A stretch of 47,574 nucleotides of DNA from assembly GCF_000497245.1 (NCBI RefSeq), contig NZ_AWTC01000023.1, positions 1-47,574 of the forward strand. Direction: 5' to 3'. Of the stretch, positions 1 through 47,574 are shown piece after piece. A program made the translations under genes and the position numbers. Within the stretch, counting starts at the first letter, position 1; each line of letters opens with the position of its first letter. The notes beneath the pieces are model-generated. The model did not search any database. It had not been told where the DNA came from and worked only from the letters and a program-made list of their open reading frames with translations. The stretch comes from Sporolactobacillus laevolacticus DSM 442. Its GTDB lineage: Bacteria; Bacillota; Bacilli; Bacillales; Sporolactobacillaceae.

Positions 1-20
1 TCTGTATAACGACTTGTCTT

Positions 21-82
21 CCACCCGCATAGCGGGTGGTTTTTTGTTTCGCACGCTACGCGTGCTCAACGGACTAAAGTCC
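21..82. other. cluster of three short hairpins, possible IS200/IS605-type end
   Basis: Three small palindromes lie in a row: a CCACCCGC/GCGGGTGG hairpin followed by six T (21-45), GCACG/CGTGC (51-65) and GGACT/AGTCC (71-82). The first could by itself be a plus-strand terminator for a gene left of the window. Closely spaced subterminal hairpins are typical of the ends of IS200/IS605-family or tnpB elements, and the second and third resemble such ends from memory. No transposase is inside the window, so the element call is inference only. Confidence 0.3.
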
Positions 83-83
83 A

Positions 84-119
84 TAAAAAAGTTCTCGCTT
101 AAATACCCAGCGAGAACTT
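84..119 (-). terminator. bofA intrinsic terminator
   Basis: On the minus strand an 8-bp stem GTTCTCGC/GCGAGAAC (10 bp counting the flanking A-T pairs) with an 11-nt loop is followed by TTTTTT. The stem overlaps the stop codon and last codons of bofA, so the gene and terminator share sequence. Confidence 0.8.
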
Positions 120-368
120 GATTACGATTAACGCCGCGATGCCGGGGATTCCGAGCAGCCCGCTGACCCCGGCAGTCGCAAGATTGATGGGAATATGCAT
201 ACTGAACGATTCACCAATGACATTTAGCAGGAAAAGCAGCAATGCGCCTACTACAAGACGAATCGCTAACCTACCAATCCATTTTATTGGGTGAAATGAA
301 GCACCTGCAGCCATGATCACGATAAATAATACTAGTATACCAAGGATCAGAAATATATAGTTATTCAA
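99..368 (-). CDS. bofA: pro-sigma-K processing inhibitor BofA family protein
   Basis: This is a small integral membrane protein of about 89 residues, matching the roughly 87-residue family size. In sporulating Bacilli BofA sits in the outer forespore membrane with SpoIVFA and holds back the SpoIVFB protease that activates sigma-K. Two hydrophobic segments (about residues 3-23 and 35-50) and the conserved C-terminal part with HIPIN and GIPGIAAL are visible. I chose the TTG at 368 because GAGGAGG lies 8 bases upstream and the length then fits. In-frame ATGs at 389 and 437 lack a good ribosome site. A CATACATT sequence (436-443, minus strand) resembles a sigma-E -10 element, which would suit this role. 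The gene is the last of the recR-yaaL-bofA series and ends in its own terminator. Confidence 0.88.
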   Translation of the reverse strand: MNNYIFLILGILVLFIVIMAAGASFHPIKWIGRLAIRLVVGALLLFLLNVIGESFSMHIPINLATAGVSGLLGIPGIAALIVIKFSLGI

Positions 369-465
369 AGGACATGCCTCCTCATCCATAGATAAAGAAA
401 CTCTGTGTTTATCTTCACCAATGTTTCGTTTATACAATGTATGAAAGCATGTCCTTTTTAGAACC

Positions 466-693
466 TTATCGATCCATGAATTGTTTCAATTCGCGAACTT
501 CTTTTAATAAGTAGAAATACTTAGCTTCCGCAAGCTTTAGCTGGTGCAGCACCTCATCGGATGGATCAATGCTGGCATCAATCACTTTCTTCTTGGTCAT
601 CCATTCTGTTTTGCATTTGTTGAGCAAATCGAGAAGGGATTCAGTCATCTCTTTGCGCAGTGCGCCCTTTTTTCTGCCAAACATCGCCAACAT
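466..693 (-). CDS. yaaL: DUF2508 family protein (YaaL)
   Basis: This is a 75-residue, charged, mostly helical protein of the DUF2508/YaaL family, usually found between recR and bofA in Bacillales, as here. The N-terminal MFGRKKG and the central LAEAKYFYLLKEVREL are recognisable. The function is unknown. The start is uncertain: the ATG at 693 has AGGGGG seven bases upstream, the ATG at 684 has GGAG nine bases upstream and gives the N-terminus most like homologues, and a TTG lies at 699. There is no signal peptide or membrane segment, so it is probably cytoplasmic. Confidence 0.82.
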   Translation of the reverse strand: MLAMFGRKKGALRKEMTESLLDLLNKCKTEWMTKKKVIDASIDPSDEVLHQLKLAEAKYFYLLKEVRELKQFMDR

Positions 694-770
694 CTCCAAT
701 CCCCCTGCAAATCCTTTTGCAGGCGCAAACAGCCGCTAATCTTTTTAGTTAAGGCTCTGTTAAAGTTTTT

Positions 771-964
771 ATGTTGTTTTTCAGCATACAGCTCTATTTA
801 CGCATCGGTTGCTCGCATCAACAGGCGCAGCCGTGAGCAGTCCCTGAAGCATCCTCAGGCAAGACATCCGTCTGTGAGGTCTTCCCTGACCTGCATCAAC
901 TGTTTTGATCACGGATGAGTCTCGTGCCTCGCATCCTTGCTCGTCTATGGATAAAAAACAACAT
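771..964. repeat. 194-bp intergenic element with 11-bp terminal inverted repeats
   Basis: The recR-yaaL gap (694-985) contains no convincing gene. ATGTTGTTTTT at 771-781 is matched by its exact reverse complement at 954-964. The interior is GC-richer than its flanks and contains local hairpins: CCTGA..TCAGG near 850-867, and AGGTC/GACCT-type pairing near 877-896. It could be a miniature mobile element or a structured RNA. I see no coding potential. Confidence 0.4.
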
Positions 965-985
965 TAGATTTAAGTATAACTTTAG

Positions 986-1582
986 TTACAGTTCTCTGCG
1001 TCCCTCTAGCGCTTTGGAAAGCGTGACTTCGTCCGCATACTCCAGGTCACCGCCGACAGGCAGGCCGTGGGCGATCCGCGAGGTTTTCACCCCGATCGGT
1101 TTAACAAGACGCGAGATATACATCGCGGTCGCTTCACCTTCAACCGTCGGGTTGGTTGCAAGAATAATTTCTTTCACGTTTTCATCTTCCAAACGCCTAA
1201 TGAGTTCTGCTACCTTGATGTCTTCAGGACCAATACCATCCATAGGTGAGATGACACCGTGAAGCACGTGATACAGACCGTGATAATCCCGCATCTTCTC
1301 AAGCGCCACCACATCCTTCGGATCTTGCACCACACAAATGGTGGAGTGATCACGAGAGGAATCATCGCAAATCGGGCACGGATCATGGTCACTGATGTTT
1401 TGGCACACAGAACAATACACTAATTTACGTTTCACATCGACAAATGCTCGTGCAAAGTCCATGACATCTTCTTCATTCATATCTACCGCAAAAAACGCCA
1501 GGCGCACGGCCGTTTTTGGTCCAATACCCGGGAGTTTCATGAAACTGTCTATAAGTTTTGCGATCGGTTCAGGATATTGCAT
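986..1582 (-). CDS. recR: recombination mediator RecR
   Basis: RecR works with RecO (and RecF) to load RecA on gapped or single-stranded DNA. The 198-residue length is standard. Visible parts in order: a helix-hairpin-helix with LPGIGPKTA (residues 17-25), a C4 zinc finger with Cys57, Cys60, Cys69 and Cys72, and a Toprim domain over roughly residues 80-175 ending near [13 protein letters not shown]. The start is the ATG at 1582, which has AGGAG 8 bases upstream. The reading frame also opens at a GTG at 1600 but without a ribosome site. It follows ybaB in the usual dnaX-ybaB-recR order, with a strong hairpin between the two. Confidence 0.95.
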
Positions 1583-1628
1583 CGCAGAATCTCCTTCCAC
1601 TGGTTGTCAAAAGACCCCTGAAATGATC

Positions 1629-1669
1629 AGCAGCGAATTCCGGTTCCAAATTATACGGAATTCGCCGCT
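1629..1669. repeat. 14-bp-stem hairpin between ybaB and recR
   Basis: AGCAGCGAATTCCG (1629-1642) pairs with CGGAATTCGCCGCT (1656-1669), with one G-U pair and a 13-nt loop. There is no U-run directly after the stem on the minus strand, so it is not a typical terminator. It may stabilise or process the ybaB-recR message. Confidence 0.55.
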
Positions 1670-1695
1670 TTTCGATTATCAAGAGCGCCCGCGTA

Positions 1696-2010
1696 TTAGA
1701 ATCCGGGCAGATTTAAACCTTGGGTAAACTTGCCAAGCCGTTTTGTTGCTAATTCATCTGCGTGGGTAAGCGCGTCGTTAACCGCCGCAACGATTAAATC
1801 CTGCAGCATCTCCACGTCGTCCGGATCTACAGCCTCAGGCTGAATGGTAACATCGACGATTTCTTTCTGGCCGCTCGCCTTAACTGTTACAACGCCGCCG
1901 CCAGCAGTTCCTTCTACGATTTCCTCCTTCAGTTTTTCCTGGGCTTCCGCCATTTGTTTCTGCATTTTTTGCACTTGACGCATCATGTTGTTCATGTTTC
2001 CTCGCATCAT
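1696..2010 (-). CDS. ybaB: YbaB/EbfC family nucleoid-associated protein
   Basis: This is a 104-residue small DNA-binding protein that forms dimers and coats DNA. It is almost always encoded between dnaX and recR. The methionine-rich N-terminus ([12 protein letters not shown]) leads into a coiled helix, then the conserved [14 protein letters not shown] core and the C-terminal [10 protein letters not shown]. The ATG at 2010 is chosen because GGAGG lies 8 bases upstream. The next ATG (2007) is equally compatible with homologues, and the ATG at 2025 lies upstream of the ribosome site. It starts 22 bases after the dnaX stop. Confidence 0.92.
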
Positions 2011-2031
2011 ATCAATCGCCTCCATAATCCA

Positions 2032-3735
2032 TTAATCTTTAATATCAATTAAATCAGGACCAACAAGTTTTTTCGCCTCAGCGATCATTGGATCTTCTTC
2101 CGCTTTCTCGCTTTTATCTTCCTGAGAGGATTGCGAACGCTCAATGAAATCTTTTTTCATCTTCGTCCACGTTTCTTCAGGAACAGGGTACATAGTTTTT
2201 TGCTTTTTCGTTACGTCCTGTACGATAGACTGGACTAACTCCATAATATTGTTTTTATTCTCCATCACCATTTGGCAATGAAAGTCATATTTAAAAGCCT
2301 GAACAAAACCTTGTAAAGAACTGGCAACCGGCTGGCTTTCCAACATCCAGGCATGGGCAGCCACATTTTCGGCGCGGATTTTCGTCATGACTGTCGCCCA
2401 CACCGATCGCAGCTCACGCAGTTCCTCTTTAGTCGCCTCATCCAGCACATGGTTAATTTGCATCGTAGGAACCCGTAGACCACTGTTTCTTCGCGGCGCA
2501 CGCGTTTGACTCATTTCCGGCGGCTTTTCCTGCCGAATCATGACTTCCGGTGACTCTGACCATTTTTTTACCTGATTCTCTAATGTGGCAATTCTCTTTT
2601 CCAGTGCATCGCCAACAAACGAAGTTTCCGTTGGCACAGCTTGAGAGATATTCGCTGGCAGGCACAAACGAACAACAGCCATTTCAAGTAAAATACGCGG
2701 ATGATTGGTTCGCTTCATTTCAATAAATGCGTCATTCATCTGGCTGATCACTTGGAAGAGCCGATCTGCAGCGACTCTTTCCGCTTGTTCGCGAAAAGCA
2801 TCATCGACATGGGGCCGTGTCAGCAGGTCTTCTAAATCTGGTGATGTCTTGTAAAGCAACAGATCTCGATAGTAGAAGATCATTTGCTCAATCAATCGAA
2901 GCGGATCCTTACCTTGATCCAGCAGCTCACCTATTTTCCCGACCGCTCGAGCAGCATCGCCAGCTTCCAGTCCGTCGATAAGTTCACGGATCATTTGATC
3001 GGAAACCATCCCGGTGACATCCAGCACATCCTGAACCGTCATCGTGCCATCACTATAAGCCACAGTTTGATCTAAAACACTTAGTGCATCGCGCAAGCCG
3101 CCTTCGCTTGCTTTAGCGATCAGTTGAAGTGCCTCATCTTCCGCATCAATTTTCTGGTCCTGAACAACAAAATGCAGACGGTCAAAGATCTCAGACGAGG
3201 GGATACGTCGAAAATCAAACTGCTGGCATCGCGAAATAATCGTCAGTGGTATTTTCTGCGGCTCAGTTGTTGCCAGAATAAACACTGCATGCTCGGGCGG
3301 TTCTTCCAAAGTCTTCAGCAACGCATTAAAGGCACCTGTTGAAAGCATGTGCACTTCATCGATGATATAAACTTTATAGCGAACCTCACTTGGCGCATAC
3401 TTTACTTTATCGCGAATGTCACGGATTTCATCGACCCCGTTGTTGGAAGCAGCGTCGATTTCAATCACATCGGCGATGCTGCCGCTCGTAATCCCTCGGC
3501 ATGCTGCGCATTCATTGCACGGCTCAGCGACCGGGGCATGTTCGCAGTTAATCGCTTTTGCAAAAATCTTCGCGGCACTCGTTTTGCCTGTTCCGCGCGG
3601 ACCGGTGAATAGATAGGCATGAGAGAACTGCTGTTTGGTCAGGGCGTTCTGAAGAGTCTGGGCAATATGCTGCTGCCCGGCAAGATCATGAAAATTCTGG
3701 GGCCGGTAGACTCTGTAAAGCGCCTGATAGGCCAT
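2032..3735 (-). CDS. dnaX: DNA polymerase III subunit gamma/tau
   Basis: This is the clamp-loader ATPase that, with delta and delta-prime, opens the DnaN clamp and links polymerase cores. The 567-residue protein shows Walker A GPRGTGKTS (45-53), four zinc cysteines (64, 73, 76, 79), a Walker B DEVH (about 127-130) and the SRC sensor motif (about 170). The C-terminal part after about 380 is variable and charged, as in tau. The ATG at 3735 has GGGGGAGG just upstream. The reading frame continues upstream to 3846, but that extension lacks a ribosome site. I see no clear slippery site for a gamma form. Confidence 0.96.
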   Translation of the reverse strand: MAYQALYRVYRPQNFHDLAGQQHIAQTLQNALTKQQFSHAYLFTGPRGTGKTSAAKIFAKAINCEHAPVAEPCNECAACRGITSGSIADVIEIDAASNNGVDEIRDIRDKVKYAPSEVRYKVYIIDEVHMLSTGAFNALLKTLEEPPEHAVFILATTEPQKIPLTIISRCQQFDFRRIPSSEIFDRLHFVVQDQKIDAEDEALQLIAKASEGGLRDALSVLDQTVAYSDGTMTVQDVLDVTGMVSDQMIRELIDGLEAGDAARAVGKIGELLDQGKDPLRLIEQMIFYYRDLLLYKTSPDLEDLLTRPHVDDAFREQAERVAADRLFQVISQMNDAFIEMKRTNHPRILLEMAVVRLCLPANISQAVPTETSFVGDALEKRIATLENQVKKWSESPEVMIRQEKPPEMSQTRAPRRNSGLRVPTMQINHVLDEATKEELRELRSVWATVMTKIRAENVAAHAWMLESQPVASSLQGFVQAFKYDFHCQMVMENKNNIMELVQSIVQDVTKKQKTMYPVPEETWTKMKKDFIERSQSSQEDKSEKAEEDPMIAEAKKLVGPDLIDIKD

Positions 3736-3835
3736 CTTCCTCCCCCTTCCACCGAATACGCTCGGCTTGAATGATATACGTTCATTATAACGGTAACCGT
3801 GCGTGATTGAAACCGCGGCGGTCATTCTTTCTCCA

Positions 3836-3882
3836 TGAAAAAACAAGGGCTACCGAAAATTTCTTTTCGATAGCCCTTGTTG
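3836..3882 (-). terminator. terminator of the SRP RNA gene
   Basis: A stem of about 17 bp (with one wobble) pairs ACAAGGGCTA... with ...TAGCCCTTGT around a short TTTC-type loop. It is followed on the minus strand by TTTTTT. It sits just after the 3' end of the SRP RNA and upstream of dnaX. Confidence 0.8.
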
Positions 3883-3895
3883 CTTTATTTTTAAC

Positions 3896-4164
3896 GCCGT
3901 GCACCTTTCGTCGATCAAGGCGCCATGAACGCTTCTCAAGTCGTTAGCTCGGCCCAGGCAACCCCGCGGCACACGAAAGGTCTCACTTACTGCTGCTTCC
4001 TTCCGGACCTGACAGGGTTCATGAGTTTCCGTTGCGCAGGACCCAAACGTCAACACCACGTGCTTGAGGCTGCTCCACAACGTCGAGACCTCATGAAAGG
4101 AATTCAACCTCGCTACAGCGGATTGCGAGTTACAGGGCACCGCTACCTCCCCATCTAGCACGGC
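3896..4164 (-). ncRNA. ffs: signal recognition particle RNA, large Bacillus type
   Basis: The minus strand carries the hallmark helix-8 sequence GGTCCGGAAGGAAGCAGCA and the Alu-domain segment GGGGAGGTAGCGGTGCCCTG, together with GCCTGGGCCGAGCTAA. The ends CCGTGC and GCACGG pair, giving an RNA of about 269 nt. This is the long form with an Alu domain found in Bacillus. It scaffolds Ffh for co-translational membrane targeting. Its position between tadA and dnaX is conserved. Exact ends may differ by a few bases. Confidence 0.93.
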
Positions 4165-4184
4165 TAATTTGATAACAAAAGTAA

Positions 4185-4277
4185 TGGCGGAGGCGAGAGG
4201 ATTTGAACCCCCGCGGCGCCGAACGACGCCCTAACTGATTTCGAGTCAGTCCCCTTCAGCCACTTGGGTACGCCTCC
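4185..4277 (-). tRNA. tRNA-Ser (anticodon CGA)
   Basis: The 93-nt class II tRNA has acceptor GGAGGCG/CGCCTCC, a long variable arm and an encoded CCA. The anticodon loop CTCGAAA reads CGA, for serine UCG codons. It lies just upstream of the SRP RNA on the same strand. Confidence 0.93.
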
Positions 4278-4430
4278 ACAGCCAAATACCGTAACATAGA
4301 TTCGCTTCCAAAATAAATGTACACGACTCAATTACTGATAATTCGTTACGACGAAGGTTAGTTTAACATAAAAATACAAAATCAGCAAACAGATAAGAAA
4401 TTATATTGAGCCGCTTGTTCACCTATTACT

Positions 4431-4865
4431 TTATTTTACGTTATTAGGATCAATCGCCTTTGAATAATAGTTCAGGTCCACTCTTTGTTCCCATCCCTGG
4501 GCTTGCCAAAATGATTTTCCTAGTTCATTCGTATCTAGGACCATTAATCCCGCTCGAGTAATGCCGATTTGATCTAACGCATAATATACCGCCTCAAGCA
4601 AAGCTTTTCCGATACCACGACCACGGTATGTAGGTTTCACAACCGTATGGTAAATGTATCCTCTTCGTCCATCATTTCCACATAGAATAACACCAATGAT
4701 TTCACCATTAAGTACTGAAACAAAATTTGTCGTTGGATTTCTCAACAAAAATTTAGCTATTCCGTCTTTTGAATCATCAAGGCTTCTTAATCCCATCCCG
4801 CTTGTTGCTGTCCAGATTTGATAAACTTCTTCATAATCATCGATTGTCATCAGTCTAATATCCAT
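4431..4865 (-). CDS. GNAT family N-acetyltransferase
   Basis: The 144-residue protein has the GNAT fold. The central acetyl-CoA site is clear in VVKPTYRGRGIGKALLEAV (about residues 76-94, with the R-G-R-G-I-G pyrophosphate loop). The C-terminal half has GLMVLDTNELGKSFWQAQGW, typical of the family. The substrate cannot be told. It is a soluble cytoplasmic enzyme. GGGGAGAGG lies upstream of the ATG at 4865. It stands alone between tadA and tRNA-Ser and is an accessory gene relative to the conserved order. Confidence 0.85.
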   Translation of the reverse strand: MDIRLMTIDDYEEVYQIWTATSGMGLRSLDDSKDGIAKFLLRNPTTNFVSVLNGEIIGVILCGNDGRRGYIYHTVVKPTYRGRGIGKALLEAVYYALDQIGITRAGLMVLDTNELGKSFWQAQGWEQRVDLNYYSKAIDPNNVK

Positions 4866-4929
4866 TTTTGTCCTCTCCCCTGTTTGAATAGATGTATGAG
4901 GAATTCCCTGTTTATTTACTCAAAGACAA

Positions 4930-5481
<552 letters not shown>

Positions 5482-5483
5482 TC

Positions 5484-5517
5484 AAAAAAAGAAGCGCCCC
5501 GTCAACAGGAACGCCTC
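5484..5517 (-). terminator. terminator of the uracil permease gene
   Basis: On the minus strand GAGGCGTTCC pairs with GGGGCGCTTC (several G-U pairs, 7-nt loop) and is followed by seven T. It lies between the permease stop and the tadA start. Confidence 0.75.
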
Positions 5518-5536
5518 CTCTTCAAATTTACAACCG

Positions 5537-6808
5537 TTATTCTTCTTCGTTAGAAAGATGGAGCTTGTTGATTAGTGCGAAGAACAAGCTGAGCAGTACA
5601 CCGACAATCGTTGCTAGACCCATACCGTTCAACGGCACCTTGCCAATGTTAATGGTCACACCGCTGAGACCGGCAGCAAAGATTACTGTTGCCAAAATAA
5701 TATTCTGCGCTTTGGCAAAATCAACTTTTTTCTCAACAAAAATACGGAAACCATTTGACGCAATCACTCCGTACAAGATCAGCGAAATCCCGCCGATGAC
5801 TGCTAAAGGAATCGACGTGATCAGTGCAGACAGCTTGCCAACAAAAGATAGAACAATGGCAATGACCGCCGCACCGCCAATGATCCATGTCGAATACACT
5901 TTGGTAATCGCGAGCACACCGATGTTTTCGCCATAGGTTGTGTTCGGTGTCGATCCGACAAAGCCTGAAATGACCGTCGAAATACCATTGCCGAACATTG
6001 AACGGTCAAGACCAGGATCCTTAATCAGATCTTTCCCGACAATATTGCTCGTAACCATCAAGTGGCCGATATGTTCCACAATGACTACCAGCGCAGCCGG
6101 AAGAATAATCAAGATGCTGGCCGTATCAAAGGACGGGGTGTAAAAATGCGGTAAAGAAAGCCATTGGGCATCCACAACCGAACTGAATTTCAAGAGTCCC
6201 GCCGGCCAGGCAATCAAATAGCCGGCAACGATGCCGATCAGAATTGGAATGATTTTCAAGAATCCGCGGAACAGTACCCAACCGAGAATAGTAATTAAGA
6301 TCGTCAGTAGCGAAACAAGAACCGTATTCGGGTCCATTGCCCATTTAACCGCTCCTGCCGGTGCAATCAATCCGGCACTTGTTGCCGCCGTAGGAATCAG
6401 TTGCAATCCGATTATCGCAACAATTGACCCCATCGTAACCGGTGGAAACACAACATCAATCCATTTCGTACCAACAAGATGAATAATAAATGAAACAATA
6501 ATAAAGACCAAGCCGACGGCAATAAATCCCCCTAAAGCCGCTTGATAGCCGTGTGTACCAATAACCGCAAGCACCGGCGAGATAAAAGCAAAGCTTGACC
6601 CAAGATAAGCCGGGATTTTTCCGCGGCATATCGCAAGATAAATTAATGTGCCTATACCGTTCATCAACAAGATGGTCGCGGGATCAACTTTGAAGATAAG
6701 AGGTACAAGAACCGTAGAGCCGAACATCGCAAATAAGTGCTGAAAACTTAAGGGAATACTTTCAACTAAAGGAAGTTTTTCGTCCGTTTGAACAATGCGT
6801 CCAGCCAT
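5537..6808 (-). CDS. uracil/xanthine permease (NCS2 family)
   Basis: This is a 423-residue inner-membrane nucleobase:cation symporter of the UraA/PyrP type, with about 14 hydrophobic segments. Recognisable NCS2 features are the N-terminal QHLFAMFGSTVLVPLIF, GSSFAFISP, the EHIGH motif (substrate-binding Glu), and the GSTPNTTYGENIGV segment that is near-diagnostic for uracil permeases. The ATG at 6808 follows GGAGGAG. Upstream in-frame codons to 6895 lack a ribosome site. It stands outside any pyr operon, between its own terminator and that of the BI-1 gene, so it is probably monocistronic. I see no PyrR attenuator upstream. Confidence 0.9.
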   Translation of the reverse strand: MAGRIVQTDEKLPLVESIPLSFQHLFAMFGSTVLVPLIFKVDPATILLMNGIGTLIYLAICRGKIPAYLGSSFAFISPVLAVIGTHGYQAALGGFIAVGLVFIIVSFIIHLVGTKWIDVVFPPVTMGSIVAIIGLQLIPTAATSAGLIAPAGAVKWAMDPNTVLVSLLTILITILGWVLFRGFLKIIPILIGIVAGYLIAWPAGLLKFSSVVDAQWLSLPHFYTPSFDTASILIILPAALVVIVEHIGHLMVTSNIVGKDLIKDPGLDRSMFGNGISTVISGFVGSTPNTTYGENIGVLAITKVYSTWIIGGAAVIAIVLSFVGKLSALITSIPLAVIGGISLILYGVIASNGFRIFVEKKVDFAKAQNIILATVIFAAGLSGVTINIGKVPLNGMGLATIVGVLLSLFFALINKLHLSNEEE

Positions 6809-6912
6809 TTGCATCTCCTCCATATATGTATTATGTCCATCTTGTCTAGTATAGCGGAAGTCACGTGTTTCAGAAAAGATTAAAACGAGGGTCATTCAAA
6901 AAATTTTTTCCA

Positions 6913-6941
6913 CAAAAAAAAGAAGACGCCTCAGCGCCTCC
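6913..6941 (-). terminator. terminator of the BI-1 family gene
   Basis: On the minus strand GGAGGCGC and GCGTCTTC form an 8-bp stem with two G-U pairs and a TGAG loop, followed by eight T. Confidence 0.75.
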
Positions 6942-6962
6942 CTTTTTCATTCTATATTAGGC

Positions 6963-7604
6963 TTAGTTCTTCGAACCGATGCCGATAAATTGCAGGATAT
7001 AAAGGAACAGGTTAATGAAATCCAGATAGATTGAAACGACAATCATCGGAATGTCCTGATCGGTAAAGCCGTGAACCGTCAGCCTGCTGAAATCAAACAG
7101 AGTGTAACCTACGAAAATCAGGATACCGATTCCAGAATAAATCTGCGCAGTCATGCTGGATACCGGGAAGAACACACTGGATAGCTGAAGCAGCACAAGT
7201 GCAATCAATCCCACGAAAAGGAAGCCGCCCAGGAATGAGAAATCACGCTTGCTCAGCATTGCATACACCGCAATTGCACCGAACGATACTGTTGTTACCG
7301 CAAATGCTTTAAGAACAAGCGGCCCGCCAAGCAACTGAGTGTAGTGATTGACAGCTGAGTACAAGGTTACGCCCGAAATAAACATAAACCCATACATTAA
7401 AGAGTAGCCAACCGCTTTGCGTTTTCTCACAAACATCATCATGAAGATCATGCCCAGTTCCAGGAACCAAAGTGGAAATCTCACAGCATCAGGAACATAT
7501 TGTCCAAGATAAAGGCCCACTGTGGTCAACAGCAATCCGGAAAAAAATGCTGAAAACAATTTAGAGTACGGCTTTCTGACTGCCTGAGTCGTAAATTCAA
7601 CCAT
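6963..7604 (-). CDS. Bax inhibitor-1/YccA family membrane protein
   Basis: The 213-residue protein has seven predicted membrane segments and the BI-1 C-terminal signature: GYTLFDFSRL followed by the IVVSIYLDFINLFLYIL segment with its acidic residue. Bacterial members include the YetJ calcium-leak protein and FtsH-associated YccA/YbhL. The exact role here is inferred only. The ATG at 7604 has AAAGGAGG nine bases upstream. It has its own promoter and terminator and is monocistronic. Confidence 0.88.
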   Translation of the reverse strand: MVEFTTQAVRKPYSKLFSAFFSGLLLTTVGLYLGQYVPDAVRFPLWFLELGMIFMMMFVRKRKAVGYSLMYGFMFISGVTLYSAVNHYTQLLGGPLVLKAFAVTTVSFGAIAVYAMLSKRDFSFLGGFLFVGLIALVLLQLSSVFFPVSSMTAQIYSGIGILIFVGYTLFDFSRLTVHGFTDQDIPMIVVSIYLDFINLFLYILQFIGIGSKN

Positions 7605-7717
7605 AAATCTCATCCTCCTTTAAAGGCTTGTAATAAGCATACGCTAAATATTTTTAAAAAGTTTCCGTGTCCCATTATTTTTATGCGATTGTTGTCCTAT
7701 TTAAAAGGCTTACATTC

Positions 7718-7745
7718 ATTATACAAAGAAAATTTTAAAAAGCAA
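7718..7745 (-). promoter_or_regulatory. sigma-A promoter of the BI-1 gene
   Basis: TTGCTT (7740-7745) and TATAAT (7718-7723) on the minus strand are separated by 16 bp, about 110 bp upstream of the start codon. Confidence 0.5.
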
Positions 7746-7784
7746 AAATAAGAAAAAGACGGCTTCCATAAGGAGAACCGTCTT
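7746..7784 (-). terminator. terminator of the small-protein operon
   Basis: On the minus strand AAGACGG pairs with CCGTCTT around a 15-nt internal loop, and the stem is followed by TTTTTCTTATTTTT. It ends the two small genes upstream. Confidence 0.75.
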
Positions 7785-7804
7785 CCTCACCTTTTGACTC
7801 GGTC

Positions 7805-7951
7805 TTATTTTTGATGGCGCCTTGCATTCACTTCAAGAATTTTTCCTGATTGTGTTTGCTGTGTTTCACCGTTCACTTGATAGGGCGAATGCTTAGCATG
7901 AGACATGCCATAACGCTTGATCATTTCATCGGTTCTGCCTGGCTCTTTCAC
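7805..7951 (-). CDS. small protein of unknown function, 48 aa, second gene of a putative forespore operon
   Basis: The GTG at 7951 has a strong site (GGAGGGATGACAG) and begins three bases after the stop of the upstream gene. The product is hydrophilic and basic. Its middle reads HAKHSPYQVNGETQQTQ, which recalls short YpzG-like spore-former proteins; that link is from memory and unverified. No membrane segment or cysteine is present. A terminator follows the stop. The shared sigma-G-like promoter suggests a spore-core protein. Confidence 0.6.
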   Translation of the reverse strand: MKEPGRTDEMIKRYGMSHAKHSPYQVNGETQQTQSGKILEVNARRHQK

Positions 7952-7954
7952 CTG

Positions 7955-8128
7955 TCATCCCTCCGTATGATCGTTATTTCGCTGCTTTTGATGTGCAGAA
8001 AACATGCGTTCTCCAGGGCGGTCTTTAATCGTCCCATCAGCACGTTTCGATACGTGCGACGGATCCGCTCCCGGCCACAATTCATCTTCGTTCTGCACAC
8101 TAAATCGTGTTCCCGGCTTATCCACCAA
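7955..8128 (-). CDS. small protein of unknown function, 57 aa, first gene of a putative forespore operon
   Basis: A TTG start at 8128 with AAAGGAGG eight bases upstream gives a 57-residue hydrophilic protein with the stretch DELWPGADPSHVSKRADGT and no membrane segment. I do not recognise the family. It lies 24 bases downstream of the expected start site of a sigma-G-like promoter, and its stop codon sits inside the ribosome site of the next gene, so the two are translationally close. Small size, hydrophilicity and this promoter are typical of minor small acid-soluble spore proteins, but that is inference. Confidence 0.6.
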   Translation of the reverse strand: MVDKPGTRFSVQNEDELWPGADPSHVSKRADGTIKDRPGERMFSAHQKQRNNDHTEG

Positions 8129-8158
8129 GGTCAAAACCTCCTTTTCAAAAGGTGGTTT

Positions 8159-8188
8159 TATTATGTGCCGCATCGTTTTTTCTATTCT
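8159..8188 (-). promoter_or_regulatory. sigma-G-like forespore promoter
   Basis: The minus strand has AGAATA (8183-8188), 17 bp, then CATAATA (8159-8165). The sigma-G consensus is about TGAATA-N17/18-CATAATA or CATACTA, so only one base in the -35 differs. The expected start lies about 24 bases before the TTG of the small gene. A sigma-A reading is much poorer. Confidence 0.55.
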
Positions 8189-8225
8189 AAGCAAGGAAAA
8201 ATTTTTCCCGTGTTTGATTGATCTT

Positions 8226-8738
8226 TTACTTCTTACTCTGTGCTTCTATGTAGCGTTTTTCTTCTGAGGGAGACAATAAGCCTGTAGCTTTTCCAATTGT
8301 GCCCCCCTGAAGCTTCCAGATTGTATTATGGTCGCGATCGGCCTTTGAAAAATCACCTTTTTTCCATCGCATGAGAATGTCTCGATACGTTTTTTCATAG
8401 GCAAATTTGTTTTTATCTAAGGCTTGGAGCAACCAGTCGATTCGATTCTGTGTAATCAGGATCGAGCCCCATTTCTGATCGGCCTTTACTTTTTGATGAG
8501 ACATTTCATGAATGATCAGTTGCATATCGTCATCGGTTAAATCATTGATCTTTTTTTGTTCGCCAAACGGGTTTTTCTTATCATTAGGATCAGCCTGATT
8601 GATCTTTCCAATCATTTTTTCCGCCGTTTTTTCACGCAGCGCGCTATGCTGCTGCTTCTGATAAAACAAATACGCGGTACCACCCAGAATAGCAAAAATG
8701 ATCAGACAGCCAAGCACGATGAACAATACGTTTTTCAT
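8226..8738 (-). CDS. membrane-anchored protein, probable DUF6241 family
   Basis: The 170-residue protein has one N-terminal membrane segment (about residues 4-24) and then an extracytoplasmic soluble part. The block DDDMQLIIHEMSHQKVKAD, followed by WGSILITQNRIDWLLQAL, matches my memory of the DUF6241 family of Firmicutes. The function is unknown. The ATG at 8738 has AGGGGGAG eight bases upstream. The frame extends to 8789 without support. It is downstream of clpP but separated from it by a terminator. Confidence 0.72.
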   Translation of the reverse strand: MKNVLFIVLGCLIIFAILGGTAYLFYQKQQHSALREKTAEKMIGKINQADPNDKKNPFGEQKKINDLTDDDMQLIIHEMSHQKVKADQKWGSILITQNRIDWLLQALDKNKFAYEKTYRDILMRWKKGDFSKADRDHNTIWKLQGGTIGKATGLLSPSEEKRYIEAQSKK

Positions 8739-8791
8739 CTCAGACTCCCCCTCTCCGCTTAGCGTACTTGAGAACAGGAAATTACGCAATC

Positions 8792-8828
8792 AAAAAACCG
8801 TCCAACACGCAGGTTGCGCATCAGACGG
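8792..8828 (-). terminator. clpP terminator
   Basis: On the minus strand CCGTC and GACGG form the base of an imperfect stem with inner GCGC/GCGT pairing. It is followed by TTTTTT. Confidence 0.65.
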
Positions 8829-8837
8829 CATTTTTTC

Positions 8838-9425
8838 TTATAATTTTTCAATGATTTTATCAACGAAACCATATTCCTTCGCTTGTTCGGCAGTCAGGAA
8901 GTTGTCGCGATCCGTGTCCTTCACGATCTGTTCATAACTCCGGTTAGACGTTTCAGAAAGAATCTTGTTCAATTTTTCCTTAGTCTTCAAAATATGTCTT
9001 GCGCTGATTTCGATGTCGCTTGCCTGGCCTTGGGCACCACCAAGCGGCTGGTGGATCATCACTTCACCGTTCGGCAAAGAAAGTCGTTTGCCCTTTGTCC
9101 CGGATGTGAGGATAATCGATGCCATCGATGCCGCCATGCCAACGCAAATCGTTTGAATATCAGGCTTAATAAAATTCATTGTATCCAAAATGGCGAAGCC
9201 CGCAGAAACCGATCCGCCAGGACTATTGATATAGATGGAAATATCCTTTTCCGAATCCTCTGATGCTAAGAAAAGCAACTGAGCAACGATGCTGTTCGCA
9301 ACCTCATCGTTAATTTCCGAGCCTAGGAAAATGACGCGATCCTTCAGCAAGCGCGAGTATATGTCGTAGGAACGTTCACCCCGATTGGATTGTTCAATCA
9401 CATATGGAATAAAAAATGATGACAC
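8838..9425 (-). CDS. clpP: ATP-dependent Clp protease proteolytic subunit, divergent paralogue
   Basis: ClpP forms a 14-subunit chamber that degrades proteins fed by Clp ATPases. This 195-residue copy keeps the catalytic Ser100 (GMAASMA), His125 ([10 protein letters not shown]) and the Asp region KDTDRDN (169-175). It also keeps the N-terminal [20 protein letters not shown]. The head after the catalytic serine reads [20 protein letters not shown] instead of the MGAFLLAAGEKGKRYALPN-like sequence of housekeeping Bacillus ClpP, so I take it to be a second ClpP. GTG 9425 follows GGGAGG. It sits next to a truncated sigma-factor gene and not near clpX or trxB. Confidence 0.88.
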
Positions 9426-9466
9426 AGTAATTCCTCCCTGTAGTTCATTTCTGATTTTATATAACC

Positions 9467-10147
9467 TCAAGCAGCGAGTAAACAGCGGATTCCTTGAGGG
9501 CCACTTGGCATCCGCTGCGCTTTCGTGCTCCGTGCAGCGGTCTCTTCTCGGTATAAAGCAAGTAGCTGCTCAGTATCGCCGCTTTGAAAGGCTGCGATGT
9601 AGCGATCCAACAGCGTCTCATCCAATCGCTGATCCGGATCAGCCAAGCGCGACAGGATTCTTTTTCGCGCTCGATGGTAGATGACGCGTACGTTTCCTTC
9701 CGATTCGCCGCATAATTCGGCAACCTCAGATGCAGTTAATCCCCAACCTGCCTGCATCAAGTATACCAGTCTTTGCCTGACATTTAATCGATTCAGCACA
9801 ATTCTCATCGCTTCTGTCAGCCGCTCGGAAGTTCCAACCCCTTCATTACGACTTGCAACATCGTCAAATGAATCCTTAACAAGCTCAGGAACATGCGCTT
9901 TGCGATGGTGATCAATCCACGCATTTGAAATGATGCGGAATAGGTAGGCTTTCGTTACGGTCCTTACTTTATTTGCTCTCCATGCATTAAATATTTTGAT
10001 CAGTGCACGCTGGAACAGATCGTCACCATCCCATGCAGATCCCGTGAGCGCCATGCAATACCGCCGCATCGATGCCATATAGGGGCGAAGCATCTGTTCA
10101 AACTGATCATCCACTGAAATAGTCCTGCCTGCCAGCTGCTCCTTCAT
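9467..10147 (-). CDS. ECF-type RNA polymerase sigma factor with a truncated C-terminal extension
   Basis: The 226-residue protein has sigma region 2 (about residues 15-85, with [17 protein letters not shown] and [16 protein letters not shown]) and region 4 (about 112-168, with [29 protein letters not shown]). After these the segment [24 protein letters not shown] looks like the first helix pair of the SnoaL-like domain that follows region 4 in some ECF groups. The frame then ends after only about 25 more unrelated residues. It looks as if most of that domain is lost, though it may simply be a short version. No anti-sigma gene is adjacent. The ATG at 10147 has GGAAGGAGG upstream. Target genes are unknown. 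Confidence 0.75.
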
Positions 10148-10180
10148 AAGCCGCCTCCTTCCTTACGTTATATACTTGAA

Positions 10181-10209
10181 TAAACGAAAAAAGCTTCTTT
10201 ATTGTTACA
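10181..10209 (-). promoter_or_regulatory. possible ECF-type promoter upstream of the sigma gene
   Basis: The minus strand has TGTAAC (10204-10209), 17 bp, then CGTTTA (10181-10186). ECF promoters often have a TGAAAC-like -35 and a CGT-containing -10, so autoregulation is possible. The match is loose. TGTAAC is part of the palindrome ATTGTTACAAT. Confidence 0.25.
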
Positions 10210-10247
10210 ATGCTTCTATTTTTTTGATTAGAAGGTTCATTCTTTAA

Positions 10248-10325
10248 TCATATATTTCGAGAACTGTTCGCAAATTCCTCTAGCCAATCATTCGCCGCAG
10301 AGACAAGAAACGTACGATCAGCCAT
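10248..10325 (-). CDS. possible 25-residue small ORF upstream of the sigma gene
   Basis: This ORF starts with ATG 10325, seven bases after GAAAGGAG, and about 40 bases downstream of a good sigma-A promoter. The product begins MADRTFLVSAANDWLEEF and ends shortly after. It has no membrane segment. It could be a regulatory micro-protein, or the 5' remnant of a deleted gene. I do not recognise it. About 100 bases separate it from the sigma-factor start, with no strong terminator between. Confidence 0.4.
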   Translation of the reverse strand: MADRTFLVSAANDWLEEFANSSRNI

Positions 10326-10365
10326 AGGATTGCTCCTTTCATCAGAAGCGTCATGCTTATTCTTG

Positions 10366-10394
10366 ACTGTAGCAAAAAAGGAAGCGACATTCAA
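10366..10394 (-). promoter_or_regulatory. sigma-A promoter upstream of the 25-residue ORF
   Basis: The minus strand has TTGAAT (10389-10394), 17 bp and TACAGT (10366-10371). Confidence 0.5.
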
Positions 10395-10478
10395 GAAAAG
10401 CAGCTATTCCCTCGATCTAAAAGTAAAATGTTTTATAATGAAAAAATAAACAATTGATTAAAAGAGCGGAGGGATCAG

Positions 10479-10901
10479 ATGTTTCTCGTTATTGTAGAAG
10501 CTGCAATTTATCAAGATGGACGCTGGTTGATCATCAAACGGAGCGAAAAAGAGAAACACGCGGCAGGGCTGCTCGCACTCGTCGGCGGAAAAGTAGATCT
10601 CGAAGATCATCCAAATGATATTTTAGAGCACGCGATGCGACGCGAAATCAAGGAAGAAATCGCTATCGAGGTGAACGATCTCAGATATGTGAAAAGCGCC
10701 TCATTCCTACTTCCCGATGGCCGGTGCGCGCTGGAAACGATTTTCTTTTGTCGCCCGAAATCCGGTATCCCGCACGCCGTCAGCGCCGACGAAGTTGCCG
10801 AACTCTACTGGATGACCACAGACGACGTGTTAAACCATCCCAGCGCGCCGGATTACCTCAAAGATCAGATCAGTCAAGCAGCGAAGGTACTACATGATTA
10901 A
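10479..10901 (+). CDS. Nudix hydrolase
   Basis: The 140-residue protein has a Nudix box at about residues 36-62, starting VGGKVDLEDHP and ending RREIKEEIAIEV. The REIKEE core supplies the metal-binding glutamates. The spacing from the first glycine is longer than the textbook box. Such enzymes cleave nucleoside diphosphates linked to another group. The substrate here is unknown. The ATG follows GCGGAGGGATCAG. It is the first plus-strand gene of the accessory segment and appears monocistronic. The 290 bp after it hold only the next gene's promoter region. Confidence 0.85.
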   Translation: MFLVIVEAAIYQDGRWLIIKRSEKEKHAAGLLALVGGKVDLEDHPNDILEHAMRREIKEEIAIEVNDLRYVKSASFLLPDGRCALETIFFCRPKSGIPHAVSADEVAELYWMTTDDVLNHPSAPDYLKDQISQAAKVLHD

Positions 10902-11105
10902 ATCATAGCCATTATTAACCCATGAACGTACTGTCTAAACCGATTGGCATCGATTAAAATTCTTTTTCTCCGTACATTGTGTTTTGCTCCCCATCCAACG
11001 TTCACGCGCTGTCGTGCTGATCAAAGTGTTTCTTATGCGCCTCCAGTTCGTTTACAGTTCAACGGTACTCTGATTTCAGTTCCCCTCAAAAAAATTAGAT
11101 TGTTC

Positions 11106-11135
11106 TTGTTAAATTGTGAACAAATTGTGTATATT
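11106..11135 (+). promoter_or_regulatory. promoter with an overlapping Rex-like operator
   Basis: TTGTTA (11106-11111) and TATATT (11130-11135) are 18 bp apart, upstream of the 148-residue gene. The -35 box begins TTGTTAAATTGTGAACAA (11106-11123), whose TTGTT/AACAA half sites resemble Rex operators (TTGTTAANNNNTTAACAA or TTGTGAANNNNTTCACAA). The centre is not symmetric, so the operator call is tentative. Confidence 0.35.
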
Positions 11136-11193
11136 TTTTGTCTGTTTTGTGATATTGTTTGTGCCAATGAATTCAAATAGAGTGAGGCATTCA

Positions 11194-11640
11194 TTGACAA
11201 TGAAAAGTACTTTTTTAAGCAAGCGCATGGGTATTACATTATTGGTTGCAGCAGCAATTGTTATTGCGAGTCTGGCTATTTACGGGGAAGTGGTCGACTA
11301 TAAGGCTACTCAGAGTATTAAGACAGAGCAATCTGTTGATCGTTATTCATTTCGAAGCAACAGAACAATTTTATTGCAATTAAAAAATGGTTATGTGATT
11401 CATTTAGATTTAAGTTCTGTTCCGCTGAACATCCAGCGTGGAAACAAGAACACACTTTATCGTGTTCCCGGTACTCTTTCTAAATATAGCGCCGCGAACA
11501 AAAATCGCGGATATGTTTTAACGTTGACACCAAAAGAATATAAATCGTTTAATGAGGAATTCTTAAATAATTATGGCCAAGCCGGAATGTTCGTACATAA
11601 CAAACAAAATCATTCTGAGTTGGTTTATGTTTCAATCTAG
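11194..11640 (+). CDS. hypothetical membrane-anchored protein, 148 aa
   Basis: I do not recognise this protein. It has a short basic N-terminus, one membrane segment (about residues 12-32, MGITLLVAAAIVIASLAIYG), and then an extracytoplasmic soluble part rich in K, N and S with no cysteine. The predicted topology is N-in, C-out. The TTG at 11194 has GAGG six bases upstream; the ATG six bases on (11200) is the alternative. Its frame continues upstream to 11116 without support. It has its own promoter and terminator. Its place upstream of the redox operon on the same strand may or may not be meaningful. Confidence 0.6.
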   Translation: MTMKSTFLSKRMGITLLVAAAIVIASLAIYGEVVDYKATQSIKTEQSVDRYSFRSNRTILLQLKNGYVIHLDLSSVPLNIQRGNKNTLYRVPGTLSKYSAANKNRGYVLTLTPKEYKSFNEEFLNNYGQAGMFVHNKQNHSELVYVSI

Positions 11641-11690
11641 GTTACAGCAATTATTATCATAACTAATTAAAATATCATGTACGATGTAGA

Positions 11691-11721
11691 AAAAAGAGTG
11701 CCATCAGTGCACTCTTTTTTT
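11691..11721 (+). terminator. terminator after the 148-aa gene
   Basis: An 11-bp stem AAAAAGAGTGC/GCACTCTTTTT with a 7-nt loop ends in a T-run. Confidence 0.85.
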
Positions 11722-11856
11722 GGTTAATTTTCATACCCCCATTCCAAGAAGAACTGTTCAAAATCCGCCCAAACGAAGTGAATCCAATTAATACGCAAAC
11801 CGTACCCTGCTTTCTCTCTTCGTAATTTCTCATCTGATTCTAATGATTTTTTCATT

Positions 11857-11871
11857 TTATAATTATTATAA
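11857..11871 (+). promoter_or_regulatory. PerR/Fur-family operator, exact PerR box
   Basis: TTATAATTATTATAA is a perfect 7-1-7 inverted repeat identical to the PerR box consensus TTATAATNATTATAA known from Bacillus subtilis. It differs at two positions from the Fur box TGATAATNATTATCA. It lies 48 bp before the ATG of the flavocytochrome gene and contains TATAAT sequences that could serve as the -10. AT-rich promoters can give chance matches, but an exact symmetric 15-mer is notable. The rest of the gap 11722-11918 shows nothing else clear. Confidence 0.6.
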
Positions 11872-11918
11872 TTACTTTGCATTCAAATGATTTTGTTACC
11901 ATTGGAGGAACACAGAAC

Positions 11919-13280
11919 ATGTTCAGACGACTCATGAGAACGATGATTTTGCTTGTCTATTTATTAAGCCCTCTCCCTGCAATCTTCATCGTCTATAAAG
12001 CAAATCCGCCTGCCTATCAAACACCAAAAGACTTATTACCTATGGTCATTGGTGCTATTGCTTACACTTGGCTGCTTGCAGAACTTGTGATTAGCGCTCG
12101 CCCAAAATTTCTTGAACGTTTCTTTGGACTAAATCATTTTTACAAATTTCACGGTAGCGCAGCGCTTGTCGCAATCGTTCTCTCATTTCTTCATAAACAA
12201 CTCGAAGAAGCCATCTGGTCGAGCTATCTGCAAACGGTTCGCCAATTAGGAGATCTGGCCCTTATCTTGTTTCTCGTTCTTGCGGGCCTCTCACTGATTT
12301 TTATGACCGATCTCATAATACGGAAAATAAACGTTCTTCATTTTATTAGGAATTGGTTGGAAAAAAAGCACATTCTCGACTTTAAATATAACGTGTGGAT
12401 ACACAATTTAAATGTGATCGCAATTGTTCTTGTGTTCCTCCATGTCTTTTACTTCAGCGCTTTTTATCGAAAAAATTTCTGGATATGCGGAGTGTATACA
12501 CTTTACTTTTTTATTGCTTTCGGCAGTTATTTCTACCATAAAGTGTTGAAAATTAAGCACGCCAAACGTCATCCTTATACTCTGATACAAATTACTCCCG
12601 AATCACCAATGATACATACATTTGTTTTCAAACGTGAACGGGGTAATGTCCCACATTACAAAGCAGGTCAATTTGTCTTTATTCGGATGCTTGGGGCCGG
12701 TATATCTGAAGAAGAACACCCTTTTTCAATAACATCCAACCCAAACGATCGTCGCTATCTGTCTGTCACCGTCAAATCAATTGGCGATTACACTTCTTTT
12801 ATTCCAAAAGTACCACTAGGGACCCGAGCAATAATTGAAGGACCCTACGGAATTCTCGGAAACAGTGTTTACCATACAAAGTCCGATCTTGTGCTCATTG
12901 CAGGAGGTATTGGCATTACGCCGATGCTCAGCATTTTGAAAGATCTCTGCCATCGGAACAGAAAACGCCGTGTTATTCTTTTTTGGAATGTTCCAAGCAC
13001 GAAAGATTTGATTTCCAAAAATGTATTTAATTACTTAATCGAACAAATGCCTAAATTTACTTTTGTTCCTATATTATCAAGAGAACCTAATAATAATGGT
13101 GAATCTGGCCACTTAAATCGTGAAAAGATTGTTCGTTATTTATCAGAACGTCGCTTTAGAATAAAACGTACGCATTATATCATCTGCGGTCCTTCAAGAA
13201 TGATGGATTCAGCAGTAAAAACGTTACGTGGGCTAAAGGTACACAAAAAGAAAATTCATTTTGAAAATTTTTCAATGTAA
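11919..13280 (+). CDS. ferric-reductase/NADPH-oxidase-like transmembrane flavocytochrome
   Basis: The 453-residue protein has an N-terminal ferric-reductase-like membrane domain (about six segments, residues 8-205) and a cytosolic FAD/NAD(P)-binding half. His78, His92, His162 and His175 form two pairs on two helices, spaced 14 and 13 residues apart, as expected for two stacked b haems. The FAD motif is HPFSITS (267-273), followed by GPYG (308-311). NAD(P) motifs are GGIGITPM (329-336) and a C-terminal CGPSRMM. It should pass electrons from cytosolic NAD(P)H through FAD and two haems to the outer face. The acceptor could be Fe(III), oxygen or the cytochrome-b5-like lipoprotein encoded 16 bp downstream. 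The ATG follows GGAGG by 10 bases. A PerR-box-like operator lies upstream. Confidence 0.87.
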   Translation: MFRRLMRTMILLVYLLSPLPAIFIVYKANPPAYQTPKDLLPMVIGAIAYTWLLAELVISARPKFLERFFGLNHFYKFHGSAALVAIVLSFLHKQLEEAIWSSYLQTVRQLGDLALILFLVLAGLSLIFMTDLIIRKINVLHFIRNWLEKKHILDFKYNVWIHNLNVIAIVLVFLHVFYFSAFYRKNFWICGVYTLYFFIAFGSYFYHKVLKIKHAKRHPYTLIQITPESPMIHTFVFKRERGNVPHYKAGQFVFIRMLGAGISEEEHPFSITSNPNDRRYLSVTVKSIGDYTSFIPKVPLGTRAIIEGPYGILGNSVYHTKSDLVLIAGGIGITPMLSILKDLCHRNRKRRVILFWNVPSTKDLISKNVFNYLIEQMPKFTFVPILSREPNNNGESGHLNREKIVRYLSERRFRIKRTHYIICGPSRMMDSAVKTLRGLKVHKKKIHFENFSM

Positions 13281-13296
13281 AGGGAGACACTCAACC

Positions 13297-14235
13297 ATGT
13301 TGTCGATGAAAAAAACAATTGTATATTTTTTACTCATAACCATGCTTATTCTGACAGGCTGCGAGAAACTAACCACACAGTCTATTGGCAAAACGGTACA
13401 TTCAAAAGCCGGACAATTACATTTAAATAAGAAACGCAAATTCACGCTCTCTCAATTAAGTACGTATAACGGTAAAAATGGACGTTCCGCTTATATTGCC
13501 GTAAAAGGAATGGTGTACGATGTAACCCATGCTCCCGATTGGCATAACGGAAACCATCACGGCGTTCAAGCGGGACAAGATCTTACAGCAGCGATTGAGC
13601 ACTCGCCACATGGAGCTTCAGTCCTTGCTGCTGTCCCCATCGTTGGTTATTTAGTGAATGAGCGCCCTTTGGCTACAAAACAACCATCGAGCGGCACGAC
13701 ATCCCCTTCAAAACAAAGTGATAAACGAACATTCACCTTAGACGCATTAAAGAAATATAATGGGCAGAATGGACAACCTGCCTACGTAGCCGTTAAAGGG
13801 AAAATATATGATGTGACTCATGCAGCCGGTTGGCATAATGGACGTCATCATGGGGTACAAGCGGGGCAAGATTTGACCACAGCAATTGAACGTGCACCAC
13901 ATGGCGTATCCGTCTTATCCTCCGTCCCGGTCATCGGCTATCTAGCAAACAAAAAAAATAGCGTTACAAATAAAAACATGACTAAATCAGCTTCAAATCA
14001 AAATAATCAACGAACATTCACCTTGGCTGCATTAAAAAAATATAACGGACAAAACGGGCACCCCGCTTATGTTGCTGTTAAGGGGAAAGTTTATGACGTG
14101 ACACACGCACCCGGTTGGCATAACGGGTACCATCATGGGGTACAAGCGGGGCAGGATTTAACTACAGCAATTGAACATGCACCGCACGGTACGTCTGTGC
14201 TCTCATCGCTTACCGTCATCGGATACTTAAAATAA
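13297..14235 (+). CDS. lipoprotein with three tandem cytochrome-b5-like haem domains
   Basis: The 312-residue protein starts with a lipoprotein signal ending in LILTGC (lipidated Cys22), so it should be tethered outside the membrane. Three repeats of about 70 residues follow (about 49-119, 146-216, 241-312). Each has YNGxNGxxAYxAVKG, VYDVTHA (or IYDVTHA), a WHNG-x-HHGVQAGQDLT segment and PHG. The conserved HH of the HHG and the His of PHG are likely axial haem ligands, as in bacterial b5-like proteins. Linkers of 25-27 residues are rich in T, S, K and N. The ATG at 13297 follows GGGAG by ten bases, and a second ATG is at 13306. It forms an operon with the flavocytochrome, which suggests that the haem domains accept its electrons. 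Confidence 0.85.
   Translation: MLSMKKTIVYFLLITMLILTGCEKLTTQSIGKTVHSKAGQLHLNKKRKFTLSQLSTYNGKNGRSAYIAVKGMVYDVTHAPDWHNGNHHGVQAGQDLTAAIEHSPHGASVLAAVPIVGYLVNERPLATKQPSSGTTSPSKQSDKRTFTLDALKKYNGQNGQPAYVAVKGKIYDVTHAAGWHNGRHHGVQAGQDLTTAIERAPHGVSVLSSVPVIGYLANKKNSVTNKNMTKSASNQNNQRTFTLAALKKYNGQNGHPAYVAVKGKVYDVTHAPGWHNGYHHGVQAGQDLTTAIEHAPHGTSVLSSLTVIGYLK
13441..14232 (+). repeat. three tandem copies of the b5-domain coding unit
   Basis: The units begin at about 13441, 13732 and 14017, a period of 285-291 bp. Copies 2 and 3 share long near-identical stretches such as GGGGTACAAGCGGGGCA, while copy 1 differs more at synonymous sites. This suggests an older and a more recent duplication. Confidence 0.85.
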
Positions 14236-14326
14236 CAGACACACCAGTAGGATAAATTTATTTGTAAACAAAACCATGTAATTATTATCTCGTATCATTT
14301 ATCTCATTGTTCTGTTTAAAACGTAT

Positions 14327-14372
14327 AAACGTCTGTTATTCGTTCTTATTTTGACGAATAACAGACGTTTTA
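14327..14372 (+). terminator. terminator of the flavocytochrome-b5 operon
   Basis: A perfect 17-bp stem AAACGTCTGTTATTCGT/ACGAATAACAGACGTTT with a 10-nt loop is followed by a short T-run. It also lies between convergent transcription units (tRNA-Arg is on the minus strand) and may act in both directions. Confidence 0.75.
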
Positions 14373-14415
14373 CATTGTATTCCTAACCCTACTTGAACGT
14401 TTAGACACTATATAA

Positions 14416-14488
14416 TGGCCCTGAGAGGAATCGAACCTCCGACGCACGGTTTAGGAAACCGACGCTCTATCCACTGAGCTACAGAGCC
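14416..14488 (-). tRNA. tRNA-Arg (anticodon CCT)
   Basis: The 73-nt cloverleaf has acceptor GGCTCTG/CAGGGCC, a D-arm AGCTCAGTGGATAGAGC, a T-arm GGAGGTTCGATTCCTC, and the anticodon loop TTCCTAA, which reads CCT for AGG codons. The 3' CCA is not encoded, so it would be added by the CCA enzyme. The base pair at 27-43 appears to be a T-T mismatch. Confidence 0.92.
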
Positions 14489-14518
14489 GCAACTCGCACA
14501 TTTTTTGCGACATAGAGT

Positions 14519-14547
14519 ATTATACAAAAAAAGAAGAGCTTTGAACA
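14519..14547 (-). promoter_or_regulatory. promoter of tRNA-Arg
   Basis: The minus strand has TGTTCA (14542-14547), 17 bp and TATAAT (14519-14524), about 30 bp before the tRNA 5' end. Confidence 0.5.
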
Positions 14548-14569
14548 GGGCAACGTATGTTAGCGGCAC

Positions 14570-14604
14570 AAATAAAAGCAGCCCTTTTTTAGAGAGGACT
14601 GCTT
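14570..14604 (-). terminator. terminator of the cold-shock gene
   Basis: On the minus strand AAGCAGTCC pairs with GGGCTGCTT (one G-U) and is followed by TTTTATTT. Confidence 0.75.
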
Positions 14605-14629
14605 CCGCATCATCGGTTATGGCCGAAGA

Positions 14630-14830
14630 TCACAGTTTTGTAACGTTTGCTGCCTGAGGTCCGCGGTTGCCTTCAACAATGTCGAAGCTAACTTCTTGAC
14701 CTTCTTCAAGCGTTTTGAAACCGTCGCCTTCGATTGCAGAATAGTGTACGAATACATCATTTCCGCCTTCTACTTCAATGAAACCGTAGCCTTTTTCTGC
14801 GTTGAACCATTTTACCTTACCGTTTTGCAT
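14630..14830 (-). CDS. csp: cold-shock protein (CspA/CspB family)
   Basis: This 66-residue single OB-fold protein binds single-stranded RNA and DNA and acts as an RNA chaperone. It has both RNA-binding motifs, KGYGFIEV (RNP1, residues 13-20) and VFVHYSAI (RNP2, 26-33), and the conserved KWFNAEKG start. GGGAGG lies ten bases before the ATG. A strong promoter about 180 bp upstream creates a long leader that contains a terminator-like hairpin, so expression may be controlled after initiation. It is monocistronic with its own terminator. Confidence 0.95.
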
Positions 14831-14911
14831 CGTATAATTGCCTCCCTAAAACGTTGCGCTGCCCGCGCGTGAACTAAAACCATTCACCATTTAACAACAA
14901 AAATGAGCACA

Positions 14912-14964
14912 TAAAAAACAGACCTTTCCAGAAGTAAAAACTACTACACTTCTAGGAAGGGTCT
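14912..14964 (-). promoter_or_regulatory. terminator-like hairpin in the csp leader (possible attenuator)
   Basis: On the minus strand AGACCCTTCCTAGAAGT pairs with ACTTCTGGAAAGGTCT (one bulge and a wobble pair, 12-nt loop) and is followed by GTTTTTTA. It lies between the csp promoter (15013-15041) and the csp ATG (14830), so leader transcripts can end here. Confidence 0.6.
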
Positions 14965-15012
14965 TCATTCTTACATCCAGATCTTATATTAAGTAGTAAA
15001 ATGGTTTATTAC

Positions 15013-15041
15013 AATATAGCACAATCCCGATTTTGTGTCAA
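15013..15041 (-). promoter_or_regulatory. sigma-A promoter of csp
   Basis: The minus strand has TTGACA (15036-15041), 17 bp and TATATT (15013-15018). The expected start is near 15006, giving a leader of about 176 nt. The remainder of the gap up to 15288 is AT-rich and holds the upstream region of the kinase gene; I see no other gene there. Confidence 0.75.
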
Positions 15042-15288
15042 TAAAATCCCATTTTTGTAAACGGATACTTCCTTGATATATCAACCTTTATGCTGTCAAG
15101 AGCATCGATGGTCCACCCGGTTAACGTGCTGATTCTATAATCGACCCATTTCGATTTTTTTATACATCATTTGCAGACTTTCTTCGTTTTTTTTTCACTT
15201 TTTTTTGCATATTAAGCGTGATACACTTAATGAATCGTATAGGTGTTCTTATTTTTATATGTAATTTTTATATGAAAGGGCGTCAAAG

Positions 15289-15948
15289 ATGATTGAATCC
15301 GCATTGCCATCAAGTAAACTGATCTCTGTCGCCGGAATGGTCGGCATTGGGAAAACGACTTTTGCCACAGTTCTGGCAGATCGTCTGCACTATCGTACGT
15401 CCTTTGAAAAAGTGGATGGAAATCCTTATCTTGATTTATTTTATCAAGACTTTGAACGCTGGGCTTTCCACCTTCAGATTTTCTTTCTCGGAGAACGTTT
15501 TAAGGAAACACAAAAGATGACAGGCTGTTCGGAAAGTTTTGTCCAAGACCGGTCGATTTATGAGGATACCGGTATTTTTGCGAAAATGCACTATGAAAAG
15601 GGTACGATGTCTAAGGCAGACTATCAAACATATACCAGCTTGTTTGATGCAATGGTGATGACTCCTTATTTCCGTCATCCCGATTTGCTGATCTACCTGC
15701 ACGGTTCACTTGACGCGACTGTCCGAAGAATCTGCCGACGCGGACGCGGCCTTGAAAAAGAAACGCCAACCAGTTACTGGGAAGAAATGTTCACACGCTA
15801 TGAACGATGGATCGACCAGTTCACTGTTTGTCCGGTTCTGAAGCTCAATATTGATGACTATGATCTGATCAATAATCCTGTCTCTGTCGACCGCATTGTC
15901 ACCCGTGTTCAAGAATTGCTAGAAGAAAAAACAAGTTGCAGCCGTTAA
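15289..15948 (+). CDS. deoxynucleoside kinase (dGK/dCK family)
   Basis: This enzyme phosphorylates deoxynucleosides (deoxyguanosine or deoxyadenosine/deoxycytidine) in the salvage pathway. The 219-residue protein has the P-loop GMVGIGKTT (16-24), the substrate-site QDRSIYED (about 86-93) and the lid region RRICRRGRGLE. Bacillus subtilis has two paralogues, dck and dgk, near serS; only one is here, and I cannot tell which specificity it has. AAAGGG lies upstream of the ATG. It faces the serS unit and ends in a shared bidirectional terminator. Confidence 0.9.
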   Translation: MIESALPSSKLISVAGMVGIGKTTFATVLADRLHYRTSFEKVDGNPYLDLFYQDFERWAFHLQIFFLGERFKETQKMTGCSESFVQDRSIYEDTGIFAKMHYEKGTMSKADYQTYTSLFDAMVMTPYFRHPDLLIYLHGSLDATVRRICRRGRGLEKETPTSYWEEMFTRYERWIDQFTVCPVLKLNIDDYDLINNPVSVDRIVTRVQELLEEKTSCSR

Positions 15949-15995
15949 AAAAAACTCGTGAGGTGGAATTATTCCGCCACCTTACGAGTTTTTTT
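15949..15995 (+). terminator. bidirectional terminator between the kinase and the 49-aa gene
   Basis: AAAACTCGTGAGGTGG pairs with CCACCTTACGAGTTTT (one G-U). T-runs follow on both strands, so it can end both the kinase message and the serS-side message. Confidence 0.85.
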
Positions 15996-16143
15996 ATTCA
16001 TTTTTCTCTTTACTTGTTGTCTGCTTTTCTTGATTTTGCTCTTCATTGGACACTTTCGGTTTTCCCGGATTCAATGTGATTCCAAGATCTTCAATCATTT
16101 TCGTCAGTCTGGCGTCATTGTTCACTTTCTGATGAAAAGGCAT
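15994..16143 (-). CDS. small protein of unknown function downstream of serS, 49 aa
   Basis: The ATG at 16143 has AGGAGGTGCGCC directly upstream. The 49-residue product starts MPFHQKVNNDARLTKMIEDLG and has a very hydrophilic, glutamine- and lysine-rich tail. No cysteine, membrane segment or known motif is present. It begins 41 bases after the serS stop with no clear terminator between, so it is probably co-transcribed with serS. The stop codon overlaps the shared terminator. Confidence 0.6.
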   Translation of the reverse strand: MPFHQKVNNDARLTKMIEDLGITLNPGKPKVSNEEQNQEKQTTSKEKNE

Positions 16144-16184
16144 GGCGCACCTCCTATGATTTTGACCGTTTGAGCTAAGTTTGC

Positions 16185-17747
<1,563 letters not shown>

Positions 17748-17753
17748 ATATAA

Positions 17754-17782
17754 AATCTACACTAATGACGAAAAAAAAGCAA
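17754..17782 (-). promoter_or_regulatory. promoter of the serS T-box transcript
   Basis: The minus strand has TTGCTT (17777-17782), 17 bp and TAGATT (17754-17759), just after the pdxT stop. Confidence 0.45.
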
Positions 17783-17786
17783 GCGG

Positions 17787-18362
17787 TTAAATACTTTCTT
17801 CTACCATATGGACAAAGTAGCTGTGCATGGCCGGATCATCAGTCAGTTCAGGGTGGAATGCGCAGGCAAGAAAACGCCCTTCACGGCAAGCCACAATATG
17901 ACCTTCAAAGGTCGCCAGCACGTCCACATTTTCTTCAGCGCTTTTAATATATGGCGCGCGGATAAATACTCCGTTGTAGGATTCACTGATTCCCTTAATT
18001 TCCAGATCCGCCTCAAAGCTGTCCACTTGTTTGCCAAAGGCATTTCGTTTCACATCTATATCAAGAAGGCCAAGATGCGGACCTTGTCTTCCTTCGATCT
18101 GTTTCGCCATCAAAATCAAGCCAGCGCAAGTGCCAAAAACAGGCTTCTGATCGGCAAAGAGCTTAATCGCTTCAAAAAGTCCGTAGCGATCCATCAGTCG
18201 GCGCATCATTGTACTTTCACCGCCTGGAAGAACGAGTCCGTCCACTCCGTCCAGATCCCGCACATCTTTAACTGTTACAACATTTGCACCGGAGAGCTCC
18301 AGAGCACGAACATGCTCGCTGACTGCTCCCTGAAGTGCGAGTACGCCAATTTTTACAGACAT
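17787..18362 (-). CDS. pdxT: pyridoxal 5'-phosphate synthase glutaminase subunit PdxT
   Basis: PdxT hydrolyses glutamine and channels ammonia to PdxS in the DXP-independent vitamin B6 route. The 191-residue class I amidotransferase has the nucleophile Cys79 (GTCAG) and the His170/Glu172 pair (HPE), together with LPGGES (45-50). It starts 14 bases after pdxS and forms an operon with it. Confidence 0.97.
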
Positions 18363-18376
18363 AGTCTTGCTCCACC

Positions 18377-19264
18377 TCAGATTCCGCGATCCTGCATACG
18401 TTCTGCAGGTTCAAGAGTACTCATATCGATTCCCTTCATGGGCGTTCCGAGTCCTTTTGACAATTCGACAATGCGTTCATAATCCTGATAATAGGTTGTT
18501 GCTTCAACAATAGAGCGGGCAAATTTCGCAGGATTTTCCGACTTAAAAATACCTGAACCAACAAAAACGCCGTCAGCTCCAAGCTCCATCATCAGAGCAG
18601 CATCTGCAGGTGTCGCAACACCGCCGGCAGCAAAATTGACAACCGGCAGCCGTCCCGCTTCTCTAATCTGAAGGAGTATTTCATAAGGTGCACCCAGTTC
18701 TTTAGCAAAAACCATCAATTCATCCGGAGCCATAGCAACAACCTTGCGTACCTGGCTGTTGACAAGCCGCATATGACGAACTGCTTCGACAATGTTGCCA
18801 GTTCCTGGTTCGCCTTTCGTACGCAGCATTGCAGCACCTTCACCAATTCTTCTAGCTGCTTCGCCAAGATCACGGCATCCGCACACAAAAGGAACGGTGA
18901 ATGCTTTTTTATCTATATGAAACACATCATCTGCAGGTGTGAGCACTTCGCTTTCATCGATATAATCCACTTTCATTGCTTCAAGCACGCGAGCTTCAAC
19001 AATATGACCGATTCTTGCTTTAGCCATAACCGGAATAGAAACCGCATTCTGAACCTGCTCAACAATCGTCGGATCTGCCATTCGTGCTACTCCGCCCGCT
19101 TTACGGATATCCGATGGGACGCGTTCCAGTGCCATAACCGCTGTCGCTCCCGCTTCTTCAGCTATCTTTGCTTGTTCGGCGTTGACCACGTCCATGATCA
19201 CGCCGCCTTTTTGCATTTCTGCCATACCGCGCTTTACGCGTTCCGTACCTCTCTGTGCCACCAT
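18377..19264 (-). CDS. pdxS: pyridoxal 5'-phosphate synthase lyase subunit PdxS
   Basis: PdxS makes PLP from ribose 5-phosphate, glyceraldehyde 3-phosphate and ammonia. The 295-residue (beta/alpha)8 barrel has the Schiff-base lysine in [10 protein letters not shown] (Lys82) and the phosphate loop [10 protein letters not shown]. Twelve PdxS and twelve PdxT subunits form the complex. The ATG at 19264 follows GGAGG at short spacing. No PdxR regulator is nearby. Confidence 0.97.
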
Positions 19265-19305
19265 AATCCCTCCAGTGTTTTCTCTAAAATAAAATAGTTA
19301 GGGTA

Positions 19306-19333
19306 TCTATAGTGTACAATAAACCTTAGTAAA
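19306..19333 (-). promoter_or_regulatory. candidate promoter of pdxST
   Basis: The minus strand has TTTACT (19328-19333), 16 bp and TATAGA (19306-19311), about 40 bp before the pdxS start. Confidence 0.4.
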
Positions 19334-19380
19334 TAACTATGTATTTATGATTATTAACTTTTTCCTTTTTTTATTTATAA

Positions 19381-19407
19381 GAAAAAAACCGGGAATTCTC
19401 CCGGTTT
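19381..19407 (-). terminator. dacA terminator
   Basis: On the minus strand a 9-bp stem AAACCGGGA/TCCCGGTTT with a GAAT-type 4-nt loop is followed by seven T. Confidence 0.9.
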
Positions 19408-19440
19408 CATGAATCTATTATTCAATTCAAAACATTAATC

Positions 19441-20793
19441 TTAAAAGAGTCCTGCAATCCATGAGAAAATCGAACCAAAGAAGCTGCCGATGCCTTTGAA
19501 CATACGCACAAACCAGTTGTTTCTGTCTACTTGCTCTGCTGCAATCACAGGAATTTGATTGTTATTATTGTAAAGGTAGCCATACTTGGCGCTTCCATTC
19601 GAGGCAAGCGTCGCATAACCAATTTTTTCACCCTTTTTCACAGGGGCTTCAAGTTTGCCGTCTTTGAGCTTTGAACGATCCAGAACGACGTTAAATTTGG
19701 ATGGCACTTTTTCACCATTAGCTGCCGTAATGCTATAGGATTTTCCAAAAGCTACTTTTACCTGGTCTTTCTTGCCGTTGTGCACAGCTACAGCTTTTTG
19801 CCCTTTAATTAGTTGGTTTTTCTTGGCAACAGTTTTCTGCGAGAATTGCTGATAGCCATAATCAAAGAGTGTGCGTGTCTGCTCAAAGCGCTGAGCATCT
19901 GAAGTAGTGCCCATAACAACGCTGATCAGACGGTGTCCCCCGCGATTAACGGTTCCGGTAAAGCAATAACCGGCAAGATCTGTATGGCCGGTTTTCAAGC
20001 CGTCTACGCCATCATATTTAAATTTATCCATGTTCACACCAAAGCCTGGAAGCATGTAATTCCAGTTGACCATCTGAATCGGTTTATTCGGTGCAACAAT
20101 GCCCGCTGTAAAATTCTTCAATGGAATCCTAGAGATCGTTAATGCTTCTGGATAGTCCTTAATCACATGATAAGCTAGTTTTACCAGATCGCGGGCAGAT
20201 AACTTATTGCTGTCATTCGGGCCGCCGTATGGCGCGAACTTGCCTAAGTCTATATTTTCAAGTCCTGAACTGTTGATGTAGTGGGCACTGGTCATGCCAA
20301 ACTTTTTCGCGGTCTTATTCATCACGTCGACAAAATTCTTTTCTGAGCCGCCGACTTTTTCAGCCAAAGCAATCGTTGCTCCATTAGCGGAATAGATCGC
20401 CATTGCTTCGTACAATTCTCTCACTGTGTATTGATAGTCTTTTCTAAGCGGCACATTAGAAAAAGATCGATTCTGCGAAATTTGATACGCATAATCACTG
20501 ATCGACACTTTTGAATCCCAGGTCAATTTTTTCGAATGAAGCGCCTGCATCACTAAATACTCGGTCATCATCTTCGTCATGCTGGCCGGTGGGTACACTT
20601 TATCCGCATTCTTCTCATATAAAATCTGGCCGCTGTTAAAATCAATGAGAATTGCCGACTTGGCCTTTACACCAAGCGTATCTTGCGCCGCATCAGCCTT
20701 AGATGCGAATGGCGCTTGAAACGTCAGCGTCAGAACCAACAAAAAAACAAGACCTGCCGCAGCAAAGCGACCCAACTTTTTTCCGAAATTCAA
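19441..20793 (-). CDS. dacA: D-alanyl-D-alanine carboxypeptidase (PBP5-type)
   Basis: This enzyme trims the terminal D-Ala from peptidoglycan pentapeptides outside the membrane. The 450-residue protein has a signal peptide (to about residue 35, ASKADA), the active-site SMTK (Ser71-Lys74), the SAN triad in YSANGAT and the KTG in GLKTGHTD. It ends in a C-terminal amphipathic helix (WFVRMFKGIGSFFGSIFSWIAG) for membrane attachment. The start is TTG at 20793 with GGGGGTG upstream. In Bacillus subtilis dacA follows guaB, as here. Confidence 0.95.
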   Translation of the reverse strand: MNFGKKLGRFAAAGLVFLLVLTLTFQAPFASKADAAQDTLGVKAKSAILIDFNSGQILYEKNADKVYPPASMTKMMTEYLVMQALHSKKLTWDSKVSISDYAYQISQNRSFSNVPLRKDYQYTVRELYEAMAIYSANGATIALAEKVGGSEKNFVDVMNKTAKKFGMTSAHYINSSGLENIDLGKFAPYGGPNDSNKLSARDLVKLAYHVIKDYPEALTISRIPLKNFTAGIVAPNKPIQMVNWNYMLPGFGVNMDKFKYDGVDGLKTGHTDLAGYCFTGTVNRGGHRLISVVMGTTSDAQRFEQTRTLFDYGYQQFSQKTVAKKNQLIKGQKAVAVHNGKKDQVKVAFGKSYSITAANGEKVPSKFNVVLDRSKLKDGKLEAPVKKGEKIGYATLASNGSAKYGYLYNNNNQIPVIAAEQVDRNNWFVRMFKGIGSFFGSIFSWIAGLF

Positions 20794-20843
20794 CCCCTAC
20801 ACCCCCGAATGAGTTCATGCGTTTTGAAGTAACGCATACATAG

Positions 20844-20870
20844 AAAACCGAGGCGATACATGCCGTCTCG
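20844..20870 (-). terminator. possible guaB terminator
   Basis: On the minus strand CGAGACG and CGCCTCG pair with one mismatch and are followed by GTTTTCT. It is weak. The rest of the dacA-guaB gap shows nothing else. Confidence 0.35.
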
Positions 20871-20967
20871 TGTTTTCTTTATCTATGAAAATAGATACAA
20901 ATTCTTGTTCACCCGCTTGTCTTACTCTGCCAAAGCAGCCCGATCTGACGGAACAGAAAATCTATTA

Positions 20968-22485
<1,518 letters not shown>

Positions 22486-22493
22486 TTATTGAT

Positions 22494-22522
22494 AGCTTAT
22501 CAAGTGCATCAGCCACTGTCAA
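22494..22522 (-). promoter_or_regulatory. sigma-A promoter of guaB
   Basis: The minus strand has TTGACA (22517-22522), 17 bp and TAAGCT (22494-22499). The gap upstream (22523-22712) also holds a short AGATC/GATCT hairpin followed by ATTTTTT near 22590-22610, which may be a second terminator. Confidence 0.65.
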
Positions 22523-22712
22523 GAACACAGAATGAAGTTGAATTTTTCTAATAACGGTCAACTATTTTAACGATTCTTTACTAATAAAAAATAGATCCTG
22601 CCGATCTCTACGTATTCCCATTCATTATAAACTGATTTTCAATTGATCGCAGGTAGTTTCTTTTTCCAGTGGCTCGTAGAATTCTTTGAAAAACCTATTT
22701 ACCGAATGATTC

Positions 22713-22755
22713 AAAAAAGAATCGCCACCATTGTTACATGAAGCGTTCAATGGTG
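22713..22755 (-). terminator. possible terminator of the HD-GYP-like gene
   Basis: CAATGGTG/CACCATTG arms (22748-22755 and 22726-22733) flank the stop codon. They are followed eight bases later on the minus strand by TTTTTT. The distance to the T-run is longer than usual. Confidence 0.4.
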
Positions 22756-23819
22756 ACGTTTCTATTTTCGGCGAGAGAAATAACCTCATTATTTGCCAAA
22801 TGAATCATCGGCCTTGTCGGCTCTTTAGTCGGAATAAACGTAATTTCACCGGTTTGTCCATCGGAGAGCTGAATGGTCATTCCAATGAAAAGCGTCATAA
22901 GTTCATAGCAAAATTTATCCAGTAAATACCTTGATAATTTTCCATAAGAAAACTCTCTCAACGTATCTAATGCTGATAATACATTTCCTGACCTTGATTT
23001 TGACATATGGTCCAAAAAGCTGTCGCAAATCATCAGCATTTTTCCATTGAGGCTAAGCTGGTCGCCTTTGATATTAAGCGGAAAGCCGCTGCCGTCTTCA
23101 CGTTCATGATGCTGAACAACAGCAATCACCGTCTCGTTCTTTAAGGTCTGTAGACCCTTGAGCATTTTATAACTATCAACAGCATGCCTTTCATACAAAG
23201 CCCGTTCACTGCCCACATACGCATCTTTTTTATTCAACAATGACGGTGGCAGCTTAGAGAGACCGCAATCGGCGAGCATTCCGGCAAGTCCAAATTGCAC
23301 AGTGTCACCGGTACTATAATTAGATCTCTTTGCAAAAAATGCGGAAAGCAAACCGAATGTGACACTTCGATCAGCCAGATTTTCTACTCTACCATGCCTG
23401 ACGAGAAAAGAAGCGAGCCACATCGGGTCTTCGACGAGATCCATGATCAAGGGCATCATTGCGCTTCTGAAATCACCGATAGAAACACTTGCTCCAGACT
23501 GCCAGTTGGCAAAGAACACTTGATAGGCTTTCACAGATTGCCAATATTTCTGATCTAATGGACTGAAACTTTGCTTAGGTTCAGAGCTCTTTTTTGAGGG
23601 CTTGGCGGTTTCGCGAACTTCTTTTTTTTCAACCGGATTCTTCACAATACCCGGCATGAGGCGATCGACTTCAACTTGTTCAATTAGAAAAGCCTTTAAG
23701 AAAGCAATATGCGTTGCATTCAGCACCGTGCCTGCCTTCATTAGCGGCTTCACTGATTTTGAATAAACATCTTTAGTTAACTTGCAACCAGCCTTTAGTG
23801 TTTCCGTCTTAACCATCAT
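22734..23819 (-). CDS. HD-GYP-like domain protein lacking the first HD histidine
   Basis: The 361-residue protein has an N-terminal region with a lysine-rich linker (about residues 60-90) and a C-terminal HD-GYP-like domain (about 140-290). HHEREDGSGFP is intact and corresponds to the second HD-GYP motif. At the place of the usual LLHDIGK the sequence is MLADCGLSKLP, so the metal-binding histidine is alanine while the aspartate stays. HD-GYP proteins usually hydrolyse cyclic di-GMP. This one may be inactive or have altered metal binding. No membrane segment is obvious. It lies 37 bp after gyrA, where Bacillus subtilis has yaaC before guaB. Confidence 0.78.
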   Translation of the reverse strand: MMVKTETLKAGCKLTKDVYSKSVKPLMKAGTVLNATHIAFLKAFLIEQVEVDRLMPGIVKNPVEKKEVRETAKPSKKSSEPKQSFSPLDQKYWQSVKAYQVFFANWQSGASVSIGDFRSAMMPLIMDLVEDPMWLASFLVRHGRVENLADRSVTFGLLSAFFAKRSNYSTGDTVQFGLAGMLADCGLSKLPPSLLNKKDAYVGSERALYERHAVDSYKMLKGLQTLKNETVIAVVQHHEREDGSGFPLNIKGDQLSLNGKMLMICDSFLDHMSKSRSGNVLSALDTLREFSYGKLSRYLLDKFCYELMTLFIGMTIQLSDGQTGEITFIPTKEPTRPMIHLANNEVISLAENRNVTIERFM

Positions 23820-23856
23820 CCCGGGCTCGCCTCACAATTCCTGGACAACTGTAAAG

Positions 23857-26313
23857 TTATTCTTCACTCTCGTCCTCAGATTCCTCATCATTGCTCTGAA
23901 TACGGGCAATTGTTGAAACGCTGTCTCCCTCATCAACCCGAATCAAGGTCACGCCCATCGTATTCCGACCAAGCTTGGAAATTCCGGATACAGGCATGCG
24001 AATGATGACGCCATTCGCTGTCATAATCATCAGGTCTTCATTTTCTTCAACGGTTCGAAGCGCAACCAGTTCACCATTTTTTTCGGTAATATTGCACGTC
24101 TTCAAGCCTTTTCCACCACGTGTTTGCGGACGATACTCGCTGATGGCCGTACGCTTGCCAAAACCATTTTCCGTGACAATCAATACATCGAGTTGCTCAT
24201 CAGCTATACCCATACCAACCACTTCGTCGCCTTCATCCAAAGTGATCGCCTTCACGCCTGCCGCTGTTCGGCCCATCGCGCGCACATCGGTTTCATGATA
24301 ACGGATCGCCATGCCTTTCTTTGTACCGACAATCAGATCACGTTCTCCATCTGTAAGTCGGACAGCAATCAGTTCGTCTTCATCACGCACCGTAATCGCA
24401 AACAGTCCGCCTTTTCGTATGTTTGAAAAATCGGAAAGCGGAGAACGCTTCGTGATACCATTTTTAGTCAGAAAAACTAGGAAATGATCGTCACCAAATG
24501 CTTCAACTGGGAAGAATGCGGTAATGTATTCATCCTTTTCAATTTGAATCAAATTTATAATCGGAATACCCTTGGCCGTTCTACCGAATTCCGGAATCTG
24601 ATAGCCTTTAAGCTGGTAAACGCGACCCTTATTGGTGAAAAAGAGGACGTGATGGTGCGTATTCGTCTGGAATAGATGCTCGACAAAATCATCCTCATTG
24701 GTTCCCATACCTTGAACTCCTCGGCCGCCTCGGTTCTGGCTTCTATAGGTGTTGACAGGCATCCGTTTAACATAGCCATTATGGGAAACCGTAATCACGA
24801 TATCTTCGCGTTCGATCAAATCCTCGTCTTCGATCAGATCGTCACCAACCGTGATCTCCGTTCGGCGGATATCGTTATATTTTTCTTTGACTTCACGTAA
24901 TTCTTTGCGAATAATATGCAGCACTTTCTGCTCGTCAGCCAAAATTGCTTTCAGTTCAGCGATCTTTTTAACTAGTTCAGCATATTCCTGCTCAATTTTC
25001 TCTCGTTCGAGTCCGGTCAGTCTTTGCAGACGCATGTCCAAAATTGCCTGAGCCTGAATTTCGGTCAGCGAGAAATTATCCATTAACCCTTGACGGGCAA
25101 TATCTGTTGTCTTCGAATTTCGGATCAGTGCGATGACCTCATCCAAGTGATCCAGGGCCACTCTCAATCCTTCGAGGATGTGCGCGCGTGCTTCTGCTTT
25201 CTTAAGTTCAAATGCCGTCCGGCGGCGAATTACTGTTTCCTGATGTGCCAGGTAATATTGCAGGCATTCTTTAAGCGTCAGAACCCTAGGCTTGCCGTCC
25301 ACAAGTGCCAGCATATTAATGCCAAAACTCGTTTGTAGACCAGTGTGCTTGTAAAGATTATTTAGCAATACGTTGGCGTTTGTGTCACGGCGGACTTCAA
25401 TCACCATACGCATGCCTTCGCGATCCGATTCGTCACGCAAATCGGTTATGCCTTCGATTTTCTTATCTCTGACAAGTTCGGCTATGCGTTCAATCAGCTT
25501 TGCCTTATTCACTTGATAAGGCAGTTCAGTTACGATGATGGTCTGCTTGCCGTTCGCGTTCTCTTCGATTTCCACCTTTGCGCGAACAATGATCGACCCG
25601 CGGCCGGTTCGGTACGCGCGCCTGATGCCCTCACGGCCCAAGATCAAGCCCCCTGTTGGGAAATCAGGACCTGGGATAATTTGCATCAGCTCTTCTGCAG
25701 TAATCTCCTGATTTTTGCTGAGCTCCAGCACGGCATCAATGACTTCGCCTAACTGATGCGGCGGTATATTCGTTGCCATACCGACGGCAATTCCTGAAGC
25801 GCCGTTAACCAGCAAATTTGGAAAACGTGAAGGCAAAACAACCGGTTCTTCCTCGGTGTCATCATAATTGGGTTGAAAATCAATCGTATCCTTGCGAATG
25901 TCGCGAACCATTTCCATTGAAATCTTCGACATGCGTGCTTCGGTATAACGCATGGCCGCCGCCGGATCGCCGTCGACAGAACCGAAGTTTCCATGTCCAT
26001 CAACCAATTCGTACCGGCAACTGAAATCCTGCGCCAAGCGCACCATTGTATCATAAACGGCCGAATCACCGTGCGGGTGGTACTTGCCGATGACTTCTCC
26101 AACAATTCTCGCAGATTTTTTATAAGCTTTATCCGATGTAATACCCAGTTCGTTCATGGCGTAAAGTATGCGCCTATGCACTGGCTTCAAGCCATCGCGA
26201 ACATCCGGCAACGCGCGGCTGACAATAACACTCATTGCGTAACTCAGGAACGAATCGCGCATCTGTTTGCCTATATTGACCGGCTTGACTCTCCGTTCAT
26301 CTTGCTCTGCCAT
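23857..26313 (-). CDS. gyrA: DNA gyrase subunit A
   Basis: The 818-residue protein is the breakage-reunion subunit. The catalytic Tyr123 is in AAAMRYTE, and the C-terminal DNA-wrapping domain has the GyrA-box-like motif [11 protein letters not shown] plus [10 protein letters not shown]. The quinolone-resistance region reads HGDSAVYD with Ser84 and Asp88, the usual sensitive residues. The ATG follows AAGGAGG. It starts 50 bp downstream of gyrB, in the usual pair. Confidence 0.98.
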
Positions 26314-26363
26314 TTTGCTTCCTCCTTGCTAAAATCAAAGTGCTTATACGGATGTAGCTGTAA

Positions 26364-28325
<1,962 letters not shown>

Positions 28326-28461
28326 TCATGCGCAGACATCTGAAATTAGACTTAATCGAGTAAAGTACCCTTGAACTAACAAAACTGCCTGCGAAAAAAA
28401 TAGATACTGCACGATGAATTGCTGACCATAGAAGGACAAGGGACTCGCCTTGCTCCAATTG

Positions 28462-29586
28462 TCACTGTTTCACGCATTCTACTTCTCCCTGGTGTATCTG
28501 AAAAAGCGTTGCCCGATCGAGCAGGCTCCGGTCAAGCCCGTCGACAGATGTAGTGGTGACAAACGTCTGCACCTTTTGCTTAAACACACCAAGCAGATGC
28601 GTCTTTCTGATGTCGTCCAGTTCACTTAAAACATCATCCAGCAAGAGAATAGGGTACTCGCCTACTTCATGCTTGATTAATTCAATCTCCGCCAGCTTGA
28701 CGGACAGGGCTGCCGTCCGTTGCTGCCCTTGGGACCCAAACGCTTGAACATCCTTGTCATTGACAAAAAAATTCAGATCATCACGATGCGGTCCAATCAA
28801 GGTTGTCCCCCTGTCCAATTCCCTCTGCTTCAGTCGCTCATAGCTTTCTTGATAAGCTTTTACTATTTTTGACGAATCGGCATTATCTAATACATCCGGC
28901 ACCGAAGATTGATAGATAATGGAGAGCTGCTCTCGTCCGTTGCTGATCTCTTGTTGAATCGGTGCCGCCCATTCGTTCAGTTTGCGAACAAAAACTAGCC
29001 TGCGGCTTATGATTTCAGAAGCTAGAGCAATTAGTTTTTCAGTCAAAATATCGAGCAAAGTGTCGCTTCCGCCTGAGTGCCTAGAGGATCCTCTTAGCAG
29101 GGCATTCCTTTGCTGAAGCACTTTCTGGTACTCACCAAGGCTATGAATATAGACCGGAGCAATCTGTCCAATCTCCATATCGATAAACCGTCTGCGCACC
29201 GAAGGACTGCCTTTGACCAGATTCAAATCTTCCGGTGCAAACATAACCGCGTTGCAGAGACCGACGTAGTCACTCAACCTGCGTTTTTCCAAATGATTAG
29301 CCTTGGCTTTCTTCCCCTTGCTGGAAATAGTCAGTTCAAGCGGTATTGATTGACCATGTTTTGCGATTCTACCCTTTATTTTACCATATTCCCGGTCCCA
29401 TTGGATTAAATCTTTATCATGAGATGTTCGGGGAGACTTGGCAATGGCAAGAACATAGATCGCTTCAAGTAGATTGGTTTTTCCTTGCGCGTTCTCGCCT
29501 AGAAAAACATTCACAGAGTCAGAAAAAGACAGCTGTAAGCTGTCATAATTTCTATACTGCGCTAATTCTATAGATTCAAGTTTCAC
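28462..29586 (-). CDS. recF: DNA replication and repair protein RecF
   Basis: RecF is an SMC-like ATPase that helps load RecA with RecO and RecR. The 374-residue protein has Walker [10 protein letters not shown] (about 31-39), an ABC signature region [13 protein letters not shown] and Walker [12 protein letters not shown]. It starts with GTG at 29586, with GGGGAG ten bases upstream, 16 bp after the yaaA stop. The pair is likely co-transcribed. Confidence 0.96.
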
Positions 29587-29602
29587 AGTGGGGCGTCTCC
29601 CC

Positions 29603-29824
29603 TCAATGGCGGTTGATCATGAAGTCGCCAGAATCGACAATCTTAATCTGATCGCCTTCATACAATTTTTTTCCTCGCCTGTTTTCATGTTCGTCATTGA
29701 CGAAAATTTCGTGTTCCGCCAGAAAATACTTGGCTTCTCCGCCTGTTTGAATCAAACCGACGTATTTCAGAAACTGTCCTAATGTAATAAACAATTCTCC
29801 GTCTTTCAATTTGACCTGTTTCAA
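29603..29824 (-). CDS. yaaA: S4-domain RNA-binding protein YaaA/RlbA
   Basis: This is a 73-residue S4 domain protein with [23 protein letters not shown] and [13 protein letters not shown]. The family always sits between dnaN and recF in Bacillales, and a role with ribosomal RNA is likely. I chose the TTG at 29824 because AGAGG is seven bases upstream and the length fits. An ATG at 29875 lacks a ribosome site. Confidence 0.9.
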
Positions 29825-29927
29825 CGTTCCGCCTCTTTTCTTATTCAATCCGGCATATTTCATTTTATCAGACATAAATTAATGACAAGAGCCTGACATA
29901 CGTTTCCTTACCGCTATTTTAAAGAGT

Positions 29928-30073
29928 TTGTTCAAAAAAGAGGACAAAAAGGGCCGAGAAGGTCAAGAAAACGCCGTTTCGAGCACCAGAGCGTATACAA
30001 ACAATACGTGAGGAGCGGAGAAACAAGTTGACGCAGAGATTCGACAGCAATTTTTCCCGGACTTTTTGAACAA
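29928..30073. repeat. 146-bp palindromic element with 11-bp terminal inverted repeats
   Basis: TTGTTCAAAAA (29928-29938) is matched by TTTTTGAACAA (30063-30073). The interior folds imperfectly on itself and contains GGCCGAGAAGGTCAAGAAAAC and GGAGCGGAGAAACAAGTTGAC segments. I recall very similar intergenic elements in Bacillus and Geobacillus genomes, but cannot verify this here. It fills nearly the whole dnaN-yaaA gap and codes for nothing obvious. It may also act as a terminator or attenuator after dnaN. Confidence 0.65.
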
Positions 30074-30077
30074 CATC

Positions 30078-31259
30078 TTAAAAGGTTCTAATCGGCAAAA
30101 TGAGCATCAGGATATGTTCATCACCGATTGGACGGATAATAATTGGTCGCATTGGACCAACAAAATGAATGCGGACACTTTGGGCATCAAGCCTGCTTAA
30201 TGCATCCATCATGAATTTTGCGCTGAACGAGATACGCAGCGGTTCTCCTTCGAAATTCTCAGTTACAAGTGTTTCATAGGCACGGCCGAGTTCAAGTGAT
30301 TGCGAGGAAATTTCGACTTGATTGCCTTCCGCGCGTAATTTAACGACGTTGTTCCGTTCTTCTTTCGCAAGGAGTGAGGCACGTTCAATTGCGTGATAGA
30401 GTGCCTTCGTACCAAGGTCAATCGTCGTTTTGCTGTCGCTAGGAATCAGGCGACTTGTATCCGGATAGTTTCCGTCAAGCAGTCGGGAGTAGAATTGAAC
30501 ATTTTGGCTTTTAAACAAAATTTGGTTGGTAGTCATAACGATATCAACCATCTGCTCATCATCGTCATCAAGGATTTTGGAAAGTTCGTTGAGACTAGCT
30601 CCAGGAATGACAAGGGTGTGAACACCGGAGTCTTCTGCTTTTTCAACAGTTACCGAACGCTGTGCCAGCCGGTGGCTGTCGGTTGCAACACAGCTTAATG
30701 TCTCGCCCTGGATGATCCATTTCACGCCGGTCAATACAGGACGTGTTTCGGTAATTGATACGGCATAGACCGTTTGTTTGATCAGATCTTTCAGCAGATC
30801 TTTACGGATTCTAAATACATCATTTTCATTAATAATCGGCAGATTTGGATATTCTTCCGGATCTAGGCCATTTAGGCTGAATTCAGTAGTTCCCGATGTA
30901 ATTTTGGCAATCATCCTGCTGTCTACTTCAATATGGACTTCCTCATCTGGAAGTTTACGTACGAGTTCTGAAAAAAGCCGAGAAGGCAGAACGATTTGTC
31001 CAGACTTACCAATCATGGCGTTCTCGTTACCGTCTTCTTCAAGTGGAATAAACGATTTGATTGAAATATCCGAATTGCTTCCGGTCAGCGTAATGCCATC
31101 CAATCCAGCTGTGATTTTTACACCTGTCAAAATAGGGATGGTTGTTTTTGAAGATATGGCTTTCATGACGCGATTTACTGCGTCAGCAAGTTTTTCCTTT
31201 TGTACCTTACATTCCATAGCGAGCGCTGCATTTGGATTTGTGTCTTGCATTTCTTGCAT
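30078..31259 (-). CDS. dnaN: DNA polymerase III sliding clamp (beta subunit)
   Basis: The ring-shaped clamp holds DNA polymerase on the template. The 393-residue protein has the three clamp domains, with SSKTTIPILTGVKI near the start, TATDSHRLA-type ATDSHRLAQR, ELSKILDDDDEQ, LDGNYPDTSRLIP, and ends LILPIRTF. The ATG at 31259 has GGAGG eight bases upstream. This adds about 14 residues (MQEMQDTNPNAALA) before the usual start, which aligns with the Met at 31217 and lacks a ribosome site. Confidence 0.96.
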   Translation of the reverse strand: MQEMQDTNPNAALAMECKVQKEKLADAVNRVMKAISSKTTIPILTGVKITAGLDGITLTGSNSDISIKSFIPLEEDGNENAMIGKSGQIVLPSRLFSELVRKLPDEEVHIEVDSRMIAKITSGTTEFSLNGLDPEEYPNLPIINENDVFRIRKDLLKDLIKQTVYAVSITETRPVLTGVKWIIQGETLSCVATDSHRLAQRSVTVEKAEDSGVHTLVIPGASLNELSKILDDDDEQMVDIVMTTNQILFKSQNVQFYSRLLDGNYPDTSRLIPSDSKTTIDLGTKALYHAIERASLLAKEERNNVVKLRAEGNQVEISSQSLELGRAYETLVTENFEGEPLRISFSAKFMMDALSRLDAQSVRIHFVGPMRPIIIRPIGDEHILMLILPIRTF

Positions 31260-31297
31260 CTTTATTGCCTCCAAATATTATTTTAAAGAATTAAAAA

Positions 31298-31315
31298 TAG
31301 TAATCATAATAGTAG
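31298..31315 (+). promoter_or_regulatory. DnaA-trio-like triplet array of oriC
   Basis: The triplets TAG TAA TCA TAA TAG TAG sit beside GGCC and a weak DnaA box TGTGAATAT (31320-31328). Five of six fit the DnaA-trio motif 3'-(G/A)A(T/A)-5'. The AT-rich tract 31275-31297 would be the unwinding site. The arrangement matches the Bacillus subtilis dnaA-dnaN unwinding element. Confidence 0.55.
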
Positions 31316-31361
31316 GGCCTGTGAATATGTTAATAAGTTAGTTGAACCTTGGAAAATGGTT

Positions 31362-31390
31362 TTATCCACATGTTGATAATCTGTGGATAA
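31362..31390. other. DnaA boxes downstream of dnaA
   Basis: TTATCCACA (31362-31370), TGTTGATAA (31371-31379, one mismatch) and TGTGGATAA (31382-31390) form a tight convergent cluster in the dnaA-dnaN gap, beside the trio array. This is the oriC unwinding-side cluster. Confidence 0.85.
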
Positions 31391-31424
31391 AATTGGGGGT
31401 GTGCCGGATAATTATACACACCCC
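31391..31424 (-). terminator. hairpin after dnaA
   Basis: On the minus strand GGGGTGTG and CACACCCC pair around a 13-nt loop and are followed by CAATTTTAT. It may partly end dnaA transcription. It abuts a DnaA box. Confidence 0.5.
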
Positions 31425-31453
31425 TGTTTATGCATTTTCATTTTATTGTGATG

Positions 31454-32872
31454 TTATTGTGCTTTAATTGGTGCTTTGAGCTGGTCAATGAGTCCGTTCA
31501 CCTTTTTTTGAAGATCACGATCAACAGAGAGCTGCTTGGTAATTTTTTCATGCGCATGAATCACTGTTGTATGATCTCTGCCGCCGAATTCTTCACCAAT
31601 TTTAGGTAAAGAATAATCGGTGAGTTCTCTTGCCAGATACATCGCAATCTGTCTAGGGAACGCAATCGATTTTGTTCGCTTTTTCGCAGAAAAGTCTTCG
31701 AGCTTCAGGCGATATTCTTCACCGACCGCGACCTGTATATCTTGAATGGTGATGGTTTTTGGGCGTGCTGATGGAATAATATCCTTCAATGCTTCAGCAG
31801 CCAAATCAACATTAATGTCCTGATTGTTCAACGATGAAAAAGCGATGACACGAATCAGCGCGCCTTCCAGCTCTCGAATGTTGGTGTCAATTTGGTTGGC
31901 GATATAGATCATGACTTCATTAGGAATATCCAATCCTTCTGCTTTCGCCTTTTTACGGAGAATTGCAATCCGTGTTTCCAGATCCGGAGGCGTGATATCC
32001 GTAATCAGACCCCATTCAAAGCGCGAACGCAACCGATCTTCGAGAGTCGGTATTTCTTTTGGCGGACGATCGCTTGAGATGACGATTTGTTTATATTCCT
32101 CGTGTAGGGCGTTAAATGTATGGAAAAATTCTTCCTGCGTCTGTTCTTTACCAGCAAGAAACTGGATGTCATCAATCAGCAAAACATCAACGCTCCGGTA
32201 CTTATTGCGAAATTCGACCGTTTTGTTGTCACGGATCGAGTTAATAAATTCATTTGTGAATTTCTCTGATGAGAGGTAGACGACTCGTGCCGAAGGATTA
32301 TGTTCGATCACATAATGGCCGATCGCGTGCATCAGATGGGTTTTTCCAAGTCCGACACCTCCATAAATAAATAGAGGATTATATGCCTTTGCCGGAGCTT
32401 CGGCCACTGCCAGTGAAGCGGCGTGGGCAAACCGATTACCTGAACCGATGACAAATGTTTCGAATGTATTCTTTGAATTCAGCATGCTGTTGTTTAACTC
32501 GTCCACGCGATGCTGATTTCGCTGGTTCATGCCTCCGTAATTGCCGCCTCGGACATCTTGCGGGTTGAAATTCATTCCATCACTCTTTCCTTTATTCGAT
32601 ATCGCGGCATCATTGTCGGCGTTCTTACTTGGAATGACGAATTGGACATGATAGCGGGAGCCTGTAATCTCATAAAGAATATCGGAAATGAGTTTTGCGT
32701 AATGTTCCTCTAGCCAGTCCCGTGAAAATTCATTGGGCACGCTGACAATCATCATCTGACCATTGATGGACTGAGCGCGAGTTTCTTTCAGCCAGGTTTC
32801 AAAGCTCGGTTTGCTCAGTTTCTTCTTAATGATGTCCAATGTTTGCTTCCATATCTCTTGAAGGTTGTTCAA
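31454..32872 (-). CDS. dnaA: chromosomal replication initiator protein DnaA
   Basis: DnaA binds DnaA boxes, melts oriC and loads the helicase. The 472-residue protein shows domain I (1-80), an asparagine- and glycine-rich linker (85-130), the AAA+ domain with Walker [10 protein letters not shown] (171-179) and LLIDDIQFL, and the C-terminal DNA-binding domain with [15 protein letters not shown]. The start is TTG at 32872 with GGGAGGG ten bases upstream. A promoter and a DnaA-box cluster lie upstream, as expected for autoregulation. Confidence 0.98.
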
Positions 32873-32902
32873 AGTTTAGCTGCCCTCCCTAGAAAAATTG
32901 CA

Positions 32903-32930
32903 TTGATACAATGAAAATCCAACCCGTCAA
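32903..32930 (-). promoter_or_regulatory. dnaA promoter
   Basis: The minus strand has TTGACG (32925-32930), 16 bp and TATCAA (32903-32908), about 30 bp before the start codon. Confidence 0.65.
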
Positions 32931-32941
32931 GACTTTGTGAG

Positions 32942-32964
32942 AAAAAATGAGCCGACAAAGGCTC
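32942..32964 (-). terminator. terminator-like hairpin upstream of the dnaA promoter
   Basis: On the minus strand GAGCC and GGCTC flank a 6-nt loop and are followed by ATTTTTTC. It would block transcription entering dnaA from the origin side. Confidence 0.5.
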
Positions 32965-33136
32965 TTCGGATGATTTATGCCTTTAAAATCAAAAATAGCA
33001 AAACACAAAGATGCCGAGCAGCGCAGGCGGGCATACTTCCGGCTTTTCTCCCTACTAGTTAGGGCAGGATACAATCAGGTATTTTCATACAATCAATCTT
33101 ATCTTTCATTATTTACAGATTATATAAATACGATAT

Positions 33137-33475
33137 CTATCCACAGGCGTTAAGAGCGGAAAAGAGACAGGATAATCGTAATATAAGAAAGTTATCAACA
33201 ACGTGCATACATTGTGGATAAGTGTGAATCACAGGTGTTAGCAAATGTCCACAAAATTATCCACAGCCCGTGGAAAACTTTATGTAGATTCTGTATATTG
33301 GTTAAATAAATGCACTATGATCATATCAAAAATTCGCTTTTAAAGCAATGATCGACAAATGTTATCCACAGTGGATATCTTTACACACAATTAAGTTATT
33401 CACAGGGTGCATATATGTGAAAATGTTGTCGATAAATGGTGTGGAAAAGCGATTGGTGCAAAAAAATAATCCACA
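33137..33475. other. oriC: oriC DnaA-box cluster upstream of dnaA
   Basis: This part of the 880-bp dnaA-rpmH gap has many DnaA boxes. Perfect ones are TGTGGATAA (33213-33221), TTATCCACA (33257-33265) and TTATCCACA (33362-33370). One-mismatch boxes are CTATCCACA (33137-33145), TTATCAACA (33192-33200), TTATTCACA (33396-33404), TGTCGATAA (33427-33435), TGTGGAAAA (33440-33448, two mismatches by strict count) and TAATCCACA (33467-33475). No gene is convincing in the gap. Confidence 0.92.
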
Positions 33476-33508
33476 GATGGACTGAATGATTCAACGTAGG
33501 GGACAGGA

Positions 33509-33537
33509 TTGACTTTTTGAATCAAAATATTTATAAT
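33509..33537 (+). promoter_or_regulatory. sigma-A promoter of the rpmH operon
   Basis: TTGACT (33509-33514), 17 bp and TATAAT (33532-33537). A second, weaker candidate lies near 33652-33681 (TTTTGA, 17 bp, TAGAAT). Confidence 0.7.
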
Positions 33538-33756
33538 AAGCCAGACTGGTTTTTGAAATAAGCCGATGAATTTTTGGGGCTGAAAGATGAGAAAAAAGAA
33601 ACATGAGTGTGTGAATGAATTGCCTTATGGATCCGATTCTCGTCGTGGTGTTTTTGACAGATCGGCTAAATGGATAGAATGAGCGAATGTTGTATTTCGC
33701 GATAAAACATTTGATTTGTCAGCAATCCTAACTTTATGCGCTGGGAGGTGTATCAA

Positions 33757-33891
33757 TTGAAACGTACTTTTCAACCGAATAATCGTAAGAGGAAAAAAGT
33801 TCACGGCTTCCGCGCGCGGATGGCAACAGCTAATGGCCGCAAGGTATTGGCTGCTCGTCGTCGCAAAGGAAGAAAAGTTCTGTCAGCATAA
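33757..33891 (+). CDS. rpmH: 50S ribosomal protein L34
   Basis: The 44-residue, highly basic protein begins [18 protein letters not shown] and ends GRKVLSA, which is diagnostic of L34. It starts with TTG at 33757 with GGGAGGTG upstream. It is the first plus-strand gene after oriC, in its universal place before rnpA. Confidence 0.98.
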
Positions 33892-33893
33892 AG

Positions 33894-33921
33894 CCACTGT
33901 GTGACCAGCAGTGGTTTTTTT
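33894..33921 (+). terminator. terminator-like hairpin after rpmH
   Basis: CCACTG and CAGTGG flank a 9-nt loop and are followed by TTTTTTT. It probably lets L34 be made in excess of RnpA. Confidence 0.8.
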
Positions 33922-34178
33922 ATACCATCATAAAGAAATCTTGCAAAATCCAAGAGTCAAGAACAAATAGTAATGATTAAACGTCGGCAGAATTGAGTAT
34001 CATGGGTCGGGTGAGGTATAAAAAGGGTGCCATCTTTGTACTGCATGTCAGTGAAAGATCCGATACCAACATATTTCGATGTGGAAAACCTTGTTATTCC
34101 GAACATATTCTTTATACTGAAAGAGTATAAAACAGAACAGAAACGTTCGTTAAATCGAATAGCAATGGAGGACGCCTT

Positions 34179-34202
34179 TTGTGTGAAACCTGTATTGCTT
34201 AA
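34179..34202 (+). CDS. possible 7-codon leader ORF before rnpA
   Basis: GGAGG at 34168-34172 is followed seven bases later by TTG and codons for MCETCIA and a stop. It has a good ribosome site but no other support, and could be chance. The rest of the 33922-34243 gap shows no clear gene. Confidence 0.2.
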   Translation: MCETCIA

Positions 34203-34243
34203 TAATTACTCATGAGTTGAGACGTCCCACATGGAGGGACATA

Positions 34244-34597
34244 ATGAAGACATTAAAGCGATTAAAGAAAAACCAAGATTTTCAAGTAGTATTTAAAGAC
34301 GGAAAATCCTTTGCGAACAGGCAGTTTGTGGTTTACGTGCTGAAGCAGCCCAATCAGACCTATTCAAGACTAGGGTTGTCTGTCAGCAAAAAAATGGGCA
34401 ATGCGGTTATGAGGAATCATATTAAGCGGTATATAAAAGAAATATTCCGCGATTTTTCGGACAGGCTGGAGATTGGCAATGATTTTATCATTATCTCTCG
34501 CAAACCTGTTAGCACAATGTCTCATCTAGAAATGCAGAAGAGCTTGGAACATGTCATGAAAAAGGCTCGCGTGCTTGCGCCGTCCGCAAGGATATGA
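34244..34597 (+). CDS. rnpA: ribonuclease P protein component
   Basis: RnpA is the protein cofactor of RNase P in tRNA 5' maturation. The 117-residue basic protein has the signature [21 protein letters not shown], with the NxxRNxxKR RNA-binding motif, and GNDFIIISR. The ATG at 34244 follows GGAGGG. Upstream codons to 34217 are unsupported. Confidence 0.95.
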
Positions 34598-34601
34598 AGT
34601 A

Positions 34602-34871
34602 ATGAAACATGTATTGATTTTTATCATTCGTTTGTATCAACGGTTCATCTCTCCATATACACCGCCAACCTGTCGTTTTTATCCGACGTGTTCGCAATAT
34701 GCGATTGAGGCTTTAATGAGGTTCGGTGTGTTTAAGGGAGGGTGGCTTACGGTCAAGCGTCTATTAAAATGTCAGCCTTTTCATCCGGGAGGGATTGATC
34801 CTGTCCCCGAAAAGTGCTCCCATAAACAGACGGGCATGTTGAAACATCGTTCGGATCGATCGAGGAGGTAG
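34602..34871 (+). CDS. yidD: membrane protein insertion efficiency factor YidD
   Basis: The 89-residue protein has the family core [24 protein letters not shown] and HPGGIDPVP. It is a small membrane-associated protein that helps YidC. It starts four bases after the rnpA stop and leads directly into yidC, the usual order. Confidence 0.94.
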
Positions 34872-34875
34872 TGTT

Positions 34876-35655
34876 TTGAGGAAAAAAGTAGTTGCCATCA
34901 GTTCGTTGGTGTTTTTAACCGTACTCTTGGCTGGGTGCACGAATCTTAATGAACCGATAAATGCTCAGAGTACCGGGATTTGGAGTAAATGGTTTGTTTA
35001 TCCATTGTCTGAATTTATTATTTTCGTCGCAAAAACTCTGTGGAATAGTTATGGACTTGCGATTATTGTAACGACGATTATCGTCCGTCTTGTTCTGATG
35101 CCGCTGATGGCCAAGCAAGTAAAGAGTTCTCAGGCGATGCAAGAATTGCAGCCGAAGATTAAAGAACTGCAGCAAAAATACAGCTCGAAAGATCAGAATA
35201 CGCAAAAGAAGCTTCAAGAAGAGCAGATGAAACTTTTCCAGGAGAATAAGGTAAATCCACTTGCGGGCTGTTTGCCGATCCTGATCCAGATGCCGATTTT
35301 GTTTGCGTTCTATCAGGCAATCATGAGAACACAGCAGATTAAAACACAATCATTCTTGTGGTTTCAATTGGGAAATTCGGATCCTTATTATATTTTGCCG
35401 GTAATTGCTGCGGTGACAACGTTCCTGCAGCAAAAGATTATGATGGGCAGAATGGGGAACACAAATCCACAGATGGCGATGATGATGTACGTATTCCCGA
35501 TTATGATTGCCATTCCGGCTTTCTACTTCCCTTCAGCTCTTGCGCTTTATTGGGTTGTCGGTAATATTTTCATGATCTTCCAAACTTATATTATCTATGA
35601 AAATCGTTCTGACTCTAAAGATAAGAAGCTAGCGGGAGGCGCTAAGCAAAAGTGA
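34876..35655 (+). CDS. yidC: membrane protein insertase YidC (SpoIIIJ type)
   Basis: YidC/Oxa1 insertases place proteins in the membrane, alone or with Sec. The 259-residue Gram-positive form has a lipoprotein signal with LLAGC (lipidated Cys20-21) and five membrane segments. The membrane arginine is in TIIVRLVLMPL, followed by a cytosolic coiled-coil hairpin (about 85-125), NPLAGCLPILIQMPI and ALYWVVGN. The start is TTG 34876 after AGGAGGT. No mifM-type stalling ORF lies upstream, so this is the constitutive copy. Confidence 0.95.
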   Translation: MRKKVVAISSLVFLTVLLAGCTNLNEPINAQSTGIWSKWFVYPLSEFIIFVAKTLWNSYGLAIIVTTIIVRLVLMPLMAKQVKSSQAMQELQPKIKELQQKYSSKDQNTQKKLQEEQMKLFQENKVNPLAGCLPILIQMPILFAFYQAIMRTQQIKTQSFLWFQLGNSDPYYILPVIAAVTTFLQQKIMMGRMGNTNPQMAMMMYVFPIMIAIPAFYFPSALALYWVVGNIFMIFQTYIIYENRSDSKDKKLAGGAKQK

Positions 35656-36272
35656 GGGAAGTAACCAAATATGGAAAGACGGTTGCAGAAGCGGTGTCAA
35701 TCGCCCTCAATGAATTAAATGCGACTTTGGAACAAGTAGACATTCAAGTCGTAGAAAAGCCCAAATCCGGTTTTTTAGGAATTGGTGCGAGGAAGGCTCT
35801 CGTAAAAGTCGCACTTAATAAGACACCATTTGATGATGGTGTGGATTATTTAACAGATATTATAAAGCAGAGTGGATTGTCTGTTCACGTGCAAGTCGAA
35901 GAACGCAATATGCGGGCATGCCGCTGCCAGCTGGCTGGTAATGACGCATTCCAGTTGATTGGCAAGCACGGAAAGACTCTAAATGCTTTGCAATTTTTGG
36001 CGGAACGGGTAGTGAATACTCAGTCGGACCACCGAATCAATTTGATGCTTGATGCCGAGAATTATCGAGAGACAAGAAAGAGAGCGTTAATTGATCTCGC
36101 TCAGCGCATCGCAGAAAAAACAATAAAAACCGGCCGTCCGCATCGTTTTGAGCCGATGCCGGCTTTTGAACGTAAAATCGTGCATCATGCGTTGTCAGGC
36201 AACAAAAAGATCCAAACGTTTTCAAACGGCGAAGAGCCGAGACGTTACTTAACAGTAGCTCCACACTCTTAA
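35652..36272 (+). CDS. khpB: RNA-binding protein KhpB (Jag/EloR)
   Basis: The 206-residue protein has an N-terminal Jag domain (about 3-52, with GFLGIGARKA), a KH domain (about 60-125, with IGKHGKTLNALQFL) and an R3H domain (about 140-205, ending EEPRRYLTVAP). With KhpA it binds RNA and affects cell elongation and division. The GTG start overlaps the yidC stop (GTGA), so translation is coupled. Confidence 0.94.
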   Translation: MREVTKYGKTVAEAVSIALNELNATLEQVDIQVVEKPKSGFLGIGARKALVKVALNKTPFDDGVDYLTDIIKQSGLSVHVQVEERNMRACRCQLAGNDAFQLIGKHGKTLNALQFLAERVVNTQSDHRINLMLDAENYRETRKRALIDLAQRIAEKTIKTGRPHRFEPMPAFERKIVHHALSGNKKIQTFSNGEEPRRYLTVAPHS

Positions 36273-36295
36273 CTACTAAACTTGATGATGTGAAG

Positions 36296-36322
36296 AAAGC
36301 ACGCAAATTGCGCGCTTTTTTT
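36296..36322 (+). terminator. terminator after khpB
   Basis: AAAGCACGC and GCGCGCTTT pair with one mismatch and a short loop, followed by seven T. The rest of the gap to 36615 is AT-rich and should hold the mnmE promoter. I see only weak -10-like TATGAT near 36452. Confidence 0.7.
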
Positions 36323-36615
36323 CATGAAAATTAATAACCATAGCCTATTACTACACTTAAGTCATTTAAAAAGTTGGTTATAGAAGTATGGTAAAGCAAA
36401 GTATTTTAAAGTATGGCTGATTTTCTCTTTTTCATTTGATGAAAAAATAATGTATGATAGTCTTGAAAAAGTGCACAGTTTTAAATTTGATGATAATCGC
36501 TTTTCTTCGTAAAAGAAGAAGGCGTACGATATAGGTTAGCCTGAATAACTTGAGCCGTACACACAAACAGTGGGTAGCTTTGGAAAAAGGACGAAATTGG
36601 AAAGAGGTGATAAAA

Positions 36616-37995
36616 TTGGATTATGATACAATCGCTGCAATCTCGACCCCGATCGGCGAGGGCGCAATCAGCATGGTAAGGCTCAGTGGTCCTGAGGCTG
36701 TTTTCGCTGCAGATCAGCTGTTTAGGGGCGGTAAATCGCTTAAAGAGGTTGACAGCCATACGATCCATTATGGAAAAATTGTAGATCCTGATACGGGTAA
36801 TACCATTGAAGAGGTTATGGTTTCTGTCATGAGAAAACCGAAAACCTTTACCCGGGAAGACGTTGTCGAGATTAATTGTCACGGCGGATTAACAAGTGTG
36901 AATCGAGTGCTTGAACTTGTTCTGGATCAACATGTCCGCCTTGCAGAACCGGGTGAGTTTACAAAGCGTGCTTTTTTAAATGGAAGAATTGATCTTTCTC
37001 AGGCTGAAGCAGTCATGGATCTCATTCGAGCGAAAACCGATCAGGCGATGAATGTTGCGATGGGCCAGATGGAAGGTAAATTGTCGACTTTGATCCGCAG
37101 TCTTAGAGGACAGCTACTGGAAATACTGGCCGCGGTTGAAGTGAATATTGATTATCCTGAATATGATGATGCGGAAGTGATGACCAACACGATTCTTCAC
37201 GAAAAAGGATCCGAAGTCAGGCGACAATTGGACAGAATTCTATCAACTGCAAGACAGGGGAAGATTTTACGTGAAGGATTATCAACCGTCATTGTCGGAC
37301 GTCCAAATGTCGGTAAATCTTCGCTGCTTAACCAACTTGTTCATGAATCTAAAGCAATTGTTACTAACGTTCCTGGTACAACGCGGGATGTTATTGAGGA
37401 GTATGTTAATGTGCGCGGCGTGCCTTTGAAACTCATTGACACGGCAGGGATTAGAGATACGGACGATATCGTTGAAAAAATTGGTGTTTCACGTTCAAAG
37501 GAACTGCTTAGGTCAGCTGAACTGGTACTTCTTTTGATTAATGGTAACGAGGCGCTCACTGAGGAAGATCGCGGACTATTTCAGCTGATCGGCAAAACGC
37601 CGGCAATTATTCTTGTAAATAAAGCGGATCTGCCACAAAAAGCTTCATTTGATGAAATAAAGCAGCTTGCCGGGGGTAACCCGGTACTTCAAACATCAAT
37701 GATTGATGAGAAAGGCCTGGAAGAGCTGGAGAAGGCGATTGCTTCTTTATTCTTCAGTCATGATGTGACAACGAATGGAGAAGCCTATGTGTCCAACACA
37801 CGTCATATTGCTTTGCTGAAGCAGGCACGTTCAGCGATAAATGATGCTCTTGATGCAGCTGAACAGGGACTTCCTGTAGATATGACACAAATCGACATTA
37901 AACGCACATGGGATGTACTTGGAGAAATTGTTGGTGATACAGTATCAGACAGTTTGATTAATGAACTGTTTTCGAAATTTTGCTTAGGGAAATAA
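36616..37995 (+). CDS. mnmE: tRNA modification GTPase MnmE
   Basis: MnmE with MnmG adds the carboxymethylaminomethyl group to U34 of certain tRNAs. The 459-residue protein (the usual length) has an N-terminal tetrahydrofolate-binding domain, the G domain with [11 protein letters not shown], the DTAG of LIDTAGIRD and NKAD, and ends in the catalytic FCLGK. TTG 36616 has AGAGGTG six bases upstream. The frame runs up to 36550 without support. Confidence 0.96.
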
Positions 37996-38050
37996 ACCTT
38001 GCAGTTTTCAAATAGAAGCGACACATTTAAAAAGAAATGGAGGATCAGAA

Positions 38051-39940
38051 ATGAAATCATATAATGCCGGTACTTATGATGTCATCGTTGTGGGTGCCGG
38101 ACATGCTGGAGTTGAAGCGGGACTTGCCTCAGCAAGAATCGGTGCAAAGACCTTGATGTTGACAATAAGCCTGGAGGGTGTGGCTTTTATGCCGTGCAAC
38201 CCTTCAGTTGGCGGTCCTGCTAAGGGCGTTGTTGTCCGGGAGATCGATGCACTTGGCGGTGAAATGGGGCACAACATTGACAAAACTTATATTCAGATGA
38301 GAATGCTGAACACGAGAAAGGGTCCTGCCGTTCGTGCACTGAGAGCACAGGCGGATAAGCAGCTTTATCAGCGCGCTATGAAGGAAACGATTGAAGAGAC
38401 GGAAAATCTGACTTTACGCCAGGGCATGGTTGATCATTTGATTGTCGAAGATGGTGTGTGCAAAGGTGTTGTTGTCGCAACAGGTGCTGAATATCGCGCC
38501 AAAGCCGTTGTTTTGACCACAGGTGTTTATCTAAAAGGAAAAATCATTATTGGAGAACTGCAGTATGAAAGCGGTCCGAACAACATGCAGGCATCGGTAA
38601 AATTGTCCGACCATCTCAAAGAACTCGGGTTTGATCTTGTACGTTTTAAGACCGGCACACCGCCACGTGTAAATGGACGTACGGTTGACTACTCGAAAAC
38701 AGAAATTCAGCCAGGAGATGACGCACCACTGGCATTCTCTTATGACACAAAAGAATTTATTAAAGAGCAGATTCCTTGCTGGCTAACGTACACCAATTTG
38801 GAGACACATAAAGTTATCCAAGAGAATCTGGAACGGTCTCCGATTTATTCTGGTGCAATTGTCGGAACCGGACCACGGTACTGTCCATCAATTGAAACTA
38901 AGATTGTTCGCTTTAATGATAAAAACAGGCATCAGCTCTTCCTTGAACCTGAGGGTAAAGCAACTAAAGAAGTTTATGTGGATGGTTTATCGACGAGTAT
39001 GCCCGAAGAGATTCAACGAAAGATGCTCGCTACTATTCCTGGTCTTGAGCACGCGGAGATGATGCGGCCGGGTTATGCCATTGAGTACGATGCCATTGTG
39101 CCGACACAGCTCTGGCCATCACTCGAGACGAAGAAAATAAGCGGCCTGTTTACCGCCGGACAAATTAATGGTACCTCAGGATATGAAGAGGCTGCCGGCC
39201 AGGGATTGATGGGCGGCATTAATGCGGCAAGAAAAGCGCTCGGCGAAGAACCATTAATACTTGATCGTTCCGAGGCTTATATTGGTGTGCTTATTGATGA
39301 TCTTGTTACTAAGGGAACAAAGGAACCGTATCGATTGTTGACTTCGCGTGCAGAATATCGCTTGCTGCTGCGCCACGACAATGCTGACCTGCGATTGACA
39401 GAAATCGGTCATCAAATTGGATTAATTCCTGATGAACGCTATGATCGTTTCAAAATCAAAAAGCATTTAATTGAACAAGAAAGGCAGTATTTTGCGACAA
39501 CAACGATTAAGCCTTCGGAAGAAGCTGATCGGCTGTTAGAGGCTAAAGATGCGGCGCCACTTAGAGAACCGACTAAGGCTGACCGGTTGCTGAAACGTCC
39601 TGAGCTATCCTATCCTGATGTTGCGAGCCTGCTTCCTGACCATGGGATCATTCCTGCAGAAGTTGGTGAACAAGTTGAGATCCAGGTAAAATATGAGGGA
39701 TATATCAGCAAACAGCTTCAGCAGGTGGAAAAGATGAAACGTATGGAAAAGAAAAGAATCCCTCAGGATTTGGATTACAGTAAAATTGATGGGATCGCAA
39801 CGGAAGCTCGTCAAAAACTGGCTAAAGTGCGACCGATATCTGTCGGCCAGGCCTCGCGAGTGTCAGGCGTCAATCCGAGTGACATCGCTATTCTGCTTGT
39901 TTATCTGGAAGAGGGCAAACTTGCTAGAAGGACGGGCTGA
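38051..39940 (+). CDS. mnmG: tRNA uridine-5-carboxymethylaminomethyl(34) synthesis enzyme MnmG
   Basis: This FAD-dependent partner of MnmE has 629 residues. It shows the dinucleotide-binding [10 protein letters not shown] near residue 15, the conserved [12 protein letters not shown] and [17 protein letters not shown], and a C-terminal helical domain that binds MnmE. The ATG follows GGAGGATCAG, 55 bp after mnmE. Confidence 0.97.
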
Positions 39941-39960
39941 ACATTAGGCGGGAGGCTGTT

Positions 39961-40668
39961 ATGGAACTACTTGAAGAATTGCTGCATGAAAAAAATATTG
40001 AGTTAACTGAAGCGCAAAGCCATCAATTTCAACTTTATTACGAGATGCTAATTGATTGGAATGAAAGAATGAACTTAACAGCAATTACCGATCGAAATGA
40101 AGTGATGATTAAACATTTTTTTGACTCTTTGACGCCGAGTTTCTATTTTTCACTTAAAGAAACACTGACATTATGTGATGTTGGTTCGGGTGCCGGGTTT
40201 CCAGGAATCCCGCTCAAAATTCTCTTTCCTGAATTAAAACTGACGATCGTTGATTCACTAAAGAAGAGACTGACGTTTCTTCAGGCCGTTGTTGATAAGC
40301 TGGGTCTTAGTGATGTGACACTTTGTCATGATCGTGCAGAGGATTTTGCACGCAGGTCTGGTATTCGTGAGAGTTTCGATCTTGTGACGGCACGGGCTGT
40401 GGCCAAGCTATCTGTTCTCAGTGAATACTGTTTGCCACTCGTTCATCAAGGCGGCTCATTTATCGCTCTTAAAGGTATGAATGCAGACGAAGAAGTGCAG
40501 CAGGCAGAAAATGCAATTAAACGTCTCGGAGGCAAGATGATTCACGTTATTTCCTTGGAGCTTCCTGAAGATAGTGGAAAAAGATCTTTGGTGCAGATTG
40601 ACAAAATAGCGCCAACACCCGCTAAATATCCAAGAAAACCAGGCGTTCCGACAAAAAGTCCTCTTTAA
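39961..40668 (+). CDS. rsmG: 16S rRNA (guanine(527)-N7)-methyltransferase RsmG
   Basis: The 235-residue SAM-dependent methyltransferase has motif I CDVGSGAGFPGIPL and TARAVAKL. It modifies G527 of 16S rRNA; loss of the gene gives low-level streptomycin resistance in other species. The ATG follows GGGAGG, 20 bp after mnmG. A parS site begins two bases after its stop. Confidence 0.96.
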   Translation: MELLEELLHEKNIELTEAQSHQFQLYYEMLIDWNERMNLTAITDRNEVMIKHFFDSLTPSFYFSLKETLTLCDVGSGAGFPGIPLKILFPELKLTIVDSLKKRLTFLQAVVDKLGLSDVTLCHDRAEDFARRSGIRESFDLVTARAVAKLSVLSEYCLPLVHQGGSFIALKGMNADEEVQQAENAIKRLGGKMIHVISLELPEDSGKRSLVQIDKIAPTPAKYPRKPGVPTKSPL

Positions 40669-40669
40669 A

Positions 40670-40685
40670 TGTTCCACGTGGAACA
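40670..40685. other. parS: parS centromere site
   Basis: TGTTCCACGTGGAACA is a perfect 16-bp palindrome and fits the parS consensus TGTTNCACGTGAAACA except for the extra symmetry. It lies between rsmG and noc and should bind Spo0J/ParB. Confidence 0.93.
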
Positions 40686-40754
40686 TTATTTGCAGGAATC
40701 ACGGATTGTTAGGAGAATATTACAAGGCAGAGAGCAAAAGGTGGTGGCGCGAAC

Positions 40755-41615
40755 ATGAAACATCATTTTTCGAAAATATTTAATCATAGCGAAGAAGAAG
40801 AGGTAGCGGCTACGCAAGAAATCGAACAGGAACGGGTTCAGGAAATCGAAGTATCATTGATAACACCGAATCAATATCAGCCGCGTTCTGTATTTGACGA
40901 AGAAAAGCTCCATGAACTTGCAGCAACAATCGATGAACACGGTGTGATTCAACCCATTGTGCTTAGGCCGTTAGGAGATAAATACGAGATAATTGCCGGG
41001 GAGCGTCGTTGGCGAGCGGTTTCTACTCTCGGGTGGGAAACGATACCAGCAATTATTAAGCCGTTGGATGATGATCAGTCGGCATCAATCGCATTGATCG
41101 AAAACCTGCAGCGTGAAGAACTGACCGCTATCGAGGAGGCGATGGCTTACGCAAGACTTATCGATATTCATGGATTGACACAGGAAAGTTTAGCTGAAAA
41201 ATTAGGGAGAGGGCAGTCCACAATCGCCAATAAGTTGCGTTTGCTGAAACTCCCTTCCTCGGTTCAAAGTGCAATTCTTGAAAAGAAAATAACAGAACGA
41301 CATGCAAGAGCTTTAATTATTCTTAAGGATCCGGTACTTCAGGAAAAAGTGCTTCATGAAATTATTGATAAACAGCTGAATGTTAAACAGACTGAAAATC
41401 GAGTCAAACGCTACTTGGAAAAAAGTGCTGAAAACAAAGCCGATGACGAAAAAAAAAGCAAACGTTTTTCACTTAGCAGGGATTCACGGATTGCAGTAAA
41501 TACAATTAGACAATCTGTTCATATGGTAACTGATTCGGGGCTTGATATTGATACAAATGAAGAAGATATGGGTGACTATTATCAATTCACGATCCGCATT
41601 CCAAAACATAAATAA
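40755..41615 (+). CDS. noc: nucleoid occlusion protein Noc
   Basis: Noc is a ParB paralogue that blocks Z-ring formation over the nucleoid. The 286-residue protein has the CTP-binding motif GERRWRA, the [14 protein letters not shown] segment, a helix-turn-helix (about 140-190) and an N-terminal amphipathic stretch for membrane contact. Its position upstream of soj-spo0J and its N-terminus distinguish it from ParB. GGTGG lies upstream of the ATG. Confidence 0.93.
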
Positions 41616-41631
41616 TACGAATATGAGGCTG

Positions 41632-41658
41632 GAACCATCGATGATGGTTCTTTTTTTT
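41632..41658 (+). terminator. noc terminator
   Basis: GAACCATC and GATGGTTC pair around a GAT loop and are followed by eight T. Confidence 0.92.
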
Positions 41659-41746
41659 GCGCTTAAATTACGCTTTCAATGTCCTGATCGATTCAATTCA
41701 TGATAGAATGGAATGTAGCGATTGAAGATTGAGAGTAGGTGGAAGT

Positions 41747-42508
41747 GTGAGCAAGACATTAGCAGTCGCCAACCAAAAGGGCGGTGTCGGCAAAACAACA
41801 ACCGCGGTTAATCTCAGTGCATGCATGGCTACACTGGGGTGCAAGGTTTTATTAGTCGATGTTGACCCTCAGGGAAACGCCACAAGCGGATCAGGAGTGG
41901 ACAAGGGCGAGGTTGATGAATGTATCTATGATGTTCTGGTTGATGATGTTGAGATTTCAAAGGTCATCTATAGTTCTGCAATCGAGAATCTTGATGTTGT
42001 CCCATCAGCCATTCAACTGGCAGGTGCTGAAATCGAACTTGTTTCGACTATTTCAAGAGAAGTTCGTCTAAAACGCGCCTTGGAAAAGGTCAAAGATACA
42101 TATGATTATATAATCATAGACTGTCCCCCGTCACTTGGACTTCTAACAATTAACGCACTGACTGCGGCCGACGCCGTCATTATACCTGTTCAATGCGAGT
42201 ATTATGCATTGGAAGGCCTAAGCCAGTTACTAAATACAGTCCGGCTTGTTCAAAAGCATCTAAATCACCATCTGGCAATTGAAGGTGTTTTATTAACGAT
42301 GCTTGATGCACGAACAAATCTTGGTTTACAGGTCATTCAAGAAGTGAAGAAATATTTTCAGGATCGAGTATTTAAAACCATCATTCCGCGGAATGTTCGC
42401 TTGAGTGAGGCGCCAAGTCATGGACAACCGATAATTACGTATGATTCTAGATCCAAAGGCGCTGAAGTTTATCTTGACTTCGCGAAGGAAGTGATCACGA
42501 ATGACTAA
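41747..42508 (+). CDS. parA: chromosome-partitioning ATPase ParA (Soj)
   Basis: The 253-residue ATPase (the same length as Soj) has the deviant Walker A KGGVGKTTT and DVDPQGNATSG. It works with ParB in origin segregation and in control of DnaA. The GTG at 41747 follows AGGTGG. Codons up to 41729 are unsupported. It overlaps parB by eight bases. Confidence 0.96.
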   Translation: MSKTLAVANQKGGVGKTTTAVNLSACMATLGCKVLLVDVDPQGNATSGSGVDKGEVDECIYDVLVDDVEISKVIYSSAIENLDVVPSAIQLAGAEIELVSTISREVRLKRALEKVKDTYDYIIIDCPPSLGLLTINALTAADAVIIPVQCEYYALEGLSQLLNTVRLVQKHLNHHLAIEGVLLTMLDARTNLGLQVIQEVKKYFQDRVFKTIIPRNVRLSEAPSHGQPIITYDSRSKGAEVYLDFAKEVITND

Positions 42509-43361
42509 GGCGTTGGGAAAAGGTTTGGATGCTTTTTTTCCTAAGGCATTTACGCAAGAACTGGATAATGCAGTTGAACAAGTGGAAATAAGCGAGCTGC
42601 GGCCAAACCCATATCAGCCGCGGAAGAAATTTGATGAACAAGGCTTAGAAGAACTTGCAACATCTATTCAGGAACATGGCATCATCCAGCCGCTTGTTGT
42701 TCGGAAAAGTATTAAAGGATACGATATCGTCGTTGGTGAGCGCCGTTTTCGGGCGGCAAAGCAAACCAACTTGACGACCGTTCCAGTTGTGATCAAAGAA
42801 CTCTCCGATGAAGAAATGATGCAGATCGCACTTATCGAAAATCTGCAACGTGAAAATCTAAATCCAATAGAAGAAGCGGCTGCCTATAAAAAGCTGATGG
42901 AAGGCTTGCGTATGACCCAGGACGAGCTTGCGAAAAAGCTTGGAAAAAGCAGGCCTCATATTACTAACTATTTGCGGTTGCTTACATTGGATGACGCAGT
43001 TGCTTCACTCATTGAACAAGGCAAATTATCAATGGGACACGGACGTGCGCTTGTTGGTTTGAAAGACAAGAAGCAAATGGCTCCGGTCGTGGATAAAGTG
43101 CTAAAAGAACAGTTGAATGTTCGCCAGTTAGAAGCCTTAATTCAGAGACTTAACCACCATGTTCCACGTGAAACATCGAATAAAAAGCAGTGGGTAATGC
43201 CACCTGAATTGAAAGATCGGGTTTATAGTTTAAGAGAACGATATGGCACCTCAATTAAAATCAAACCTGGTACCAGCAAAGAAAAAGGTAAAATTGAACT
43301 GGATTATTATTCGGCTGACGATTTATTTCGTTTAATCGAAATCATGGAAGGGCGTCTCTAA
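42501..43361 (+). CDS. parB: chromosome-partitioning protein ParB (Spo0J)
   Basis: The 286-residue CTPase clamp binds parS and recruits SMC. It has [27 protein letters not shown], a helix-turn-helix around residues 130-180 and a C-terminal dimer domain. The start overlaps the parA end. A consensus parS site lies inside its own coding sequence. Confidence 0.96.
   Translation: MTKALGKGLDAFFPKAFTQELDNAVEQVEISELRPNPYQPRKKFDEQGLEELATSIQEHGIIQPLVVRKSIKGYDIVVGERRFRAAKQTNLTTVPVVIKELSDEEMMQIALIENLQRENLNPIEEAAAYKKLMEGLRMTQDELAKKLGKSRPHITNYLRLLTLDDAVASLIEQGKLSMGHGRALVGLKDKKQMAPVVDKVLKEQLNVRQLEALIQRLNHHVPRETSNKKQWVMPPELKDRVYSLRERYGTSIKIKPGTSKEKGKIELDYYSADDLFRLIEIMEGRL
43160..43175. other. parS: parS site inside parB
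   Basis: TGTTCCACGTGAAACA matches the parS consensus exactly. A parS inside spo0J is also known in Bacillus subtilis. Confidence 0.95.
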
Positions 43362-43435
43362 CGGTCGCTCTTTTTCTTGTTGCTTGACCATTCGCATACG
43401 TCACAGCGATCAAATTCAAACAAAAACCACTAACA

Positions 43436-44041
43436 CTAATCCATCAATAGAAGTTTGGAAAGAAGTCGACCTCGTTTTCTTGAAACAAGGGCAACACTTA
43501 GACATCTCCCGATCACTTGAGACAAACTCATAACCACATGAAGCCGTGTGTTTTGGAGTACTGAGTATTCCATGAAGCCACTGATATTGACAATGCCTGT
43601 AATATTGATATCGCCAACAGGTACGAGCTGTTTCTTTACACCGGCCCCCGGAAGAACTGGACCTTCAGAAACGGTAATGTTGCCAACACTTTGCAGCTTT
43701 CCTAGACAAGCATCTATACCTATAATAAAGGGCTTTTTATAAGACGCTTCGATCAGCGCCAATGTTTCATTTAAATTGACGGCATGCACCGGTTTTTCGA
43801 GTGTTCCATAAACATATGCGTCCGGAAGGTTATGTTTCTCGAGATAGGAACCAACGAGCGGTCCTAGTGCATCTCCGGTAGAACGATCCGTTCCGATACA
43901 GACAATCACAATTGGCGACGTACCGTTTGCCGGAAGAAATCGGCGGATTCCCTGGATAAGTGAGTGATGACTGCTTTGATCTTGATAATGGACGTGAGTG
44001 CTTAACCGATTCTCTTGATTTCGATCAAAATTTAGATTCAT
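43436..44041 (-). CDS. yyaC: YyaC family sporulation-associated protein
   Basis: The 201-residue protein has the family features IVIVCIGTDRSTGDALGPLVG and ALIEASYKKPFIIGIDACLG. The family resembles the germination-protease/hydrogenase-maturation fold and is made in the forespore in Bacillus subtilis. The ATG at 44041 has GGAGGGG seven bases upstream. The frame extends to 44107 without support. It is convergent with parB. The upstream GTATA and CATATAC sequences (44075-44095 area) weakly resemble a forespore promoter. Confidence 0.88.
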   Translation of the reverse strand: MNLNFDRNQENRLSTHVHYQDQSSHHSLIQGIRRFLPANGTSPIVIVCIGTDRSTGDALGPLVGSYLEKHNLPDAYVYGTLEKPVHAVNLNETLALIEASYKKPFIIGIDACLGKLQSVGNITVSEGPVLPGAGVKKQLVPVGDINITGIVNISGFMEYSVLQNTRLHVVMSLSQVIGRCLSVALVSRKRGRLLSKLLLMD

Positions 44042-44349
44042 AGATTTGCCCCTCCAAGTATCAACAGTATATGTGAAAGCTTGTGTTTTTATACGGGGAG
44101 GGCACATAAAAGAGTATAAATAGGTGAAAAGCGTTTAATCTGTTTTATGACCAAGCTGCGAAAAAGATCTCTTCGAAACAGCAATGGTAAGTTCTGTGGA
44201 CTAGAACTCTGTTTTTGTGAAACCCGTTTGTTCTAACCCGTTGGGTAACATAATAATTAGAGAAAAAAGATGACTTCATTAAAAATCTGTCTTTTTCATA
44301 AAAAATAGGATATACTATGAATCAGAAAACAAGTGTTGCAACTTAAATA

Positions 44350-44573
44350 TTTTCAAGCGATGAAGGAAAAGAGTACTCATTAAAACTGTTGTGCAGCGAT
44401 TCGGGGATGATGAAAGCCCGAACACAGTGTTTGAGGAAGGCGTTCTTGAGCTGCGATGTAACAAAGTGGGTGCGTATTAATGCGCACCAATTAGGGTGGA
44501 ACCGCGTGAGCAAACAAAAGCTTTCGTCCCTAGGCAGTTGCCTAGTGGATGAAAGCTTATTTTATTTGATAAA
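44350..44573 (+). promoter_or_regulatory. T-box riboswitch of the glycyl-tRNA synthetase gene
   Basis: The leader contains AATTAGGGTGGAACCGCG (44489-44506), the T-box core. A long terminator hairpin with AAGCTTTC/GAAAGCTT arms follows (44518-44558), with a T-rich tail. The GGC at 44439-44441 in a GAAGGCGTTC context is the likely glycine specifier. The 309 bp before (44042-44350) hold the yyaC upstream region and a TATACT -10-like box near 44314; I see no gene there. Confidence 0.88.
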
Positions 44574-44585
44574 GGAGCAAGAAAA

Positions 44586-45968
44586 ATGAGTAAAACAATG
44601 GAGCAAATTGTTAATCTAGCCAAACAACGTGGCTTTATCTTCCCAGGATCAGAAATATACGGCGGGCTTGCCAATACGTGGGATTACGGCCCGATCGGAG
44701 TTGAACTCAAAAACAATGTAAAAAAAGCATGGTGGAAAAAATTTGTCCAAGAATCTCCTTACAATGTGGGCCTCGATGCTTCTATTTTAATGAACCCGAA
44801 GACATGGGAAGCATCAGGACATATCACAAATTTTAATGACCCGATGATTGACTGCAAGAAATGTAAGTCAAGGTTTCGTGCAGATAAACTAATTGAAAGC
44901 AACATTCCTCAAGAAGAATTGCCCGGAGCGGTTGATGGTCTTGACTTTGCTACTATGGAACAATTAATTGAGGCGCATCAAATTGCATGCCCGGAATGCG
45001 GTGAACATGATTTTACGTCCATTCGCCAATTCAATTTAATGTTCAAAACATATCAAGGCGTGACGGAAACTGCAAAAGATGAAATCTATCTGCGTCCTGA
45101 AACAGCGCAAGGTATTTTTGTAAACTTTAAAAATGTGCAGCGTACGATGCGTAAAAAAATCCCATTTGGTATCGGCCAAGTCGGAAAATCGTTCCGAAAT
45201 GAAATCACACCAGGAAATTTCACCTTCAGGACAAGAGAATTTGAACAGCTGGAATTGGAATTTTTCTGCAAGCCTGGCGAAGATGAAAAATGGTTCCAAT
45301 ACTGGCGGACCTTTGGTTATGAATGGCTGAAATCACTTAATGTAAAGGCAGACAATTTGCGCGTTCGCGATCATGAAAAGGAAGAACTGCCGCATTACAG
45401 CAAAGCCACAACGGATATTGAATATCTCTTCCCATTTGGTTGGGGCGAGCTGTCCAGTCTATCATCCAGAACTGATTATGACCTGCGCCGTCATATGGAA
45501 GTGTCTGGTCAGGATCTTCAATACATTGATCAAAATAATAATGAGCGCTACATTCCTTATGTTATTGAACCATCACTCGGAGCTGACCGTGTTACGCTTG
45601 CTTTTCTTGCGGAAGCCTATGAAGAGCAAAAAATCAGCGATACAGACACACGAACGGTCCTGCATTTCCATCCTGCCCTTGCTCCTTATAAAGCAAGTAT
45701 TCTGCCGCTTTCGAAAAAGCTGGGTGAAGAAGCTATGGCCATTTATCAGGAGTTGGCAAAGGATTATATGGTTGACTATGATGAAACGGGTTCGATTGGC
45801 AAGAGATATCGCCGTCAGGATGAGATTGGTACACCATTCTGCATCACATATGACTTTGATTCTAAGACAGACGGAAAAGTGACGGTTAGAGATCGTGATA
45901 CAATGGACCAGGTACGTCTGCCAATTAGCGAATTGTCCGCATTTATTAAGGAGAAAACAGCTTTTTAA
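44586..45968 (+). CDS. glyQS: glycine--tRNA ligase, single-chain alpha2 type
   Basis: The 460-residue class II synthetase is the dimeric archaeal/eukaryotic-like type found in some Firmicutes, not the alpha2beta2 type used by enterics. It has a cysteine pair region (CKKCKSRF and CPECGEHD), motif 2 with [21 protein letters not shown], and motif 3 with [14 protein letters not shown]. The ATG follows AAAGGAG. A glycine T-box precedes it. It lies beside yyaC, not at the recO/dnaG location common in other Bacilli. Confidence 0.97.
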
Positions 45969-46050
45969 TCGAGCAGAATGTCTGAATTAGCAGCAAGGTG
46001 CTTGGTCATCATTCTGGCGGTGCAGCATTTTCAATAAAGGAGGAAGGACA

Positions 46051-46269
46051 ATGCCTAATCCCCATATCAGTTTTGGTCTGAATGATGTTGTTGAGATGAA
46101 GAAAGCTCACCCATGTGGCGAGAATAAATGGAAGATCATTCGCATGGGTGCGGATATACGCATTAAGTGTCTGGGCTGCGGGCATAGTGTCCTGATGCCA
46201 CGAAGTGAATTCCAGCGAAAAATTAAAAAGATTATTGAACATGGAACTAAAGATGAAGAAAATAATTAA
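46051..46269 (+). CDS. yyzM: DUF951 family protein (YyzM)
   Basis: The 72-residue protein has the family pattern DVVEMKKAHPCGENKWKI, RMGADIRIKCLGCGHSV and PRSEFQRKIKKI. The two cysteines of CLGCG may bind metal. The function is unknown; it commonly sits upstream of ychF in Bacilli, as here. The ATG follows AAAGGAGGAAGG. Confidence 0.92.
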   Translation: MPNPHISFGLNDVVEMKKAHPCGENKWKIIRMGADIRIKCLGCGHSVLMPRSEFQRKIKKIIEHGTKDEENN

Positions 46270-46368
46270 GTATGTCGTCTCTTTAGCCGTGTGAATGATA
46301 AGAACTGGCAATACACCACATGTACGAGAAATGAACATGGAAAGAGAAACCCAGGGGGTTGAACGGAA

Positions 46369-47469
46369 ATGAGTTTGACAACAGGTATTGTTGGATTGCC
46401 GAATGTCGGTAAATCAACATTGTTTAATGCAATTACACAGGCGGGCGCTGAAATGGCGAATTACCCATTCTGTACCATCGAACCGAATGTCGGTATTGTA
46501 AGTGTACCGGATGAACGACTCGACAAATTGACCGAAATGTACAATCCAAAGAAAACAATCCCGACTACATTTGAATTTACAGATATTGCCGGCTTAGTCA
46601 AAGGTGCGAGCAAGGGGGAAGGACTAGGCAATCAATTTCTTGCCAATATCCGGCAGGTGGATGCAATATCCCATGTTGTCCGTTGTTTTGATGATAAGAA
46701 TATTACACATGTTTCCGGAAAAATTGATCCAATCGATGATATTGAAACCATTAATTTGGAGCTCGTATTATCTGATTTGGAGCAGGTTAATAAGCGATTT
46801 GATCGGGTAGCAAAACTAGCAAAACAAAAGGATAAAGCATCCATTGTTGAGTTTGCCGCGCTTCAAAAACTGAAGCAGGCATTTGAAGAAGGTAAACCGG
46901 CAAGGCATGTTTCTTTAACGGAAGATGAAGAGGCGGTCATCAAACCCTTCAATTTCCTGACCAAAAAACCGGTGCTTTATGTAGCAAATACATCAGAAGA
47001 TGATGTTGCGGCACCTGATGATAATCCATATGTTCAGGCTGTTAAAGCTTTTGCTGAAAAAGATGGCGCGGAGGTAGTTGTGATCTCCGCACGTATCGAA
47101 TCAGAAATTGCTGAACTTGATGGTGAAGAAAAGAAAGCATTCCTCCAGGATTTAGGACTTGATTCATCCGGACTTGACCGCTTAATTGCTAAATCCTATG
47201 AACTGCTTGGTCTTGCAACTTATTTTACGGCAGGGGAGAAAGAGGTACGCGCCTGGACATTCCGAAAAGGAACCAAGGCCCCGCAGGCTGCCGGGATTAT
47301 CCACTCAGACTTTGAACGCGGCTTTATACGAGCTGAAATTGTGTCCTTTGAGGATCTGATTGCGGCTGGGTCGGAAACTGCAGCAAAAGAAATGGGACGT
47401 CTCCGTTTGGAAGGGAAAGACTATATTATGCAAGATGGAGACATCGTCAATTTTAGATTCAACGTTTGA
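46369..47469 (+). CDS. ychF: redox-regulated ATPase YchF (Obg family)
   Basis: The 366-residue protein has GLPNVGKSTLFNAIT (G1), NYPFCTIEPNVG, DIAGLVKGASKGEGLGN (G3) and a C-terminal TGS domain with YTFRKGTKAP-type AWTFRKGTKAPQAAG. The G4 motif is changed, which explains ATP preference in the family. It binds ribosomes and responds to oxidative stress. The ATG follows CAGGGGG. Confidence 0.96.
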   Translation: MSLTTGIVGLPNVGKSTLFNAITQAGAEMANYPFCTIEPNVGIVSVPDERLDKLTEMYNPKKTIPTTFEFTDIAGLVKGASKGEGLGNQFLANIRQVDAISHVVRCFDDKNITHVSGKIDPIDDIETINLELVLSDLEQVNKRFDRVAKLAKQKDKASIVEFAALQKLKQAFEEGKPARHVSLTEDEEAVIKPFNFLTKKPVLYVANTSEDDVAAPDDNPYVQAVKAFAEKDGAEVVVISARIESEIAELDGEEKKAFLQDLGLDSSGLDRLIAKSYELLGLATYFTAGEKEVRAWTFRKGTKAPQAAGIIHSDFERGFIRAEIVSFEDLIAAGSETAAKEMGRLRLEGKDYIMQDGDIVNFRFNV

Positions 47470-47532
47470 TTTAGATTGAGAAAAACTTGGCCAGTTGTAA
47501 AATCAAATTAGCCAGCTAGGTTGGAGGAATAA

Positions 47533-47556
47533 AACACCATTATAAAATCCGGTGTT
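47533..47556 (+). promoter_or_regulatory. hairpin resembling the S6:S18 autoregulatory leader of rpsF
   Basis: AACACC and GGTGTT pair around a 12-nt loop ending in CCG at the stem junction, downstream of ychF where rpsF is expected. This resembles the ribosomal S6:S18 binding motif with its conserved CCG. The gene itself lies beyond the window. Confidence 0.45.
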
Positions 47557-47574
47557 ATCATTAAAGTGACCAAA

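Follow-up and report, generated by a model that had tools for sequence, protein, structure and literature searches.

The stretch of DNA analysed here (the window; 47,574 nucleotides from Sporolactobacillus laevolacticus DSM 442) encodes a flavocytochrome directly followed by a multi-haem lipoprotein (Table 1), and this gene pair is a real, conserved, and lineage-restricted variant of a known modular design for electron export, with a plausible peroxide switch and a lead towards iron. The best reading is that the pair follows the established combination of NAD(P)H, trans-membrane haems, and a tethered carrier, with b5 haems replacing the flavin used by its relatives. We consider it probable that the two genes form an electron-export unit repressed by PerR, in which the b5 haem lipoprotein serves as the carrier.

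Table 1. Position of the gene pair and of the associated sequence features in the window
Feature	Position	Strand	Description and basis
Terminator-like hairpin 3' of the upstream gene	11689..11721	+	13 base pairs followed by a run of T
Exact PerR consensus box TTATAATTATTATAA	11857..11871	+	47 bp before the reductase ATG; consensus match
GGAGG ribosome-binding site of the reductase gene	11904..11908	+	Read from the sequence
Flavocytochrome (reductase) gene, ferric reductase/NADPH oxidase superfamily	11919..13280	+	453 aa; Pfam, SpNOX profile alignment, family alignment
Cationic lipoprotein gene	13297..14235	+	312 aa; lipobox ILTGC, three cytochrome b5 domains
b5 domain 1 (aa 49-120)	13441..13656	+	H87 and H105 likely ligands
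b5 domain 2 (aa 146-217)	13732..13947	+	H184 and H202 likely ligands
b5 domain 3 (aa 241-312)	14017..14232	+	H279 and H297 likely ligands
Strong hairpin 3' of the lipoprotein gene, probable terminator	14323..14373	+	-26.5 kcal/mol, z -7.2

The best start of the reductase gene is the ATG at 11919, with the stop codon at 13278-13280, and the open reading frame as listed reaches further, to a TTG at 11877. The C-terminal part of the protein consists of FAD and NAD(P)H domains (PF08022, PF00970, PF00175, and PF08030, all above the Pfam cut-off). The Pfam search gave no match to PF01794 (E 0.01), and surveys built on this family could therefore overlook a reductase of this kind. SpNOX is the closest solved full-length relative (E 6.2e-14, single-sequence search), and a profile from seven members of the reductase family aligns to it (8qt6, E 6.6e-41) with all four histidines in register. 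These residues (H78, H92, H162, and H175) are kept in 16 of 16 aligned family proteins and are likely the haem ligands, in bis-histidine positions that pair as 78/162 and 92/175, which bears out the preliminary description of a flavocytochrome with two such pairs. The histidine spacing (14 and 13) equals what we take to be that of NOX2. With the threshold set to 1.4, a hydropathy scan recovers five helices where six are expected, the helix bearing H78 and H92 staying under the threshold.

The lipoprotein gene follows after a gap of 16 bp, as had been described, and the three b5-like domains claimed for its product were recovered behind the lipobox as three PF00173 stretches (total E 9.8e-26, Pfam). 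The mature protein has a net charge of +17, and its domains are identical pairwise at 50, 51, and 62 of 72 residues. Among solved structures, the b5 domain best matches 6nzx (E 1.1e-19) and 6vz6; both axial histidines align with those of 6nzx, the nearest solved b5 relative and a b-type cytochrome (PMC7096707), and both positions are present in all three domains. The single-domain bacterial and archaeal cytochromes b5 of the 6nzx/6vz6 type have the same domain and both ligand histidines, but here three such domains stand in tandem on a lipoprotein that is paired with a reductase. The b5 domains are predicted to bind haem, which, being six-coordinate, would act as a carrier and not as a peroxidase. 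Since Ser, Thr, Asn, and Lys are abundant in the linkers, transfer between the domains would proceed by flexible contact rather than along a rigid wire. As far as sequence can tell, the domains, the histidine ligands, and the lipobox support the architecture proposed earlier, an electron pump combined with tethered haems.

According to the proposed mechanism, cytosolic NAD(P)H would reduce the FAD bound by the C-terminal part of the reductase, and electrons would then pass to the inner haem (H78/H162), the outer haem (H92/H175), and thereby the outer face of the membrane. The outer haem would deliver them to the b haems of the b5 domains, which are joined by flexible linkers, and the lipoprotein would carry them into the wall, to an acceptor for which the unit has no gene; the first candidate is ferric iron, followed by quinones or oxidised wall components. 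The lack of a terminal acceptor gene in the two-gene unit counts against the export reading.

SpNOX and other bacterial NADPH oxidases (8qt6; PMC5676040) belong to the same superfamily by profile and share the four aligned haem-ligand histidines and the FAD/NAD(P)H domain, but the reductase is distant from SpNOX in sequence, is paired with a haem lipoprotein of its own, and has a PerR-type box upstream. Because SpNOX, its closest solved full-length relative, produces superoxide (PMC5676040), the reductase might likewise make superoxide from O2 outside the cell, with the b5 lipoprotein diverting electrons from O2 or reacting with the superoxide. We regard this as unlikely, as all five genomes that encode the reductase have also kept a dedicated, tethered partner for it, and the related reductases have other redox partners. 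In addition, the position presumed equivalent to His-119 of NOX2, placed by NOX2 numbering and counted four past the second helix-3 ligand, is a Glu in the reductase, which argues weakly in the same direction. His-119 of NOX2 is conserved in NADPH oxidases (PMC3591440).

Conservation of the pair is strict but phylogenetically narrow. Among 196 relatives, the window's own genome included, five encode the reductase (E 1e-40), all of them Sporolactobacillaceae, and 20 encode a b5 domain (E 1e-6); wherever the reductase is present, the b5 gene lies adjacent to it, 13-17 bp away. To relatives named Sporolactobacillus, the reductase has 80% (STSJ-5) and 61% (S. kofuensis) identity. The lipoprotein varies in length, with three b5 domains in the window and in G012, two in G008 and G001, and one in G018, an incomplete genome (75%) in which both genes of the pair are frame-disrupted. 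Within the genus, four of 15 genomes have both genes and 11 have neither, and the pair is thus dispensable. Its neighbours differ: G012 has a serine-dehydratase-type gene there, G008 a SnoaL-like gene, G001 a gene of the VIT family (iron/manganese transporters), and G018 a LigB-type gene, which suggests that the reductase and lipoprotein genes travel together. A tRNA-Arg (CCT) gene is located on the opposite strand just past the pair (14416-14488), which, with the differing neighbourhoods in relatives, may mark an insertion site.

Wider sampling did not extend this range. In a class sample of 398 genomes, the reductase was detected in seven (E 1e-18) and b5 in 20 (E 1e-6), with only the window's own genome having both; in the phylum samples, the reductase profile matched 12 of 398 genomes (E 1e-25) and b5 was detected in 26 of 356 (E 1e-8). 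Searches of the flanks (about 1.5 kb, or 4 kb for plasmids) with a b5 profile gave no match in any of the six class and 11 phylum reductase loci, whereas all six control loci with the pair were matched. Conversely, a reductase profile matched none of 30 class or relative, 29 phylum, and six plasmid b5 loci, a set that leaves out two of the listed b5 places; the motif first used recovers 11 of 12 control loci. Plasmid b5 genes occur in six records, five of which have annotated neighbourhoods without a reductase and the sixth of which is unannotated (PLSDB lists genes incompletely). In the class and phylum samples and at the plasmid b5 loci, no pair was detected outside the Sporolactobacillaceae; the search for it in relatives that the preliminary description had proposed thus shows adjacency in five of five reductase genomes, but a range limited to this family. 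A general Bacillales feature is unsupported by the class and phylum samples.

Several other settings of b5-like domains were observed. Many Bacillales (L026, L027, L030, L077-L083, and similar) encode proteins in which an N-terminal helical-looking region (MQNxExxRLQLNHLVTQARxDIYTLS) is combined with a C-terminal b5-like domain (AAATHFGLxAGKDYTxEFASCHAGQQ), and the L026-type proteins have no obvious signal peptide. A b5 domain is fused ahead of a DoxX domain in L113 (1495-2178, by Pfam) and, by resemblance, in L114, L128, and L137, and is found at the C-terminus of a TPP-enzyme protein in L124 (463-1749).

Hairpins are found before and after the pair, and the reductase and lipoprotein genes therefore look like one short transcription unit, with terminator-like sites in the scanned stretch not above chance (two seen, 2.4 expected). 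A promoter scan found no sigma-70 promoter at the PerR box (seven sites in the stretch, 8.9 expected). The small gene upstream of the pair (11116-11640) has no convincing Pfam family.

The exact PerR consensus box reported to precede the genes was confirmed in the sequence. The consensus searched for is the one given in the preliminary description. TTATAATTATTATAA is the sole match in the window at up to two mismatches (shuffled sequences contain 0.36 on average, and at least one in 32 of 100 cases). When the 278 bp preceding the reductase gene (11641-11918) were shuffled 20,000 times by dinucleotides, no exact box turned up, and a box with at most one mismatch did so 16 times. The sister strain G012 has the box with one mismatch, inside a block of 51 identical among 58 alignment columns. 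In the other three pair-bearing genomes, no box was found (best 3, 5, and 5 mismatches in 467, 210, and 236 bp), so that it is retained in two of five. Across whole genomes, the number of boxes with at most one mismatch does not exceed that of a reversed control pattern (6 vs. 5 in the window's genome; 5 vs. 6, 5 vs. 5, and 3 vs. 8 in three relatives), which counts against PerR control.

PerR itself is encoded in the window's genome (L064, to 2fe3 with E 1.6e-71), which has five box sites besides that of the pair. A one-mismatch box lies just before a Dps-type ferritin gene (PF00210), as it does in G012, and another between a P-type ATPase gene and a divergent VanZ-like gene, an arrangement shared with two relatives; of the other three, one precedes an ABC transporter gene, one separates a transposase-like gene from an unknown gene, and one falls within a glycosyltransferase-like open reading frame. 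The four other boxes of G012 are at the Dps and ATPase genes, before a thioredoxin-reductase-like gene (PF07992), and inside the open reading frame of an NlpA-type lipoprotein. We take these genes to correspond to Dps/MrgA, ZosA/PfeT, and TrxB, the assignments resting on Pfam or annotation. The peroxide or metal control claimed previously thus draws support from the PerR gene and from the one-mismatch boxes at the Dps-type gene and beside the P-type ATPase gene, but not from the distribution of the box, which only two of five pair genomes have. Taking into account the control counts as well, we consider PerR control of the pair likely in two species but not established across the family. PerR would bind the box and repress the unit, and derepression would follow from peroxide or from a lack of metal in PerR.

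Related reductases have other partners. A reductase match was found in 559 plasmid records, the best 20 of which are from Lactobacillales (26-30% identity), and the neighbourhoods of eight of these best 20 were inspected together with a chromosomal one (L019, G476). In seven of the nine (L015, L016, L145, L147, L148, L150, and, by Pfam, L019), genes for FMN_bind and ApbE proteins are located just before the reductase, and in L149 only a piece of ApbE is annotated. A plasmid of Leuconostoc suionicum (L146, 1077-3757) instead encodes, in a row, a PerR-like regulator with PerR as its closest PDB chains, a DyP-type peroxidase, and a reductase of the same family. This peroxidase has no evident signal peptide, and a PerR box with two mismatches at 1046-1060 is no more than expected by chance for the locus.

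In a 16-row tree rooted at the midpoint (a 14-row version was also built), the four b5-type reductases and five related ones (four FMN, one DyP) are separated from seven others by a branch with 99/99 support. The b5-type four form a group of their own (support 90/77 at the fork as drawn, 100/100 when set against the labelled rows), joined to the flavin group by a long branch (1.64). Outside the family, the reductase of G212 comes closest both in path length and in single-sequence identity (35%), and it has neither a flavin nor a b5 neighbour in its flanks. The long branch and the closeness of G212 count against the tie to the flavin type. The topology fits an exchange of acceptors, but establishes neither its direction nor its occurrence. 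We thus propose only tentatively, with somewhat less than even confidence, that in the Sporolactobacillaceae a flavin-type export module may have replaced a covalently flavinylated carrier with a lipoprotein of one to three tandem b5 haem domains, resulting in a peroxide-induced, wall-reaching b-haem conduit that would require neither c-type cytochrome maturation nor ApbE.

The closest described counterparts are the MsrQ-like flavinylation systems, in which a trans-membrane protein with two haems, frequently carrying an NAD domain at its C-terminus, likewise feeds a tethered extracytosolic redox protein (Meheust et al. 2021, PMC8238504). The pair differs from these in having a multi-b5 haem lipoprotein as the partner and in lacking a match to PF01794, the marker used in that work (PMC8238504). 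Neither FMN_bind nor ApbE was recognised among the open reading frames around the pair. The earlier statement that no system with this architecture had been described is therefore too broad, since trans-membrane haem proteins that feed a tethered flavin protein have been (PMC8238504), but it holds in that the haem acceptor differs. PMC8238504 proposes an interchange of flavins and cytochromes in general, and a text count did not find the term 'cytochrome b5' in it; nor is a pair of reductase and b5 lipoprotein named in the titles and abstract openings of the openly licensed PMC papers that the literature searches listed.

As a special case of electron export, the unit could reduce Fe(III) at the cell surface, either for uptake or for iron management in peroxide stress, a possibility to which we give somewhat less than even odds. 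In G001, a VIT-family gene (PF01988, E 6e-67; L005, 3028-3711) precedes the reductase gene by 171 bp in the same orientation, and VIT-family genes and FetB adjoin two of the flavin-type related reductases, so that both kinds of module share a neighbour. Some MsrQ-like clusters likewise include VIT1 and have been tied to iron reduction (PMC8238504), and a Dps-type ferritin gene is among the other box-bearing genes. However, only one of the five pair-bearing genomes has an iron-type neighbour; the neighbouring genes inspected in the window, G012, G008, and G018 include none that could be recognised as such.

Haem for such a unit could be made in the window's genome, where HemB and ferrochelatase are encoded, but in G012 the pair occurs without a HemB match, which argues against a simple haem supply there. 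Three of the 15 genus genomes (G003, G005, and G012) lack a HemB match, and all 15 have ferrochelatase; early haem synthesis has possibly been lost in these three. The non-covalent binding of haem by b5 domains and the HemB-less but pair-bearing G012 would also suit a function in haem acquisition, with the lipoprotein catching haem at the surface and the reductase reducing it for uptake. Yet three of the four pair-bearing genus genomes have HemB, and G003 and G005 lack HemB and the pair alike, showing that the pair does not track the loss of HemB, and none of the neighbouring genes inspected was recognisable as one for a haem transporter. We consider haem acquisition improbable, and of the readings discussed the least credible; electron export remains the preferred reading.

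Extracellular electron transfer by fermenting Gram-positive bacteria has been described mainly via flavin carriers (PMC8837199, PMC8238504). The FLEET system likewise operates in fermentative Gram-positive hosts with a redox carrier outside the membrane (PMC8837199), but it includes ndh2 and pplA, and neither these nor apbE were recognised beside the pair. G012 additionally has a FLEET-like locus encoding a double FMN_bind lipoprotein, ApbE, and an Ndh2-like oxidoreductase. Judged by the length of the open frames, double FMN_bind genes of the FLEET type are found in one of four pair genomes vs. six of 11 others. The names Ndh2 and PplA for the G012 locus are our presumption, based on resemblance. 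In the window's genome, two FMN_bind matches are in short, single-domain proteins. The two FMN_bind genes are located beside NQR2/RnfD-family membrane protein genes (L144, 1-1920, and L090, 1246-2660), one of them also with ApbE, and this genome thus carries flavin-type extracytosolic electron transfer as well.

If the export reading is true, a haem b carrier that varies in length while serving a related pump would make clear that such carriers can be exchanged, and the pair would represent a two-gene system for multi-haem electron transfer outside the cell that dispenses with cytochrome c maturation. If PerR control also holds, a lactic-acid spore former would couple the export of electrons to its peroxide and iron defence.
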